Source: Dysgonomonas sp. ZJ279 (GTDB lineage Bacteria > Bacteroidota > Bacteroidia > Bacteroidales > Dysgonomonadaceae). From it: DNA of 64,000 nt. A model generated the notes under the pieces. It was given only the letters and a program-made list of their open reading frames with translations, made no database searches and was not told where the DNA came from. The stretch is from positions 124,001-188,000 of the forward strand of contig NZ_JAAKEL010000003.1 of NCBI RefSeq assembly GCF_011039205.1, in the 5' to 3' direction. This document shows positions 1 through 64,000 of the stretch, in pieces. Positions within the stretch are counted from its first letter, which is position 1. Every line of letters begins with the position of its first letter. The position numbers were made by a program, and so were the translations under genes.

Positions 1-2444
1 GGGGAGTTGCTTCTGTTAATTCCAGCAAAGGGCCGTTAGTTGTTATCGACGGAATTCCCGGGGGAGACATCCGTTCCCTTAATCAGGAAGATATCGAGTC
101 TATCGATGTTCTGAAAGATGCATCTGCCGGAGCTATTTATGGAACACGTGCTGCTGGTGGTGTAATCCTTATTACAACAAAGCAAGCAAATGATGGTCCT
201 ATCAAACTCACCTATACAGGAGAATTTTCGACAGAAACAGTGAGAGCCAGGCCTCAGGTGTTATCTGCGAGCGAATTTGTAGAGCATGGATTAAGTCAGG
301 ACAATTTTGGTCATGATACCGACTGGTATGACGAGTTACTCCGTGATAATCCGTTTTCGCAAAGACATCTGATCAATTTATCCGGTGGAAGCAAAGCTGC
401 CCGTATCTATACAACTTTTATGATGCAAGATCAAAAAGGTATAGTTATTGGTGATGGACGAAAGGATTATTCGGGAAGAATGAACGTTAATTTCAGTCTG
501 CTGGATGGAAAATTAGAGATAAAAACGCATGCCGAATACCATGAGGCTGACAGAGATCAGCGTGCAAATGGAGGTCTTTTTAACATGGCTCTGAAGTTGA
601 ATCCGACTCAGGCAGCTTATGATGCAAGCAATCCAACAGGCTACAATGTCTGGACAGGCGGTTGGGAGTATTTTAATCCTGTTGCCGATGTGAATCTAAG
701 AGAGAATAGAGGGAAAGATAAATGGTTGTTGGCAGATGCTACAGTTAAAGTAAATATAAACACTGATTTGTATGCACAAGCTACTATTGGATACCAAGGC
801 AAACAATGGCAAAATTATCAATTTGTATCGGCTAATCATAAATCTTCTTTAGATAATACACGTAGGGGCGAAGCTTTTCACGAATTTAGTAAGACTGACG
901 ATATCATATTCGAATCTATTCTTAGCTATAATAAAGCATTTGGTAATAATGTGATAAGCGCTGTGGGGGGTTATAGCTTTTTCGAAACAAACGGCGAAAA
1001 ATTCAATATGAGAAACTTCGATTTTCCGGTTGATGGGCTAGGTCCCTGGGATATTGGCAAAGGAACATACCTGAGTGAAGGTAGAGCTACAATGAGCTCT
1101 AATAAGAGTGCAAGAGAGCGTTTAATTGCATTCTTAGGTCGGGTTAACTATAGCTTTAAAGACAGGTATATGGCTACAGCCAGTCTTCGTCACGAAGGTT
1201 CTTCTAAATTCGGTAAGAATAATAAATGGGGTAATTTTTATTCTCTATCAGGTGGATGGCGTTTTTCTGAAGAATCATTCTTGAAAGATATCGAAGTAAT
1301 AAACGATTTGAAATTCAGGGTTGGATATGGTGTCACCGGAAATAATGGTTTTGAAGCAGGAAAATCGACCAAAATGTATGCTTCGGATGATAATTGGTGG
1401 ATGACAAATAACGTTTGGAATTATGCCTATGGTTCTAAACATAATGTGAATTATGATTTGCACTGGGAGGAAAAGAAAGAGCTGAATTTTGGTCTGGACT
1501 ACTCTCTGTTGGATAATCGCCTTTTTGGTAAACTCGATATTTATAACCGTAAGGTAGAAGGTATGATTTATGATGTTTTCGTACCGGTACCTCCGTCAGT
1601 TCACGATAGAACCACGATGAATGCCGGTAATTTAGAAAATAGTGGATGGGAGTTCGAAATAGGAGCTATACCTTTCAAAACAAAAGATTTTGAATATACT
1701 ACCACCATGCGTTTTTCTCATAATGAATCTAAAATTACATCATTATGGGGAAGTAATACATACGAAGATCGTCTGGGATTTCCGGGTCCTGGTAGTCCGG
1801 GTACTGCAATTCGTTTGCAGGCAGGAAAAAATATCGGAGAATATTATATCTGGCGATATGCGGGTATAGATGATAACGGTAATTGGCTATTGTATGACAA
1901 AAATAATAACGTAATCCCTGCCGCCGATAAAAAAAATGAAGATAAAGCGTTTGTCGGTAATGCTATGCCTAAACTCATTATCGCATGGGATCATACCATC
2001 AATTATAAAAATTGGGATTTTTCGATTTTCCTACGCAGTTGGATAGATTACGATGTATTCAATACGATTAATATGTATTACGGATTGTCGAATGTCGAAG
2101 GACAAAATGTACTTAAAGATGCTTATTCGAAGTATGCACATATTAAAGGCGAAAAAGAGCTTTGTGATTTTTGGCTCGAAGATGGAACATTTCTCAAAAT
2201 CGATGCGATAAATATTGGTTATAACCTTAATCTGAAAAAATACCATAAATATCTGGACAAAGCCAGATTATATCTGACGGTACGTGACGTGGCAACATTT
2301 ACAAACTATTCGGGATTGAATCCGGAAGTAAACATCAATGGGCTGGAACCGGGTTTCGAATGGTTCAATAATTTTAAAGATGGTGTGACCGGTATTTATC
2401 CACAGACCCGTCGTTTTACTTTAGGTGTTCAACTAACTTTCTAA
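1..2444 (+). CDS. SusC/RagA-type TonB-dependent outer-membrane receptor, 5' end outside window
   Basis: This is the C-terminal part (about 813 residues) of a SusC-family outer-membrane transporter that takes up large glycans or peptides together with its SusD partner, powered by TonB. The reading frame is open from base 3 through the window edge, so the GTG at 240 is an internal Val codon. The first 60 codons encode the end of the plug domain, including [11 protein letters not shown], the [20 protein letters not shown] segment and GGVILITTK, which are hallmark SusC motifs. The rest is a 22-strand-type beta barrel rich in aromatic and alternating residues and ends in LGVQLTF, a terminal beta strand with C-terminal Phe as the Bam machinery requires. 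The SusD gene follows after 11 bases. The substrate cannot be told from the sequence because the rest of the locus lies upstream. Confidence 0.95.
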
Positions 2445-2455
2445 TCATAGTTATC

Positions 2456-4153
2456 ATGAAAAAAAATAAATTTAAATATATAAAAGCTCTCTGTCTCGGT
2501 AGCCTTTTGTTTATTATATCGGGCTGTACGGATTTAGATGAAAAATGGTATAGTGAGGCTACTCCCGATAAGTATTTTACATCTAAACAGAGTGTGTTAA
2601 CCGTATTATATCGTCCGTTTACACATTTCCGTTGGTTTGTGGAGAACGATAGATGGAGATTGCAGGAGCTTACCGCTGATGGTTTTGCTATTACCACTAA
2701 GGGGCCTCACTGGTACAACGGTGGAATATATCAACGTTTTATTCATCATGCATGGACACCTAATGATGGTGAAATATGGGAAACATGGAGAGGCGGTACA
2801 ATGGGTATAGCTTTAGCTATGGAGACTAAAGAAGATTTAAACACATTTGTTGATTATGAAGCTTTAGGTTTTACTCAGGCAGAGAAAGATGCTCATCAGA
2901 TGCAGCTTCAAACATTGATTGCTTATTTGTATATGAGAACCTTAGATTATTTTGGAGGCATGCCTATATTTACCTCTACTACACAAGAAAATGTTCCTCG
3001 TAGCACAGATAAGGAGACTTTTGCTCATATAGAAACGTTGCTGAAAGAAGCAATTCCTCAGCTTGAGAAGAAAACCGAAATAGGTAAGCCGGAGGATGGT
3101 TCTATAAAACAAGCGGCGGCAGTGATGATGCTGGCACAGTTGTATTTTAATGCAGAAGCTTATATTGGAGAAAGCCGATTTGCCGAATGCGCCAAATTAT
3201 CTCAAGAACTAATAGATGGAGTGTATGGAGCTTATGACCTCGATCCTACCTGGCATGGACCTCATGGCTTTGATAATGACAAATCTCCTGAAATGATATG
3301 GTGTACTCCTTCTCAGAATGCTAAATTAACCTTCAACTGGTTCTGGTCTGCATTTTACCACTACGAATCTTATAAATATTTTGATATAGAAGGAGGAGCC
3401 GATAATGGTACGCATTTGCAACCATCTCGTAAACCAACAGGCGAAATTTATACTGAATATAAATTAGGTAAGCCGTATGAGAAGTTTAATGATAAAGACT
3501 TACGTAAACAACCTTATTTATATTTGGGAAACAAACAGTATAAAGGTATGTTCCTTGTAGGTACACAAACAAATCCTGTGACAGGAGTATCGTCTCGTGG
3601 AACACAAGAGTACAAAGATCAGATAATAACATTCGTAGATCAGGTTGCTCAGTTCCGAAAAGTAGGGACAGATTACCCCAACGTAGCCAGTTTGCCCTCT
3701 AATATTGCTTCGGGTGAAGAGAATACAGGTATTCGTTTAGTAAAAGTTCCTCAACCGAATCTTGCGGAAAAAACAATTCGCTGGAATCCGGATAATCCGT
3801 TGGCTCGTTTAGCGGAAGTATACTATATGTTAGCCGAATGTAAAATGAGGGCTGGCGACAAGGCCGGTGCAGCCACTTTGATAAATAAAGTCAGGGCACG
3901 TAACTTTGAAAATAGAATAGACCCTGATCCGGTAACTTCAGCCAATCTTGATGAATACAGAATATTGGATGAATGGATGGTCGAATTTTTAGGAGAAGGC
4001 CGTCGTCGTACCGATTTGATTCGTTGGAATAAATTTCTAACTGAAAAATGGTGGGATCATGAAGCGTCGAATGACAAAAATCTGAATCGTTTCCCTGTTC
4101 CGGCTAGGGCCTTATCGGGTAGTAATCTATTGGAGCAAAATCCGGGTTATTGA
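2456..4153 (+). CDS. SusD/RagB-family nutrient-binding lipoprotein
   Basis: This 565-residue protein is the cell-surface substrate-binding partner of the preceding SusC barrel and would cap it as a lid. The N-terminus has a basic start, a hydrophobic stretch and a lipobox ending in ISGC at residues 21-24, so it is a lipoprotein. The body shows the SusD pattern: a TPR-like helical region with LQTLIAYLYMRTLDYFGGMP near residue 155, KQAAAVMMLAQLYFNAEAY near residue 220 and the C-terminal block ARLAEVYYMLAECKMRAGD followed by INKVRAR and EFLGEGRRRTDLIRW. Length is normal for the family. It is co-transcribed with SusC (11-base gap) and the operon ends at the strong hairpin at 4210-4243. No glycoside hydrolase follows, so its substrate is unknown. 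Confidence 0.95.
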   Translation: MKKNKFKYIKALCLGSLLFIISGCTDLDEKWYSEATPDKYFTSKQSVLTVLYRPFTHFRWFVENDRWRLQELTADGFAITTKGPHWYNGGIYQRFIHHAWTPNDGEIWETWRGGTMGIALAMETKEDLNTFVDYEALGFTQAEKDAHQMQLQTLIAYLYMRTLDYFGGMPIFTSTTQENVPRSTDKETFAHIETLLKEAIPQLEKKTEIGKPEDGSIKQAAAVMMLAQLYFNAEAYIGESRFAECAKLSQELIDGVYGAYDLDPTWHGPHGFDNDKSPEMIWCTPSQNAKLTFNWFWSAFYHYESYKYFDIEGGADNGTHLQPSRKPTGEIYTEYKLGKPYEKFNDKDLRKQPYLYLGNKQYKGMFLVGTQTNPVTGVSSRGTQEYKDQIITFVDQVAQFRKVGTDYPNVASLPSNIASGEENTGIRLVKVPQPNLAEKTIRWNPDNPLARLAEVYYMLAECKMRAGDKAGAATLINKVRARNFENRIDPDPVTSANLDEYRILDEWMVEFLGEGRRRTDLIRWNKFLTEKWWDHEASNDKNLNRFPVPARALSGSNLLEQNPGY

Positions 4154-4209
4154 TAAATAGCAAAATACCATTGTTTGCATTTCGTTTTTATTGAGAGACA
4201 ACTGTGTGA

Positions 4210-4243
4210 AAAGAGCAAAAGATAAATTTATCTTTTGCTCTTT
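4210..4243. terminator. Bidirectional terminator between SusD and the FISUMP gene
   Basis: A perfect 17+17 base inverted repeat with arms 4210-4226 and 4227-4243 lies between convergent genes. Its outer ends are A-rich on the left and T-rich on the right, so it can end transcripts from both sides. Confidence 0.85.
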
Positions 4244-4284
4244 CTTATTATATATTCATTAATGATGTTGCTACTTGCTGTGAA

Positions 4285-5637
4285 TCAATTTTTCTTGCAC
4301 CTGACTGAGATCAAGAAATTGTGAGTGAGGCCACTGCGATACCCCGCAGTATTGGAATAGTAAAGATGCCTATACCAACTCGAAGTAGCATAACGGATGC
4401 TGCTAGACCACCAAAAGCCAGATATGCCAAACTGACCCGCTGCATTGTGGTTAATGTTACCCGAAAGAAGGCCGTTAAAACCACCCTGTGCTGCGGTTTT
4501 GGATGTGCCACTTGTGGCAGTACCACTAGTAGGTGCAATGGATTTCATAGCAGTACCATGTGTTGTGCCACGCCATGTAGTAGGTGTATAGTCTATTATA
4601 CCGGCGCTGCCGATAGTCGGCGTAGTGCTAAACATCGAAGTATTCATAATAATCGCATTCTCCAGATTAGTCCACTCACGGTCGCTGGGCAAATGCCAAC
4701 CGGATGGGCAAACACCTTGAACTTGTGTGCCTTCGTCCAAACCTCCTTCACTAACAACAGGATCCGCTGCTTGCTTGCCATTAGTGGCTGCTAACCAGGT
4801 GTAAAGCAAGCCTAATGTGCCTTTATTGTTGGAATCTTTATTAGGATAGCCCCAGGCGACAAGGTCGAAAGAGTCATTAGGATTATAATCTTCAGTCAGG
4901 TTCAAAGCTAAATCGCCGTTGTCGCGAACAGGGTCTATAACTGTCGCACGTAAATTATCATTCGTCCAAATCCCGTCCTCAAAATAATTGCCTGTTTCCT
5001 CTTTAGTGAAAGTAGGACCATAGACAGGAGTACTGCTGCACGAATAATTTTCTTGTACCTCATAAGTCTTCGTGCGGTTAGCCAAGCCAACATAAAAGCG
5101 CGTATAATTGTAGGTTTGTGGTGTATCGCCTGCACGGCTGTCGGTAAAGGAGCCGATATAGCCCAATGAGTATTGACTCCTATTCTTATCTGCAGGCCAG
5201 TTCGTAGCGGAATTCGGATCAAGAAAGGTAAAGCTATGCAACACATCTGACACGAGAGTCCGACGATCGGCCGAAGTAGGGTAAGCGGGTAAAGGTTCCC
5301 ATTTATTTCCTGTCCATATATGTAGCCCGGGGCATATACGATTGACTGTCTCCTGAGTATTTACATTATAAACCAGTAAACCAACATGGGTTGTTTTTAG
5401 TGTAGCATAATCAGTTTCACTACCTGTGAGCATCGGATAAAGATTCGATAAATCGGTAAGTAATACGCGAGGCATAGATATACCTCTGCTAGACATACCA
5501 TCAGGACTTTCTTTCAGATCGAGTAGAGCGCCCGGCAAAGGGGCTTCGTTCCTACCGATTGTTACTTGGGCATACATATGCCATGATAGGCAAAGCATTG
5601 TTGTCAGGGAATAAAATAGTTTTGTCTTCTTTTTCAT
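4285..5637 (-). CDS. Secreted protein with C-terminal FISUMP domain
   Basis: This 450-residue protein is exported and probably surface- or envelope-associated; its biochemical role is unknown. The chosen start, MKKKTKLF at 5637, gives a clean signal peptide ending near MYAQVTIG; the frame stays open for 10 further codons upstream but that extension would spoil the signal. The C-terminal 180 residues match the Fibrobacter succinogenes major paralogous domain (FISUMP, TIGR02145): GLLYTWLAA, VCPSGWHLPSDREWT, GFNGLLSG, FWWSSS and the closing SVRCKKN. The N-terminal part (ALLDLKE, GLLVYN, WTGNKWEPL) is the usual leader of Bacteroidales FISUMP proteins. It stands alone, convergent to the SusD gene, with terminators on both flanks. 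Confidence 0.85.
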   Translation of the reverse strand: MKKKTKLFYSLTTMLCLSWHMYAQVTIGRNEAPLPGALLDLKESPDGMSSRGISMPRVLLTDLSNLYPMLTGSETDYATLKTTHVGLLVYNVNTQETVNRICPGLHIWTGNKWEPLPAYPTSADRRTLVSDVLHSFTFLDPNSATNWPADKNRSQYSLGYIGSFTDSRAGDTPQTYNYTRFYVGLANRTKTYEVQENYSCSSTPVYGPTFTKEETGNYFEDGIWTNDNLRATVIDPVRDNGDLALNLTEDYNPNDSFDLVAWGYPNKDSNNKGTLGLLYTWLAATNGKQAADPVVSEGGLDEGTQVQGVCPSGWHLPSDREWTNLENAIIMNTSMFSTTPTIGSAGIIDYTPTTWRGTTHGTAMKSIAPTSGTATSGTSKTAAQGGFNGLLSGNINHNAAGQFGISGFWWSSSIRYATSSWYRHLYYSNTAGYRSGLTHNFLISVRCKKN

Positions 5638-5966
5638 GTCGTTTTGTAAGTATTTTATAATGAGCAAAATATAGTTATAGTAAGGTAGTGTCGCTACGTA
5701 AATGTTAAGCCAATTAAGGAAGTAATGGCTTTGGGTATTGTTATAAAAAGGCTATTAACTACCGGTTTTTGACAAGTAGCATAAGAATTAAAGGTATGCT
5801 TAGTTTGATATGTTCGTATCAAAAGATGAGAATGTATTTGAAAAGTTTGCTTTACAGATCCTTAACTTCGGTAAATGTAAATATATATATTTGATTTACC
5901 TATAGCTAAGTGTAAAAAAAAGTAGTAGTTGAATCTATAAAATTCAGCTACTACTTTTTTATCCGG
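5638..5966. other. Intergenic region upstream of the FISUMP gene
   Basis: This 329-base AT-rich gap holds no ORF I can support. It contains the terminator at 5921-5955 and, at 5804-5823, an inverted repeat of two 7-base arms (TTTGATA / TATCAAA) around a 6-base spacer, about 170 bases upstream of the FISUMP start. The inverted repeat could be an operator or a small hairpin; nothing else decides this. I found no good match to the Bacteroidetes -7 element for the FISUMP gene. Confidence 0.4.
5921..5955. terminator. Terminator after the recO-MutS-DUF2851-DUF6051 operon
   Basis: Arms 5921-5934 and 5942-5955 form a 14-base stem with a single G-U pair and a 7-base loop. On the minus strand it is followed by a run of U encoded by the A-tract at 5914-5920, so it ends the minus-strand operon whose last stop is at 5967. 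Confidence 0.85.
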
Positions 5967-7178
5967 TTATTTCAAAAAGTCAGATATCTTATCAAATGTT
6001 ATTCGGAATTGTTCGTCCACTTCATCGGCTATTCTCGGTAATGCAGGGAATGGATCTTCATGCGTGTATTTATAGGGGAAATCTAGTATGTCAACTTTGA
6101 TCGGAATATTACGACATACGCCTTGAAGTGTATTGATAACCTCATAAGGAGGTACTACTTCGTCTTTAGCTAGAGTAATGGCATAAAACTGATCGCTCAT
6201 CCTCATATACGTTTCTTCTCTGTATTCGGTCAATGTTCTGTAATTCAGCATACATCTGAAGTTAATGCCTTCGGGCTGAGCGTTCAGATAATAGCGTAGT
6301 ACTTCGTCACGTTTCATATGGCTCTCAAGATGTTCTACCACAAAAGAATAAAGACTGACATTGGCCTCACTGTCTAATATGAATTTCGATACAGGAGATA
6401 GCCTGTTGAACACCGCTCCACCACAGAATGTAGCGTATTTCGATTTGGAAAAATATCCATTCTTGTTGCTCATCATTAGTATTTCGCCAAGGAACGTTCC
6501 TATTGAGTAAGAGCAAAAATCAATTGTCGCATCAGCACTGATAGCGGGATGTTTACCTGCTTTGAAATGCTCTACAAAATCAATAACATCGTAATAGCTT
6601 TGCAATCCCGACCAGATAAAACGTTGTGGTTTGTTGTGCAATCGGGTACTGATAGCCACATTAGAAAGGCTCGAACAAATAATATCGGGGTGGCGTTCTT
6701 TGCGTTTTTGGCTGACATGATACATTTCACGCGAGTCGCTCCAGATAGCAGGAGCCCGATTCATGTGAAAGGCGATGGGGAATAGTATAATTGTTTTGCC
6801 TGTTTTATTGGCTATGTATTTTGCCCATGGAAGGTATTTAGACCAGTACTTTTCGTTAAAACCATGAAACATGAAAATAACCTTGTTCGTTTTCACTTCA
6901 TGTTTAGGCATAATCATGTGATAGCGAAACTTAATGTTCTCCAGTATTTCGGTATCTTTTTTATTCAATATCTCTTGAATAATATCCGGCTCGTAATCTT
7001 CCGGTACGCTAGGTATATATTCGTAGTCATCATTATTACCCGAACCACCTGGAAGTAAAAATCTGTAATTCGATTCGAACGTGAAATTTCGGATAACGGT
7101 CTGATTATCTATTTCAATCTCGTTGTCCGTATAATTCTCAATTTTCTTTAAATGATTAAAAAGATCTATGTATTTCAT
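5967..7178 (-). CDS. DUF6051-like protein with alpha/beta-hydrolase features
   Basis: This 403-residue soluble protein has no assigned function. A segment starting near residue 118 (KVIFMFHGFNEKYWSKYLPW) looks like the first strand and oxyanion-loop region of an alpha/beta hydrolase, and FCSYSIGTFLGE near residue 222 has the spacing of a nucleophile elbow with Ser as candidate nucleophile (the usual GxSxG is here CSYSIG). A late LAKDEVVPP segment could supply the acid and HEDPFPAL the His. No signal peptide is seen, so it is probably cytoplasmic. My recollection is that it resembles the Bacteroidetes family DUF6051. It is the last gene of the minus-strand operon, 43 bases after the DUF2851 gene, and is followed by a strong terminator. 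Confidence 0.7.
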   Translation of the reverse strand: MKYIDLFNHLKKIENYTDNEIEIDNQTVIRNFTFESNYRFLLPGGSGNNDDYEYIPSVPEDYEPDIIQEILNKKDTEILENIKFRYHMIMPKHEVKTNKVIFMFHGFNEKYWSKYLPWAKYIANKTGKTIILFPIAFHMNRAPAIWSDSREMYHVSQKRKERHPDIICSSLSNVAISTRLHNKPQRFIWSGLQSYYDVIDFVEHFKAGKHPAISADATIDFCSYSIGTFLGEILMMSNKNGYFSKSKYATFCGGAVFNRLSPVSKFILDSEANVSLYSFVVEHLESHMKRDEVLRYYLNAQPEGINFRCMLNYRTLTEYREETYMRMSDQFYAITLAKDEVVPPYEVINTLQGVCRNIPIKVDILDFPYKYTHEDPFPALPRIADEVDEQFRITFDKISDFLK

Positions 7179-7221
7179 TGTTCTGGTTGTTTAAGAAATA
7201 TAAACTATTTTAATGTTATAC

Positions 7222-8487
7222 TTATTTCATCGTTAATAACTGATGTCCTACACGGCAAAAGAGACATTTGCGAAGCTCACAGTATTCTCTTTTAAGTTGA
7301 ATAATAGCTTGCGAATCGGCAGCGTTTTTCAATGGAACTTTCAATTTCGAAAAACGTTTGGTTATGCTATTAAGTTCAGGCTTTATCGTCTCCAGAAAAA
7401 GCAATGCGCGCTCGCAATGCTCCTCGCTATTAATTGCTTTTCCGTAAGCGAATAGGATAGGAGCTACGGTATTAATAAGAATAATATCGAGCGATGCGTC
7501 ACCCAGATATTTAGATTTACGCTCCGAAGTTACCCCAAACTGATAATGTGTTTGCCAATACTCGGATGCATTAACATGAAACATTAACCTTATGCGCCCT
7601 ATATCCTGACAAGAAATTATTTTTGAAAACAAACCGTGTGAACTGTGCAATAATGCCGCCAATTGAGCTATCCGTATTTGCGGAAAAGCGGTCGGTCGTG
7701 TTCTTAATTTCTTGAAGATGTATAAATCTAACGGTTCTAATTCATATTTATTTCTTAAGAATTCATATTCTTTTTGCAGTAGTACGAAATAATCGTCTTT
7801 CTTCTCTATGTCGTCGAACATGCCCGCTTGACCAAACAAGAGAGCTTCTATTTGTATCAGATTATCGCCTTGTTTTTGTATGTATTTTAAGGGCAGACTT
7901 TGAGCTAGTCGTTCGAATGAATCGGAATTAAGACCAAATCCGAAGTTACGCGAAAGTAGTATGTAAAATACATCATCCCACGAATTGTTGAACTGTTTTA
8001 ATAAATCGGATATATGATTAGATTTTCGTTCCAGCCGTTCGATAAGTAGCGAATTCATCCACGAATTCATATGAAATGGTGGGGTTGAACCTATATAGTT
8101 GCAGCAAGCAATATCAGTATTGGAATGTATAAGGAAAGAGTAATTCTCGTCGATATGTTTTGGATATGTAATTTCGCATTGAGGAACTTCTTGCTGTAAC
8201 TCATTATAAACAGCACAATCCACTTTTTCTACAATGTGAAGTATGACCGAATTGTAGCTTTTATTCGTTTGATGTTTGTGCTTTGTCCAATCGGAAGAAG
8301 AACGATGTATCTCTATATTGCCAGCCCATAGTTTATCGCCTATTTTTATTTTTGCATTGAAAAAGTCGGGGCCTTCATTTGTGTTTGATAAGCCGACATC
8401 AATTACCTCAATGGGTGTTCCCGTCGTTGTTTTGAGATCTTTTTGAAAGAGTCTGAATTTCCAGACGTAATGTAGTATATCTTCCAT
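7222..8487 (-). CDS. DUF2851 family protein
   Basis: This 421-residue cytoplasmic protein belongs to DUF2851, a family typical of Bacteroidetes whose function is unknown. The diagnostic N-terminal block is present: MEDILHYVWKFRLF, then IEVIDVGLSNTNEGPDFFNAKI, LWAGNIEIHRSSSDW and NSVILHIV. This arrangement of acidic and aromatic residues (EVIDxGxxNxxxGPDF and GxIEIH) has a nuclease-like appearance, but that is an inference from motif shape only. The C-terminus has CELRKCLFCRVGHQLL, with Cys residues placed as in a small metal site. It is the third gene of the recO operon, 45 bases behind the MutS-like gene, which puts it in a DNA-maintenance context. Confidence 0.88.
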   Translation of the reverse strand: MEDILHYVWKFRLFQKDLKTTTGTPIEVIDVGLSNTNEGPDFFNAKIKIGDKLWAGNIEIHRSSSDWTKHKHQTNKSYNSVILHIVEKVDCAVYNELQQEVPQCEITYPKHIDENYSFLIHSNTDIACCNYIGSTPPFHMNSWMNSLLIERLERKSNHISDLLKQFNNSWDDVFYILLSRNFGFGLNSDSFERLAQSLPLKYIQKQGDNLIQIEALLFGQAGMFDDIEKKDDYFVLLQKEYEFLRNKYELEPLDLYIFKKLRTRPTAFPQIRIAQLAALLHSSHGLFSKIISCQDIGRIRLMFHVNASEYWQTHYQFGVTSERKSKYLGDASLDIILINTVAPILFAYGKAINSEEHCERALLFLETIKPELNSITKRFSKLKVPLKNAADSQAIIQLKREYCELRKCLFCRVGHQLLTMK

Positions 8488-8532
8488 AATATGATTGTGT
8501 AACTTTATTGCTCTATCAAAGATAATAAATAT

Positions 8533-10326
8533 TTAGAGACCTGTAATCCCCATTTTTTTCATAAGAAAGCAGGCATTCATATTCTGTGCTACACCTTCGC
8601 GAATTTTATAAGTAAACGATAGATGCTCATTTTTTATGTCGGCTTCGAATCTGTAATTTTTGACTGCATCGGGATATTCCTTTTCCAGATTACCTAATAT
8701 TAAATCGTGAGTCGCTATTATTCCGTTTCCTGATAGTGATACCAATTGCTTCATCAGAGCAATAGATCCCTTTTGTTTATCTTCCGAATTTGTTCCTTTC
8801 AATATTTCGTCGAGGATGATAAATAGTTGTTCACCACTTTGCAGACGGTCTATTATCATCTTGAGACGTTTCAATTCGGCAAAAAAGTACGATTCATTAT
8901 CTGCCAGCGAATCGGATGTGCGCAGATTTGTTACAAGTCTGAATGGATAAAATTTTAGCGAGGTTGCATACACCGGTGCTCCTATGCAAGCCAATGTATG
9001 GTTGAGTCCTACGGTACGCAGATAAGTACTCTTTCCTGCCATATTTGCGCCTGTAACAACAAGGAAGAATGGATGAGTGCCTATCTGTACGTCGTTTCGA
9101 ACACAGATTTCCCGATTGATCATCGGATGCCCCAAGTCTTTAGCCTCGAACATAAATCTATCGGCTACTTCAGGATAAGTATAATCAGGATGGTTGTATG
9201 CAAACATAGCAAGTGAGACAAGACTATCGAATTGTGCAATGGCGTCGAACCATTCAGTTATATCATTTTCGTGTTGCGATATCCATTTTTCTATTTTGAT
9301 GTCGTATTTTATACACCACATCATGGCCGGATTGAGGAGCGATATTCCGGGGAAAGTGAATGATTGATATAAGTTGTTACTGTAACTTCTTAGTTGAGAT
9401 ATTGCAGATGATGCTGTTTCATTCTTTTTTGTTTGCTGTTGTATAGCTTTAAGTAACTCGCTGTTGAACGATTCGGTCTCAATAATTTGGAATAACTCGG
9501 AATATGTTTGTAAGCTATCTAGTTTTTTCTCAAGACTTTCAATTTTACTTTTAAGATATTTCAAAGGAGCAGCGCCGATAGAAATTAAGATACCCCAATA
9601 GATAAGAAATATTATAGTTTGCATAATTTCCAGCCCATATAGTGCGATCCCAATAATAGCAAGGCTCGGCATTACGTATGGCATGAATCGCCAGAGAGTT
9701 TGGGAGAACGACTTCGCTTCTGCAAACTGTGTCGAAAAGTTTTTAACGTCCAGATCATCAGTTTCACTCATTTGTCCGATCGCTCTGAAATGAGCAATTA
9801 ACTGAGGCTTGCTGCATAGCTCTTTTATCGCCTCTTGTCGAGCTGTAATATCTTTTTTCTTTTCGGATGGAAATAGAATTGTAGTAGCTAATTTGTCTTT
9901 GCCACATGAAGTTACAGTTCTGTTAATGGATTGGAAAATAGAATGATTGCCAAATATATCCAGATCGAGGCTGTAACTGTGGCTTGCATCGCTTTTTTCG
10001 GCAGCACCATCGAAAGCGGAAAAATCATAATCGATCCCTTTTAATTCGTTTTCGGCATTTTCGATTAGTAGTTCACTATATCTCTTTTGAATAAATAATT
10101 TATTATGATACTTCAATAACAGTAAGAATATGATGAATGATAATCCTATTGTTGTTAATACTACAGATGTGTTGCTCCATAGCACATAGCAGATCGCAAT
10201 ACAAGCTAAAACAATAACAAGCCTGATTGTGCCTACTTGAAATATTGTTGTTTTCTTTTGGGCTAACTTTACTCTTTCCGCTACAATTAATGTACTATAT
10301 GATTCTTTTACTTGCTCTAAGGTCAT
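8533..10326 (-). CDS. Membrane-anchored MutS-like ATPase
   Basis: This 597-residue protein carries a C-terminal MutS-family ATPase: Walker A GANMAGKSTYLRTVG at residues 426-440, the TSDSLADNESYFFAELKR signature near 470-487, Walker B LFIILDE at 501-507, then GTNSE and a switch His in GIIATHD. The mismatch-recognition and connector domains of true MutS are missing. In their place the N-terminus has two hydrophobic segments (about 33-50 and 54-71) and two more at about 215-232 and 236-252, so the protein is predicted to be membrane bound. The start at 10326 (MTLEQVKESY) lies 16 bases after the recO stop; an upstream in-frame ATG would overlap recO. Such proteins are annotated as MutS-related in Bacteroidetes; the role is unknown and need not be mismatch repair. 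Confidence 0.88.
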   Translation of the reverse strand: MTLEQVKESYSTLIVAERVKLAQKKTTIFQVGTIRLVIVLACIAICYVLWSNTSVVLTTIGLSFIIFLLLLKYHNKLFIQKRYSELLIENAENELKGIDYDFSAFDGAAEKSDASHSYSLDLDIFGNHSIFQSINRTVTSCGKDKLATTILFPSEKKKDITARQEAIKELCSKPQLIAHFRAIGQMSETDDLDVKNFSTQFAEAKSFSQTLWRFMPYVMPSLAIIGIALYGLEIMQTIIFLIYWGILISIGAAPLKYLKSKIESLEKKLDSLQTYSELFQIIETESFNSELLKAIQQQTKKNETASSAISQLRSYSNNLYQSFTFPGISLLNPAMMWCIKYDIKIEKWISQHENDITEWFDAIAQFDSLVSLAMFAYNHPDYTYPEVADRFMFEAKDLGHPMINREICVRNDVQIGTHPFFLVVTGANMAGKSTYLRTVGLNHTLACIGAPVYATSLKFYPFRLVTNLRTSDSLADNESYFFAELKRLKMIIDRLQSGEQLFIILDEILKGTNSEDKQKGSIALMKQLVSLSGNGIIATHDLILGNLEKEYPDAVKNYRFEADIKNEHLSFTYKIREGVAQNMNACFLMKKMGITGL

Positions 10327-10342
10327 AATTATATATAATAAT

Positions 10343-11065
10343 TTAAAATAGTTCATGAAGCACATCCAACGATTTCAGTTGAGGGAAATCTTGTAGATGC
10401 AATCGGTAATATTCCAGTATTTTGTTGATAACAATAATCCTGTCTTGACGGGAGAATATAAATTTATGCATATTCTCATACGATATACGATCCAGACGAG
10501 CTAATGCCCGGCTATCGTATCTGTTCAGAAAATGATTGTGCAAAGGTTGATGTGTAACAAACTCTCCATTCATCATATCGAAAATGCTATTTACAGTGTA
10601 GTCGTGCAAGTTAGGGTAAAAGCCTAAAAAGCGACTTAACTTTAGCATAAATACAAGGTGAAAATTGGCGATGCTTTTGTCAGTCATTTCAAGTATCTGA
10701 ACCGATTGGTCGAGAAAATTGAATAACAATTGGCTGTCATTGGCATCCTTTAGTACACGGGTTAGAAATTCTGAGAGAAAGAAAGTCATCGATGTTTTTG
10801 CCATGTTACCCGATATGTCGTATAGGTGTAAAGTAGAGCGAGCCTCTCCGATACGGTGTATATCGCGCGAAGCCTGATGATCTACTTCCAGTTCGAGTAT
10901 AGCGAGCGGGGAGAAGAGGGATTTGGATACTTTTGTATTCCTGCTTTTAGCCTTCGATACCATATACGTAACCCGTCCAAACATTTCGGTAAATATTTGG
11001 ACGAGCATATACTTGTCGTTATAATTAATGGTACTGAGGACTACTCCTCTCGTTTTATGTAGCAC
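10343..11065 (-). CDS. recO: DNA repair protein RecO
   Basis: RecO works in the RecFOR pathway, binding single-stranded DNA and SSB-coated gaps and helping load RecA. The 240-residue length is normal. The N-terminal OB fold is clear: KTRGVVLSTINYNDKYMLVQIFTEMFGRVTYMVSKAKS, with a second part LFSPLAILELEVDHQ. The C-terminal helical region follows, but the CxxC-CxxC zinc knuckle found in many RecO proteins is absent, as is common in Bacteroidetes. It is the first gene of the minus-strand operon and is divergent from the HAD phosphatase gene across about 106 bases, with a candidate -7 box at 11088-11095. Confidence 0.93.
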   Translation of the reverse strand: MLHKTRGVVLSTINYNDKYMLVQIFTEMFGRVTYMVSKAKSRNTKVSKSLFSPLAILELEVDHQASRDIHRIGEARSTLHLYDISGNMAKTSMTFFLSEFLTRVLKDANDSQLLFNFLDQSVQILEMTDKSIANFHLVFMLKLSRFLGFYPNLHDYTVNSIFDMMNGEFVTHQPLHNHFLNRYDSRALARLDRISYENMHKFIFSRQDRIIVINKILEYYRLHLQDFPQLKSLDVLHELF

Positions 11066-11087
11066 AAATAATCAATTTTATGAAAGG

Positions 11088-11095
11088 CAAAAATA
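11088..11095 (-). promoter_or_regulatory. Candidate recO promoter (-7 box)
   Basis: On the minus strand this reads TATTTTTG, a full match to the Bacteroidetes -7 element TAnnTTTG, about 23 bases upstream of the recO start. No clear -33 TTTG is seen at the usual distance. Confidence 0.45.
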
Positions 11096-11171
11096 CGAAT
11101 ACTAAAATAAATCTTATCCTTTATTCTGGAATAATTAATTAACTTCGTAATTCAAAAACAAATAAGAAAAT

Positions 11172-11804
11172 ATGGAGACCAGTATTAAAAACATTTTATT
11201 CGATTTTGGCGGAGTAATAGTTAGTTTGAACAAGAATAATGCGTTAAACCGATTTCGCGAAATTGGTTTCTCTAATATAGATGAGTATATAAACGAGTTT
11301 CGTCAAAAAGGTATTTTTCTCGAATACGAAGAAGGAAAAATCAATGCAGAGGAATTCTATAAAGAATTTCGTAGGTTAGCGGGTAAAGAAGATATATCGA
11401 ACGAGGACATCGATTCGGCGTGGTTAGCTTTTTTGGTTGGTATACCCGAATATAAATTTCAATTGCTGAAAGATCTTCGCAAAAAATATAATGTTTACCT
11501 GCTAAGTAATACCAATCCGTCTGTAATGAGTTGGGCTCAATCGAAAGACTTCTCTCCCGAAGGATTACCTATTCAGGATTTTTTCGACAAATGTTATTTA
11601 TCATTTGAAATTGGTTGTGCAAAGCCGGATAAAGAAATCTATGAATTTATAATAAAAGATTCAGGCATGAACCCTGCCGAAACATTATTCTTCGATGATG
11701 GAGCAGCAAATATCGAAGTGGCTAAGAAACTAGGGTTTGAGACCTACCTAACCAATCAGGACGAAGACTTGAGAAAAGTATTCGAACGCAGAGAACTACT
11801 TTAA
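11172..11804 (+). CDS. HAD-superfamily phosphatase (YihX-like)
   Basis: This 210-residue cytoplasmic protein is a haloacid-dehalogenase-type phosphatase of subfamily IA. Motif I is LFDFGGVIV with the nucleophile Asp at residue 11; the second position is Gly rather than Asp, as in YihX-like members (DxG form). Motif II is VYLLSNTNPS, motif III contains CAKPDKEIYEF with the conserved Lys, and motif IV is FFDDGAANIEVAKKLG. A helical cap lies between motifs I and II. The substrate is likely a small sugar phosphate, by family analogy only. It is followed after 12 bases by ribF, which makes a role in flavin or sugar-phosphate housekeeping possible (FMN and riboflavin phosphates are known HAD substrates) but unproven. 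Confidence 0.88.
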   Translation: METSIKNILFDFGGVIVSLNKNNALNRFREIGFSNIDEYINEFRQKGIFLEYEEGKINAEEFYKEFRRLAGKEDISNEDIDSAWLAFLVGIPEYKFQLLKDLRKKYNVYLLSNTNPSVMSWAQSKDFSPEGLPIQDFFDKCYLSFEIGCAKPDKEIYEFIIKDSGMNPAETLFFDDGAANIEVAKKLGFETYLTNQDEDLRKVFERRELL

Positions 11805-11816
11805 GATAGTATTGCA

Positions 11817-12752
11817 GTGCAATTAATAGACAAAGATCATATAATAGAACATAAGCCATTGGTCGCTACTATTGGCTTCTTTGACGGTGTGCATATTGGA
11901 CACCGATTTCTTATCGAACAAGTTAAACAGGAAGCTATTGAGCGTTCGTTACCATCAGCTGTAATAACCTTTCCTGTTCATCCACGTAAGGTTATGCAGG
12001 CCGATTATCAACCTGCGTTACTTTGTGGTTATAAGGAGAAGCTAGAACGGTTGGAGACTACCAGTGTCGACTATTGTGTGGCACTCGAATTCTCGAATGA
12101 GATTTCCCGAATGCCCGCCCGCCAGTTTATGCTTGAAGTATTAAAGAATAAATTGAATATAGATACCTTATTGATTGGTTATGACCACCGTTTTGGGCAT
12201 AATCGTACAGACGGGTTCGAAGACTATAAGCGTTATGGCAATGAGATTGGGATACATGTTGTTCAGGCACAAGAGTTGCCGGGAGAACATGTCAGTTCAT
12301 CCCGTATTCGCCATTTGCTGGCAGAGGGTGATGTTGAAAAAGCAACACAATTGTTATCTTATAATTATACAATTTCGGGGAAGATAGTCGAAGGTTTCAA
12401 AGTCGGGCGTACTATCGGGTTTCCTACAGCGAATATTCAAGTGTGGGAAAAATATAAGGTTATTCCTGCTTTTGGTGTATATGCAGTTTATGCTCACGTA
12501 GAGGGCAAGCGATACGATGCTATGTTATATATAGGGCAGAGACCTACCTTACAGAACGGACAGGATATAAGCGTAGAAGTAAATTTATTCGACTTCGATG
12601 GCGATTTGTATAATAAAGAGTTGACAGCCGAATTTCTTGAATTTGTGCGCCCTGATGAAAAGTTCTCGGGTATAGATTCTTTGAAAAAACAAATTGCAAA
12701 AGACAAGGATACAGTTATCAATATATTGAAAATCATTGGAAAAAGCCATTGA
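11817..12752 (+). CDS. ribF: Bifunctional riboflavin kinase / FAD synthetase
   Basis: RibF phosphorylates riboflavin to FMN and adenylylates FMN to FAD. The N-terminal nucleotidyltransferase domain shows ATIGFFDGVHIGHRFLI (HxGH-type motif at residues about 19-30) and LLIGYDHRFGHNR. The C-terminal flavokinase domain begins near residue 182 with SGKIVEGFKVGRTIGFPTAN and continues through YIGQRPT and VEVNLFDFDGDLY. The 311-residue length is typical. The start is a GTG at 11817; no ATG lies upstream in frame before the HAD stop 12 bases away, and the product aligns from this point. It forms a two-gene operon with the HAD phosphatase. Confidence 0.95.
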   Translation: MQLIDKDHIIEHKPLVATIGFFDGVHIGHRFLIEQVKQEAIERSLPSAVITFPVHPRKVMQADYQPALLCGYKEKLERLETTSVDYCVALEFSNEISRMPARQFMLEVLKNKLNIDTLLIGYDHRFGHNRTDGFEDYKRYGNEIGIHVVQAQELPGEHVSSSRIRHLLAEGDVEKATQLLSYNYTISGKIVEGFKVGRTIGFPTANIQVWEKYKVIPAFGVYAVYAHVEGKRYDAMLYIGQRPTLQNGQDISVEVNLFDFDGDLYNKELTAEFLEFVRPDEKFSGIDSLKKQIAKDKDTVINILKIIGKSH

Positions 12753-12841
12753 GAGAGTCCTGTTTACCCCATAATGTGCAAAAAAGTGTATATAAATGAA
12801 AAAATAATCAGTTAAAAAACTTATTTACTGATTTTTATTTT

Positions 12842-12849
12842 TACATTTG
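12842..12849 (+). promoter_or_regulatory. Candidate promoter for the RRM protein (-7 box TACATTTG)
   Basis: The 8 bases match TAnnTTTG exactly. If used, the transcript would have a 5' leader of roughly 130 AT-rich bases before the ATG at 12990. Such long leaders are a place where RRM proteins may regulate their own mRNA, which is an inference. Confidence 0.5.
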
Positions 12850-12989
12850 CTCCTGCATAAGAGTTTTATATTAATAGTGTAGTTTATATTTTTCTTTTCA
12901 AGTCAGTTCTTGCTAAGTTTTTTATACAATTCAATTAATCTATTCTTACTGCAAAGAGTATTTTATTATAATTTTTATTTTTTTTACAA

Positions 12990-13310
12990 ATGAACATTTT
13001 TATTGCAGGGTTGAGCTATAGCATCAACGACAACGACTTAAGAGATCTATTTAGCGAATACGGAGAAATTTCTTCTGCAAAAGTTATCATGGACAAACAA
13101 ACTAGCCGTTCAAAAGGTTATGGTTTTGTTGAAATCGAAGATAACGCAGCTGGACAAAAAGCTATCGATGAATTAAATGGAGCTGAGTATGACGGAAGAA
13201 CTATTTCTGTATCTGAGGCACGTCCTCGCACAGAAGGTGACCGTCCACGTAGAAACTTCGACAACAACAGAGGTGGAAACGGTGGTGGCTTCAGAAGACG
13301 TGAATATTAA
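12990..13310 (+). CDS. Single-RRM RNA-binding protein
   Basis: This 106-residue protein has one RNA-recognition motif: RNP-2 NIFIAGL at residues 2-8 and RNP-1 KGYGFVEI at residues 42-49, with the aromatic residues that stack on RNA bases. After the RRM (about residue 78) comes a short Arg/Gly/Asn-rich tail (DRPRRNFDNNRGGNGGG, ending FRRREY), a flexible extra RNA-binding region. Proteins of this kind are abundant in Bacteroidetes, which lack Hfq in many species, and have been proposed as global RNA regulators. It is monocistronic, with its own promoter candidate upstream and a GC-rich terminator directly after it. The strong codon bias suggests high expression. Confidence 0.93.
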   Translation: MNIFIAGLSYSINDNDLRDLFSEYGEISSAKVIMDKQTSRSKGYGFVEIEDNAAGQKAIDELNGAEYDGRTISVSEARPRTEGDRPRRNFDNNRGGNGGGFRRREY

Positions 13311-13334
13311 TCCGTTTTTTGATAAGATAAAAGA

Positions 13335-13363
13335 TGAGGCGTGCAGTATTGCACGCCTCATTT
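13335..13363 (+). terminator. Terminator of the RRM gene
   Basis: An 11-base perfect stem with arms 13335-13345 and 13350-13360 and a 4-base loop is followed by TTT. It is the most GC-rich hairpin in the region and lies 24 bases after the stop codon. Confidence 0.85.
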
Positions 13364-13539
13364 GTTTTATACCTTTTCCTGTTTTTTCTGTTAATTAAAA
13401 ATAGAAGACGTAAAGTATCTTTTTTGTTAAAAAACATTCTCCATATTATTCTAACCAACCTTCCATGTGGTACTTAGGGAAGTTAAGAATAGATATTCGC
13501 TCTTAATTCCTTTGTTTCTCAAGAATTAGATGTAAAATA

Positions 13540-13570
13540 TTTATTTATTCAAAAAAACTTTTTACCTTTG
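13540..13570 (+). promoter_or_regulatory. Promoter of the yceD-rpmF-fabH operon
   Basis: TACCTTTG at 13563-13570 matches the Bacteroidetes -7 element, with TTTA 19 bases upstream at 13540-13543 as a near match to the -33 TTTG. The GTG start of yceD lies 36 bases downstream of the box. Confidence 0.65.
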
Positions 13571-13605
13571 CAGCCATTCTTTTTGAGTATTACTATAATT
13601 GAGAC

Positions 13606-14181
13606 GTGGGAAAATTTAGCCTGTATAACATACCCCTGAGATCTTTATCGGAAGGGAAACATGAGTTCAAATATCACTTGGATAACAAGTATTTTGAGCT
13701 TATTGATGGTACTGTCGAGATACGAAAAGGTAATCTGGATGTGGTTTTGATGTTGAAAAACACAGCATCCACATTCGAACTTAATTTCGAGACTAATGGG
13801 TCTGTACAAGTGCCTTGCGACAGATGTTTAGATGATATCTCTATGGAGGTGTCTACTAAAAATAAGTTGATCGTGAAGTTTGGAGCAGAGTATACCGAAG
13901 AAAGCGACGAAATAGTTGTGATCCCGGAAGAAGATGGCGAGATCAATATTGCATGGTTCTTATTTGAATTCATAGCATTGAGCTTACCAATGAAGCATGT
14001 GCATCCGGCAGGTCAATGTAACAAAGGAATGTCGAGTAAGTTGAACAAACATAGAGCGACCCTTGCAGACGATAGTGATGATGACGATGAGGAAGAAGAC
14101 GATACTTCTCTTGAAGGCGATGATTCATCATTCTCTGATCCACGTTGGGATTCTCTTAAAGATGTCGCTGCAGACGAATAA
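13606..14181 (+). CDS. yceD: YceD/DUF177 family protein, 23S rRNA accumulation factor
   Basis: YceD-family proteins (DUF177, PF02620) are needed for normal 23S rRNA levels in several bacteria and plants, and the gene sits next to rpmF across many phyla, as here. The family core is present: KFSLYNIPLRSL at the start, then FELNFETNGSVQVPCDRCLDDI with the conserved CxxC at residues about 68-71, and a second Cys near HPAGQCNKGM. The C-terminus is an acidic tail (about residues 152-175, runs of Asp and Glu) that is typical of Bacteroidales members. The start is GTG at 13606, which fits both the promoter position and the family N-terminus. The protein is likely cytoplasmic and acts in ribosome assembly. 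Confidence 0.88.
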   Translation: MGKFSLYNIPLRSLSEGKHEFKYHLDNKYFELIDGTVEIRKGNLDVVLMLKNTASTFELNFETNGSVQVPCDRCLDDISMEVSTKNKLIVKFGAEYTEESDEIVVIPEEDGEINIAWFLFEFIALSLPMKHVHPAGQCNKGMSSKLNKHRATLADDSDDDDEEEDDTSLEGDDSSFSDPRWDSLKDVAADE

Positions 14182-14254
14182 TAAAGAATAATTAAAAGAA
14201 GATTTTATACTTCTTATTAGATAATAATAATCATAACTAAATAATAAAAAAGAA

Positions 14255-14440
14255 ATGGCACATCCGAAACGAAAACAGTCAAAATCTAGAACAGCTAAAA
14301 GAAGAACTCATGACAAAGCAGTAGCTCCTACATTAGCAGCATGTTCTAACTGTGGTTCATGGCATGTATTCCATACTGTTTGTCCTGAATGTGGATACTA
14401 CAGAGGAAAATTAGCTATCGAGAAAGAAGCTGCGGTTTAA
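14255..14440 (+). CDS. rpmF: 50S ribosomal protein L32
   Basis: This 61-residue protein is bL32 of the large ribosomal subunit. The N-terminus MAHPKRKQSKSRTAKRRTHD is highly basic and diagnostic. The Cys pattern CSNCGSW ... CPECGYY gives four cysteines, so this is the zinc-binding (C+) form rather than the Cys-less paralog used under zinc limitation. It follows yceD by 73 bases and precedes fabH, the conserved yceD-rpmF-fabH order; plsX, present between rpmF and fabH in many other phyla, is absent here. Confidence 0.97.
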   Translation: MAHPKRKQSKSRTAKRRTHDKAVAPTLAACSNCGSWHVFHTVCPECGYYRGKLAIEKEAAV

Positions 14441-14458
14441 TCAGCCCAAAACTTATAA

Positions 14459-14486
14459 GCCCTAATTCTTTTAGGGCATTTTTTTG
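14459..14486 (+). terminator. Hairpin with T-run between rpmF and fabH
   Basis: A 7-base stem (14459-14465 with 14471-14477) is followed by a T-rich run to 14485. It lies inside the operon and probably acts as a partial terminator, letting rpmF be made in excess over fabH. Confidence 0.75.
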
Positions 14487-14515
14487 TATTTATATTAAAA
14501 TAAAACGAGAATAAG

Positions 14516-15499
14516 ATGATTCGAGCTGCAATTACCGGCATTGGAGCATACGTTCCAGAAGATATTCTTACTAATGAGGAATTATCTAAAATAGTTGATA
14601 CAAACGACGAATGGATAATGTCGCGTGTAGGCATTAAGGAACGCCGTGTATTAAAGGGTGAAGGTAGAGGTACTTCTGTAATGGGAGCAGAGGCGGTAAA
14701 AGAATTGTTGAGAAAGACTAACACTACACCTGAAGAGGTTGAGGTAATTATCTTTGCAACAACTACCCCCGATTATGTATTTCCATGTACAGCGGCTATG
14801 ACAGCAGAAGCTTGTGGTATTAAAAATGCTCTGGGTTTTGATGTTCAAGCTGCTTGTTCGGGTTTTATTTATGCTCTTGAAGTAGGATCTAATTTTATTA
14901 AATCGGGAAAATATAAGAAAGTAATTGTAGTAGCAGGAGATAAAATGACTTCTATTACCAATTACAAAGACCGCACTACATGTCCTTTGTTTGGAGATGC
15001 AGTGGGTGCCGTAATGCTGGAGCCTACCGAAGAAGAATATGGTGTTATGGATTCTATCCTTCATGTCGATGGTATAGGTATTCCTCACCTTCATTTAAGA
15101 GGTGGTGGTTCTGCTTATCCGGCATCGCACGAAACGGTAGACAAAGATATGCACTATGTGTATCAAGAAGGTCAGGTTGTATTTAAACATGCAGTATCTC
15201 GTATGGCAGATGTATCTGTTGAGATAATGCAGCGCAATAATTTGACTAAAGAAGATGTAGCATGGTTGGTTCCTCACCAAGCGAATATCCGTATCATCGA
15301 GGCTGTAGGTAAAAGAATGGGTCTTTCGGATGATAAGGTTATGATCAATATCCAAAAATATGGTAACACAAGTGCAGGTACTATTCCGCTATGTTTGCAC
15401 GAATGGGAATCTAAGCTTAAAAAAGGAGATAATATAATTCTAGCTGCTTTTGGTGCCGGATTTACGTGGGGTGCCGTATATTTGAAATGGGCATATTAA
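14516..15499 (+). CDS. fabH: 3-oxoacyl-[ACP] synthase III
   Basis: FabH starts fatty-acid synthesis by condensing an acyl-CoA primer with malonyl-ACP. The thiolase-fold catalytic triad is visible: Cys114 in QAACSGF, His254 in VPHQAN and Asn284 in YGNTSAGT. The N-terminal [17 protein letters not shown] block and C-terminal [14 protein letters not shown] are also standard. The 327-residue length is normal. In Bacteroidales the enzyme is expected to accept branched as well as acetyl primers, giving the iso/anteiso lipids common in this group; primer preference is not readable from the sequence. It is the last gene of the yceD-rpmF operon, followed by a strong terminator. Confidence 0.96.
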
Positions 15500-15523
15500 T
15501 TAAAATTTAGACCATATATACAG

Positions 15524-15557
15524 AAAAGGATAGTCAAACGACTATCCTTTTTTTTAT
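15524..15557 (+). terminator. Terminator after fabH
   Basis: A 12-base perfect stem (15524-15535 with 15540-15551) with a 4-base loop runs into T8. It closes the yceD-rpmF-fabH operon. Confidence 0.9.
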
Positions 15558-15632
15558 TGTTAATCTTAAAACTATTTATTATCAAAATTTAAATTATTAC
15601 CTTTAAGCCATTCTAACCAATAACCCTTAATA

Positions 15633-17693
15633 ATGAAAAACACTCAAACCTATCTTTTAGTTATAGCATTAGCTATAGGTTTTTTTGTCTCTTGTAAGAA
15701 TGTGGAACCACCACAGCCGTATGGAGCTATTGCCACAGAGCATCAGTTGAAGTGGCAAGAATTAGAATATTATATGTTTATCCATTTTGGACCTAATACG
15801 TTTACGGATGTAGAATGGGGAGATGGTAAGGAAGATCCGAAAGTCTTTAATCCAACCAATGTAGATTGTCGTCAATGGGCTGCAACGGCTAAAGCTGCAG
15901 GGATGAAAGGCATAATTATAACAGCAAAGCATCACGATGGTTTCTGTCTGTGGCCAAGCAATTACAGTACGCATACAGTGCGTGAGAGTTTATGGAAAGA
16001 TGGAAAAGGAGATATACTGAAAGAGTTGTCGGAAGCCTGTAAAGAATACGGCTTGAAATTCGGAGTTTATCTTTCTCCTTGGGATCAGAATCATCCTGCT
16101 TATGGTACTCCCGAATATAATCAAATATTTGCTAATACACTGAATGAAGTACTTACCGGGTATGGCGAAGTTTTTGAGCAGTGGTTCGACGGAGCTAACG
16201 GTGGGGCTGGGCATCCCGGTAAAGAGCAGATTTACGATTGGGATATGTTCCATGATGTAGTTTATAAAAACCAACCCCAAGCTATTATATTCAGTGATGT
16301 CGGTCCAGGTTGTCGCTGGATGGGTAACGAGCGTGGTGTTGCCGGGGAAACCAATTGGTCTACTATGGATATAGAAGGCTTTGAACCGGGGGCAAAAGCA
16401 CCCTCAACCGATATACTTAATATGGGGCAACCTAATGGTAAAGCATGGGTTCCTGCAGAGACAGATGTCTCTATTCGTCCGGGATGGTTTTATAGTCCGT
16501 CTACAGATGATAAGGTGAAAACAGTCGAGCAACTTATGGATATATATTACACTTCGGTTGGGCGTAACTCTAATTTATTACTGAATGTTCCGCCGGATCG
16601 TACCGGACGTATTCACCCGAATGACTCTATACGTTTAATGGAATTTAGAAAAGCCATAGAAGAATCTTTTGGTCAAAACCTTATAGAAGGAGTTTCTGTC
16701 GATGCTACTAATGTCCGTGGCGGTTCATCCTCTTATGCAGCAGCTAATTTGACTGACGGGAAAAGTGATACTTATTGGGCAGCCGATGACGGTGTTTTAT
16801 CTGCGTCGTTGACTCTCGATTTTAAGAAAGACATTGCATTTAATCGTATTATGCTACAAGAATATATCGCATTAGGGCAGCGAGTGTCTGAGTTTAATAT
16901 TGAATATTGGGATCAGGAAAAAAATGATTGGGTGGTACTAACAAAAGCAACAACTATCGGTTATAAACGTATCCTTCGATTTCCTGCTGTTACCACGACA
17001 AAAGTGAGAGTAAATATAACAAATGCACTAGCTTGCCCCGTATTGAGTAATATTGAAATATACAAAGCTCCGGAACAACTCACAGCACCATCTATCAAAA
17101 GAGATAAAGAAGGCTTGGTTACAATACAGTGTGTGAATAATGACCCTGTGATTTATTATACTCTCGATGGAACAGAACCAACACTGTCTTCACCAAAATA
17201 TAATGGTGGGTTTCCGTTGCCTGATGGTGGTATTGTAAAAGCTATCGCTGTTGTAGATAATGGAAATAAAAAAAGTGAGGTAGTAGTATTGAGTTACGAT
17301 ATTGCTCCTATAGGCTGGATTGTATTATCACCTTCCGGAGCAGAAAAAGCAATAGATGGCGATACACAGACGTATGCTGCGATAGATAAAAATCAGTTAT
17401 TGGTGATTGATATGAAAAAAGCTCATTTGTTGAAAGGGTTTTCTTACACACCTGTTGGTAGAACAGAAGCCGCCAATATATCGAGATATAACTTCTATAT
17501 TAGTGAGGATGGTAAAACTTGGACGAAAGTTGTCAATAATGCTATTTTTAATAATGTAAAGAATAATCCGATAAAACAAGATGTAATACTAGATAAGCCT
17601 TTAAAGGCAGGTTATATCAAAATAGAACCTACAGAGTTGACAAATAAGGGTGATAAATATCTTGTCGCAGAAATAGGCCTGATAACAAGATAA
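15633..17693 (+). CDS. GH29 alpha-L-fucosidase lipoprotein with C-terminal accessory domains
   Basis: This 686-residue enzyme should remove alpha-L-fucose from host or plant glycans. The lipobox FFVSC places the lipidated Cys at residue 21, so it is membrane anchored. The GH29 barrel spans about 35-345: WQELEYYMFIHFGPNTF, GIIITAKHHDGFCLWPS, FGVYLSPWD, and FEQWFDGANG with the predicted nucleophile Asp186. The overall pattern resembles the alpha-1,3/1,4-specific subfamily (GH29-B). After it comes a discoidin-type (F5/8 C, CBM32-like) domain at about 350-485, a chitobiase-like C-terminal domain with YYTLDGTEPTLSSP at about 500-560, and a second discoidin-like region at about 570-686. It stands alone with terminators on both sides, not in a polysaccharide locus. 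Confidence 0.93.
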   Translation: MKNTQTYLLVIALAIGFFVSCKNVEPPQPYGAIATEHQLKWQELEYYMFIHFGPNTFTDVEWGDGKEDPKVFNPTNVDCRQWAATAKAAGMKGIIITAKHHDGFCLWPSNYSTHTVRESLWKDGKGDILKELSEACKEYGLKFGVYLSPWDQNHPAYGTPEYNQIFANTLNEVLTGYGEVFEQWFDGANGGAGHPGKEQIYDWDMFHDVVYKNQPQAIIFSDVGPGCRWMGNERGVAGETNWSTMDIEGFEPGAKAPSTDILNMGQPNGKAWVPAETDVSIRPGWFYSPSTDDKVKTVEQLMDIYYTSVGRNSNLLLNVPPDRTGRIHPNDSIRLMEFRKAIEESFGQNLIEGVSVDATNVRGGSSSYAAANLTDGKSDTYWAADDGVLSASLTLDFKKDIAFNRIMLQEYIALGQRVSEFNIEYWDQEKNDWVVLTKATTIGYKRILRFPAVTTTKVRVNITNALACPVLSNIEIYKAPEQLTAPSIKRDKEGLVTIQCVNNDPVIYYTLDGTEPTLSSPKYNGGFPLPDGGIVKAIAVVDNGNKKSEVVVLSYDIAPIGWIVLSPSGAEKAIDGDTQTYAAIDKNQLLVIDMKKAHLLKGFSYTPVGRTEAANISRYNFYISEDGKTWTKVVNNAIFNNVKNNPIKQDVILDKPLKAGYIKIEPTELTNKGDKYLVAEIGLITR

Positions 17694-17717
17694 AGCAAGA
17701 AGAGACAAAATAAGATG

Positions 17718-17757
17718 AAAGAGGAAGCCGTTTATTATATAAGGCTTCCTCTTTTTT
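17718..17757 (+). terminator. Terminator after the fucosidase gene
   Basis: Arms 17718-17729 and 17743-17754 form a 12-base stem followed by a T-rich run. Confidence 0.85.
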
Positions 17758-17788
17758 ATTTATCTTTACACCCATAATAAACAATAAT

Positions 17789-18382
17789 ATGAAGAACTTT
17801 AAATATTTAATATTTGTCTTTTCTCTTTTTTTGTTAAGTTGCGGTAGCGATGATGGCAAAAGTAGTGTGATGAGATGGACAGGTGAAAATAATATCTCTG
17901 ATTTTAAGAGATATGTGGGTACTCCAGATGGAGGAAGGGAGTTTGTTATAGAAGGTGTTGATGGTAACGGAAACCCTATCAATGTGGATAGTGTGAAAAA
18001 TGCTGAAGTTCGGAGAAGGTTCAACGATAGCTATAAGGATGGGCTATTTACATATATGACTGTCGAATTTAATAATGATATAATAACATACGTAGACTCC
18101 ATGAAAATAGTTTCAACTTATCAATTTAAAAATGACTCTTTATTTGTTCTCAGGTCTGATAAGAAGTTAATCTATGTAGCAACAGGAAATACAGATAGTT
18201 TATATCGGGTGGAGGGTCTGTTGTATTATCAGCTTTCGGATAAAGAGCCTCAGATTATTTCTTCTGACAAAAGTGTTGATTTGGAAACAGCGTTGAAATC
18301 TGCTGGTTATTCAAGTTTGCAAGAAATGAAAAATCCACTGGATACCATAATCTGGTGTAATGTTAAATATATATTTAAATAA
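17789..18382 (+). CDS. Small hypothetical lipoprotein (DUF4738-like)
   Basis: This 197-residue protein has a clear lipoprotein signal: a short basic start, a Phe/Leu-rich core and the lipobox LLSC with Cys at residue 18, followed by GSDDGK. The mature part is hydrophilic with alternating polar and aromatic residues (VSTYQFKNDSLFVLR, YRVEGLLYYQLSD) that suggest a small beta-rich fold facing the periplasm or surface. It may belong to the Bacteroidetes family DUF4738, but I am unsure. It lies 96 bases after the fucosidase behind a terminator and in front of der, and I see no functional link to either. Confidence 0.75.
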   Translation: MKNFKYLIFVFSLFLLSCGSDDGKSSVMRWTGENNISDFKRYVGTPDGGREFVIEGVDGNGNPINVDSVKNAEVRRRFNDSYKDGLFTYMTVEFNNDIITYVDSMKIVSTYQFKNDSLFVLRSDKKLIYVATGNTDSLYRVEGLLYYQLSDKEPQIISSDKSVDLETALKSAGYSSLQEMKNPLDTIIWCNVKYIFK

Positions 18383-18403
18383 AATAAAAACACTTATTAT
18401 ATT

Positions 18404-18425
18404 CGGCTTGCATTAATGTAAGCCG
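18404..18425 (+). terminator. Weak hairpin after the lipoprotein gene
   Basis: Inverted repeat arms 18404-18413 and 18416-18425 pair with one G-U pair. It is followed by TTGTAGTTT rather than a clean T-run, so it is at best a weak terminator before der. Confidence 0.4.
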
Positions 18426-18457
18426 TTGTAGTTTAAAGATAATCCGTAGAAAATACG

Positions 18458-18465
18458 TACCTTTG
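18458..18465 (+). promoter_or_regulatory. Candidate der promoter (-7 box TACCTTTG)
   Basis: An exact TAnnTTTG match ends 28 bases before the der ATG. The -33 region is a poor match (TTTA at 18432-18435). Confidence 0.55.
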
Positions 18466-18493
18466 CCTAAATTTAGAATACACGTACAGAATT

Positions 18494-19807
18494 ATGGGAA
18501 ATTTAGTAGCCATTGTTGGGCGTCCCAATGTTGGGAAATCGACTTTATTTAATCGTTTGACCCAAACTCGTCAGGCCATTGTTGATGAAACATCGGGAAC
18601 GACACGCGACCGCCAATATGGAAAAGTAGAATGGGGTGGACACGAATTTTCGCTTGTGGATACAGGTGGATGGGTTGTCAACTCGGGTGATATATTTGAA
18701 GAAGAGATAAACAAGCAGGTATCTATTGCTATAGAAGAAGCTGATGTTATATTGTTTGTCCTTGATGTAATGAATGGTTTGACAGATTTGGATATGAGTG
18801 TCGCTAATATTTTGCGTCGTTCTAAAAAGCCTGTTATAATTGTATCGAATAAAGCTGATAATTTCAATTTGCATCTCAATTCAGCAGAATTTTATTCAAT
18901 AGGATTGGGAGACCCTATCAATATTTCGGCTATTAATGGTGCCGGAACAGGTGATCTGTTAGATATCATTGTTTCGAAGTTTACGAAACAGTCTGAAGAA
19001 GAACCTCTTGAAGAGATTCCTCGTATAGCAATTGTTGGTCGTCCTAATGCGGGAAAATCATCAATGATCAATGCTTTGATCGGAGAGGAAAGAAATATAG
19101 TAACCAATGTTGCCGGAACAACGCGCGATTCGATCTATACGCGATTCGATAAGTTCAATATGGACTTCTATCTGGTAGATACAGCAGGTATTCGTAAAAA
19201 AGGAAAGGTAACGGAAGATCTTGAGTATTATTCGGTAATACGTTCTATTAAGGCAATCGAAAACTCAGATGTATGTATTCTTATGGTCGATGCTACGCAA
19301 GGAATCGAGAGTCAGGATATGAATATATTTTCGTTGATACAAAAAAATAGAAAAGGTCTTGTTGTTTGCGTTAATAAGTGGGATTTAGTTGAAAATAAAG
19401 AGCAAGTTGTAGTTAAAACTTTCGAGAAAGCAATTCGCGATCGTTTGGCTCCTTTTGTCGATTTTCCGATTATATTTACATCAGCTCTGACAAAACAACG
19501 TATATTGAAGGTTTTGGAGACTGCTAAAGAAGTTTATGAGCGTAAAAAGACGAGAATACCTACCAATAAACTGAATGAAATCTTATTGCCAATTATTGAG
19601 CATACACCACCTCCTTCTAATAAAGGGAAGTATGTTAAGATAAAATACATAACTCAATTACCTAATACGCAAGTTCCTACGTTTGTATTTTTCTGTAACC
19701 TGCCACAGTGGGTAAAGGAGCCTTACAGACGTTTCTTGGAAAATCGTATTCGCGATCATTGGGATTTATCGGGTACGGCTATAAATATTATTATCAGAGA
19801 AAAATAA
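18494..19807 (+). CDS. der: Ribosome biogenesis GTPase Der (EngA)
   Basis: Der is an essential GTPase with two GTPase domains in tandem that helps mature the 50S subunit. Both domains are plain: G1 [14 protein letters not shown] at about residues 8-21 with DTGG (G3) and NKAD (G4), then G1 [14 protein letters not shown] near 181-194 with DTAG and NKWD. A KH-like C-terminal domain follows (about 355-437) and ends in [11 protein letters not shown]. The length of 437 is standard. In the Bacteroides genomes I remember, fabH is followed by era and der; here era is missing from that place and the fucosidase and lipoprotein genes lie in between. Confidence 0.97.
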
Positions 19808-19828
19808 TAAATACTTATATACAAGATA

Positions 19829-19863
19829 AAAGGGATTTCTTAAAGAGATCCCTTTCTTATTTT
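19829..19863 (+). terminator. Terminator after der
   Basis: Arms 19829-19836 and 19848-19855 pair perfectly and the inner bases extend the stem; CTTATTTTTA follows. It closes the der transcript. Confidence 0.75.
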
Positions 19864-19912
19864 TATATGCTCGATATACCGCTAAAAAGACAATGTATTG
19901 CTATAAAATGCT

Positions 19913-19920
19913 TATTTTTG
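19913..19920 (+). promoter_or_regulatory. Candidate smpB promoter (-7 box TATTTTTG)
   Basis: An exact match to TAnnTTTG ends 40 bases before the smpB ATG at 19961 and directly follows the der terminator. No convincing -33 element is seen. Confidence 0.45.
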
Positions 19921-19960
19921 TAAATTAGGATTATACATTAACGATTTTGAAAAATTGATT

Positions 19961-20413
19961 ATGAGTCAATCGACAATCAACATAAAAAACAAGCGGGCAA
20001 CATTCGATTATGAATTGCTCGAATCTTTTACGGCAGGACTTGTACTTACCGGAACAGAGATTAAATCTATACGCTTGGGTAAAGCCAGTCTTGTAGATAC
20101 TTATTGTATATTGGAAAAAGGTGAATTGTGGGTACGTAATATGAATATTACGGAATATTTTTATGGTTCATATAACAATCATGCTGTTCGTCGTGATCGT
20201 AAGCTTTTGCTGAATAAAAAGGAACTACGCAAGATAGAACGGATGGTAAAAGAAACCGGGTTTACCATTGTACCTACACGTATCTTTATTAATGATAGAG
20301 GCTTGGCTAAAATAAATATTGCTGTAGCAAAAGGGAAAAAAACGTATGATAAGCGTCAAACTCTTAGAGAAAAGGACGATAAACGTATGATGGATAGAGC
20401 GATGAAGAATTAA
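19961..20413 (+). CDS. smpB: SsrA-binding protein SmpB
   Basis: SmpB binds tmRNA and carries it to stalled ribosomes for trans-translation. The family blocks are present: [47 protein letters not shown]-type strand [15 protein letters not shown], and the basic C-terminal tail [14 protein letters not shown], which becomes helical in the mRNA channel. The ATG at 19961 gives the normal 150-residue product; the frame is open two codons upstream to a TTG that has no support. The tmRNA gene ssrA is not in the window. Confidence 0.96.
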
Positions 20414-20474
20414 GTGTTAAAAATTAAAAAACACAGATAGTACCCGATTAGAGAATAAAGTCATCATAAATAAA

Positions 20475-21866
20475 ATGAATGTAGTCTTGCAGTGTTGTAA
20501 TAATTTGTATAACAAATTCTGTTCCGAAAAAATACAGAAGTGGCTGTTGCTGGTGACTGCATGCCTCGTTTTTATTTTTGTTTTTGTATTGAATACGCTG
20601 TATCCAATGTACTTTGATGATCGGATTTATAGTATTCTTAAACATGGGGATACTCTGATATTTCCCGAAACTTTTATTGATATTCTAAAATACCAATATC
20701 ATCACTATTTTGAATGGGGTGGTAGGACAGTTGCGCATACTATCCTCCAGATACTACTTTTATTTGATCCTTTATGGCAAGATATTATAAACAGTATAGT
20801 GTTTGTTTCTTTTGTCTTTTTATTGTATAAAATTTCTAATAAGAATAGAAGTAATAATCTTTTTGTATTCTTACTGATAGGCTTGTCAATATTTTATTTC
20901 ACACCTCGCTTTACGACAGATGTTTTATGGATGAGTGGCACAGCCAACTATTTATGGACTACATTCATCATTTTTCTGTTTATTTATCCTTATTATATAT
21001 ATTCGATAGATAAAGAAACCAAAGAGAATGTATCTAAAACAATTTTCTTTTTACTGGGAGGTGTTATAGCCGGATGGACAAATGAAAATATGGGATCAAC
21101 AATGGTCTTGATATTGGTAGCTTATTGTTTTTACTATAAAAGGAATAAACTGAAGATTCCCAGATGGGCTATCTCGGGAATAATTGGAGCTTGTATTGGG
21201 TGTACTTTAATGATATTAGCTCCCGGCAATTTGGTGCGTGCAGCATTAGAGCCTAAAATGATGGGTATGGATGCCTATAATCAATTACCCTTCTTTGATA
21301 GAATATTTACTAAAGTTGGTGTTTTATTATCAACTCATTACATAGAGTATATACTCCCGTTGATAATTATATATTTAATATTGCTTATATTGTTTCTGTA
21401 CAAAGAGAAGGAGAACAAAAACAGGAAAGCAGTGTTGTTTAATTCAGTATTGTTTTTTATAGCAGGAGAAGTAGCTTTATTTGTTACGATATTATCACCC
21501 ATGTTTCCCATAAGAGCATATTTTGGAATTATTATTTTTAAGATAATATCAATATCTGTTTTGTATGCAAATATTTCGCTGAAGAGTGTTTTTTTTAGAT
21601 TATCAAATATATTATTGTTTACTATACTGATTCTTGCTTGTTCATTGTCATATTATAGAACATATAATGCGTTGAGTTTATTTTCACGAACATATAATCA
21701 ACGCGAAAAATCTATCATAGAACAAAAAGAAAAAGGGATTGAGGATATAGTTGTAACTACCAATAAGATCGCTTTAGATTATCAGTTTGAATATTTAGAG
21801 AATGTTATTCACTGGAGTGAATATTATCAAGTTCGTTCGATAAAATTAAGGTATGAAAACGAATAA
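20475..21866 (+). CDS. Polytopic membrane protein (DUF6056-like)
   Basis: This 463-residue protein has about 10-12 hydrophobic segments, the first after a short cytoplasmic stretch at about residues 25-43. The periplasmic loop motif FTTDVLWMSGTANYLW near residue 150 and GVIAGWTNENMGSTM near 200 match what I recall of DUF6056 (formerly grouped with DUF3329), a family of bacterial membrane proteins of the glycan-polymerase or GT-C glycosyltransferase type. The function is not known. It lies 61 bases after smpB and 24 bases before metH, so it may be co-transcribed with metH, but it has no evident link to methionine metabolism. Confidence 0.78.
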   Translation: MNVVLQCCNNLYNKFCSEKIQKWLLLVTACLVFIFVFVLNTLYPMYFDDRIYSILKHGDTLIFPETFIDILKYQYHHYFEWGGRTVAHTILQILLLFDPLWQDIINSIVFVSFVFLLYKISNKNRSNNLFVFLLIGLSIFYFTPRFTTDVLWMSGTANYLWTTFIIFLFIYPYYIYSIDKETKENVSKTIFFLLGGVIAGWTNENMGSTMVLILVAYCFYYKRNKLKIPRWAISGIIGACIGCTLMILAPGNLVRAALEPKMMGMDAYNQLPFFDRIFTKVGVLLSTHYIEYILPLIIIYLILLILFLYKEKENKNRKAVLFNSVLFFIAGEVALFVTILSPMFPIRAYFGIIIFKIISISVLYANISLKSVFFRLSNILLFTILILACSLSYYRTYNALSLFSRTYNQREKSIIEQKEKGIEDIVVTTNKIALDYQFEYLENVIHWSEYYQVRSIKLRYENE

Positions 21867-21890
21867 ATTGAGGTGTAAATTAAGATTATA

Positions 21891-24800
21891 ATGAGCAGAA
21901 TACAAGATATATTAAAAGAGAGAATTCTCATATTAGATGGTGCTATGGGCACCATGATACAACGTTACCAGCTAGTCGAAGAAGACTTCCGTGGCGAACG
22001 CTTCAAGGATTCAGCTACTTTGCTGAAGGGCAATAATGACTTACTTTGTCTTACGCGTCCTGATGTGATAGAGACAATCCATAGAGAATATTTGGATGCC
22101 GGAGCAGATATTATTGAAACTAATACTTTCAATGCGACTTCTATTTCGTTAGACGATTATCACATGGCTCATCTGGTACGGGAAATAAACGTTGCAGCAG
22201 CTAAACTAGCTCGTAAAGCTGCGAATGATTATACAAATAAAAATCCCGATAAACCTCGTTTCGTTGCCGGATCGATAGGACCGACAAATAAAACAGCTTC
22301 GATGAGTCCTAAGGTAGAAAATCCTATTTATAGAGCTGTTACATTCGACGATTTGCATCAGGCATATAAAGAGCAAATAGAAGGCTTGGTAGATGGCGGT
22401 GTAGACTTGCTGCTTATCGAAACTATATTCGATACACTAAATGCTAAAGCTGCACTCTTTGCTGCCGATGAGGTTCGTAAAGATCGCAATATAGATTTGC
22501 CTATAATGATTTCGGTAACCCTTACCGATAGGGGAGGGCGTACGCTATCCGGCCAGACAATAGGTGGATTTTTAGCTTCGATAAGTCACATTGATTATCT
22601 GTCTGCCGGATTGAACTGTTCGTTTGGTGCCTCCGATATGAAACCGTTCTTGAAAGAATTAGGACGTCTTGCTCCTAACTTTATATCGGCACATCCTAAT
22701 GCCGGTTTGCCAAATCAATTCGGAGAATATGATGAAACTCCCGAGAAAATGGCGATGCAAATAAGAGAATATATTGACGAGGGATTGGTAAATATAGTAG
22801 GTGGATGTTGCGGTACTACCCCCGACCATATTGCTACTTATGTAGATATGGTAAGAGGAGCAGAGCCGCATAGACCGGCTCCCAAACCTAAATATATGTG
22901 GCTTTCGGGGTTGGAGCTACTAGAAGCAACACCCGAAATCAACTTTATAAATATTGGTGAGCGTTGTAATGTAGCTGGTTCCCGCAAATTTCTTCGTTTA
23001 ATCAAAGAAGAGAATTACGAAGAAGCTTTGACCATTGCCCATAAACAGGTAGAAGATGGTGCACAGATTCTCGATGTAAACATGGATGAAGGATTGCTCG
23101 ATGGAGAGAAAGAAATGACTACTTTCCTCAATCTTGTGGCTTCTGATCCCGATGTGTCGCGTATTCCTGTAATGATAGATTCATCTAAATGGTCGGTAAT
23201 CGAAGCAGGATTGAAATGTGTACAGGGTAAAGCAGTCGTTAACTCGATCTCGCTTAAAGGTGGTGAAGAAGAATTTATGCGTCAGGCACGTTTGGTTCGC
23301 CAATATGGGGCAGCTGTTATTATAATGGCTTTCGACGAACAAGGACAAGCTGACCGTTTCGAGCGTAGAATAGAAATTTGTAAGCGAGCTTATGATCTGT
23401 TGGTGAATGATGGATTTAATTCAAACGATATAATATTCGACCCTAATATTTTAGCTATTGCCACTGGTATAGAAGAACACCGTGGTTATGCTGTTGATTT
23501 TCTGAATACAATCGATTGGATAAAAGCGAATTTGCCTAATGCTAAAATAAGCGGAGGAGTAAGTAATCTTTCATTCTCATTCCGTGGAAATGACTATATA
23601 CGGGAGGTGATGCATTCCATATTCTTGTATTACGCTATTCAGCGAGGAATGGATATGGGAATCGTTAACCCGGGACAATCGGTTATTTATGAAGATATCC
23701 CGACCGATTTAAGAAACTTAGTAGAAGATGTTATCTTTAATCGCAGACCTGAGTCTACGGATGAACTTATCGAATACGCCGAAAGAGTCAAGAATGAAAA
23801 AAACGGCGAAACGGAACAAAAAGTAGAAGAATGGCGTTCGTACGAACTAGACGAGCGTATTAAGTATTCGTTAGTAAAAGGTATCAGTGATTATCTGGAT
23901 GAAGATTTAGAAGAGGCGCTCAGGGTATATCCTATGGCAGTCGATATAATAGACAAGCCTTTGATGGCTGGAATGAACAAAGTAGGAGAATTGTTCGGTT
24001 CGGGTAAGATGTTCTTACCACAAGTGGTGAAAACTGCCCGTACAATGAAGCGTGCAGTCGCTATCCTTCAACCGACATTGGAAGCACAAAAAGCGTCTTC
24101 TGCCGGAAGTAATAAAGCAGGTAAATTACTCATCGCAACAGTAAAAGGCGATGTGCATGATATTGGTAAAAATATCGTTTCTATTATTCTTGCGTGTAAT
24201 AATTACGAGATTATCGATCTTGGAGTAATGACTCCGCCTGAAGTGATTATTCAAAAAATAAAAGAGGAAAATCCTGATATTGTTTGCCTAAGTGGACTTA
24301 TAACCCCATCGCTCGAAGAAATGAGTATTGTAGCTCACGAAATGGATAAGGCTGGTTTTACGATGCCTCTTATGATTGGTGGTGCTACTACATCTAAATT
24401 GCATACAGCAATTAAGATTGAGCCTAAATACAACAATGGAGCAGTAGTATATGTAAAAGATGCTTCGCAAGCTCCGTCTGCAGTAGCAAAACTGATTAAT
24501 CCATCCACAAGGGTAGAATACATAAGCGAAGTGCGACAAGAATATTCTTCGTTGAGAGACTCGGCTGGAGATAAGAAAATTGATCTATTGCCTTTTGCTA
24601 AGGTTGAACATAAAGGGATGAAAGTCGATTGGGTTACTTATAAGACTCCGACACCGAATGTCGAGGGTCGACAGGTATTGAAAAATATTACAATCGATGA
24701 GATTGTTCCGTATGTGGATTGGAAATTCTTCTTTCACTCATGGAATTTATCAGCACGTTATGCCACTATCGAAAATGTAGATGATTGCCCTTCGTGTCAG

Positions 24801-25583
24801 GCCGCGTGGCTTGCCACTTTCCCCGAGAGAGAGAGGGAAAAAGCGAATGAAGGTGCTCAATTATATAGGGATGCACGTTTGTTATTAGATCAGTTGATCT
24901 TCGATAAAGCAGATTATATTCGTGCTGTATTCGGTATTTTTGAAGCATATAGCGATAATGAATCTTTGTATATCAACAATGTGTGCTTCCCGATGCTTCG
25001 TCAACAAAAGAAGAATGATAAAGATGAATATCTATCTCTTTGCGATTTTGTTGCTCCCAAATCTTCAGGTAAGAAAGATTATGTAGGAGGCTTTACGGTA
25101 ACAGCGGGAGCAGGTTCGGATGAGCTGTTGAATAAGTACGAGAAGGAAGGCGATGAATACCGTGTTCTTCTGCTTAAGTCAGTACTGGACCGTTTGGCAG
25201 AAGCTACAACAGAGTGGCTACATGCCAAAATAAGAAAAGAATATTGGGGTTTTGCTCCCGAAGAAAACCTAAGTGTAAATGATATGTTCACACTTAAATA
25301 TCAAGGTATTCGTCCCGCAGTAGGTTATCCGTCAATACCCGATCAGTCTATTAACTTTTTGTTGAATGATAATTTATTACAATCAACCGAGATAGGAGTG
25401 GAGCTGACCGAAAATGGTGTTATGTTACCCAATGCTTCGGTGAGTGGTATAATTATTTCACATCCTCAGTCGAAATATTTTAATATAGGTAATATCCTGG
25501 AGGATCAGGCAGAAGCCTATATTGCCCGACGAGGTGAAGATGAAGGTCTTATTCGTAAATTTCTAAGTGCAAATCTTATTTAA
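21891..25583 (+). CDS. metH: Cobalamin-dependent methionine synthase
   Basis: MetH transfers a methyl group from 5-methyltetrahydrofolate to homocysteine through methylcobalamin. All modules are present in 1230 residues (E. coli enzyme: 1227). The homocysteine domain (1-320) has zinc ligands Cys243 in GLNCSFG and Cys306-Cys307 in GGCCGT. The pterin domain (about 345-610) starts at [15 protein letters not shown]. The B12 cap and binding domains (about 650-890) contain DVHDIGKN with His756 as the lower axial ligand to cobalt. The C-terminal activation domain (about 900-1230) includes [11 protein letters not shown] for adenosylmethionine binding. No cobalamin riboswitch precedes it: the upstream gene ends 24 bases away. 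Confidence 0.98.
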
Positions 25584-25590
25584 TATATAG

Positions 25591-26424
25591 ATGGAATTTT
25601 TTGACTTACTGTCATATCCTTTCTTTCAAAATGCCTTGTTAGGTAGCCTTTTGGCGAGTATAGCATGTGGTATTATAGGCACGTACGTTGTTGTCCGCCG
25701 TTTGGTTTTTGTAAGTGGCGGTATTACGCATGCATCGATGGGTGGATTGGGGATAGGCTTCTTTTTCGGATGGAATCCTATTCTGTCGGCATTGATATTT
25801 TCTATCCTGTCTGCCTTTGGTATGGAATGGTTATCGTCCAGACAAGGCGTGCGCGAAGATTCGGCTATCGGAACATTCTGGTCGTTGGGTATGGCTATCG
25901 GTATTATTTTTATTTATCTTAAGCCGGGTTTTGCCCCTAATTTATCCGATTACCTTTTTGGAAACATATTGACGATAACATCTCTTGATATTATCTATCT
26001 GGCAATACTTTCGGTTATTTTACTCGTTGTTTTTGCTTTGTTCAGAAGGGAGATTATGTATGCGGCTTTCGATCCCGATTTTGCTAAGACACGTAATTTA
26101 CCGGTCAATACGATTAAATACATTATGATGATGTTTATCGCTGTCACTATTGTATTATCTATCCGTTTGGTTGGTATCGTTCTTTTAATATCTATACTGA
26201 CTGTACCTCAGATGACGGCTAATTTGTTTACATCCAACTTCGGTAAGATCGTTTTATTATCTGTTCTCATTGGATTCGTTGGTTGTATCTTAGGCTTATT
26301 CCTTTCGGTTGTTTTAGACGTACCATCGGGAGTGTTTATCATCTTTGTTCAGATAATTATATTCTTACTGTTGAGAGGAGTGATACGGCTTACTCAAAAG
26401 TCTAAACAAAGAGTAGGAGCATAG
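25591..26424 (+). CDS. Zinc/manganese-type ABC transporter permease (ZnuB-like)
   Basis: This 277-residue inner-membrane protein has about 8 membrane segments and belongs to the ABC-3 metal permease family (ZnuB/MntB/SitD). Diagnostic parts are GSLLASIACGIIGTYVVVRRLVFVSGGITHASMGGLG near residues 19-54, RLVGIVLLISILTVPQM near 190 and the final hydrophobic helices. It starts 7 bases after the metH stop, so the two are co-transcribed. No ATPase or substrate-binding protein gene lies beside it; those must be encoded elsewhere if the transporter is of the ABC kind. MetH needs zinc, which makes zinc the more attractive guess for the metal. Confidence 0.9.
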   Translation: MEFFDLLSYPFFQNALLGSLLASIACGIIGTYVVVRRLVFVSGGITHASMGGLGIGFFFGWNPILSALIFSILSAFGMEWLSSRQGVREDSAIGTFWSLGMAIGIIFIYLKPGFAPNLSDYLFGNILTITSLDIIYLAILSVILLVVFALFRREIMYAAFDPDFAKTRNLPVNTIKYIMMMFIAVTIVLSIRLVGIVLLISILTVPQMTANLFTSNFGKIVLLSVLIGFVGCILGLFLSVVLDVPSGVFIIFVQIIIFLLLRGVIRLTQKSKQRVGA

Positions 26425-26457
26425 ATGTAATAATTTACCGAATAGCTTTAAAATAAA

Positions 26458-26487
26458 AAACGCCTTACTCCGAAGAGTAGGGCGTTT
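26458..26487. terminator. Bidirectional terminator between the metal permease and DUF349 genes
   Basis: Arms 26458-26470 and 26475-26487 form a 13-base stem with one G-T wobble and a CGAA tetraloop between convergent genes, with A-tract on the left and T-rich sequence on the right. Confidence 0.88.
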
Positions 26488-26509
26488 CTATTATTATTAG
26501 TCCGTTTGA

Positions 26510-28357
26510 CTATTCCATTTCTTTTAGTTTTTCATCAAGAGCTTCCACTTTCTTAGCAATCAAATCCATTTCGTTCTTAAGGTTCTCAATCCGGTGATTT
26601 ACATCTTTCAGTAAACTGTTCGCACCCTTAGATGATATAGATAAGAAACTGATATTGTTTTCATAAGTTTGAAGGTCCGATTTCAACTTATTATACTGAT
26701 GCGATAGATAATCTCTTTCTTTATACAGCACTTTACGTGGATTGTCGTGCTTAGAAATATCTTTCATATTCGATTTGAAAGCTTCCATTCTACGTTCTGC
26801 CTTATCCATTTTCAAGCGGTCGTAATGAGCATCTACAGCCTGATGAAATTCTTTGTAAACTTTGTCTTTCTCTTTAAACGGAACAAATCCTATCTTATGC
26901 CATTCTTCCGATAATTCGCGAACTTTAGCAATCGCTTCAGAAGCCTCTAAAGAGTGTTCTATATTATTTATTTTCTCAATAATTTCTTTTTTAGCTGCCA
27001 GATTTTCTACCTCTTCTCCTTTGCTTGAAGAATCATTCTTTTTCTTTTGCTCAAAGAAGTAATCACAAGCCGATACAAATTCTTTCCATATAGCATCGGA
27101 GTATTTACGGGAAACAGTACCGATAGTTTTCCATTCTTTTTGAATAGAAATTAGTTCTTCCGCTGCTTTTTTCCATTCCACACTATCCTTTAATGCTTTG
27201 GCACGTTCACACAGGGCACGTTTCTTTTCAAGATTGGAATCCATATCCTCTTTAATACCTTTAAAGAATACACTTTTCTTTTCGAAGAAGGTATCGCATA
27301 AAGCTCTGAATTCTTCAAATATCTGCGTGTTTACTTTTTTAGGAACAAATCCGATAGTCTTCCACTTTGCCTGCAATTCTATTACTTCCTTACTTTTTTC
27401 GTCCCATTCTTTAAATGAAACTAAAGTAGAATAGTCGATCGCTTTTAAAGCATCGCATATAGCGGTTTTCTGAATAAGATTTTCTTCTTCTTTTCCTTTT
27501 AGGCCTTCAAAGTGAGATTGATATAATTTATTAATGGCTGTCGATGCATCTTTGAAGCGAGTCCATAACTCTTCACGTAATTCTTTTGCCACAGGACCAA
27601 TTTCGCGCCATTGATCGTGGAAGTTTTGCAATTGGTGAAAAGCAGAAACAGCATCAGCATCTTCAGCTAATTTTTCTACCGATTCACAAAGTGTTTTTTT
27701 AAGTTCCAGATTTTTCTTAAAATCATAATCACGAAACTCATTATTTATTTTTATCAGATCGTAAAACTTCTCTGAATATATCTGATACGATTTCCACAAT
27801 TCTTTAACCTTAGCTTGTGGTACCAATGATATTTCATTCCATTGTTGTTGAAGATCTTTAAATTCTTTATACAGTTTATTGAAATCTTCCGAACTTTCGG
27901 TCAAGTTCTTTATTCCTTCTATTATCTGTAATTTTTTATTATAGTTCTCTTCTTTTTGTCTTTCTTCGTTAGCTACCTGACCAGCTCTTTTTTCTTTGAT
28001 CTCTGCTAAAAATGTTTTTACAACATCTTCACTCGGATCATTTTCGGGAATAAAAGATTCAGCATCATTACCGGCTTCTACGTGAGCTGCCTTCGCTGCT
28101 TCAATCTCCGCTGACCTAAGCTTGTAATAAGCTTGTTTCAAAGCTTCTACTTCTGTACGGTGAGGCACTTCTGTTTGAGCTGATAAGTTCTTCAGTTTTT
28201 CGATAATCTCTTCTTTTGTCAAAGCCTGATTCTTTGGCACAGAAGCCTCTGTAGTAATTTCCGGTTGCGTTGTCGTTGTCTCTTCTATCGTTTCAGTATT
28301 AGTAACATCGTCAGAGATATTTTCTACAGGCAGTTCCGGATTTAGGTTCTCATTCAT
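26510..28357 (-). CDS. DUF349 repeat protein
   Basis: This 615-residue cytoplasmic protein is built from five DUF349 repeats, each a helical unit with the consensus WxxIGxVP...W..F....: visible at WNEISLVPQ, WREIGPVAK, WKTIGFVPKK, WKTIGTVSRK and WHKIGFVPFK. An acidic, Thr/Glu-rich disordered stretch occupies residues 1-45, and the last 70 residues form a coiled coil (LKNEMDLIAKKVEALDEKL). DUF349 proteins are widespread in Bacteroidetes and Actinobacteria; no function is firmly assigned to this one. It is downstream of the large TPR lipoprotein gene on the same strand but has its own candidate -7 box at 28407-28414. Confidence 0.92.
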   Translation of the reverse strand: MNENLNPELPVENISDDVTNTETIEETTTTQPEITTEASVPKNQALTKEEIIEKLKNLSAQTEVPHRTEVEALKQAYYKLRSAEIEAAKAAHVEAGNDAESFIPENDPSEDVVKTFLAEIKEKRAGQVANEERQKEENYNKKLQIIEGIKNLTESSEDFNKLYKEFKDLQQQWNEISLVPQAKVKELWKSYQIYSEKFYDLIKINNEFRDYDFKKNLELKKTLCESVEKLAEDADAVSAFHQLQNFHDQWREIGPVAKELREELWTRFKDASTAINKLYQSHFEGLKGKEEENLIQKTAICDALKAIDYSTLVSFKEWDEKSKEVIELQAKWKTIGFVPKKVNTQIFEEFRALCDTFFEKKSVFFKGIKEDMDSNLEKKRALCERAKALKDSVEWKKAAEELISIQKEWKTIGTVSRKYSDAIWKEFVSACDYFFEQKKKNDSSSKGEEVENLAAKKEIIEKINNIEHSLEASEAIAKVRELSEEWHKIGFVPFKEKDKVYKEFHQAVDAHYDRLKMDKAERRMEAFKSNMKDISKHDNPRKVLYKERDYLSHQYNKLKSDLQTYENNISFLSISSKGANSLLKDVNHRIENLKNEMDLIAKKVEALDEKLKEME

Positions 28358-28406
28358 AATTATTATTGTTTTAGGATGGAAGTTGCTCCCAAGTTTTTCA
28401 CTATTA

Positions 28407-28414
28407 CAAACTTA
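28407..28414 (-). promoter_or_regulatory. Candidate promoter of the DUF349 gene (-7 box TAAGTTTG)
   Basis: On the minus strand an exact TAnnTTTG match lies 50 bases upstream of the start codon at 28357. No -33 TTTG is seen at 19 bases. Confidence 0.45.
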
Positions 28415-28482
28415 ATGTTTTTTTTTGTTAACCATGACTATAAATATCAATCTTTTTACCGATTCGGGTATAAAACTGAAAA

Positions 28483-31400
28483 TTATTTTCGGTTTTTCTC
28501 TTGCTGTTTACGTCTTTCCTCCGCTTCTTTTTCTTTCTGCTTACGGAGCTGTTCTCTGGCTTTCTCTTTTTCTTTACGCTCTTTTTCGAGCTCACGACGA
28601 CGTTCCTCTTGCAAACGAATCTTTTCTTTACGCTCTGCTTCCCGTTGTTTAATGGCGTCTTGTTTTTCCTTTGCGATAGCCTTCGCCGTATTTTCTTTTT
28701 CCAGTTCGGCAGCTCTTTGTTGTTGAAGTTTCAATTTTTCAGCATTTTGGATAGAATCCTGAATTGCTTTTTCGGCACTATTAATTGAATCTTGTTTCGC
28801 TTTTTCAATAGCTTTCAATTCTTTTTGACGGGCTTTTTCAATTCTTTGTTCTTCTTTTAATGCTGCTTTTTCTTCCTTCGTTAGTTTTTCTTTATTCTTG
28901 AATTTACCAAATAGGTTTTTGATACCGTCTACCGGGTTATTTACAATATCTTCAACCGATTCTAGCGCATCATTTATTTTCCCTGCTGCCTCCAACTGAT
29001 CTTTAGTCAATAAGTCATCGGCATTTATATCTGTTTTATTTTTCTCCTCGTCTTTCTTTTGAGGTTGTTTATTATCTACTGGTTTTTCTTTGTTATTATC
29101 AGGAACGACTTTTATGTCTCCGCTGCTCAGTTTTTCTTCTATTGGTTCTACCAACGGTTTATCTGCCGGATACTCAAATTCATCATCTTCTGTTTCAATC
29201 ATCTGTATTTCATGCGTTTTCCAGTAATTGATCAGATTAGGAAGCTGTTCACCGAAATGTTCAGCGAAGAATGTGATATATGCATCTAACCCTAGGCGTG
29301 GAAGCATGGTCGTATAATTCTCTACGGATATAGGAATCGCTACAATCGATGTGTCCATGTGATGGAAAAGTCCATCTTCTTCGAATGCTCTGTTTATATA
29401 AGAACGTATATTCGAGAATTTCTCAAAGCCTCTTATTTGAAGAGTTTCTGTTACTTTATCTGTCTCAAAATTCAGATCGAATGTCTGGATAACATAATTA
29501 GAGAAATTATAATCCGCTACCTGATATAGTAATTCATTTCGGTCTATTGAATTAGCTTTAAATCTAAGCAATAATAAATACTGTGTATTCAAAGAATCGG
29601 AATATTCTATTGTTTTACCATCTTCTCCTACCATCGTGCTGTCACTAAGGAACGCACGGCTCCAGTCCAGACTTCTTATCGGCGAACCGTTTGATAATAG
29701 TATTTGTCCATCTTTTATTCGACTGAGTATTTCTGTAGCCAATGGGGTGACATCAGCCTTAGGATATTTATCTATTAATTCTTTCAGATTATTACCTAAG
29801 TTGACAGCATCACGAGTTTGAGCATACGACAATGCATTCAAGAACGCAAACTTAGGCATAAGATCTCCAAACGGATACTTGTCCTGTATCGTATTATAGT
29901 TATCCCTTACTGTTTTAGTGTCAGTAGACAAATAAGCCTGATATGTAGCTTCATAAAGCGAATCTTGCAATGATGCCATGTGTCTGAAATTCCATTCATA
30001 ATCAGGATCGGATAAAGGTCTTGCATACACTCCTTGCGGGAATTCAGTTAACAGTCGGGAGCGGTACGATGCCATCATATCGTGATTGCCTTGCTGCATA
30101 TAAATAAGGAATAGCTGATAATAAATTTCTTCCAGATTAGGTGTATTCGGGAAACGCCTGATATCTGTTGTGAATGCATCGATTGCCAGATCCAAATCGC
30201 CCAATTTATATTTATATATCTTACCCATATTGAAAAGTGCATTCTCAATAAGGTCGTTCGATTCTTTTATAGCCTTTTCTGTGAAAGGAAGTTGCTGTAA
30301 ATAATATTCAACCGAATAGATGTCTTGGTTTGTAGCCTTTGTCTCAATATTACTATTGCTATTGTCTTCTATCACCTTTGGCTGATCATCTACCGGTGCA
30401 TCCTCGTCAGGTTCGTCCATATCAGCAAAAGATGACGCCGCTTTATTGCGCCTGCGCCAATCATCTTCCAGCTTACGATTGCCCCATTGATTTTGAAAAG
30501 CTATTTTACCTTGTTCCACTGTTTGCGGATTGTAGAAATAGAAAGATGTAACATCACCCTGCTGACCAAAATTGGCAGCTTGCTGCTGTTGTGCAGGAGG
30601 TGTCGGATTATTGTTTTGGAATAAACTTTCCCGTTCGAGATCATCCCAACTCGAAATTCGTTCATTGCGTTCTTCTTGGAGTTTTTCCAGTTCCTCAGCT
30701 TTTATCTTTTCGGCCTCAGATTTCTTCAGGCCTTCTATTTTTTTGTTGATTATGTCCAGGCGTTCCGTTTCGGGCAATTGAGCAAGGTGTTGAAGGCTGT
30801 CTTGTTCGTGTAATACTTTTGCGTGTACTACCAATTCGTCTAATACAGATGAACGAAGTGCTACTCTAGCATAATCAGAATGTGTTTTTTTCAATTGACT
30901 CAAAGCATCTGCATAAAATGGCTGTGCTGAAATAAATTCCCGCTGATTATAATACAGATCGCCCAGTGTAACCTGAGCAATCGCTTTGTCGTATCCGTTG
31001 CGCTTACTTTTTTCTATTGCTTTTCGGTAATTTTCTATTGCTTTTGTGGTATCCTGCTGTTGCAAATAAGTATTACCTATAGTAAAGTATATTTGATCGA
31101 GATAATCTTCATTTTTTGAACTCCTTGCCATTTTGTCCAATCGGGCTACCGTTTCTTTCGTACTTAGCTCAGATAGTTCCATTTGACGAAGTTCTGCATT
31201 GAATACATATCTGTATGGTGTACTTAACCCTTTTACAGATCGGAAAGCCAGATTTGCATTAGTTTTATCTCCTAACTTGGTATAGATTTGTCCCAAAAGA
31301 TACCTCATTCTCATTTTTTGAGTGCGGTCTCTTTCTTTGTCAATAGCATAAATCAGATGAGGGATAGCCTCTTCAAATTCATTATTGCGAACCAAATAAT

Positions 31401-32061
31401 TTGCTTTTACCGCTGCATATAGTCCTCTGTGTTTCTCGGGAGGTCCGCCTGCGAGTTCCATTTTATGTAATACATTTGCCGCTTCATACATCCAGCCCAT
31501 CTCGGTATATGCGCGGGCTATCCACAAACGGCATTCACTTACAATCTCAGGATTTGTACTATATATTTTAGTGATATACAGAAAGGTAGTGATAGAACGT
31601 AAATAATCTCCATCCTGAAATTCGGCTTTAGCTAATAGCAGCCATGTGTTTTGTAGAAATGGATTGAATTCTTTTTGTTGTAACCATGCCTGGTAACGGA
31701 CATCATTCCGACGATTAGGATTTCGAGACGGTTTCGTCTTTATAGAGTGGAGCTTTATTGCGGTAGTCGTTTTATCAATTGTAGTAGTAAAACTGCCGGA
31801 ACCTTCTTGTTTCGTTGTATCCGAATTGTCGGGGAATATATTGAGTATCTGCGATAAATTATCGTTTCTGCTGTTGTTTTTTGCTTTGAGTGCTTCTTTA
31901 TACGCCTCTTCGGCATTGAAGTGTATATTGTAACGTGTATTGATGGAATGGTATGCACGTGTAACAGTCGTATTCTTTTTGTTTGAACACGACGAATATA
32001 GAAAAACGAACAATACGCTGATTATGAGTAATAGCGCATTTATTTTTTTATGATGTAACAC
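28483..32061 (-). CDS. Large TPR lipoprotein of the PorW/SprE type
   Basis: This 1192-residue protein resembles PorW of Porphyromonas and SprE of Flavobacterium, outer-membrane-associated lipoproteins of the type IX secretion/gliding apparatus. It has a signal peptide with Cys25 in YSSC, followed by SNKKNTTVTRAYHSINTRYN, the conserved lead-in of that family. TPR units cover about residues 60-420 (for example AEFQDGDYLRSITTFLYITK and TIGNTYLQQQDTTKAIENYR), and more TPRs at about 600-780. The C-terminal 190 residues are an extremely Lys/Glu-rich coiled coil (KEKEKAREQLRKQKEKEAEE). Other Por/Spr/Gld genes are not in the window, so a type IX role is inference. Homologs in Bacteroidales without type IX secretion are also annotated simply as TPR proteins. 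Confidence 0.78.
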   Translation of the reverse strand: MLHHKKINALLLIISVLFVFLYSSCSNKKNTTVTRAYHSINTRYNIHFNAEEAYKEALKAKNNSRNDNLSQILNIFPDNSDTTKQEGSGSFTTTIDKTTTAIKLHSIKTKPSRNPNRRNDVRYQAWLQQKEFNPFLQNTWLLLAKAEFQDGDYLRSITTFLYITKIYSTNPEIVSECRLWIARAYTEMGWMYEAANVLHKMELAGGPPEKHRGLYAAVKANYLVRNNEFEEAIPHLIYAIDKERDRTQKMRMRYLLGQIYTKLGDKTNANLAFRSVKGLSTPYRYVFNAELRQMELSELSTKETVARLDKMARSSKNEDYLDQIYFTIGNTYLQQQDTTKAIENYRKAIEKSKRNGYDKAIAQVTLGDLYYNQREFISAQPFYADALSQLKKTHSDYARVALRSSVLDELVVHAKVLHEQDSLQHLAQLPETERLDIINKKIEGLKKSEAEKIKAEELEKLQEERNERISSWDDLERESLFQNNNPTPPAQQQQAANFGQQGDVTSFYFYNPQTVEQGKIAFQNQWGNRKLEDDWRRRNKAASSFADMDEPDEDAPVDDQPKVIEDNSNSNIETKATNQDIYSVEYYLQQLPFTEKAIKESNDLIENALFNMGKIYKYKLGDLDLAIDAFTTDIRRFPNTPNLEEIYYQLFLIYMQQGNHDMMASYRSRLLTEFPQGVYARPLSDPDYEWNFRHMASLQDSLYEATYQAYLSTDTKTVRDNYNTIQDKYPFGDLMPKFAFLNALSYAQTRDAVNLGNNLKELIDKYPKADVTPLATEILSRIKDGQILLSNGSPIRSLDWSRAFLSDSTMVGEDGKTIEYSDSLNTQYLLLLRFKANSIDRNELLYQVADYNFSNYVIQTFDLNFETDKVTETLQIRGFEKFSNIRSYINRAFEEDGLFHHMDTSIVAIPISVENYTTMLPRLGLDAYITFFAEHFGEQLPNLINYWKTHEIQMIETEDDEFEYPADKPLVEPIEEKLSSGDIKVVPDNNKEKPVDNKQPQKKDEEKNKTDINADDLLTKDQLEAAGKINDALESVEDIVNNPVDGIKNLFGKFKNKEKLTKEEKAALKEEQRIEKARQKELKAIEKAKQDSINSAEKAIQDSIQNAEKLKLQQQRAAELEKENTAKAIAKEKQDAIKQREAERKEKIRLQEERRRELEKERKEKEKAREQLRKQKEKEAEERRKQQEKNRK

Positions 32062-32097
32062 CTATAATCAAGCAGATAATATATATAATATAAAACA

Positions 32098-32105
32098 CAA
32101 AAATA
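32098..32105 (-). promoter_or_regulatory. Candidate promoter of the TPR lipoprotein gene (-7 box TATTTTTG)
   Basis: Exact TAnnTTTG match on the minus strand, 36 bases upstream of the start at 32061; no clear -33 element. Confidence 0.45.
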
Positions 32106-32278
32106 ACTAATTTATTGCTTCTTACTCATATCGTAACTAAAAAGGTGCAAATTAGTTGAATTAATTCAATAAATTCGGAATGGTTTAATTTATAATATCT
32201 ATTTTTAGCTGTTAGAGAGGCTTTTGCTCATTCTAAACTTCAAATCTGAAAATTTTAGACAAATTCTTAGATTTTACT

Positions 32279-32286
32279 TACATTTG
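32279..32286 (+). promoter_or_regulatory. Candidate promoter of the acyl-CoA ligase operon (-7 box TACATTTG)
   Basis: Exact TAnnTTTG match on the plus strand, with a T-rich but imperfect -33 region near 32253. It implies a leader of roughly 140 bases before the ATG at 32436. Confidence 0.45.
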
Positions 32287-32435
32287 TACACTTTAGTTTG
32301 TTATAAATGTAAGTCAAGAGTAAAAGGCTTTTCATTGCTTCTGTAAGTGACTGTATTTCTATTTACACTTATTTGAATATAGTTTACTTGAAGAGGAGGT
32401 ATTGTATTAACAAACTGTTTAATAACGTATTCAAT

Positions 32436-34091
32436 ATGAATGACAATAAATTTCTGACACTCATCAAAGATGGGATTATCGATAATTGGGACAGGCCTGC
32501 GCTAACTGATTATAATGGAGATACATATTTGTATAAAGATTTTGCCCGCGAAATAGCAAAGTTACATATACTGTTCGATACTCTTGATATTAAAAAAGGA
32601 GACAAAATTGCTGTTTGTGGACGTAACTCTGCAAATTGGGCAATATCTTTTTTTGCATCACTTGGTTATGGAGCTATTATAACAACTATTCTACATGAGT
32701 TTAGTGGCGAAAGTGTTCATAATATAGTGAATCATTCCGATGCTAAAATACTCTTTGTCGGTGAATCGGTGTGGGCAAAACTCGATCCGGTAGAAATGCC
32801 TGCGCTCGAGACTATTATGATGATTGACGACTTTGAAGTACTAAAGGCACGTAATAAAGAATTTCTTGCTACTTATGCTGAATGGGAAATAGTATTTAAG
32901 GAGAAGTACCCAAATGGATATTCTAAATCTAATGTGACCTTTCACGATGAGGAACCTGAAGAAATGGCTGTGTTGAACTATACATCAGGCACAACAAGTA
33001 GTCCTAAAGGTGTGATGATACCTTATCGTAGCCTATGGTCTAATACTCGCTACGCAATAGATAATATCCAATTTGTAAAGGCAGGAGACGGCATTGTGTG
33101 TATGTTGCCTATGGCACATATGTATGGACTAGCTTTCGAAGTACTATTGTCGATAGCTAAAGGGTCTCATATTCACTTCTTAACACGTGTGCCTTCGCCG
33201 CAGATTATACTGGATGCTTTTTCGAAAGTGAATCCTACTCTCGTTTTAGCTGTACCATTGATTATCGAAAAGATAATTCAAAATAAAGTATTCGTCGAAT
33301 TGAATAAGCAGCCTGTAAAAACGTTGCGGAAGATACCATTTTTCAGAAAGAAAATATATGCAAAAGTAGCAGAAAAACTTATGCCTATATTCGGGAACAA
33401 ATTAGAGGAAGTTGTTATCGGTGGAGCTGCTCTTAATAAAGAGGTAGGGCAATTTTTGTCTGATATTAAGTTTCCATATACAGTGGGCTATGGCATGACA
33501 GAATGCGGTCCGTTGATTACTTACGAATATTGGAAGACATACAAGCCGGGATCTTGTGGACGTGCAGTAGACAGGATGAAAGTGTGGGTGGACTCGCCTA
33601 ATCCGCAAACAGAGATAGGCGAAATAGTAGTAAGAGGAGAGAATGTAATGCTTGGCTACTATAAAAATCCTGATGCAACAAAAGCTGTGTTAGATAGTAA
33701 TGGTTGGCTAAAAACAGGTGATATTGGTATAGTTGATAATGAGGGGTTTGTATATATAAAAGGACGCAGCAAAACAATGATTCTTAGTTCGTCGGGACAA
33801 AATATATATCCGGAAGAAATAGAAGACTTTTTTAATAACTCTCCTTATGTAGGCGAATCGCTCATAATAGAAGAAAACGGTAAATTAATAGCTCTTATTT
33901 ATCCTGATAAAGACTATATGACAAGGAATGATTTGAAAGAGAAGGATTATTCCAATATCTTTGTGTCCGAATTGAAAACAATAAACAAGCGATTGCCTAA
34001 TTATAGTCAGGTAACGAATTTCAGATTACAAGATCAGGAATTTGAAAAGACACCAAAACGAAGTATCAAACGCTTTTTATATCAAAAATAA
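32436..34091 (+). CDS. AMP-binding long-chain acyl-CoA ligase family protein
   Basis: This 551-residue enzyme of the ANL superfamily should activate a fatty acid with ATP and couple it to CoA. The P-loop motif NYTSGTTSSPKGVM is near residue 170, GYGMTECGPLITYE near 350, and the hinge/adenylate block GWLKTGDIGIVDNEGFVYIKGRSK near 422-446, followed by the C-terminal lid with the catalytic Lys in KTPKRSIKRFL. The ATG at 32436 (MNDNKFLTLI) is preferred over an in-frame ATG 21 codons upstream, because the family starts here and the extension is unlike its relatives. Next come a one-TM protein and ettA, 9 and 6 bases apart, so the three genes form an operon. Confidence 0.92.
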   Translation: MNDNKFLTLIKDGIIDNWDRPALTDYNGDTYLYKDFAREIAKLHILFDTLDIKKGDKIAVCGRNSANWAISFFASLGYGAIITTILHEFSGESVHNIVNHSDAKILFVGESVWAKLDPVEMPALETIMMIDDFEVLKARNKEFLATYAEWEIVFKEKYPNGYSKSNVTFHDEEPEEMAVLNYTSGTTSSPKGVMIPYRSLWSNTRYAIDNIQFVKAGDGIVCMLPMAHMYGLAFEVLLSIAKGSHIHFLTRVPSPQIILDAFSKVNPTLVLAVPLIIEKIIQNKVFVELNKQPVKTLRKIPFFRKKIYAKVAEKLMPIFGNKLEEVVIGGAALNKEVGQFLSDIKFPYTVGYGMTECGPLITYEYWKTYKPGSCGRAVDRMKVWVDSPNPQTEIGEIVVRGENVMLGYYKNPDATKAVLDSNGWLKTGDIGIVDNEGFVYIKGRSKTMILSSSGQNIYPEEIEDFFNNSPYVGESLIIEENGKLIALIYPDKDYMTRNDLKEKDYSNIFVSELKTINKRLPNYSQVTNFRLQDQEFEKTPKRSIKRFLYQK

Positions 34092-34100
34092 TATTTAATT

Positions 34101-34802
34101 ATGCTCTTATCATATCGCTTTTCGGAGTTAGAATCAATTAAACTAAATCAGTTATTTAACAATCAAAATGCCAAACTAGTCGTAACAGAAGCATATGGAA
34201 ATACCATGTGGGGAATTATTTCTATGACGACCGTTAGAGTCGATGTTATTAATGAAGCAACAGGTAAGAAAATGTCTAAAAGCCAATGGGATAACGAAAC
34301 TCTGAAATTAGTCGCTCAAAAGAAATCAGAGCATCAACCGTCATTTTTTCAGCGGGGAGGTAAACTTATTTTAATTGTAGTTATCATTTTATCTGTTTTA
34401 GGATATGTTTTTGCTCAAATGGTTTTTGACCACAAGAAGACAGGTACAGATGCAGTAGAAAACTATGCGAAAGCTTATGATAAAGAAATCCAAGCATCGT
34501 GGATAAATTCATTAGTTGAAGGAGATTTCGTACTAGCAAATAAAGAATATAGCGATCCTGTACAAGTTTACAGGGTAAAGAGCTTCACCGATAGTACAGT
34601 AGTACTAGAGGCACTCGATCAATTTATACCTCTTGGTGAGTATGAAGAATTAGATAAATTGAATAATTTAACACTAGGACATACAACAGTATTGGAAGAA
34701 GTGGTAATGGAGCGTAAATCTTTCAGAGATGGTATTTTATATGACTTGTCAGTAGATTCTAGCCTAAGCAATAAATATATAAAACAAATTAAGAAAAAAT
34801 AA
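34101..34802 (+). CDS. Hypothetical protein with one central membrane helix
   Basis: I do not recognise this 233-residue protein. It has a hydrophilic N-terminal half (about 1-85, with TTVRVDVINEATGKKMSK), one hydrophobic helix at about 88-109 preceded by basic residues, and a C-terminal half of about 120 residues. The C-terminal half contains VEGDFVLANKEYSDPVQVYRVKSFTDSTVVLE, which resembles a small beta-barrel or SH3-like fold. Basic residues before the helix suggest the N-terminus is cytoplasmic and the C-terminus periplasmic. It sits tightly between an acyl-CoA ligase and ettA in one operon, with no obvious shared task. Confidence 0.75.
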   Translation: MLLSYRFSELESIKLNQLFNNQNAKLVVTEAYGNTMWGIISMTTVRVDVINEATGKKMSKSQWDNETLKLVAQKKSEHQPSFFQRGGKLILIVVIILSVLGYVFAQMVFDHKKTGTDAVENYAKAYDKEIQASWINSLVEGDFVLANKEYSDPVQVYRVKSFTDSTVVLEALDQFIPLGEYEELDKLNNLTLGHTTVLEEVVMERKSFRDGILYDLSVDSSLSNKYIKQIKKK

Positions 34803-34808
34803 GGAAAT

Positions 34809-36494
34809 ATGTCGGACGATAAGAAAATTATATTTTCGATGGTTGGGGTAAGCAAAACTTATCCTCCACAAAAACAAGTATTAAAAAACATCTATCTCTC
34901 ATTTTTCTATGGTGCTAAAATCGGTATCATAGGTTTGAATGGTTCAGGAAAATCGAGCCTCCTGAAAATTATTGCCGGAATAGAAAAAGAATTTCAAGGC
35001 GAAGTTGTATCTGATAAAACATTTTCGGTAGGTTATCTGGAGCAAGATCCGAAATTAGATCCGACAAAAACAGTAAAAGAAATTGTACAGGAAGGTGTAC
35101 AACCAATCATGGATACCCTCAAAGAATATGAGGAAATAAATGAATTGTTCGGATTGCCCGAAAACTATGAAGATGCTGACAAGATGGACAAACTCCTTGC
35201 CCGTCAGGCAGAACTTCAAGACAAAATAGACGCTACCGATGCTTGGAACATAGATAGTAAACTGGAGCGTGCGATGGATGCCCTCCGTTGTCCGCCGGAA
35301 GATCAATTAGCTGCAAATCTATCGGGAGGGGAAGCTCGTCGTGTTGCATTATGTCGCTTATTGCTTCAAGAACCGGATGTATTGTTGCTCGATGAGCCGA
35401 CTAACCACTTGGATGCTGAATCGATTGACTGGTTAGAGCAACATTTACAACAATATGCGGGAACAGTTATCTGTATTACGCATGACCGTTATTTCCTTGA
35501 TCATGTGGCAGGATGGATTCTTGAACTAGACAGAGGTGAAGGTATTCCTTGGAAAGGAAACTATACTTCGTGGCTGGAGCAAAAGACCAAGCGTATGGAG
35601 CAGGAAGAAAAGCAAGCCAGCAAACGCCGCAAGACACTCGAACGCGAGCTGGATTGGGTGAGAATGGCTCCTAAAGCCCGTCAGGCAAAAGGTCGTGCTC
35701 GTCTGAATGAGTATGAAAAATTATTGAACTCCGATCAAAAAGAACGTGAAGAGAAACTCGAGATATTTATCCCTAACGGTCCTCGTTTGGGTAATAAGGT
35801 AATCGAAGCACATGGTGTTAGTAAAGCCTTTGGAGATAAATTACTGTTCGATAATTTAGAATTTATGCTTCCACCATCGGGTATTGTTGGTATTATTGGG
35901 CCGAATGGAGCCGGTAAAACAACCTTGTTCCGCCTTATACAAGGATTGGAAACTGCCGATAAAGGAACCTTTGAGGTGGGCGAAACTGTAAAGATTGGTT
36001 ATGTAGATCAATCGCATACTGATATTGATCCTAACAAAACAGTATATCAGGTAATATCGGGAGGTACTGAATTTGTACGTGTCGGTGGAAAAGAAATTAA
36101 CGCTCGTGCTTATCTTTCCCGCTTCAACTTTGCAGGTGGAGATCAGGAAAAACTTTGTGGTGTACTATCTGGTGGTGAACGTAATCGCTTACATTTGGCT
36201 TTAACTCTGAAATCGGAGGCAAATGTGCTCTTACTCGATGAGCCGACCAATGATATTGACGTAAATACACTACGTGCTTTGGAAGAAGGTCTTGAAAATT
36301 TCGCAGGATGTGCTGTTGTGATTTCGCATGACCGTTGGTTCTTAGATCGTATTTGTACACATATACTGGCATTCGAAGGAAACTCGGAAGTATTCTATTT
36401 CGAAGGTGGCTATAGTGATTACGAAGAAAACAAAAAAGCTCGTTTGGGTAATGTAGAACCGAAGCGTATACGTTATCGCAAATTGATGAATTAA
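34809..36494 (+). CDS. ettA: Energy-dependent translational throttle protein EttA
   Basis: EttA is an ABC-F ATPase that binds the ribosomal E site and gates the start of elongation according to the ATP/ADP ratio. Two ABC cassettes are present: Walker A GLNGSGKSS (about residues 39-47) with signature LSGGEARRVAL and Walker B LLLDEPTNHLD, then GPNGAGKTT (about 363-371) with LSGGERNRLHL and LLLDEPTNDID. The linker (about 245-320) includes the P-site tRNA-interacting motif region WLEQKTKRMEQEEKQASKRR. The 561-residue length, the short linker and the KIIFSMVGVSKTYPP start are those of the EttA subfamily rather than Uup or antibiotic-resistance ABC-F proteins. It is the last gene of its operon. Confidence 0.95.
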   Translation: MSDDKKIIFSMVGVSKTYPPQKQVLKNIYLSFFYGAKIGIIGLNGSGKSSLLKIIAGIEKEFQGEVVSDKTFSVGYLEQDPKLDPTKTVKEIVQEGVQPIMDTLKEYEEINELFGLPENYEDADKMDKLLARQAELQDKIDATDAWNIDSKLERAMDALRCPPEDQLAANLSGGEARRVALCRLLLQEPDVLLLDEPTNHLDAESIDWLEQHLQQYAGTVICITHDRYFLDHVAGWILELDRGEGIPWKGNYTSWLEQKTKRMEQEEKQASKRRKTLERELDWVRMAPKARQAKGRARLNEYEKLLNSDQKEREEKLEIFIPNGPRLGNKVIEAHGVSKAFGDKLLFDNLEFMLPPSGIVGIIGPNGAGKTTLFRLIQGLETADKGTFEVGETVKIGYVDQSHTDIDPNKTVYQVISGGTEFVRVGGKEINARAYLSRFNFAGGDQEKLCGVLSGGERNRLHLALTLKSEANVLLLDEPTNDIDVNTLRALEEGLENFAGCAVVISHDRWFLDRICTHILAFEGNSEVFYFEGGYSDYEENKKARLGNVEPKRIRYRKLMN

Positions 36495-36521
36495 TTGATA
36501 ATAATTCTTTATTGTCAAAAC

Positions 36522-36567
36522 AAATCAAGAGTAAACTCGTTATTTACATGGGGTTTACTCTTGATTT
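36522..36567 (+). terminator. Hairpin after ettA
   Basis: Perfect 15-base arms at 36522-36536 and 36553-36567 enclose a 16-base loop. There is no clean T-run after it, so its strength as a terminator is uncertain. Confidence 0.6.
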
Positions 36568-36609
36568 CGTAATAAATGCCTAAGGGCTACAATTACAATA
36601 ATTTAATTA

Positions 36610-39174
36610 ATGAATAAAACGTTACTATACAATATTATCAATAAAAAAGCTGGTATATTTCTTATATTCTTCTTTACTTCATGCACCTATACCCTTGCAC
36701 AAAATGTCACATCTATCAGGGGAATTATAAAAGACTCCCTGACTCTCGAAACATTGCCCTTTGTTACTATTCAGTTTGAAAATACTACTAATGGCGTTTT
36801 TTCAGATAATGATGGGGAATTTAAATTGAGTAACAGGAATAACAATACTGTTGTCGTAGCTTCTTTTATAGGATATAAAACGAAGAAATTTACAATTCCG
36901 GCAGGGAAAGCAACCGTGCAGGATATATTTTTAGAACCCGAAGACTTAGCTTTACAGGAAGTAATTGTACGTCCTAAAAAAGAAAAATATTCCAAAAAAG
37001 ATAATCCTGCTGTCGAATTAATCAAGAAGGTTATAGCACATAAGCATGATAATAATATAACATCAGAAGAATATTATCAGTACAATGAGTATGAGCGGAT
37101 ATTCTTTGCTCTGAACGATTTTAAACCTGAACAATCTCAATTCAAAAGATATAAGTTTTTACCCAATTATATTGATACATCTATTATTGATAATAAACCG
37201 ATCTTACCATTTTCTTTGCGTGAAAAAACATCGGAAAACCATTATCGTAAAGAACCGAAGACAAATAAGAAAATAGTCAAAGGATATCACATAGAGGGAA
37301 TAGACAAAGTAATAGACACAGAGGGTATAGATGCTATTATAGCCGAGACATTCAAAGATGTATCGATCTATGATAATTCTATAACTCTTCTCTATCATAG
37401 TTTTATTAGCCCATTGAGTGAACATAGTTCCGTTAATTTCTACAAATGGTATCTGAACGATACTGTTTATATTGACGGGCAAAAGGTTATAAACCTGTCT
37501 TTTGCCCCATTCAATTCGAGAGATATAGGATTCACCGGAACGCTTTATATTACAGCAGACAGTACCTATGCCGTGAAAAGAGCTATATTGAGAACCCCTA
37601 AAAAAATGAATATCAACTTTGTGGAGGAGTTGGTTATTGAACACGATTTTATACAGACGGAATCTGGTAAATGGGTGCCACACGAACAACGTATGGCAAT
37701 GGACTTATCGATGCTTGATGCAGTAAAATTCTATGTAGACAAGACCCAGACACTAAGTGATTTCGAATTTGGGGTAGCACCGGATTCGGTATATAATTTA
37801 GAAGCGCCTGTTAGCTTCGAAAAAGATTATCTGAAACGCCCAAAAGAATTCTGGTCAGAAAATCGTCCGGAGAATCATCAGAAAGATTATCGTATGGATA
37901 TGATGATGGATGACATGAACAAAGTTTTTCTATTCAGAGTATTGTTGAATGCTGGTAATATAATCTCGACGGGCTATGTACAAACATCAAAAGTCCCCGA
38001 GCTTAATAAAATTGAGATAGGAACTGTACCAACTCTTTATAGTTATAATCCGGTTGAGGGTAATCGTTTTCGTTTAACAGCAACAACTACAAAATACTTT
38101 CATCCCAATTTATTTTTGTATGGCTATGGAGCTTATGGAACACGCGACGGTCGATTCAAATATTATGGTGAAGCTACATGGGCGTTCAATGAAGTGGAAA
38201 AACATAAAAATGAATATCCACAGAATAATCTGACAGTTGCTTATAAATATGATATGAATAATCTTGGTCAGCGATTTTTACAGGCTGAACGAGATAATAT
38301 ATTAATGTCCATCAGACCGTCTAGAAATGAGAAATTGACTTATAACAGGCAAATGCAGGTATCTTATAATAGAGAATATCACAATGGTTTTTCATTCAAT
38401 TTATCAACTCAATTATCAGACGAGAGTCCGGCAGGGAATCTATTATTTGAGAAGATCGACGAATTGGGCAATAAATACTCTGTAAGCAATATTCAGATAA
38501 CGGAAACATCCCTTGCATTACGTTATGCTCCAAATGAAAAGTTCTTTCAACAACGAAGAAAGAGGTTTGCGATTCCTTCGGAGAAATTCGTAATAAATTT
38601 GTCACATGCTATTGCTTTGAAAGATGTTTTAGGTGGTCAATACGATTATAATAAAACATCATTCTCTATTCTTAAAGAAAAATGGGTTTCTCCATTTGGA
38701 AAACTCACCTTCTCTGCTCAAGCCGAGAAAATATGGGGCGAAATACCTTTTCCTTTATTGATTACACCAAGTGCCAACAACTCGTATACAATACAAAAAG
38801 GAAGTTTTTATATGATCAATCCTTTAGAATTTGTTCACGATTCTCAGGTTACATGGGAGGTTTATTACCACATGGGTGGATGGCTTTTCAATCGTATACC
38901 TTTTATTAAGGTACTCAAATGGAGAGAAGTCGCAGGATTTCGTGGATTCTATGGCGAATTAAGCAAAAGAAATAACCCTACATACAATCACGACTTGCTG
39001 ATATTACCTCAAACAACTTATACAACGAGTAATACGCCATATATGGAGTATAATGTGGGTATAGAGAATATTTTTAAATTTTTCCGTATCGATTATGTCC
39101 GCCGTCTTAACTATTTGGATCATCCGGATATCAGTAAAGATGGATTTCGTATATCATTCGATATGACTTTCTAA
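36610..39174 (+). CDS. DUF5686 outer-membrane protein with carboxypeptidase-regulatory-like domain
   Basis: This 854-residue protein is predicted to be an outer-membrane beta barrel. A signal peptide ends near TYTLAQ (about residue 31). Residues 35-120 are a carboxypeptidase-regulatory-like beta domain (IRGIIKDSLTLETLPFVTIQ, VVASFIGYKTKKF, LALQEVIV). The remainder matches DUF5686: NPAVELIKKVIAHK near 137, DFNSRDIGFTGTLYI-type segment, and a long series of amphipathic strands ending in FRISFDMTF with C-terminal Phe. The function is unknown; the domain order resembles TonB-linked receptors but there is no typical plug. It is monocistronic, bounded by the hairpin at 36522 and the strong terminator at 39182. 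Confidence 0.88.
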   Translation: MNKTLLYNIINKKAGIFLIFFFTSCTYTLAQNVTSIRGIIKDSLTLETLPFVTIQFENTTNGVFSDNDGEFKLSNRNNNTVVVASFIGYKTKKFTIPAGKATVQDIFLEPEDLALQEVIVRPKKEKYSKKDNPAVELIKKVIAHKHDNNITSEEYYQYNEYERIFFALNDFKPEQSQFKRYKFLPNYIDTSIIDNKPILPFSLREKTSENHYRKEPKTNKKIVKGYHIEGIDKVIDTEGIDAIIAETFKDVSIYDNSITLLYHSFISPLSEHSSVNFYKWYLNDTVYIDGQKVINLSFAPFNSRDIGFTGTLYITADSTYAVKRAILRTPKKMNINFVEELVIEHDFIQTESGKWVPHEQRMAMDLSMLDAVKFYVDKTQTLSDFEFGVAPDSVYNLEAPVSFEKDYLKRPKEFWSENRPENHQKDYRMDMMMDDMNKVFLFRVLLNAGNIISTGYVQTSKVPELNKIEIGTVPTLYSYNPVEGNRFRLTATTTKYFHPNLFLYGYGAYGTRDGRFKYYGEATWAFNEVEKHKNEYPQNNLTVAYKYDMNNLGQRFLQAERDNILMSIRPSRNEKLTYNRQMQVSYNREYHNGFSFNLSTQLSDESPAGNLLFEKIDELGNKYSVSNIQITETSLALRYAPNEKFFQQRRKRFAIPSEKFVINLSHAIALKDVLGGQYDYNKTSFSILKEKWVSPFGKLTFSAQAEKIWGEIPFPLLITPSANNSYTIQKGSFYMINPLEFVHDSQVTWEVYYHMGGWLFNRIPFIKVLKWREVAGFRGFYGELSKRNNPTYNHDLLILPQTTYTTSNTPYMEYNVGIENIFKFFRIDYVRRLNYLDHPDISKDGFRISFDMTF

Positions 39175-39181
39175 GAATACT

Positions 39182-39210
39182 AAAGGGACACTTAATTTAA
39201 GTGTCCCTTT
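39182..39210. terminator. Bidirectional terminator between DUF5686 and lipid kinase genes
   Basis: Perfect 13-base arms at 39182-39194 and 39198-39210 between convergent genes, A-rich left and T-rich right. Confidence 0.9.
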
Positions 39211-39214
39211 TATT

Positions 39215-40168
39215 TTATTTTGATATCGATCGCAATATATTTAATATTATTTCTTGCGGATCTAGTGGGTGTTTCTTAGGTGGATTCTTTGGTACTAATA
39301 CGCTCAAGCCTTTAGGGATAATGATGACATGTATCTCTTTTCCCATTTGTATCGGATCACCGTCTATATGCATTATTCCTTCTTTTTCTCGTTTGATCGT
39401 AGCTTCTTTAGTTAGAAGTTCTATCATTTTCTTATTGTCGTCCAGATTACGAGTGAAAAGTTGGACTGTAGTTTGCGGAACATCGAGGATTGTTAGTGGT
39501 TTCAATATCGATATATTCATCAAGCCGTCCTGTATGTCGGCATGAGGGGCTATATGTGCATTATAGCCATATTGAGAGGCGTTGGCACATGTCACTACAA
39601 ACGCTTTATCTTTGATTGTACCTTCGGGACAAATTATTTCGTAAGTTTCAGATTTCTGTTCTATAAAAGATTCGAACATATTCTTTACATACATAAGTGA
39701 ACCTCTACTCTTTTTTCCTGATACCTTCTCTGCTACAACAGCATCGAATCCGACACCGCATGTGCAGAAAAATATGTGTCCGTTAGCCTTGCCATAATCG
39801 ATAGAAACTACATTCTCTTCCATAATAACAGCCAGAGCTTTCTTTGCATCAGTTGGTATGTTTAACTCGCGTCCTAAGCCGTTGCCCGATCCCATAGGGA
39901 TAATTCCTAATGCAATATCAGACCCGATAAGCGTGCGTGCTACTTCATTTACGGTGCCATCGCCACCTGCTGCAATCACGTAATCTACCTTGTCTTTAAT
40001 TGCTTGACTGGCTATTTCTGAACCATGGCCTGCATAGCCTGTTATAAAGATATGAACGTCAAATTTATGAGGATCCAAAGCTTGAGCTATCTTAGTTGGT
40101 AGTCCTTGTTTCGACGACGTTCCCGAAACAGGATTTATGATAACATATATTTTCTTTTTTTTGTTCAT
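39215..40168 (-). CDS. Diacylglycerol kinase family lipid kinase (YegS/DgkB-like)
   Basis: This 317-residue cytoplasmic or membrane-peripheral enzyme belongs to the DAGK-catalytic family (YegS/BmrU/LCB5). It shows the first strand-loop IINPVSGTSSKQG, the nucleotide-binding GGDGTVNEVAR near residue 66, and GIIPMGSGNGLGRELNI near 93. The substrate is a lipid alcohol such as diacylglycerol or, given that Bacteroidales make sphingolipids, a sphingoid base; the sequence alone does not decide. The start at 40168 (MNKKKKIYVIINP) is chosen because the 20-residue upstream extension overlaps the promoter at 40199-40229. Confidence 0.9.
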   Translation of the reverse strand: MNKKKKIYVIINPVSGTSSKQGLPTKIAQALDPHKFDVHIFITGYAGHGSEIASQAIKDKVDYVIAAGGDGTVNEVARTLIGSDIALGIIPMGSGNGLGRELNIPTDAKKALAVIMEENVVSIDYGKANGHIFFCTCGVGFDAVVAEKVSGKKSRGSLMYVKNMFESFIEQKSETYEIICPEGTIKDKAFVVTCANASQYGYNAHIAPHADIQDGLMNISILKPLTILDVPQTTVQLFTRNLDDNKKMIELLTKEATIKREKEGIMHIDGDPIQMGKEIHVIIIPKGLSVLVPKNPPKKHPLDPQEIILNILRSISK

Positions 40169-40198
40169 AATGTAAAGCAGCTCATTCGTTTTATAAGG

Positions 40199-40229
40199 CA
40201 AAAATAGGGTTTTAACAGTAATAGACAAA
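40199..40229 (-). promoter_or_regulatory. Promoter of the lipid kinase gene
   Basis: On the minus strand TTTG (40226-40229) is followed by 19 bases and TATTTTTG (40199-40206). Both boxes match the Bacteroidetes consensus exactly and the spacing is ideal. The ATG lies 31 bases downstream. Confidence 0.8.
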
Positions 40230-40280
40230 GATAATCTGTCAATAAAATTTATATATTGACTAAAGAAAAAAAAGAAGGTC

Positions 40281-40288
40281 TATCTTTG
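40281..40288 (+). promoter_or_regulatory. Promoter of the cysteine desulfidase-exporter operon (-7 box TATCTTTG)
   Basis: Exact TAnnTTTG match ending 31 bases before the ATG at 40319; a TTG lies about 22 bases upstream as an imperfect -33. If this box is used, the TTG at 40256 cannot be the start codon because it lies upstream of the transcript. Confidence 0.65.
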
Positions 40289-40318
40289 TACTTGGAATCA
40301 ATAAAAGTACTAAATAAT

Positions 40319-41602
40319 ATGCTAAGTTGTTCGGAAGAAAAACAAATAATAGACCTTATCAAAAAAGAAGTTGTTCCGGCTATTGGTTGTACTGAACCCA
40401 CGGCTGTATCGCTATGTGTAGCCAAAGCAGCAGAGACTCTAGGCGAGCGTCCCGAAAAGATAAGTGTGCTATTAAGTGCAAATATTCTTAAGAATGCGAT
40501 GGGGGTAGGCATCCCCGGTACAAAGATGGTTGGTTTACCAATAGCTATTGCATTAGGTGCCTTAGTGGGTAAAAGTGAATACGGATTGCAGGTACTCAAA
40601 GATTTGACCAGCGATAAACTGGAAGAGGGAAAACAATACATAGCTGACAAAAAGATCGAAATAGGACTAAAAGATGGCGTATGTGACAAGTTGTATATCG
40701 AAGTTCACTGTATGAGTGGGAACGACAGTTCAACTGTTATTATAAAAACGACTCATACCAATTTTTCTTATATCGAAAAAAATAAAGAGGTATTATACAG
40801 TCAGGAAAATGATATATGCGAGCAGCATTGCAATGACGAAATCGTATTAGCCTTTGGCAAAGTTTATGATTTTGCAATGAATGTTCCCATAGACGATATT
40901 CGCTTTATCTTGAAAGCTGCTGAATTGAACCGTGCTGCATCAAAGTTGTCATCCGAAGGTAGTTATGGTCATAATGTGGCAAAAACGGTAACAGGTACTC
41001 TTGGTAAACAGATTTTTGGAGATACGATGTTATCTCACATGCTTTCATATACGGCTGCTGCCTGCGATGCTCGTATGGATGGTGCAATGATTCCTGTGAT
41101 GAGTAACTCGGGTAGCGGAAATCAAGGTATTACAGCAACATTACCTGTATTGGCTTATGCGGAAGATATAAAAGCGGAAGAAGGGCAGTTAATCAGGGCA
41201 TTAATATTAAGCCACTTGACGGTAGTGTATATAAAACAAAAACTAGGTCGTTTGTCTGCTCTGTGCGGATGTGTAGCTGCTGCTACGGGTGCTAGTTGTG
41301 GTATAACTTATCTGATGGGTGGAGATTATAATCAGATTACTTTTGCCGTGAAAAATATGGTAGGTAATATTACCGGAATGATCTGCGACGGGGCTAAACC
41401 CAGTTGTGCCCTTAAAATATCGAGTGGAGTATCTACAGCTGTTCTTTCGGCTATTATGGCTATAGAGAATAAGGTGGTTACTTCTATCGAAGGAATTGTA
41501 GATAATGATGTGGATAAGACCATTGAGAATCTGACTAGTATCGGTGCTATCGGTATGCAGGAAACGGATAAGCTCGTATTGCAGATTATGACAAATAAAT
41601 AA
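40319..41602 (+). CDS. L-cysteine desulfidase / serine dehydratase-like protein (CyuA/YhaM, UPF0597 family)
   Basis: This 427-residue protein belongs to the CyuA/YhaM (UPF0597) family, related to the alpha subunit of iron-sulfur serine dehydratases. Studied members break L-cysteine down to sulfide, ammonia and pyruvate with a [4Fe-4S] cluster. The conserved start EEVVPAIGCTEPTAV-like block is present with Cys24, followed by GVGIPGTKMVGLPIAIALG, NSGSGNQGI near residue 262 and two Cys-containing blocks, CGCVAAATGASCG and MICDGAKPSCALK, that can supply the remaining cluster ligands. The ATG at 40319 is preferred because the family N-terminus begins there and a promoter box sits just upstream. 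Two ThrE-type exporter genes follow at 44 and 6 bases in the same operon. Confidence 0.88.
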   Translation: MLSCSEEKQIIDLIKKEVVPAIGCTEPTAVSLCVAKAAETLGERPEKISVLLSANILKNAMGVGIPGTKMVGLPIAIALGALVGKSEYGLQVLKDLTSDKLEEGKQYIADKKIEIGLKDGVCDKLYIEVHCMSGNDSSTVIIKTTHTNFSYIEKNKEVLYSQENDICEQHCNDEIVLAFGKVYDFAMNVPIDDIRFILKAAELNRAASKLSSEGSYGHNVAKTVTGTLGKQIFGDTMLSHMLSYTAAACDARMDGAMIPVMSNSGSGNQGITATLPVLAYAEDIKAEEGQLIRALILSHLTVVYIKQKLGRLSALCGCVAAATGASCGITYLMGGDYNQITFAVKNMVGNITGMICDGAKPSCALKISSGVSTAVLSAIMAIENKVVTSIEGIVDNDVDKTIENLTSIGAIGMQETDKLVLQIMTNK

Positions 41603-41646
41603 ACAAAGAAAAGATATATAGCGTTATAGTTATCTATCATTTAGAT

Positions 41647-42459
41647 ATGACCATGCCAGTGGATAAAAATAAAGAAATAGTGCAAGAACATATACCGGCT
41701 CAACGTTTTGCTGATCTGATACTCGATATGGGAACATTCCTTCTCTCGTCGGGTGCTCATTGTGGCCGAATCAATAGTAACATTAATAGACTGGCTAATA
41801 CATGGGGGTTCGAGATTAACATGGACCCTACATTCAAAGGATTGTTGGTAAAAGTAAAAGATAAAAATAATCCGGAGAATACAGTCACGTCTTATAAGAC
41901 ATCACCTATTTACAGTGTCCATCTGGCCGTGCTTACAAACATATCTCACTTATCGTGGAAGGTTCAGGATGAAAATCTATCGATAGAGGAGACTGAAAAA
42001 GAATTTGCAGCCATAAAGGCGAAGCCTAATTACAAAAGCTGGCAAGTCGCAATAGCTGTCGGTTTTTCGTGTGCAGGGCTGTGCATGTTTTCTTCCGGAG
42101 ATATATACAATGCATTGATCGCATTCGTTGCGGCAGCAGTAGGTTCTACTTTCCGGGTGAAAGTTGCCAGTATGAATTTTAATGCAATGATTTCGATAAG
42201 TATAGCTGCATTTATCACAACCCTAATTACGGGATTGGGAACGCTTTTTAATATAGGCGCTCATCCTGAAGCCGCAATGGCAACAGCAGTGTTGTATCTT
42301 ATACCGGGTGTGCCTCTGATCAATTGCGTGATAGATTTGATAGAAGGATATTTGCCTGCGGCAATCAACAGAGCATTGTTCGGTGGATTTATACTCTTAT
42401 GTATAGCGGCTGGAATGACCTTGTGTATCACCCTTATAGGTATTAATAATTTCAATTAA
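41647..42459 (+). CDS. Threonine/serine exporter ThrE, N-terminal-domain subunit (DUF1212)
   Basis: This 270-residue inner-membrane protein matches the DUF1212 half of ThrE, an amino-acid exporter first described in Corynebacterium. The cytoplasmic first half carries FADLILDMGTFLLSSGAHCGRI and KTSPIYSVHLAVLTNISHLSW; about five membrane helices follow from residue 135, including AVGSTFRVKVASMNFNAMISIS and the ATAVLYLIPGVPLINCVIDLIEG block. The other half is the next gene. The start could be the ATG at 41647 or the second ATG two codons on. It is the second gene of the cysteine desulfidase operon, so it likely exports an amino acid of the serine/cysteine group. Confidence 0.92.
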   Translation: MTMPVDKNKEIVQEHIPAQRFADLILDMGTFLLSSGAHCGRINSNINRLANTWGFEINMDPTFKGLLVKVKDKNNPENTVTSYKTSPIYSVHLAVLTNISHLSWKVQDENLSIEETEKEFAAIKAKPNYKSWQVAIAVGFSCAGLCMFSSGDIYNALIAFVAAAVGSTFRVKVASMNFNAMISISIAAFITTLITGLGTLFNIGAHPEAAMATAVLYLIPGVPLINCVIDLIEGYLPAAINRALFGGFILLCIAAGMTLCITLIGINNFN

Positions 42460-42465
42460 GAACTG

Positions 42466-42972
42466 ATGGAACTTTCGATATTTACAGTATTACGTGATTT
42501 TGGAATTGCCTTCGTCGTAGGTTTTTGTTGGGCTATTTTATTTGGCTCACCTAAGCGTATTCTATGGGTTGCCGGATTGTTGGGCGGTATGGGGCATTGC
42601 GTCCGTTTTATACTTACTCAGCTCGATTTCGGCTTGATTACAGCTACTCTTGCAGGTTCTGTGGCAGTAGGGTTGGTCGGTATATTTGTGGCTCACAAAG
42701 TGGATAATCCACCCGTAGTCTTTACTATGCCTGCATGTATTACGATGATTCCCGGCATGTTCGCTTACAAAACAATGTTAGCAGGGATAAAAATAACTGA
42801 TTTATCTATTGTCGAAAATGATCCGCATATTTTGGTAGATATGGCTCATAACCTTATGCTGACCATGTCTTTATTGTTCACATTGGCAATAGGAATCTGT
42901 ATTGGAGCTTTGCTGTTCCGTAAGCCTAGCGTAAGAGATATCTCATTAAAAGATATGATAAAAAAGAGCTAA
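42466..42972 (+). CDS. Threonine/serine exporter ThrE, C-terminal-domain subunit (DUF3815)
   Basis: This 168-residue protein with about five membrane helices is the DUF3815 half of a split ThrE exporter. Typical parts are FGIAFVVGFCWAILFGSPKR at the start, LAGSVAVGLVGIFVAHK and TMPACITMIPGMFAYKTM near residue 98. It begins 6 bases after its partner and the two should form a complex. It ends the operon, followed by a strong bidirectional terminator. Confidence 0.92.
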   Translation: MELSIFTVLRDFGIAFVVGFCWAILFGSPKRILWVAGLLGGMGHCVRFILTQLDFGLITATLAGSVAVGLVGIFVAHKVDNPPVVFTMPACITMIPGMFAYKTMLAGIKITDLSIVENDPHILVDMAHNLMLTMSLLFTLAIGICIGALLFRKPSVRDISLKDMIKKS

Positions 42973-42990
42973 TTATATATTTTATAGAAT

Positions 42991-43027
42991 AAAAAAGGCC
43001 TGCTTTCTAAAAGCAGGCCTTTTTTGT
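42991..43027. terminator. Bidirectional terminator between the ThrE-type operon and aroA
   Basis: A 16-base perfect stem (42991-43006 with 43010-43025) with a 3-base loop, A6 on one side and T6 on the other, between convergent genes. Confidence 0.92.
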
Positions 43028-43039
43028 TATTTTGTTTCT

Positions 43040-44257
43040 TTATTCTATCGTATAACCTGATAGTTTAAGATCGTCCCAAAAATTTGGATATGATTTAGAT
43101 ACTACACCAGGTTCATTTATTTTCAGACGATCAAGCTTTATTGCTGCAGGAGCAAACGCCATTGCCATACGATGATCTTCATATGTTTTAATAATTGGAT
43201 CTTCTTCAGGTATACAACGTTCTCCGTTCCATTCAAGAATGCTATTTTCACTGTCTGTCAACACATATCCTAGTTTCTTCATTTCGGCTTTCAAGGCTTC
43301 TATTCTATCAGTCTCTTTTATTTTAAGCGTTTGTAGTCCTGCAAATAAAAATGGAATATCCATCATGCAGCAAGTGACTACAAATGTTTGAGCCAAATCG
43401 GGTTCATTGATGAAGTTATGAAAGAACTTCTTTGTTATTCTATTTGTCTTGGTCAGTATAACACCATCATCAGTATATTTTGTTTCAATACCAAGATCTA
43501 AGAATAACTCAGCAACTTTAGAATCGCCTTGCATGCTGTTTTTGAACAGGCCTTTCAATTCTATCCTAGCATCATCAGCCAATGCAGCCATAGAGTACCA
43601 GTAAGACGCAGCCGACCAGTCCGATTCAACCATATAAGGTACCGGTTTATATTCTTCGGGGTATATCCTTATTGTTTTATCTTCCCAGTGAGCTTTCACT
43701 CCATATTGAGCCATCATACCCAATGTGAGTTTAATGTATGGTATCGATATAATATCACCTTCAAGATGTATAATAAGCCCTTTAGACATTGTAGGGGCTA
43801 TCATCAAAAGGGCTGATATAAATTGGGAACTGACTCCGCCCGAAAGGCGAATTTCGCCACCATCTAAAGCGCTGCCTTTTATTTTGAGAGGAGGATATCC
43901 TTTCTTTCCTAAATATTCGATGCGTGCACCCAACGATGTTAATGCATCTACAAGAATATGTATAGGACGCTCGCGCATTCTTTCTGTACCCGTTATAATC
44001 CATTCGCCTGGGAAATGGGATAGAAATGCTGTCAGAAAACGCATCGAAGTTCCGGCTGCTTTTACATCAATAAGATTGCTCTCTGAGTTGAAGGCGGCAA
44101 TCATTACTTTAGTATCATCACAATCCGATAGATTTTCGATTTTTTTATCACTTAAGCTTAGGGCGTTTAAGATTAAAGCTCTATTGCTAATGCTTTTAGA
44201 GGCCGGAAGCTTTATTGTGGAGTTTATGGCTTTTGGAGCCTTTATTTCATATTGCAT
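43040..44257 (-). CDS. aroA: 3-phosphoshikimate 1-carboxyvinyltransferase (EPSP synthase)
   Basis: AroA joins shikimate-3-phosphate and PEP in aromatic amino-acid synthesis. The N-terminal substrate motif LPASKSISNRALIL is at about residues 18-31, GTSMRFLTAFL near 85-95 replaces the common GNAGTAMRPL form, RERPIHILVDALTSLG follows near 115, and the C-terminal domain has KIKETDRIEALKAEMKKLG and YEDHRMAMAFAP. The 405-residue length is slightly short but normal for Bacteroidales. It is monocistronic, with the promoter at 44284-44314 and a terminator after it. Confidence 0.95.
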   Translation of the reverse strand: MQYEIKAPKAINSTIKLPASKSISNRALILNALSLSDKKIENLSDCDDTKVMIAAFNSESNLIDVKAAGTSMRFLTAFLSHFPGEWIITGTERMRERPIHILVDALTSLGARIEYLGKKGYPPLKIKGSALDGGEIRLSGGVSSQFISALLMIAPTMSKGLIIHLEGDIISIPYIKLTLGMMAQYGVKAHWEDKTIRIYPEEYKPVPYMVESDWSAASYWYSMAALADDARIELKGLFKNSMQGDSKVAELFLDLGIETKYTDDGVILTKTNRITKKFFHNFINEPDLAQTFVVTCCMMDIPFLFAGLQTLKIKETDRIEALKAEMKKLGYVLTDSENSILEWNGERCIPEEDPIIKTYEDHRMAMAFAPAAIKLDRLKINEPGVVSKSYPNFWDDLKLSGYTIE

Positions 44258-44283
44258 AATAGATTATCCAGTTTATTTCTGTA

Positions 44284-44314
44284 CGAAATTAGAGAAAAAC
44301 TCATAGAAATCAAA
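44284..44314 (-). promoter_or_regulatory. Promoter of aroA
   Basis: On the minus strand TTTG (44311-44314), 19 bases, then TAATTTCG (44284-44291), one base off the -7 consensus. The start codon lies 27 bases downstream. Confidence 0.65.
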
Positions 44315-44404
44315 TTCATTAAACATAGATTAAGGATTTAACCATGCTAACAATAAAAAATGATTGCTATGAGCTTTATTCTTATAATTAGTGTTAATTT
44401 ACAA

Positions 44405-47077
44405 TCACCCTGTGTTCCGCATTCCTGCTGCAATACCCGATATAGTAATCATCAGAGCCAATTCGAGTTGAGGCGAATGATTCTCATCTTTACGGCAACG
44501 ATGTAATAGTTCTACTTGTAACAGATTCAACGGGTTAGTATAAATATTACGCATTGCAATATTTTCAGCAACCGAAGGCAGACTCTCCATTAGGTATTCA
44601 TCATCAGATATGGCAAGAATTGTTTTTATATCTTCCTGCAACTGTGTTCTGAGTTTCTTACCCAATTCAAGTGATTTAGAATCGTCTACTAATCTTTGAT
44701 CGTAATATTCAGATATGCGGGAATCGGCTTTAGCGAATACCATTTCGAGCATGCTTATACGTGTTCCGAAGAAAGGCCAGTCTTTATACATTTTCTTCAA
44801 TGTATCTGCTTTACCTTCGTTGATAGCATGTTGTAAAGCAGCTCCTGCTCCTAACCAAGCCGGCATCATCAGTCTGTTCTGAGTCCAGCCGAATATCCAA
44901 GGTATGGCGCGTAAACTCTCTACACCGCCATTCGGACGGCGTTTAGCAGGACGAGAGCCTAGGGGTAGTTTGCCTAACTCTGATTCGGGTGTAGCGCTAT
45001 AAAAATACGGAATGAAATCAGGATCTCTACGTACTACTCCTTGGTATTGCTCGCACGATATACCGGATAGCTGATCCATCAGTTCTCTCCACTCTTGTTT
45101 AGGAGCAGGAGGGGGTAGAAGATTAGCTTCCAGAATGGCATCGGTGTATAGAGATAGTGTTTTGATAGCAAGGTCGGGTAAACCCAATTTGAAGCGGATC
45201 ATTTCACCTTGTTCCGTTACGCGAAGCCCACCTTTTAATGAGCCCGGAGGTTGCGAAAATAAAGCGACTTTAGCAGGGCCACCACCACGACCGACTGTAC
45301 CACCGCGACCATGAAATAGCGTAAGAGTAATACCGGCTTCTTCGCAGGTTTTGATCAGCGCTTCCTGTGCGCTGTATTGTGCCCATCCCGCAGCTAGTGC
45401 TCCGGCATCTTTAGCTGAGTCGGAGTAACCGATCATTATCATCTGTTTGTTTTCGATGATACCTTTATACCAACTTACATTAAACAGATCCTGCATTATT
45501 TTATTTGCATTATTCAAGTCGTTCAGAGTCTCGAATAATGGGGTTACAGGTATTGTATATGGGCAATCAGCTTCTTTTAGCAATAAGTATACTGCAAGAA
45601 TATCGGACGGTGTACGTGTCATCGAAATCACGTATGTAGGAATTGCTCCTTTAGGTGTTTGCGCGATGACTTTGCATGTGTCCAATACCTCTTTGGTTTC
45701 AGGGCTGGGTTCCCAGTTGTGAGGGATCAACGGACGTTTAGAGTTTAGTTCCTTTATCAGGAAGATTTGTTTCTCGTCTTCTGTCCACGCCATGTAATCT
45801 CCTAATCCAAGATAGCGGGTCAATTCAGAAAGTGCTTCCGAATGGTTGGTGCTCTCCTGACGAATATCTATTTGAACCAAAGTCAGTCCAAAGCAACGTA
45901 CCCGACGAAGCGTGTCTAAAAGTTTATCATCGGCTATGATCTGCATATTACATGCCACTAACGATTTGTAGCATGCGTATAATGGTTCCCATAGTTGCTC
46001 GTTATGTATAAGAATATCGTCTGTCAGCTCGGGATTCTTCCCTTCGATAGAAGCGTCCAGATACAGAACTGTTTTCTTTAGTTTTGTACGTAGACGTTTC
46101 ATCAACTCACGATAAGGTTCTTGTATCTCGTTGTCTTGTATATATTCTCTGAATTCGTCAGTACATACCGACATGGAGAGTTCTTTCACAAGAATTTCAG
46201 TATCATTTAAGAAAAGCTTTGCTGCTCTTTTTCTGCTATCTAGTAATACATCTCTTGTAACAGTAGAAGTTACGTTCGGATTACCATCACGGTCTCCACC
46301 CATCCACGAAGAAAAGTGTATCGGGCGCGCGTCGATCGGAAATCTGAACGACATTGTTTTCTGCATTTGCTCTTCTAGCTCTCGCAGGTAGCTAGGTACA
46401 GCTTCCCATAGACTATTTTCTACAACTTCATACCCCCATTTTGCTTCCTCATTAGGAGTCGGACGGCGTTGGCGTATTTCGTCGGTATACCAGTATTGAG
46501 CTATCAATTGTTTTAATCGACGCAATATCTGAGTCTTTTGATAATCCGCTAAATCGTCATGGTCTAATTGGGCAAGACAGGCATCTACTTGGTTCAAGTT
46601 ATTGATAAGAGATCGTCTGTTTATTTCAGTAGGGTGCGCAGTCAATACCAAGTCGATAGATATTTTTTCTATCGATTCTCTGATTTGCTCATCACTTAAA
46701 TTAGCTGCTTTCAATTTCTCATAAATAGCAGGGAATTCTACCGGATTCTCAGCTCCCTGAGCATGAGGCGATACGCTATCATACTGTTCTGCAGTATTGG
46801 TCAGATTCAGAAATTGATTGAAAGATCTGGCTACCGGTAAAAATTCTTCATCTTTCAGATTTTGAAGTGTTTTTACCAATTCTTTATGCGATTCTACATC
46901 GCCTCCATGTGATGCTTTTGATAGACGTCTGATTTTTTCTATCAATGCTAACATCTCCTCCCCTTGGGCCGTTGCTATTGTTTTACCAAGTAGATTGCCA
47001 AGTAGTTTGATGTTTTCGTGCATCAACGTTTTTCCATTGCTCATAGGCTTGTTTTTTATTAGTTCACTATGATTCAT
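44405..47077 (-). CDS. ppc: Phosphoenolpyruvate carboxylase
   Basis: Ppc carboxylates PEP to oxaloacetate, feeding the reductive branch toward succinate. The catalytic His148 lies in [13 protein letters not shown], the glycine loop in [13 protein letters not shown] near residue 590, the substrate region in FHGRGG and [10 protein letters not shown] near 555, and the invariant C-terminus ends in MRNTG. The length of 890 is typical. The first residues ([16 protein letters not shown]) are weakly conserved, so the start could be one of several ATGs. A PEP-carboxykinase-like gene lies 88 bases upstream on the same strand, so the two may be co-transcribed. Confidence 0.96.
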
Positions 47078-47165
47078 AGTCTTGTTCTAAACATTAATAT
47101 GCGGGTAAATGTTCGATGGATTTATAGTGTCTTCCTCTACACCACTTACATTTACCCTATATATT

Positions 47166-48896
47166 TTATTTGTTTATCAATGTAAATAGCTCTTCGGCAG
47201 CTTCGCGAGGACCATCTTTTGCACGGCCGTCGATAGCTAATGAAGTGTGAATTTCTCCGATTTTAACACCATTTTTGTGCATGTCGGTGAAATATTGATG
47301 AATAAGTTTCTGTGCAACTTCTTTCTCCTGTACCGGTCCGAATGGATTGGCGAAATACGATTTCACGAGGCCTTTTTCGGTTGTGGTTCCTTTTGCTTTA
47401 CGGGCGCCATCTTCAAATACTTTTATTGCATCCGGTAGATTGGTGAAGAAACTGATTTTATCAATCGATTCAGCATAGTTATTTGCGTAAAGGAAGTAAT
47501 CTACTTTATATCCTCTCGAAATAATATCGTAAGTAGCTGCCGGTATTGTTACACGCGCATTTATTTTATCGGGATTGGTATAGATACCTCTGTCTAATTG
47601 TGCAAAAGCATAAGCAGGATCAAGATCATCTACACGTACAAATGCACCGATCTCAGTACCGTAGCCTTTAATCGTACCATCTTCTTCTTTCTTCAGATAA
47701 CCCATGTCATCGAATATGATACGCATGTGGCGTATATAACTTTCGTTCAAAGAGCGGAAGGCTTCCAGACTTTCCGATTTTCCAGCGCCACTATCTCCCA
47801 TAATGATGATGTTCGCCTCTTTACCGTTCTTCAATGCTATATTTACCATAGCACCATGAATAGGAAGACGATCGTTTTCCATTTGCTTGATGTTGTGCAA
47901 TGTAAGCAACATCTTTTTCATGTATCCAAAATAATCGATTTCGTCGCAGTGGTTAGCATATCCTATCAGAATGTCATTCTTTTTATCTTTATAGTAGAAT
48001 GTTCGTTTCTCATCATGTCCGTCAGGATATCCGAACAGGTATATCATATCGGGTTTTTTACCAATATATTCGCTTTCTTTAGCTAATTCGAACAGATTGG
48101 ATAAGCTGAATCCGTGAGACATGAAATCCTTGTGGAAATAAACGAATGTGAGCATATTACCTACTTTGGCAGGGAACAAGAACCAGTCGCTTTCATTTAG
48201 AACAATATTCTCTAACGGATTTTCTTTATGCTCCTGAAAGATACCATCGCGAGTATTTCTTTTTGTGTAAGAAATAAACGGAGGGTTGAATACTACCGAT
48301 GTGATAAACGGTATTGTAGTTAACCCATTGTATTCAATAGGGCAGTTCCACGATATGTCGCTAAGGGTAAGTCCTGCATTTGCACCGGCTATTAATTGGC
48401 GGTATACATGATGTTGATAGCCCATAACAGTTTCTTCAACACGTCTGTATAGTGATAGTACCAATTCGTTAAATAATTCGTTTGCCTGAATGAAACGAAC
48501 ACTTTGCAATCCATCACCAATAATGCTATTGTGTACTATGGTATAACGTTCGAGTTTGCGCCAGAATGTATATAAAAGTTCTATCAGTTCTATGAATAAG
48601 TCTTTATCTTCGAAAAAGATATTGTATTTATTATCAACCCTCATTACTTCTTCGGTGTCGCAAACCGAAAGAAGCTTAAATACTTCGATCAACGTTTTAG
48701 CAAATACATCATCAGTCTTGAATGTTTTGATATAAAAATCGTAGATGATCACATCTTCTTTTTTCAATTTCTTAATAAAAGTTTCTATAACTTTATTAAA
48801 CCCGTAACTGCAAAGTATTTTTTGACGAGAGTCGCAATATTTCAATGTGAAATTGATAATTGCCTTACCTTCACTTAGAGTAAATTCTTGTAACAT
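47166..48896 (-). CDS. PEP-carboxykinase-like P-loop protein
   Basis: This 576-residue soluble protein has a C-terminal half that looks like ATP-type PEP carboxykinase. The P-loop is GDSGAGKSE at residues 367-375 (PEPCK: GLSGTGKT; HPr kinase: GDSGxGKS). His347 in IHGAMVNI and Asp396-Asp397 in RIIFDDMGY sit where PEPCK has its metal-binding His and Asp, and KAKGTTTEKGLVKSYFANPFGP mirrors the PEPCK block AGTERGV...FGAPF. The first 330 residues do not resemble classical PEPCK. The gene lies just upstream of ppc on the same strand. It may be a divergent carboxykinase or a protein kinase of the HPr-kinase/PEPCK superfamily; I cannot decide between these. Confidence 0.7.
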   Translation of the reverse strand: MLQEFTLSEGKAIINFTLKYCDSRQKILCSYGFNKVIETFIKKLKKEDVIIYDFYIKTFKTDDVFAKTLIEVFKLLSVCDTEEVMRVDNKYNIFFEDKDLFIELIELLYTFWRKLERYTIVHNSIIGDGLQSVRFIQANELFNELVLSLYRRVEETVMGYQHHVYRQLIAGANAGLTLSDISWNCPIEYNGLTTIPFITSVVFNPPFISYTKRNTRDGIFQEHKENPLENIVLNESDWFLFPAKVGNMLTFVYFHKDFMSHGFSLSNLFELAKESEYIGKKPDMIYLFGYPDGHDEKRTFYYKDKKNDILIGYANHCDEIDYFGYMKKMLLTLHNIKQMENDRLPIHGAMVNIALKNGKEANIIIMGDSGAGKSESLEAFRSLNESYIRHMRIIFDDMGYLKKEEDGTIKGYGTEIGAFVRVDDLDPAYAFAQLDRGIYTNPDKINARVTIPAATYDIISRGYKVDYFLYANNYAESIDKISFFTNLPDAIKVFEDGARKAKGTTTEKGLVKSYFANPFGPVQEKEVAQKLIHQYFTDMHKNGVKIGEIHTSLAIDGRAKDGPREAAEELFTLINK

Positions 48897-49154
48897 AGTG
48901 TTTTTATTACTTGTTTATTATATATATTATTCTTTTTTATTCCGCATTAAGAACCTCTTGCATAACTACCGATTATGCAAGAGATCATTAATTAGATCCA
49001 AGAAGGAATAAAGCTTCTATTCAGATCATGTTTTCTAGCATCAAATTTAATCAAACTTACCTATACATCTTAACTAATTATTGACTTATTTTTAAGGATT
49101 ATGTGAATAAAAACTAAGTTTTTCGTATATCTCTGTTTTATAGACGGATATTGC
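48897..49154. other. Leader region of the PEPCK-like gene
   Basis: This gap of 258 bases holds an 11-base perfect hairpin (arms 48955-48965 and 48973-48983, 7-base loop), the -7 candidate at 49052-49059, and otherwise AT-rich sequence. The hairpin would lie in the 5' leader of the PEPCK-like mRNA, about 60 bases before its start. It lacks a T-run on either side, so it may be a regulatory element and not a terminator. Confidence 0.4.
49052..49059 (-). promoter_or_regulatory. Candidate promoter of the PEPCK-like gene (-7 box TAAGTTTG)
   Basis: Exact TAnnTTTG match on the minus strand, giving a leader of about 150 bases; the -33 region is a weak match. Confidence 0.4.
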
Positions 49155-49385
49155 TTAGCCGATTTTTGCTTTATTTATTTTTTCAAGATATGCTGGATTA
49201 ATAACGCAAGCATTAAAGTATGCATTTGTTTCTTTCAGGCACTCGGGGCATAAACAGTTGTCATAATTGTCTTTTATGTAATCTCTTACTCCGCTATTCA
49301 AGCTTATTCTTGAGCATTGGCACAACTCTATTCTGTCTTCTCTACAAGCGAATGCAGTAGAGCATTTCTGGCATATTTTTTTCAT
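49155..49385 (-). CDS. Small Cys-rich (CWC-like) protein
   Basis: This 76-residue protein has eight cysteines. The N-terminal half KKICQKCSTAFACREDRIELCQCS has the spacing CxxC...C...CxC of the Cys_rich_CWC family (PF14375), and CLCPECLKE supplies a further CxCxxC group. These would bind one or two zinc ions. The function of the family is not known. The first gene downstream of the cobalamin riboswitch on the minus strand is this one, with about 310 bases between the riboswitch and the start codon and no consensus -7 box in that gap. Control by cobalamin is therefore possible but unproven. Confidence 0.82.
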   Translation of the reverse strand: MKKICQKCSTAFACREDRIELCQCSRISLNSGVRDYIKDNYDNCLCPECLKETNAYFNACVINPAYLEKINKAKIG

Positions 49386-49694
49386 AATCTGAATTTTTTA
49401 ATTAAACATTCTCTTTGATGATCTCTATTGTATTTTAGGAATCTCTTTCTTTGATTATTATATTATCATTTGTCAATCTCTTTCCCTTAAAAGGAGGGGA
49501 GAATAGAGCTAGACTAAACTGGATGATATCTTTATCGAAAGATATTGCATACAGCGTCTATATCTGAAAAATCATATATGCCTGATGGCTGCGCTTGTAA
49601 TGAAACAAGCATCTATGAATTTTCTCTAATAATGTAAAATAATAATTTAACTTACTATCTCTGTCCTTTATCGCGAAAGACGAAATCTATGTTT
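49386..49694. other. Long gap between the cobalamin riboswitch and the Cys-rich gene
   Basis: On the minus strand the riboswitch is followed by a hairpin GTCTTTCGCGATAAAGGAC at 49663-49681 (U-rich and A-rich arms around a CGCGAT loop), a likely expression platform. Further on lies a 26-codon ATG-started ORF at 49532-49612, directly preceded by an in-frame stop and without known homologs, a small hairpin at 49597-49614 and another at 49527-49546. Nothing here is a gene I can support. The gap could be a long leader or the remains of a lost cobalamin-related gene. Confidence 0.4.
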
Positions 49695-49742
49695 ATTGGC
49701 AGGTCTTCTGACTCACTCTTGTTTTGTACTACCTTCCCATCA

Positions 49743-49777
49743 TATCAGTTATCAATTATCAGTTATCAGTTATCAAC
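49743..49777. repeat. Five heptamer repeats TATCAGT inside the riboswitch
   Basis: Five tandem 7-base units (TATCAGT, TATCAAT, TATCAGT, TATCAGT, TATCAAC) lie in the variable arm of the cobalamin riboswitch. Confidence 0.9.
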
Positions 49778-49785
49778 TAAATTAT

Positions 49786-49813
49786 TGTTTACTGTTTACT
49801 GTTTACTGTTCAC
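49786..49813. repeat. Four heptamer repeats TGTTTAC inside the riboswitch
   Basis: Four tandem 7-base units (TGTTTAC three times, then TGTTCAC) lie 8 bases from the first block. In the RNA, CAGT in one block can pair with ACTG in the other at every seventh base, so the two blocks can fold as an imperfect ladder-like stem. Confidence 0.9.
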
Positions 49814-49949
49814 TGTTTCTGACAGTGGTTGGGGCTTTGTACAAACACTATTGTAGAGTTTACAGCAGCGCGACTGTTCAGGACTTACACCTGATTCCCT
49901 TTTCATTACTCATCCGAAGATTGCGGATTATGTAACACCAATTCAAAAG

Positions 49950-49980
49950 CAAAGTTATTTAATAAAAAATAATATGCAAT
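49950..49980 (-). promoter_or_regulatory. Promoter of the cobalamin riboswitch transcript
   Basis: On the minus strand ATTG (49977-49980, three of four bases of TTTG), 19 bases, then TAACTTTG (49950-49957, exact). Transcription would start about 7 bases on, next to the first base of P1 at 49942. Confidence 0.7.
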
Positions 49981-50010
49981 ATTTTTTAGAAAAAGTTATT
50001 GACAAAGAAA

Positions 50011-50039
50011 AATGCCTTACAGTTTATCTGCAAGGCATT
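50011..50039 (-). terminator. Terminator of the rplY-pth-hslR operon
   Basis: An 8-base perfect stem (50011-50018 with 50032-50039) followed on the minus strand by TTTTTC; it lies 21 bases after the hslR stop. Confidence 0.8.
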
Positions 50040-50059
50040 AATTATTGGGGTTGTATTTG

Positions 50060-50488
50060 TTATTCATTATCCAGATCCCATTCGTCAAAAAATGAGTAGT
50101 CGTCGGAGAATTGTTCCAATTCGCGACGGTCTTTTTTTGTGGGTCTGCCTGTGCCTCGGGCACGGTCTACAAAGCCGCTGGCTTTTGACAATTCGAGTAT
50201 CTCCAGTTGAGAGGCAGGTGTTACATCCTTCATGAATCCGGAAACAAGTTTTGCTCCCATTCTTCTTTCTGTAAGATCAAGCACCTCGAATGAGTAGGTA
50301 ATAGGCTGTTTGCGTATCTCAATGATGTCGCCGACCTTAACCATACGCGATGGTTTAATGTTCATGCCTTTCATCGTGATGCGTCCTTTTTTACACGCTT
50401 CGATAGCAATGGTACGTGTTTTGAACAGGCGTACAGCCCACAGCCATTTATCTATTCTTACTTCGCTTTTTCCTTCTTTTTCAGCCAT
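50060..50488 (-). CDS. hslR: S4-domain RNA-binding protein, Hsp15-like
   Basis: Hsp15-type proteins bind 50S subunits that carry a stranded peptidyl-tRNA after heat shock and help recycle them. The S4 domain is plain: RIDKWLWAVRLFKTRTIAIEACKKGRITMKGMNIKPSRMVKVGDIIEI, starting near residue 11. The rest is a basic linker and an acidic C-terminus (DDYSFFDEWDLDNE). The start MAEKEGK at 50488 is 12 bases after the pth stop; an ATG three codons upstream is possible. It is the last gene of rplY-pth-hslR; a rescue factor next to peptidyl-tRNA hydrolase fits a shared ribosome-quality role. Confidence 0.9.
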   Translation of the reverse strand: MAEKEGKSEVRIDKWLWAVRLFKTRTIAIEACKKGRITMKGMNIKPSRMVKVGDIIEIRKQPITYSFEVLDLTERRMGAKLVSGFMKDVTPASQLEILELSKASGFVDRARGTGRPTKKDRRELEQFSDDYSFFDEWDLDNE

Positions 50489-50500
50489 GTCAATCAATCT

Positions 50501-51064
50501 TTATTTTTTATTATATTGATTCATCGTATTTTGGAGTCCAGCCAGACAGAAGCTCTTTATTATTTCCTCGCAGGTTGTAAATCTCTCTTTCAGGGCATCT
50601 TCTTCCTCTTTCGAGAATCGGCTGAGTACATAGTCTACCTGTGCTCCTTTGTTAAAGTCGCTGCCTATACCGAATCTTAAGCGGGCATAATTCTGAGTGC
50701 CAAGAGTTGTCTGGATGTGTTTTAATCCATTATGTCCGGCATCACTGCCTTTTCCTTTGAGGCGTAATGAGCCGAATGGTAACGCAAGGTCATCCACTAT
50801 AACAAGTAGATTCTCGATTGGAATCTTTTCTTGTTGCATCCAATAACGAATGGCATTACCGCTGAGGTTCATGTAAGTTGAAGGTTTTAGCAGGATGAGT
50901 GTTCTTCCTTTGACTTTCAATTCGGCAACCTCGCCGTAACGCTTGTCTGTAAAAACAATATTGGACGCTTCAGCTAAAGCGTCCAATATTCTGAATCCTA
51001 TATTGTGGCGGGTATAGTGGTATTCGCTACCAATATTACCTAAGCCGGCAATTAAGTATTTCAT
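50501..51064 (-). CDS. pth: Peptidyl-tRNA hydrolase
   Basis: Pth frees tRNA from peptidyl-tRNA that drops off ribosomes and is essential. The N-terminal [25 protein letters not shown] contains the catalytic His, followed by [15 protein letters not shown], the catalytic Asp region [11 protein letters not shown] and [15 protein letters not shown]. The 187-residue length is normal. It follows rplY by 21 bases and precedes hslR. Confidence 0.96.
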
Positions 51065-51085
51065 TTGATTATTTTTCTAAATCAA

Positions 51086-51664
51086 TTAGCCATTTTTAGC
51101 TGCAAGACCTCTTGCTGCACGAGTCAATTGAACACGACATACAACTGCATTGCTGGCATTCAATAGCTCTAGGTTGTCGAAGCTTAGTTCGCCAACTTGT
51201 ACCGATTTTCCTAGTGCAAGCGGTGTTACGTCAACATGCAGTTTTTCAGGAATATCTTTGTAGAGAGCTTTAACTTTCAGTTTACGTAAGTCAAGAGATA
51301 GTTTACCCCCTGCTCTAACACCTTCTGCAAGTCCGTCAAGAACAACAGGAACTTCGATAGTTACCGGTTTGTTATCAAAGATGTGAAGGAAGTCAAGGTG
51401 AAGGATTGCATCAGTCACCGGATGTATTTGTACATCTTTAAGGATAGCTTTGTAGCTTGTTCCGTCAAGATTAAGATCGATAAGGAAAATCTCCGGAGTA
51501 TAGATCAATTTACGAACATCGCTGTTTGTAACTGAAAAGTGAATAGCTTTAGCATCTTCTCCACCATATATAATAGCAGGGATTTTGTCTTCTTTACGGA
51601 AAGCTTTAGTAGCTTTTTTACCTAGGTCGTTTCTTAGAGAACCTGTTAATTCAAATGTTTTCAT
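51086..51664 (-). CDS. rplY: 50S ribosomal protein L25/general stress protein Ctc
   Basis: This 192-residue protein is the long, two-domain (Ctc) form of bL25, which binds 5S rRNA. The N-terminal L25 domain has LTGSLRNDLGKKATKAFRKEDKIPAIIYGG, and the C-terminal beta-barrel domain (about 95-180) has KPVTIEVPVVLDGLAEGVRAGGKL. It is the first gene of the rplY-pth-hslR operon with a candidate promoter at 51742-51749. Confidence 0.95.
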   Translation of the reverse strand: MKTFELTGSLRNDLGKKATKAFRKEDKIPAIIYGGEDAKAIHFSVTNSDVRKLIYTPEIFLIDLNLDGTSYKAILKDVQIHPVTDAILHLDFLHIFDNKPVTIEVPVVLDGLAEGVRAGGKLSLDLRKLKVKALYKDIPEKLHVDVTPLALGKSVQVGELSFDNLELLNASNAVVCRVQLTRAARGLAAKNG

Positions 51665-51741
51665 CTTTTAATTTTAAATGTGTTACTCAAATCAAGGATT
51701 GCTTCCTTATTCCCATCACACGGGCTTATAATTAAGCGGTG

Positions 51742-51749
51742 CAAAGATA
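51742..51749 (-). promoter_or_regulatory. Candidate promoter of the rplY operon (-7 box TATCTTTG)
   Basis: Exact TAnnTTTG match on the minus strand, 78 bases upstream of the rplY start and just after the end of the glycosidase gene. Confidence 0.55.
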
Positions 51750-51774
51750 GACGTATTATTTTTATTTTCCTAAT

Positions 51775-53544
51775 TTATTTAATGATTTTGACTCCTTTAG
51801 GTGCATCGATTTTAGATGTTATTTTTCCATTTACATCTTTTGTATGTTTCACTTTTACAAGCCCGTAAGGTGTAGGGAAGGAGCCTTCTGCAAATTCGAG
51901 ATTGCCCAAATGAGGTTCTATCCTTATTGTTTTACAGCCAGCTTCGATCACTTGGATACCTAGTACATGTTCTGTTAACCATGCGGTCGGACCTGAGGCC
52001 CATCCATGACAAAGGCTATGGCGTAAGCCGACATAACAGTAATTTCCATAATCTCCGTGTATATCTTTTTTGCCTGCTTGTACCGGCGCATCTATCGGAG
52101 AAGCGTTCTCAAGCCAATCAATATTAAAGTCTTCCCAGAATGTTGTAGCACCAATGCTTAGCATGCCACCCCAATATTGGCGGATATAGTCAATAGCTTC
52201 ATCGTAATTGTCGGCTTTTGCCATTGCTTGTAGCATATAATACCCATAGAATGTGGAGAAATCGTGCACGCCATTATTGGTTACAACACTATTTCCTTGT
52301 GTAGGGGTAATTAAATCTACAATCGATAATAAGGCTGCTGCTTGTTTCGAATTATTTGTTTCGGGTATATGTTTCTTTAACTTGTTAATAGCTTCTTCGC
52401 ATTCTTTAGCAGTTTCCTTTTCATTTAGAATAAGGCACATATCTTTACCGGCAGACAAAGACCATACCATTAATGCCTGTAAGCCACCGTGTATAGCTTC
52501 TTGATTTTCGCTTGAAGGCCAATCCATAAAACGCCAGCCGTTCAACTTTTCGACACCTTCTTCATCGATCATAGAGCATAATTGACGAAGAAGTGGTATA
52601 AGATATGCTCTCTGCTCTTTCAGATATTTCAAATCGGCATGATGCATATACCAGTCTTTGTGCATGATAACCCACCACATCGAATATGAACTGATGCCAT
52701 TAATCCAGTTGGACAAAGGGGTTAAATCTCTATTCAAATCTAACGATTTGGGTACAACATCGTTGTATCCGAATACTGCATTTATTGTAGATACTTCGGG
52801 ATGCATATCTCCTGCCCAAACCAAGCGATCGCGTTTTATACCATCCCATAGATAGTCCTGCATATTCAGGTGAACGGTGTATGCTCCTGTTAACCATATA
52901 TTATTCAATAAGTCGTCACTGCTATTGAAAGAACCCAGATAAGGAATGTCCTGATAGATAAGTATAGCTCTTGCTTCTTTTAATTGTAACTCAGCTTTAT
53001 TTTCAACCAAATCGATACGAACAAATCTAAATCCCGAATTCCCTATTTCGATATTCCCTAGTAATGGAACGTCTATAATCCGATCTCTGATGGCATGGTC
53101 GTTAGTGGCTCCTTTTTCTCCAATATCGCTCATTACTTCACTAACGGATTCACCTAAGCGAACACGCATTTTGATCGGTTTTCCGGTACTGGTTCTACCA
53201 GTGATAAATTGCATGCCACCATGTATTTCTTTGCCAAAATCTAAAACAATAGCAGGGTGATCTGTGCTGTCACTTTTTAGAATACATGTCGGGTTATTTG
53301 ATAAGTCTGCTTGGCCGTTCCCTTCCCGCAATAAAAGATCTTCGTTCTGAATAGATGCTCCTCCGTCTGATTTCATCCATACTATTCGGGTCGGAGATAT
53401 ATACGAGCGGGTGAGAGAAGATGGTTGTGCTTTATCACTTTGGCTGTTAGTAAATACGGGAGGGAGTTTTTGTGAGTATATATTGGTAGAAGAAAATAAC
53501 AAAAGTAAAACAAATGTTATTCTAATCGATGTACGTATTTTCAT
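51775..53544 (-). CDS. Secreted GH78-like alpha-L-rhamnosidase family protein
   Basis: This 589-residue protein is exported (signal peptide MKIRTSIRITFVLLLLFSS, cleavage near YSQ) and has the fold of bacterial alpha-L-rhamnosidases: a beta-sandwich part (about 60-190, with VLDFGKEIHGGMQFI), the six-hairpin (alpha/alpha)6 domain with the motif YLWDGIKRDRLVWAGDMHPE near residue 235, TTFWEDFNIDWLE near 475, and a C-terminal beta domain with HGWASGPTAWLTEHVLGI. The usual GH78 general-acid motif RDERLGW has lost its Glu here (RDRLVWAGD), as in a recognisable Bacteroides subfamily, so the reaction is uncertain. The start at 53544 gives the signal peptide; an upstream in-frame ATG would not. Confidence 0.82.
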   Translation of the reverse strand: MKIRTSIRITFVLLLLFSSTNIYSQKLPPVFTNSQSDKAQPSSLTRSYISPTRIVWMKSDGGASIQNEDLLLREGNGQADLSNNPTCILKSDSTDHPAIVLDFGKEIHGGMQFITGRTSTGKPIKMRVRLGESVSEVMSDIGEKGATNDHAIRDRIIDVPLLGNIEIGNSGFRFVRIDLVENKAELQLKEARAILIYQDIPYLGSFNSSDDLLNNIWLTGAYTVHLNMQDYLWDGIKRDRLVWAGDMHPEVSTINAVFGYNDVVPKSLDLNRDLTPLSNWINGISSYSMWWVIMHKDWYMHHADLKYLKEQRAYLIPLLRQLCSMIDEEGVEKLNGWRFMDWPSSENQEAIHGGLQALMVWSLSAGKDMCLILNEKETAKECEEAINKLKKHIPETNNSKQAAALLSIVDLITPTQGNSVVTNNGVHDFSTFYGYYMLQAMAKADNYDEAIDYIRQYWGGMLSIGATTFWEDFNIDWLENASPIDAPVQAGKKDIHGDYGNYCYVGLRHSLCHGWASGPTAWLTEHVLGIQVIEAGCKTIRIEPHLGNLEFAEGSFPTPYGLVKVKHTKDVNGKITSKIDAPKGVKIIK

Positions 53545-53683
53545 GATACTGATTTTAAATGGGGTTAGCAACTGATTAATCACAACAAAAGTAATATATA
53601 ATGCAGTTTTGTTACTGTATTAATTGATATTAGTAGTTGAAAAAATGACACATGGATGATACGAATGTAGAGTAAGAACATAA

Positions 53684-53713
53684 AAAAAGGTTGTCCCATC
53701 GGGCAACCTTTTT
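53684..53713 (-). terminator. Terminator of gpmA
   Basis: Arms 53684-53696 and 53701-53713 give a 13-base stem with one G-U pair, followed on the minus strand by U7, 18 bases after the gpmA stop. Confidence 0.88.
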
Positions 53714-53730
53714 CATATAGAATAAAATTC

Positions 53731-54477
53731 TTATTTTTTCTTTCCTTGATTTGCAACAGCATCCATCAGAGCTTTGATTTCTTCAGGATCGCCCAAGAAA
53801 TAATCTTTAACAAGATTGTTGTTTTCGTCAAATTCGAATACGTAAGGAACTGCCGTTGGCAAGTTCAACGAAACGATATCTTCATCAGAGATGTTCTTTA
53901 AATGTTTGATGATACCACGAAGGCTGTTACCGTGAGCAGCAACAATAATTTCGTTGTGATCTTTCAATGAAGGGAAAATAGTATCGTTCCAGTATGGAAG
54001 TATTCTATCCACAGTGTCTTTCAATGCTTCTGTAAGAGGAAGATCTTTTTTGTCGACACCTTTATATCTAGGGTCTAGATAAGGTGAACGAGGGTCGTTA
54101 GCATCAAGCGGAGTAGGAGGTACATCGTAGCTACGTCTCCAGATAAGAACTTGCTCGTCACCGTATTTCTCAGCGGTTTCAGCTTTGTTCAATCCTTGAA
54201 GCATACCATAATGTTTCTCGTTCAAACGCCAAGATTTTTCAACAGGAACCCAATCTAAATCCATTTGGTCTAAGATTGTATTCAATGTTTTATTAGCTCT
54301 TTTCAAGTAAGAAGTATATGCTTTTTCGAATTTGAAACCTTCTTTTTTAAGCAATTTACCTGCTTTGATAGCTTCTTGTACACCATTTTCAGTTAAGTCT
54401 ACATCAGTCCAACCTGTAAAACGGTTCTCTTTGTTCCAAGTGCTTTCACCGTGGCGAATTAATACTACTTTTTTCAT
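53731..54477 (-). CDS. gpmA: 2,3-bisphosphoglycerate-dependent phosphoglycerate mutase
   Basis: GpmA interconverts 3- and 2-phosphoglycerate in glycolysis. The phosphohistidine motif [25 protein letters not shown] is at the N-terminus (catalytic His near residue 8), then the [17 protein letters not shown] block near 92 and the second catalytic His in [14 protein letters not shown] near 180. The 248-residue length is normal. It is monocistronic, with promoter at 54517-54547 and terminator at 53684-53713. Confidence 0.97.
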
Positions 54478-54516
54478 TTTCTATTTTATATTAAAATTGT
54501 TATTCTTTCTGCTATA

Positions 54517-54547
54517 CAAAGTTATTCAAATTTGATGAAAAAACAAG
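54517..54547 (-). promoter_or_regulatory. Promoter of gpmA
   Basis: On the minus strand CTTG (54544-54547, three of four bases of TTTG), 19 bases, then TAACTTTG (54517-54524, exact). The start codon lies 39 bases downstream. Confidence 0.65.
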
Positions 54548-54553
54548 ACCTGT

Positions 54554-55315
54554 TTAACGAATAAATATCCATTCCTTGTCGCTTGATAGTTGTGGTGCAA
54601 ACGAATATCCTTCCGTGTCGAATGCTTTCAGATGCTCTATGTCGGTCAACTTATTTTGAACGATGAATCGTGCCATCATGCCCCGTGCTTTTTTCGCATA
54701 TACTATTACCTGCTTATATTTATTTCCATCATGTTCTTTAAATAAAGGTGTTATGATTCTGCAACCTTTAGGTAGTTTCTTACGATCCACTGCTTTTGTA
54801 TATTCGTTCGATGACAGATTAACCCATATATTATCGTCAGCTAAAAGTTGTTTACTCATATATTGAGTAATTGTATCGGACCAATAGTTATATAATGTTT
54901 TCCCTTTTGGGTTATCGAGCGGGCTTTGTAACTCCAGTCGATAAGGTTTTATTATATCGAGTGGGCGCAAGACTCCATACAGTCCAGATAAAATAAGCAA
55001 GTGTTTTTGTGCAAAGTCAAAATCATTAGTAGTTAAGGTTTCGGGTTCCAAACCCTGATATGCTATTCCGTTGTAAGCGAATGCTGCTTGTTTCTTTGGT
55101 GTTTTTGCCAGATCGAATGAGTGTATATACTGATATACATCCATTGTTTGTTTCGGATTTATTTTCATTAAATCCGAAATGTCTTCTCTTGATAAATCTT
55201 TCAAAATATCGTTTAGTTCGTGCGCTTTCTTTACAAAAAGAGGTTGAGAACTCTCTTTGATAGAGACAGGAGATTTGAAATCCAATATTTTAGCAGGCGA
55301 AAGAGTAATTATCAT
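54554..55315 (-). CDS. yaaA: Peroxide stress protein YaaA (UPF0246)
   Basis: YaaA limits free intracellular iron during hydrogen peroxide stress in E. coli; its fold binds DNA in some members. This 253-residue protein shows the family blocks IITLSPAKILDF at the start, ILSGLYGVLRPLDIIKPYRLE near residue 118, NLSSNEYTKAVDRKKLP near 180 and KKARGMMARFI near 210. The ATG at 55315 is preferred to an in-frame ATG 19 codons upstream, because the family starts at MIITLSPAK. A TATTTTTG box lies 23 bases upstream of it. Confidence 0.93.
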   Translation of the reverse strand: MIITLSPAKILDFKSPVSIKESSQPLFVKKAHELNDILKDLSREDISDLMKINPKQTMDVYQYIHSFDLAKTPKKQAAFAYNGIAYQGLEPETLTTNDFDFAQKHLLILSGLYGVLRPLDIIKPYRLELQSPLDNPKGKTLYNYWSDTITQYMSKQLLADDNIWVNLSSNEYTKAVDRKKLPKGCRIITPLFKEHDGNKYKQVIVYAKKARGMMARFIVQNKLTDIEHLKAFDTEGYSFAPQLSSDKEWIFIR

Positions 55316-55337
55316 ATTTGTTTTTATTGTAAATATA

Positions 55338-55345
55338 CAAAAATA
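55338..55345 (-). promoter_or_regulatory. Candidate promoter of yaaA (-7 box TATTTTTG)
   Basis: Exact TAnnTTTG match on the minus strand, 23 bases upstream of the preferred start at 55315; it falls inside the longer reading frame, which supports the shorter one. Confidence 0.5.
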
Positions 55346-55465
55346 AATAGCAGGTTGATAGCTGTTTAACACGATATGCAGAGTGCGAATAATAAATAGT
55401 GTCGTTTTCGTGTAACGAAATCTGCGCCTGTTGCGTCATATATGTAAATTCTAAAATATTACATT

Positions 55466-57787
55466 ATGAAATTCGCCTTACTAACCCTAATTATCCTATT
55501 CTATGTGCAATTTGCATTTGCACAGTCTAAAATATCAGGAACAGCAGTTGATCTATCAACATCGAGTCCTATCGAATTTACGAACATTGCTCTGTTACAT
55601 AAAGATTCGACATTCGTAAAAGGAATAGCTTCCGATGAAAAAGGATACTTCGTTTTTGATAACATTCCCGATGGAGATTATCTATTGACAGCTTCTTATG
55701 TAGGATATGAAAAGAAATGTATTCCCGTATCTAAATCCGGAAAAGATGTAAATGTTGGTAATGTTACCTTACAAACATCAGATGTATCGCTTGGTGATGT
55801 GACAGTAAATGGAAATTCGGTGATAAGGAAAGTAGACCGACAAGTTATTATGCCAACCGAAGCGCAGTTGAAAGTATCTACGAATGGTGTGAATCTGCTT
55901 CAAAATTTACAACTTCCCCGTTTATATATTGATCCTGTAAATAATAAAATAAATATTTCGGGGGGAGGAGAGGTGCAGCTTCGTATCAATGGCGTTCTTG
56001 CGCAAATTAATGATATTGTATCTATTCGCCCTGAGGATATTATCCGTATTGAATTTCACGATGATCCCGGATTACGTTACGGTGGGGGAGTTGCGGCTGT
56101 TATAGATTATATTACCCGTAGAAAAGAGTCGGGAGGCAATATTTCTACTAATCTGATGAATGGTATAAGTGACGTAGGTTTTGCCGAAGATCATTTTTCT
56201 GCTAAAGCCAATCACAAGAAATCAGAGTTTACTATGAATGCTTTCTATAATTATCGTGCTATCCATTGGACAAGAGAGAATGACGAAACATTTGTATTTC
56301 CGGATAAGCCTGCTTTACAACGGTTAGAAGAAGGGCTTCCTACAAAGTTTAAAGATAAAACATTGAATACACTTTTGAATTATAGCCTTGTAGAGCAAGA
56401 TAAGTATTACTTTAATGCTGCTTTTAGATATAATTGGGACGATACACCACATTCGTTTACCAATAAAGTGGGTCAGATACATACATCGAATAATCCCGAT
56501 CCTCTTACTATTAGCGATCAGTCTTCATCAACAGCAAATGCACCTTCACTCGATCTGTACTATCAACGTAATTTGAAGAATGATCAATTAATCATCTTTA
56601 ATGTGGTGGGTACTTATATCGATTCTAAGAATACAAGGTTTTATCAGGAGCATCGCAATGAAGATCTTATTACAGATATTTTTTCAAATGTTGTAGGAGA
56701 TAAGTATTCTTTGATTGCCGAGGGTATTTATGAGAAATCGTATAAAGAGTCTAAATTATCGACTGGTATAAGGCATAGTCAAAGTTATACCGATAACAAG
56801 TATTCGGGCACAGCTGATGCAGAGGTGAGCATGAATTTTGCCGAGAGTTTCGCATACGTTGAATACCAGTTTAAGAAAAAGAAATTTAGTTATACTTTAG
56901 GTTTAGGCGGTTCACGTATCTATTATAAGCAGGCAGATAATGATGTTACTACATATTTCCTGCGCCCCACATTACGTGTGGCATATAATATCAACGATAA
57001 GACCTTTATTCGTTACAATGGTTATATTTCGAGTTATGCACCCTCTTTATCAGATATGAATAATGTTGAGCAGGCTATAGATTCATTACAAATCCGTCGT
57101 GGTAATCCTAACCTCAAGTCTGTTTGGTATTTGTCTAATAATCTTACGATAGGCTACAATAAGGGTATCTTTGGTGTAGAGCTATTTGCCAACTACAATT
57201 ACGACCACCAGCCGGTAATGAGTGAAGTGTTATTTGAGAGCGGCAAGTTTATTCAAACGAATGAGAATCAGAGAAGCTTTCATCGTTTGAGTACGGAAGT
57301 TACATTTAAGCTTCGTCCGTTGAAAGATTATATATCATTGGCGATAACTCCGGGCGTAAGACGATTTATAAGCAACGGCAATAATTATACACATACTTAT
57401 ACAAATTCGTATTTTAGGGCATCCCTCACCGCCAATTATAAGAACTGGGTGTTAAATGCGGAGATGAGAACCAGACAAGATTGGTTTTGGGGGGAATCTC
57501 TCAATGGAGGAGAACGTATTCATATATTGACTGCTGGTTATAATAAACCGAATTGGTCTTTAATGTTAGGTGCAATTAATCCGTTTGAGAAAACTTATTC
57601 GACGAAGAGTGTCAATTATTCAGCGCTAACACCTAGTGTATCACAGGTAGCAACTGATAATATTGCTCCAATGTTCTTTGTCAGTTTCTCTTGTAATATC
57701 AACTTTGGGCGTCAATTCAAATCTGCTAATAAACGATTGAATAATGATGATTCGGATTCGGGAATAATGTCAGGAACAAAGAAGTAA
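55466..57787 (+). CDS. TonB-dependent-receptor-like outer-membrane protein (OMP_b-brl_3 type)
   Basis: This 773-residue protein is an outer-membrane barrel of the type annotated as outer membrane beta-barrel family protein. A signal peptide ends near QFAFAQ (residue 20). Residues 22-105 form a carboxypeptidase-regulatory-like domain (ISGTAVDLSTSSPIEFTNIA, LLTASYVGYEKKC). Then comes a plug-like part with IRPEDIIRIEFHDDPGLRYGGG near 192 and a barrel of alternating strands. The substrate is unknown. The C-terminal strand is followed by about 25 polar residues ending in GTKK, so it does not end in the usual aromatic. It is monocistronic. Confidence 0.88.
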   Translation: MKFALLTLIILFYVQFAFAQSKISGTAVDLSTSSPIEFTNIALLHKDSTFVKGIASDEKGYFVFDNIPDGDYLLTASYVGYEKKCIPVSKSGKDVNVGNVTLQTSDVSLGDVTVNGNSVIRKVDRQVIMPTEAQLKVSTNGVNLLQNLQLPRLYIDPVNNKINISGGGEVQLRINGVLAQINDIVSIRPEDIIRIEFHDDPGLRYGGGVAAVIDYITRRKESGGNISTNLMNGISDVGFAEDHFSAKANHKKSEFTMNAFYNYRAIHWTRENDETFVFPDKPALQRLEEGLPTKFKDKTLNTLLNYSLVEQDKYYFNAAFRYNWDDTPHSFTNKVGQIHTSNNPDPLTISDQSSSTANAPSLDLYYQRNLKNDQLIIFNVVGTYIDSKNTRFYQEHRNEDLITDIFSNVVGDKYSLIAEGIYEKSYKESKLSTGIRHSQSYTDNKYSGTADAEVSMNFAESFAYVEYQFKKKKFSYTLGLGGSRIYYKQADNDVTTYFLRPTLRVAYNINDKTFIRYNGYISSYAPSLSDMNNVEQAIDSLQIRRGNPNLKSVWYLSNNLTIGYNKGIFGVELFANYNYDHQPVMSEVLFESGKFIQTNENQRSFHRLSTEVTFKLRPLKDYISLAITPGVRRFISNGNNYTHTYTNSYFRASLTANYKNWVLNAEMRTRQDWFWGESLNGGERIHILTAGYNKPNWSLMLGAINPFEKTYSTKSVNYSALTPSVSQVATDNIAPMFFVSFSCNINFGRQFKSANKRLNNDDSDSGIMSGTKK

Positions 57788-57805
57788 GACTTATATATAT
57801 AACGA

Positions 57806-57838
57806 AAAAGCCTGCTATAGTAATTATAGCAGGCTTTT
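57806..57838. terminator. Bidirectional terminator between the outer-membrane protein gene and tsf
   Basis: Perfect 14-base arms at 57806-57819 and 57825-57838 with a 5-base loop between convergent genes. Confidence 0.9.
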
Positions 57839-57859
57839 ATATTATAGAATCTTAGGTTC

Positions 57860-58684
57860 TTATTCAGCGTTCAATGTGAAACGTTTGAAAGCAACAACAG
57901 TCAAATCTTTATCTTGAGCTGCAAGATATTGAGCGATTGTTTGTTTAGGGTTCTTTACAAAATCTTGTTGAAGAAGAGTAAATTCTTTGTAGAATTTAGT
58001 TAATGCACCTTCAGCAATTCTTTCAAGCAAGTTTTCTGGTTTACCAGCTTCGCGAGCTTTTTCTTTTGCAAGGTTTAATTCTCTTTCTTTGATTTCTTCC
58101 GATACTTCGTCTGATGTTAATCCTACCGGATTCATTGCAGCAATTTGCATCGCGATATCTTTTCCTACTTGCTCATCAACATTAGGTTTGTTGAATCCTA
58201 CGATTGTAGCAAGTTTGTTACCTGGATGAACGTAAGCAACTACAGATGGAGCAGTGATTTGTTCGTAAGCACCGATTTCCATTTTTTCGCCTGTAATACC
58301 CATTCTGTCTACTATCAGGTCTGCAATGTTGCGACCCTCAAGTTGTATAGCATTCAATGCATCTACATCAGCAGGCTTGTTAGCCATTACAGCGTCAAGA
58401 ATAGAAGTAGTTAATCCTACGAATTCAGAGTTTATAGCAACGAAGTCAGTTTCGCATTTCAAAGCTACAATAGCTGCATAATCGCCATTTGCAGCTGCAA
58501 GAACACATCCTTCAGATGCTTCACGATCACCACGTTTTGCAGCGAAAGCTTGTCCTTTTTTACGAATTATTTCGATTGCTTTATCAAAATCACCTTCTGC
58601 TTCATTCAAAGCACTTTTACAATCCATCATTCCAGCACCTGTTCTTTTTCTCAGGTTTTGGATATCAGCCATAGTAACTGCCAT
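57860..58684 (-). CDS. tsf: Elongation factor Ts
   Basis: EF-Ts exchanges GDP for GTP on EF-Tu. The N-terminal UBA-like domain DIQNLRKRTGAGMMDCKSALNEAEGD and the core VALKCETDFVA block are diagnostic, and the C-terminal helices end in TVVAFKRFTLNAE. The 274-residue length is normal. It lies downstream of rpsB, separated by 115 bases that hold a large hairpin. Confidence 0.97.
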   Translation of the reverse strand: MAVTMADIQNLRKRTGAGMMDCKSALNEAEGDFDKAIEIIRKKGQAFAAKRGDREASEGCVLAAANGDYAAIVALKCETDFVAINSEFVGLTTSILDAVMANKPADVDALNAIQLEGRNIADLIVDRMGITGEKMEIGAYEQITAPSVVAYVHPGNKLATIVGFNKPNVDEQVGKDIAMQIAAMNPVGLTSDEVSEEIKERELNLAKEKAREAGKPENLLERIAEGALTKFYKEFTLLQQDFVKNPKQTIAQYLAAQDKDLTVVAFKRFTLNAE

Positions 58685-58722
58685 ATCTTTTTATATTTTA
58701 AAGTTTATAATTATACGTCTTG

Positions 58723-58791
58723 AAAAAAGAAAAGCCAAGAATTAATCTTCTAAGAATAAATAACTCTTAGGAGATTAACTCTTAGCTTTTC
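58723..58791 (-). terminator. Attenuator-like hairpin between rpsB and tsf
   Basis: On the minus strand a long imperfect stem (58729-58791, about 24 base pairs around a short AT-rich loop) ends in CTTTTC and is followed by six U (58723-58728). It has the form of an intrinsic terminator inside the rpsB-tsf operon and would set the ratio of S2 to EF-Ts. Confidence 0.75.
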
Positions 58792-58799
58792 AATTATTA

Positions 58800-59648
58800 T
58801 TATTCTTCGTCTTCTTTAGCAAATTTACTTGCTACAGCAGCGTTGATTGCTTCTTCATCTTCTTTAGCTACACGCTCTTTCTTTGCACCTGTTCTAGCTT
58901 TACGCTCTCTTTTAGGTGCATCGTCTTGCGATTCAGCTGCGTTAGAATCTGCTTTCTCGATTTTTCTTTCTTCCAATCCTTCTTTGATAGAATCGCAAAG
59001 GCTTGAAATGATTATTTCGATAGATTTAGATGCATCGTCATTCGCAGGAATTACGAAGTCAATACCGCTTGGATCAGAGTTTGTATCTACCATAGCAAAT
59101 ACAGGTATACCAAGGCGATTAGCTTCTCTTACAGCGATGTGTTCTTTCATGATGTCTACTACAAATAGAGCAGATGGAAGACGTGTAAGATCTTGGATAG
59201 AACCTAAAGTTTTTTCCAATTTAGCACGTTGACGAGTAACTTGAAGTTTTTCTCTTTTAGATAGAGTATCGAATGTACCGTCTTTAATCATTTTGTCGAT
59301 AGTTGACATTTTCTTTACAGCCTTACGGATTGTAGGGAAGTTTGTCAACATACCACCTGGCCAGCGTTCGCAAACGTAAGGCATGTTTACAGATAGTGCT
59401 AATTCTGATACTACGTGTTTTGCTTGTTTCTTAGTTGCAACAAACAATATCTTTTTTCCTGATTTTGCAATCTGTCTTAGTGCAGCAGCTGCATCTTCAG
59501 TTTTTGCGATTGTCTTATAAAGATCAATAATATGAATGCCATTACGCTCCATGAAAATATAAGGAGCCATAGCCGGATTCCACTTTCTTTTTAAGTGACC
59601 AAAGTGTACACCTGCGTCTAATAATTGATCGAATTCTAATTTTGCCAT
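58800..59648 (-). CDS. rpsB: 30S ribosomal protein S2
   Basis: This 282-residue protein is uS2. Diagnostic segments are LLDAGVHFGHLKRKWNPAMAPYIF, VATKKQAKHVVSELA, CERWPGGMLTNF and the DTNSDPSGIDFVIPANDDA block near 192. Beyond the normal 235-residue core there is a charged, Lys/Glu/Ala-rich C-terminal tail, common in Bacteroidales. It follows rpsI by 193 bases on the same strand. Confidence 0.97.
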   Translation of the reverse strand: MAKLEFDQLLDAGVHFGHLKRKWNPAMAPYIFMERNGIHIIDLYKTIAKTEDAAAALRQIAKSGKKILFVATKKQAKHVVSELALSVNMPYVCERWPGGMLTNFPTIRKAVKKMSTIDKMIKDGTFDTLSKREKLQVTRQRAKLEKTLGSIQDLTRLPSALFVVDIMKEHIAVREANRLGIPVFAMVDTNSDPSGIDFVIPANDDASKSIEIIISSLCDSIKEGLEERKIEKADSNAAESQDDAPKRERKARTGAKKERVAKEDEEAINAAVASKFAKEDEE

Positions 59649-59841
59649 TTTTAGTTTTTTAATTCGTTTACTTTCTTTTTCTGTTCACGAATTGTCGGGT
59701 AGCTCTTTTATTTAGAAGTCCCGGCAATTTAGATACTAAACGTAACTTTTGCGATGAGCGCCGACTCATCATTATTTATTACCAATCTAAAATCTTTAAG
59801 CAACAAGTGCCATCGACTGTTGACCGGATAAAATATCCAAA
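59649..59841 (-). other. rpsI-rpsB spacer, possible S2 leader
   Basis: This 193-base spacer contains a hairpin GATGAG...CTCATC (59753-59770, 6-base arms and a GC-rich loop) and AT-rich flanks. No -7 box reads toward rpsB. It may hold a ribosomal-protein leader that senses free S2, but no conserved motif I know is recognised. Confidence 0.35.
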
Positions 59842-60228
59842 TTAACGTTTTGAGAATTGAAATTTCTTTCTTGCTCCAGGTTGTCCCGGTTTTTTACGTT
59901 CAACAACACGAGGGTCGCGAGTCATAAATCCTTCAGCTCTTAGAGCAGGCTTATCTTCAGCATTGATCTTAACCAAAGCACGAGCGATACCAAGGCGAGC
60001 AGCTTCTGCTTGTCCTTTATATCCACCACCTTTTAGGTTAATTTTGATGTCGTATTTTTCAAGAACAGCTAATGTATTTAGCGGTTGCTTTACTACATAC
60101 TGAAGAATAGTTGAAGGGAAGTAATTGTCAAGCTCACGTTTGTTGATAACAATTTTTCCGGTTCCTTCGCTTACGAATACGCGAGCTACAGCAGCTTTAC
60201 GTCTTCCTATTGCATTTACTACTTCCAT
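59842..60228 (-). CDS. rpsI: 30S ribosomal protein S9
   Basis: This 128-residue protein is uS9. AIGRRKAAVARVFV, NLKGGGYKGQAEAARLGIARAL and the C-terminal tail with KKPGQPGARKKFQFSKR that reaches the P-site tRNA are all present. It lies 6 bases downstream of rplM, the universal rplM-rpsI pair. Confidence 0.98.
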   Translation of the reverse strand: MEVVNAIGRRKAAVARVFVSEGTGKIVINKRELDNYFPSTILQYVVKQPLNTLAVLEKYDIKINLKGGGYKGQAEAARLGIARALVKINAEDKPALRAEGFMTRDPRVVERKKPGQPGARKKFQFSKR

Positions 60229-60234
60229 TAATGA

Positions 60235-60690
60235 TTATTTAAGAGAGTTAATATCTATTACTTTTGGTTGTTGAGCCTCGTGTTTGTGCTCTGTTCCTGC
60301 ATAAACATGAAGATTTCTAAGAAGAGCAGCACCAAGACGATTCTTAGGCAACATCCCTTTTACAACTTTTTCCATCAAGCGATCAGCTCCCTTTTCTAAC
60401 AATACGGCAGGAGTCATAGATCTTTGACCTCCAGGATATCCTGTATATCTAAGATATTCACGATCTGTCCATTTGTTACCAGTTAGAACAACTTTTTCTG
60501 CGTTGATGATAACTACATTATCTCCACAGTCTACGTGTGGTGTGTAGTTTGGTTTATACTTCCCTCTCAGAAGTTTTGCCACTTTAGATGCTAGGCGTCC
60601 TAAAGTCTGGCCCGATGCGTCAATCACAACCCACTCTTTGGTTACGGTTGCTTTGTTCGCTGAAATGGTCTTATAACTTAAAGTATCCAC
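60235..60690 (-). CDS. rplM: 50S ribosomal protein L13
   Basis: This 151-residue protein is uL13. It shows WVVIDASGQTLGRLASKVA, LRGKYKPNYTPHVDCGDNVVI, the KWTDREYLRYTGYPGGQRS block and GMLPKNRLGAALLRNLHVY. It is the first gene of the ribosomal cluster rplM-rpsI-rpsB-tsf, preceded by the promoter at 60830-60860 and a leader of about 130 bases. Confidence 0.98.
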   Translation of the reverse strand: MDTLSYKTISANKATVTKEWVVIDASGQTLGRLASKVAKLLRGKYKPNYTPHVDCGDNVVIINAEKVVLTGNKWTDREYLRYTGYPGGQRSMTPAVLLEKGADRLMEKVVKGMLPKNRLGAALLRNLHVYAGTEHKHEAQQPKVIDINSLK

Positions 60691-60829
60691 TTACTTAAAA
60701 ATTAATTTGGTTAATGACTTTTTTTGGTTCACTCATCTATATCTTTCTGTTTTAAACTAAGGGGTATGAACAGAGCGATAATGTTTTATAAACCAAATGT
60801 TTACGTTTTATTTCGTAATAATCGGCTCG
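60691..60829 (-). promoter_or_regulatory. rplM 5' leader, candidate ribosomal-protein autoregulatory element
   Basis: The transcribed leader of about 130 bases contains a hairpin CTGTT...AACAG with a CATACCCCTTAG-containing loop near 60742-60770 and further AT-rich stems. Ribosomal-protein leaders upstream of rplM are known in other phyla; whether this one is of that type is inference. Confidence 0.45.
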
Positions 60830-60860
60830 CAAAATTACAATTTTTTGGCGAATTAACAAA
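60830..60860 (-). promoter_or_regulatory. Promoter of the rplM-rpsI-rpsB-tsf cluster
   Basis: On the minus strand TTTG (60857-60860), 19 bases, then TAATTTTG (60830-60837): an exact match in both boxes and in spacing. Confidence 0.85.
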
Positions 60861-60913
60861 GAATAATAGCTAAAATGTAATATAAATCTGCCTTTTGGGT
60901 TTTTATGTGTCTA

Positions 60914-62647
60914 TTAATCTTTACATTCAACTTTTAATCTGAAGCCATCTTGTAGCGAATGGCCTCGTGCTTCTAGGCACTTGTAGTTGCATAACTTGCC
61001 TGCATCTCCCATTTCCGTTGAGGCTGGGAGCATGTCGTATGTGTGATAGGATGAACTTATGTATATAATGATACCGTTGTTTAGTGAGTAAGGTTTGAAA
61101 TGTGTATTTCTGTTAATTCCGAGATAAATATCATAAGGATATGGGCGGTATATTATACTGGAAAACGGTCGCTCTCTATTTGTTTCCACTTCGGTAAGTG
61201 TTGTATACTTGTCTTGTGTGCGTTTGGCAGACCATCCTGCAGATAAAATAAGGAATAACGATATAATACATACGCTTAGTTTTGGTGTCTGAATATCACG
61301 TTTGTTTGTTAGGAAGAAACTTGCACCTCCGGTCATGATGGCGGCAGCTAGTATTCCATGTGCGAATCTGGCATCCGGGCCGTTCATAAACCATGTTATC
61401 AGAATTATGCAGATTACCCCAAAAACAATGTAGGCAGATATTTCGATTTGTTTCCTTCTTATCCATAAGTTTATGCTGGCTGTTATAAGCGATATTGTAG
61501 TCAGAATATAAATAAAAGTAGTTAAAAGATTTATCCATAGAGGGTCTCTGGACTTAGCAGCGGGATGTAGAATTACGGCATTGAAGAAGTGATCGCCTAT
61601 GTGTTTTATGTATTCTTGTTGTTTTATTCCAATGTGTGCAGGTATTTTCCAATCGAAAGAGAATAAATCGATTCCAGAAAAAGGATATATAAGATATCCG
61701 GACAGGATGACGTTTCTTATCAGCCAAGGAGTGACTATGAGTAAGGTTATCGCCAGAGCAAAAAATAACGGGCGATAATTCCTTTCTTTTACTAGGCGAA
61801 ATAATATGTATCCGCTTATTAGAATAAAAGGAGCAATGGATAATTTACAGGTGATTGCAAATATGGGCGCAGCCAGTCCAAGTAAATAATTCTTTTTTAT
61901 AAAATCGGGATAGAGTATAATTTTAGCAATTAGATAATATGCGATAAGATTAGGCAATATATCGGTTGATGTATCGAGCAGAAATTTTATATTTACAAAA
62001 TAGAACAAAACAAAAGAAAAGAGTAAAATAGTTCTTTTGATTTCATATTTAGATGTGAAAAGCTCATGAAAAATCCAAAAGACGAAAAAGATCAGCACGC
62101 ACGATTGAAGGGGATATATAGCTTCACCAAATAAGAACCTAAAGGTGAACATTGCGCTAATTAATAAATAGTTAGAGTTGAAAGCAAACCGATCGTCCAA
62201 GTTGCCCAGTCCGGGAACAACCGAATATTGTTCGTTCCACCGTATATTCTGATGGTGATAAAATACAGAGTCGAACACTCCTTCGACCCAGAGTGATGAG
62301 CACAATATAATCATTATTGCTAGTATTATAATGCCCAATTCTAACTTAGATAATTCCTTTATTTGCGACTTAAATTTTTTTATCTGTTTTTGTAGATATT
62401 TCCTTCTTACAAACCAATAGGCAATACTAATACCTGTACTTACGAAAAGAAAATAATGATTAGACGGTAGCCACAATGACCATACAGATAGCGGAATAAT
62501 AAGTAGTGATAAGCCGAGTAAAAGTTTATCGATTAAATTATATTGTTCCGACTGTTTGCAAAGTTTATTATATATTGAGAGAAATATCTCACCCCATGTT
62601 ACCAGTACAAAGGATATTGTAATCCAAGCTAAAATAAATGCTATCAT
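60914..62647 (-). CDS. Polytopic membrane protein, GT-C or polymerase-like
   Basis: This 577-residue inner-membrane protein has about 12-13 hydrophobic segments covering the first 480 residues, then a soluble C-terminal domain of about 90 residues with GINRNTHFKPYSLNNGIIIYIS and a Cys pair in LCNYKCLEARG. The long periplasmic loop near residues 120-155 (WVEGVFDSVFYHHQNIRW...) is like that of lipid-linked sugar-using GT-C transferases and the LIC_10190-type membrane family. Its substrate is unknown. It begins 26 bases after the thyA stop, so it may be co-transcribed with thyA, without an obvious functional link. Confidence 0.75.
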   Translation of the reverse strand: MIAFILAWITISFVLVTWGEIFLSIYNKLCKQSEQYNLIDKLLLGLSLLIIPLSVWSLWLPSNHYFLFVSTGISIAYWFVRRKYLQKQIKKFKSQIKELSKLELGIIILAIMIILCSSLWVEGVFDSVFYHHQNIRWNEQYSVVPGLGNLDDRFAFNSNYLLISAMFTFRFLFGEAIYPLQSCVLIFFVFWIFHELFTSKYEIKRTILLFSFVLFYFVNIKFLLDTSTDILPNLIAYYLIAKIILYPDFIKKNYLLGLAAPIFAITCKLSIAPFILISGYILFRLVKERNYRPLFFALAITLLIVTPWLIRNVILSGYLIYPFSGIDLFSFDWKIPAHIGIKQQEYIKHIGDHFFNAVILHPAAKSRDPLWINLLTTFIYILTTISLITASINLWIRRKQIEISAYIVFGVICIILITWFMNGPDARFAHGILAAAIMTGGASFFLTNKRDIQTPKLSVCIISLFLILSAGWSAKRTQDKYTTLTEVETNRERPFSSIIYRPYPYDIYLGINRNTHFKPYSLNNGIIIYISSSYHTYDMLPASTEMGDAGKLCNYKCLEARGHSLQDGFRLKVECKD

Positions 62648-62673
62648 CTTAATGTTTACCTCTTAATAGACCT

Positions 62674-63468
62674 TTATACAGCAACTTCCCCTTTTATGTG
62701 TGGGTGTGGATCATATCCTTCGAGAGTAAAATCTTCATATTTAAAATCAAAAATGCTTTTCACATCAGGATTTAAAATCATTTCAGGAAGTGGGCGTAAT
62801 TCACGAGATAATTGTAATTCTACTTGTTCCAGATGATTAGTATATATGTGCGCATCGCCTAAGGTATGTACAAACTCGCCGGCTTGTAATCCTGTCACTT
62901 GTGCCATCATTTTAAGTAACAGAGCATATGATGCAATATTGAATGGTACACCTAGAAATATATCGGCACTACGTTGATAGAGTTGTAAACTAAGTTTTCC
63001 ATCAGCTACATAGAACTGAAAGAAAGCATGACATGGAGGAAGCTTCATATTCGGTATATCAGCAACATTCCATGCATTTACAATTATTCGTCGCGAGTCG
63101 GGATTGTTCTTAATGGTGTTTACAACCTCTGTTATCTGATCTATATGACCGCCATTATAGTCGGGCCACGATCTCCACTGATAACCGTAGATATGACCGA
63201 GATCCCCATTTTCATCAGCCCATTCGTTCCATATACGTACACCATTATCTTGCAGGTATTTTATATTCGTATCTCCTGCCAAAAACCATAGGAGTTCATA
63301 TATAATAGACTTCAGATGTAATTTTTTTGTTGTAATAACAGGAAATCCATCAGCTAAATTATATCTGCTCTGATGCCCGAAAACACTAATGGTGCCTGTA
63401 CCTGTTCTGTCGCTTTTTTCTGTTCCTTCAGCTAAAACTCGCTTAAGAAGGTCGTGATATTGTTTCAT
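62674..63468 (-). CDS. thyA: Thymidylate synthase
   Basis: ThyA methylates dUMP to dTMP using methylenetetrahydrofolate. The folate and substrate motifs are complete: [35 protein letters not shown] in place of the usual insertion, catalytic Cys in [11 protein letters not shown] near residue 146, and [20 protein letters not shown]. The 264-residue length matches E. coli ThyA. The dihydrofolate reductase gene, often next door, is not in the window. A -7 box is at 63495-63502. Confidence 0.98.
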
Positions 63469-63494
63469 ATATTTTATTGCTATTTTTCTAGCTT

Positions 63495-63502
63495 CAAAGG
63501 TA
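63495..63502 (-). promoter_or_regulatory. Candidate promoter of thyA (-7 box TACCTTTG)
   Basis: Exact TAnnTTTG match on the minus strand, directly after the U-run of the upstream terminator and 27 bases before the thyA start. Confidence 0.55.
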
Positions 63503-63505
63503 TAT

Positions 63506-63548
63506 AAAAAAAACGAAAGCTATACTTTTTGATTCAAGTATAGCTTTC
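63506..63548 (-). terminator. Terminator of the response-regulator gene
   Basis: A 13-base perfect stem (63515-63527 with 63536-63548) is followed on the minus strand by G and a U-run (63506-63513). Confidence 0.9.
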
Positions 63549-63570
63549 TATCTGTTGTTCGGATTTAGCT

Positions 63571-64000
63571 TTATTCAGCGCCCTCAGCTTCTTCACTTAC
63601 AGGAGCGATAAGTTTGTAACCTTTACCATGTATGTTAATGATTTCGATACTAGGTGCCGGCTTCAACAGTTTACGCAACTTAGTGATATATACGTCCATG
63701 CTTCGTGCATTGAAATAGTTGTCATCTACCCATATTTGCTTAAGGGCATGATTACGTTCCAATATATCGTTAGCATGAGCACATAAAAGGCCAAGAAGTT
63801 CAGCTTCTTTAGTAGTCAATTTAGTGCTTTCGCCGTTGATAGTCAAAATTTGTTTTTGAGTATCGAACTGCATATTGCTAAACTGATACACTTGTTGTTC
63901 CTTAGTTCTTTTTCCTTTTACGCGACGGAAAATAGCCTCGATACGAAGAACAAGCTCTTCCATGCTGAATGGTTTTGTTATATAATCATCAGCACCTGCT
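63571..64000 (-). CDS. OmpR-family response regulator, N-terminal part outside window (RprY-like)
   Basis: The visible 143 residues are the end of a receiver domain (GADDYITKPFS, with the conserved Lys-Pro) and a complete winged-helix DNA-binding domain: LTTKEAELLGLLCAHANDILERN, then the recognition region NARSMDVYITKLRKLL and the wing HGKGYKL. The frame remains open to the window edge, so the first roughly 90 residues are missing. The pattern resembles RprY of Bacteroides fragilis, an OmpR-type regulator, though a different paralog is possible. A histidine kinase is not visible here and would lie upstream. Confidence 0.92.
   Translation of the reverse strand, partial: AGADDYITKPFSMEELVLRIEAIFRRVKGKRTKEQQVYQFSNMQFDTQKQILTINGESTKLTTKEAELLGLLCAHANDILERNHALKQIWVDDNYFNARSMDVYITKLRKLLKPAPSIEIINIHGKGYKLIAPVSEEAEGAE

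Follow-up and report, generated by a model that had tools for sequence, protein, structure and literature searches.

In the RF00174 model of the cobalamin riboswitch, a short hairpin lies between the conserved strands CCACUG and GGGAAGG, whereas a riboswitch of Dysgonomonas sp. ZJ279 carries at this place a long arm made of two blocks of 7-base repeats. What is this arm, how would it have arisen, and does it bear on ligand sensing? We addressed these questions in a window of 64,000 nucleotides (the whole stretch of DNA analysed, to which all coordinates refer), in the genome that contains it and in other genomes. The cobalamin riboswitch class is defined by conserved core and B12-box strand motifs (GGGAAUC..GUCCUGA, CCACUG, GGGAAGG and GUCAGAAGACCUGCC). 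All of them are present in the window riboswitch, as judged from the Rfam alignment and the sequence, and cmscan matches the minus strand from 49957 to 49681 to RF00174 at 81.2 bits (E 1.9e-18), above the gathering threshold of 31.5 bits. The match spans the model from 1 to 189 and is not cut off, in agreement with the sequence-only reading, which had taken the aptamer to be complete. RF00174 is the sole Rfam family reaching threshold in the 64-kb window, where no group I intron is recognized. The predicted fold energy of the whole riboswitch gives z = –1.70, with 15 of 200 shuffles equally good. The features of the locus are as follows.

49681..49957, minus strand: complete cobalamin riboswitch aptamer (RF00174), by cmscan
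49732..49828, minus strand: expanded terminal arm spanning CCACUG through GGGAAGG, 97 nt in all and 84 nt between the two motifs, by sequence, insert in the Rfam alignment, arm length and predicted fold
49784..49815, minus strand: 5' block of the ladder in the RNA, with four CAGU rungs and one CAAU rung (plus-strand TGTTTAC units at 49786-49813)
49778..49783, minus strand: loop closing the ladder, by predicted fold
49743..49777, minus strand: 3' block of the ladder, with rungs GUUG, ACUG, ACUG, AUUG and ACUG (plus-strand TATCAGT-type units)
49663..49681, minus strand: candidate hairpin, which we take to be P13-like, proposed from a scripted complementarity check
49155..49385, minus strand: Cys-rich CWC protein (PF14375), first downstream ORF of at least 60 aa and candidate regulated gene, by ORF list and domain match

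The window aptamer departs from the model it otherwise matches in full by its 97-nt heptad arm, in which 84 nt between CCACUG and GGGAAGG replace the short hairpin. The accessible literature on the cobalamin riboswitch speaks of a P6 extension. The repeat units lie where the sequence-only reading had placed them: TATCAGT-type units start at 49743, 49750 (TATCAAT), 49757, 49764 and 49771 (TATCAAC), and TGTTTAC-type units at 49786, 49793, 49800 and 49807 (TGTTCAC). The two blocks are the top two tandem arrays of the window by score (60 and 59; the next scores 44), and the lag-7 self-identity of the arm is 0.77 versus 0.324 ± 0.051 in single-base shuffles. The RNA strand reads GATAACTGATAACTGATAATTGATAACTGAT, with TAACTGA units present and one variant among them. 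The sequence-only reading had also proposed a ladder of 4-base stems and 3-base loops, and the predicted minimum-energy fold of the arm indeed consists of a basal stem of 6 bp followed by five stems of 4 bp that are separated by 3x3 internal loops; the region 49725-49840 has a predicted energy of –22 kcal/mol (z = –2.52; matched by 3 of 200 shuffles). The middle base of the 3-base spacers usually forms an A-U pair in related arms, and each 3x3 'internal loop' reads better as mismatch, A-U pair, mismatch.

The window riboswitch is not alone in its genome (4.10 Mb, 58 contigs), which has six RF00174 matches. Four of the six carry a ladder in the equivalent arm (L003, L004, L005, which is the window riboswitch, and L006), and the other two have short hairpins. 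The four ladder arms measure 70, 70, 84 and 84 nt, L004 and L006 differing by one heptad on each side, and the register script finds every rung pair in them standard (16/16, 16/16, 20/20 and 20/20). They lie upstream of genes for the CWC protein (window), a DUF5074 protein, a TonB-receptor-like protein and a CbiK-like protein. Genome-wide matches to CAGTNNNCAGTNNNCAGT, that is, three CAGT units in a row, number nine, seven of them in riboswitches and two at another site (L010).

Among relatives, RF00174 matches occur in all 25 Dysgonomonas genomes examined, 161 in sum, with lengths from 169 to 318 bases among the matches listed. Our analysis of the genus covers the long riboswitches among the matches listed, a set that excludes the weakest, and a sample of the short ones, a part of the 161, and at least 25 of those analysed, again among the matches listed, pass a loose ladder filter. 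In 395 genomes drawn evenly from the class, the ladder pattern is matched in the genome of the window only, which points either to a patchy distribution or to an exact pattern that is narrow. A survey with a ladder-plus-GGGAAGG pattern across 84,980 species, each represented by one genome, returned 56 loci. An RF00174 match covers the ladder at 30 of them; at three more (L057, L060 and L063) the pattern lies at the edge of the locus and adjoins a B12-box-like motif, and at the remaining 23 neither an RF00174 match over the pattern nor an accepted B12-box-like edge motif was found. The records of the confirmed loci are labelled Dysgonomonas, Paludibacter, Bacteroidales, Prevotella, Tannerella, Arcicella, Cytophagales, Alkalitalea, Natronoflexus and Bacteroidota, and, beyond Bacteroidota, unclassified bacterium (L029), Nitrospira (L058) and Deltaproteobacteria (L027); these labels are as in the records, some of which are metagenome-assembled, and the heptads of L027 are read as lying mainly in the neighbouring arm.

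Pattern matches also came to light in other contexts. In a metagenome-assembled genome of Planctomycetota, the heptad hairpin matched at L074:740-819 stops at the 5' end of a gene for RNase P RNA (minus strand, 299-745). Four Pedobacter genomes (L030, L051, L061 and L075) have in common a similar CAGT-heptad hairpin, and the sequence after it, GGGGAAGGAATCGAACCTTC, looks like a tRNA end in reverse; the impression by eye that these hairpins are linked to tRNAs was rejected, as neither Rfam nor ARAGORN finds a tRNA there.

To what extent the facing blocks pair can be judged from many arms at once. The motif script parsed 107 distinct riboswitches, with one failure (L105), and the register script took as input arms of at least 55 nt inside. 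Of these, 48 pass the ladder filter, and 32 are left after removal of near-duplicates and the manual exclusion of L102 and L122. In the 32 non-redundant arms, rungs pair in 516 of 556 cells compared with 499.3 ± 2.2 after shuffling, a test that relatedness weakens, and some of the arms came from a search by CAGT/ACTG pattern, which favours paired rungs. In an alignment of 16 arms, five rungs pair in 98.1% of cells versus 94.7 ± 0.7 in shuffles and 7.3-50.5% in slid controls; as these arms were chosen for regular ladders, 98.1% is an upper estimate (92.8% for all 32). The blocks thus pair beyond the window, as the sequence-only reading had supposed for the window itself. Predicted minimum-energy folds include every rung in 31 of the 48 ladder arms (23 of the 32) and at least three rungs in 40 (28 of the 32), and those of the other 17 of the 48 omit one or more rungs of the assigned register. 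Four or five rungs are commonest (27 of 32 arms).

The pattern of changes within rungs is mixed. Doubly changed cells number 16 versus 5.0 expected in the 16 chosen arms, and three pairs there contain a double change, a number that 66 of 500 shuffles reach; the number of pair types is reached in 441 of 500. In the 32 arms, 14 of 17 doubly changed cells fall in the loop-closing rung, and single changes away from that rung break the pair in 26 cases versus 14 in which it is kept. A strand-asymmetry test for RNA-level selection on rungs is null (19 pair-keeping versus 16 pair-breaking transitions, p 0.74). Selection on rung pairing is not claimed here as proven, because of this null result, the excess of breaking over keeping changes and the relatedness of the arms; the CAGT core is, moreover, kept also in dispersed arrays that have no facing partner.

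The spacers behave differently from one position to another. In the 16 chosen arms they pair in 38.6% of cases versus 48.5 ± 2.4 in shuffles (500 of 500 shuffles as high or higher). In the 32 arms, the third position pairs in 24 of 107 cases versus 45.9 in shuffles, the first at chance (29 versus 31.4) and the middle near chance (80 versus 77.3); clade structure weakens both tests. The flanking positions are mostly mismatched, and the reading that all of them avoid pairing has less support from the 32 arms, in which only the third position is below shuffles, than from the 16.

Comparison of homologues shows that the arm comes, goes and changes its sequence. Two riboswitches upstream of CWC genes (PF14375) in two species, L127 and L118, are very similar outside their arms and have arms of 81 versus 13 nt; their alignment also has a 7-base gap in the second arm. 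Likewise, the arm upstream of the anaerobic ribonucleotide reductase gene (NRDD) is 85 nt in L114 and 15 nt in L086, and that upstream of a TonB receptor gene is 84 nt in L138 and 11 nt in L083. L115 and the second plus-strand riboswitch of L111 have near-identical flanks and are followed by genes with near-identical starts (the gene of L115 is PFL-like), but the former carries a CAGT ladder and the latter a TAGC/GCTA ladder. A third heptad type, GACA/TGTC, is seen by eye in the arm of L068. Conversely, L133 and L134, which lie upstream of a CobQ-like and a TP_methylase gene, differ in their 5' halves and have almost identical arms. Neither the number nor the sequence of the repeats is therefore fixed among relatives.

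Arms appear to be shared within genomes. In 29 riboswitches, with genomes assigned by hand, exact duplicates dropped and L135 standing for L133, arm identity is 0.79 within versus 0.70 between genomes (35 and 371 pairs), the identity of the 5' core is 0.79 in both comparisons, and the 3' flank is no closer within genomes (0.83) than between them (0.84). Arm identity exceeds core identity in 17 of 35 within-genome pairs versus 61 of 371 between-genome pairs (Fisher p 3e-5, the pairs being non-independent).

The sequence-only reading had further proposed that the arm changes length in 7-base steps by strand slippage. Gaps of 7, 14 or 21 bases do recur in several homologue pairs (for example L003/L005, L047/L064, L136/L138 and L059/L134), and slippage itself would be a conclusion from comparisons of species and paralogues. 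Over 254 pairs, the gap counts are 43/61/34 for lengths 6/7/8, 19/21/7 for 13/14/15 and 3/9/2 for 20/21/22; a length of 1 is commonest (350), so that the multiples of seven are mere local peaks in a mixed distribution that combines true steps with misalignment. In L173, L174 and L172, contigs of one Dysgonomonas genome, the segment before CCACUG measures 58, 72 and 79 nt, lengths that are multiples of seven apart. This segment, the second arm, contains a seemingly one-sided heptad array in many of the Dysgonomonas riboswitches analysed.

The heptad is also dispersed outside riboswitches. The 25 Dysgonomonas genomes contain 1,268 matches to the CAGT heptad versus 51 to the reversed pattern used as a control, and four of them contain none. 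The notion that heptads are confined to riboswitches, which holds for 7 of 9 matches in the genome of the window, thus fails genus-wide. Within 20 dispersed regions examined, 24 arrays of at least three exact units were found, none facing another within 200 bases. Eight of the 25 genomes contain facing blocks, defined as two exact units per side with 8-38 bases between the sides. Of the 23 sites in all, 19 lie inside RF00174 matches, three at contig ends and one in an rRNA spacer (L176, between two tRNAs of an rRNA operon). The three contig-end sites resemble cut riboswitches, L172 showing half a riboswitch and the other two being identified, from the position or length of the contig, with L057 and L060. 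Two Dysgonomonas genomes have CAGT-heptad arrays in the spacer between 16S and 23S rRNA (L149:723-754 and L176:505-559); the L149 array recurs with its flanks at L150, L151 and L152, and by eye the facing units of L149 and its like are weaker. On some viral contigs facing CAGT-heptad hairpins are numerous and follow one another at intervals of about 270 to 2,500 bases; L258 has 12 of them in 11 kb and L204 has 5 in 5.6 kb, and L222, L244 and L245 are alike by match count. Some of these hairpins have AAAGGCAAAA-like loops. The motif script finds a cobalamin riboswitch at none of 80 viral loci. A restriction of facing blocks to structured RNAs consequently applies to the genus and not to the viral contigs with their dispersed facing hairpins.

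We consider it probable that the window holds an ordinary cobalamin riboswitch with an optional accessory arm, a hairpin lengthened by facing heptad arrays that pair as a ladder and turn over. The terminal hairpin between CCACUG and GGGAAGG would have been extended by two facing arrays of a dispersed heptad, approximately CAGTNAN, and because these arrays are mutually inverted and have a common CAGT core, they would pair as 4-bp rungs with mismatch, A-U, mismatch between them. Such a ladder would hold the conserved CCACUG and GGGAAGG strands together, so that the core should fold as in the short-hairpin relatives. Heptads would be gained and lost in 7-base steps, leaving the arm absent or composed of another heptad family in relatives, and we infer from the sequence comparisons that slippage and recombination between heptads may cause this turnover, which would explain the steps, the swaps and the shared arms. 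Most probably the riboswitch functions in the normal way, and it is the pairing of its blocks that makes the arm tolerable. Judging from the arm-less relatives only, the arm may be neutral for ligand sensing.

The arm might instead be a dispersed hairpin element, MITE- or REP-like, inserted into a permissive loop, a possible but doubtful origin. It fits the scatter of CAGT heptads through the genus (1,268 matches, control 51) and of facing hairpins through certain viral contigs, L258 having 12 in 11 kb, yet facing blocks of the genus lie mostly in RF00174 matches (19 of 23), and the 24 arrays of the 20 dispersed regions never face one another within 200 bases. A more general idea, speculative and unlikely as it stands, is that CAGU-heptad ladders form a portable RNA-arm module of fixed grammar (4-bp rung, mismatch, A-U, mismatch) that colonises permissive hairpins of structured RNAs (cobalamin riboswitches and rRNA spacers) and is swapped and copied among them, its spaced mismatches being kept by selection, for example against cleavage of a long perfect duplex. 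We regard as improbable the view that the arm is a tuning device, in which the number of rungs would determine how fast the RNA folds, how stable it is or how long transcription is delayed, with slipped-strand changes adjusting the response to B12. Some length differences are of 7, 14 or 21 bases, the prevalence of four or five rungs (27 of 32 arms) could mean a preferred length, and seven of the nine own-genome matches to three CAGT units are in riboswitches; against this, genes of the same family follow a short hairpin instead (CWC, 81 versus 13 nt; NRDD, 85 versus 15; TonB receptor, 84 versus 11), and the arm precedes genes as unrelated as those for CWC, TonB receptor, TP_methylase, CobQ-like, anaerobic ribonucleotide reductase and PFL-like proteins.

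The complementarity of the blocks could also stem from DNA-level hairpin templating (quasi-palindrome correction), RNA pairing being a by-product. The concentration of doubly changed pairs in the loop-closing rung and the almost perfect palindrome of the L029 arm would suit such a process, but templating should make the spacers complementary as well, and those of the 16 arms pair below shuffles (38.6% versus 48.5 ± 2.4), as does the third spacer position in the 32 arms (24 versus 45.9 of 107); we find this origin quite improbable. It is highly improbable that the CAGU heptads are protein-binding sites through which the arm recruits a protein, an idea put forward for TAACTGA repeats (PMC4679880). 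Retention of CAGT even where no partner faces it speaks for a protein site; in the riboswitch, however, CAGU is predicted to be double-stranded, and other rungs take its place (UAGC/GCUA in L111 and, by eye, GACA/UGUC in L068).

The sequence-only reading knew of no report of such repeats in this riboswitch, and we too found none of a heptad-repeat arm in a riboswitch in the literature searched, a search outside which most subscription journals lie; related heptads and a similar arm in another RNA have, however, been published (PMC4679880; PMC4476775). The nearest known parallel, by analogy of architecture alone, appears to be the P6b element of the Nostoc tRNA-Leu(UAA) group I intron, which is built of two alternative 7-nt motifs, TDNGATT and NNTGAGT; repeat units are inserted or deleted on one side of its stem or on both, and one repeat class can be replaced by the other (PMC4476775). 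Both are peripheral arms of structured RNAs on 7-nt repeats with unit indels and class replacement. The Nostoc arm, however, belongs to a cyanobacterial group I intron, whereas the arm described here is part of a riboswitch, occurs mostly in Bacteroidota, has CAGU/ACUG rungs and is shared between riboswitches.

A heptad closely related to that of the window arm is TAACTGA, reported as direct repeats in Beggiatoaceae, Cyanobacteria and five Bacteroidetes including Paludibacter propionicigenes (MacGregor 2015, PMC4679880). According to the available text, those repeats are intergenic and by themselves predicted to form no particular RNA structure, in contrast to the facing blocks within a riboswitch seen here; the words riboswitch and cobalamin are absent from its main text. 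Geobacter metallireducens has multicopy elements of four or five tandem heptanucleotides, for which a regulatory role was proposed and one class of which is drawn looped (PMC2700814). They differ in consensus (GGACCGG or MTYCTGA) and are not placed inside a riboswitch in the text available, where the term 'cobalamin riboswitch' does not occur.

The arms make the evolution of a riboswitch periphery visible, since near-identical flanks take a CAGU or a UAGC ladder, members of one gene family are preceded by either a ladder or a short hairpin, and paralogous switches share arms. They also provide a natural length series for testing how a peripheral arm affects folding, and they link an unexplained family of dispersed CAGT heptads to structured RNAs, with a parallel in the cyanobacterial intron arm.

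Downstream of the aptamer, the CGCGA of the candidate P13-like hairpin could form 5 bp with the aptamer UCGCG by scripted complementarity, a candidate L5-L13 kissing loop; for each of the five remaining riboswitches in the genome the same script gives only 3-4 bp. Related riboswitches upstream of CWC genes again show CGCGA or CGCGG loops. The CWC ORF starts 295 nt from the aptamer end, and its position makes it a candidate for control by the window riboswitch. A 26-codon ORF (49532-49612, minus strand) lies between riboswitch and CWC gene and could be a leader peptide or a chance ORF. On the opposite strand, a mechanically called ORF (49696-49935, plus) runs antisense to the riboswitch and reads the repeats as SYQLSVISYQL; it is likely spurious and represents an annotation hazard.
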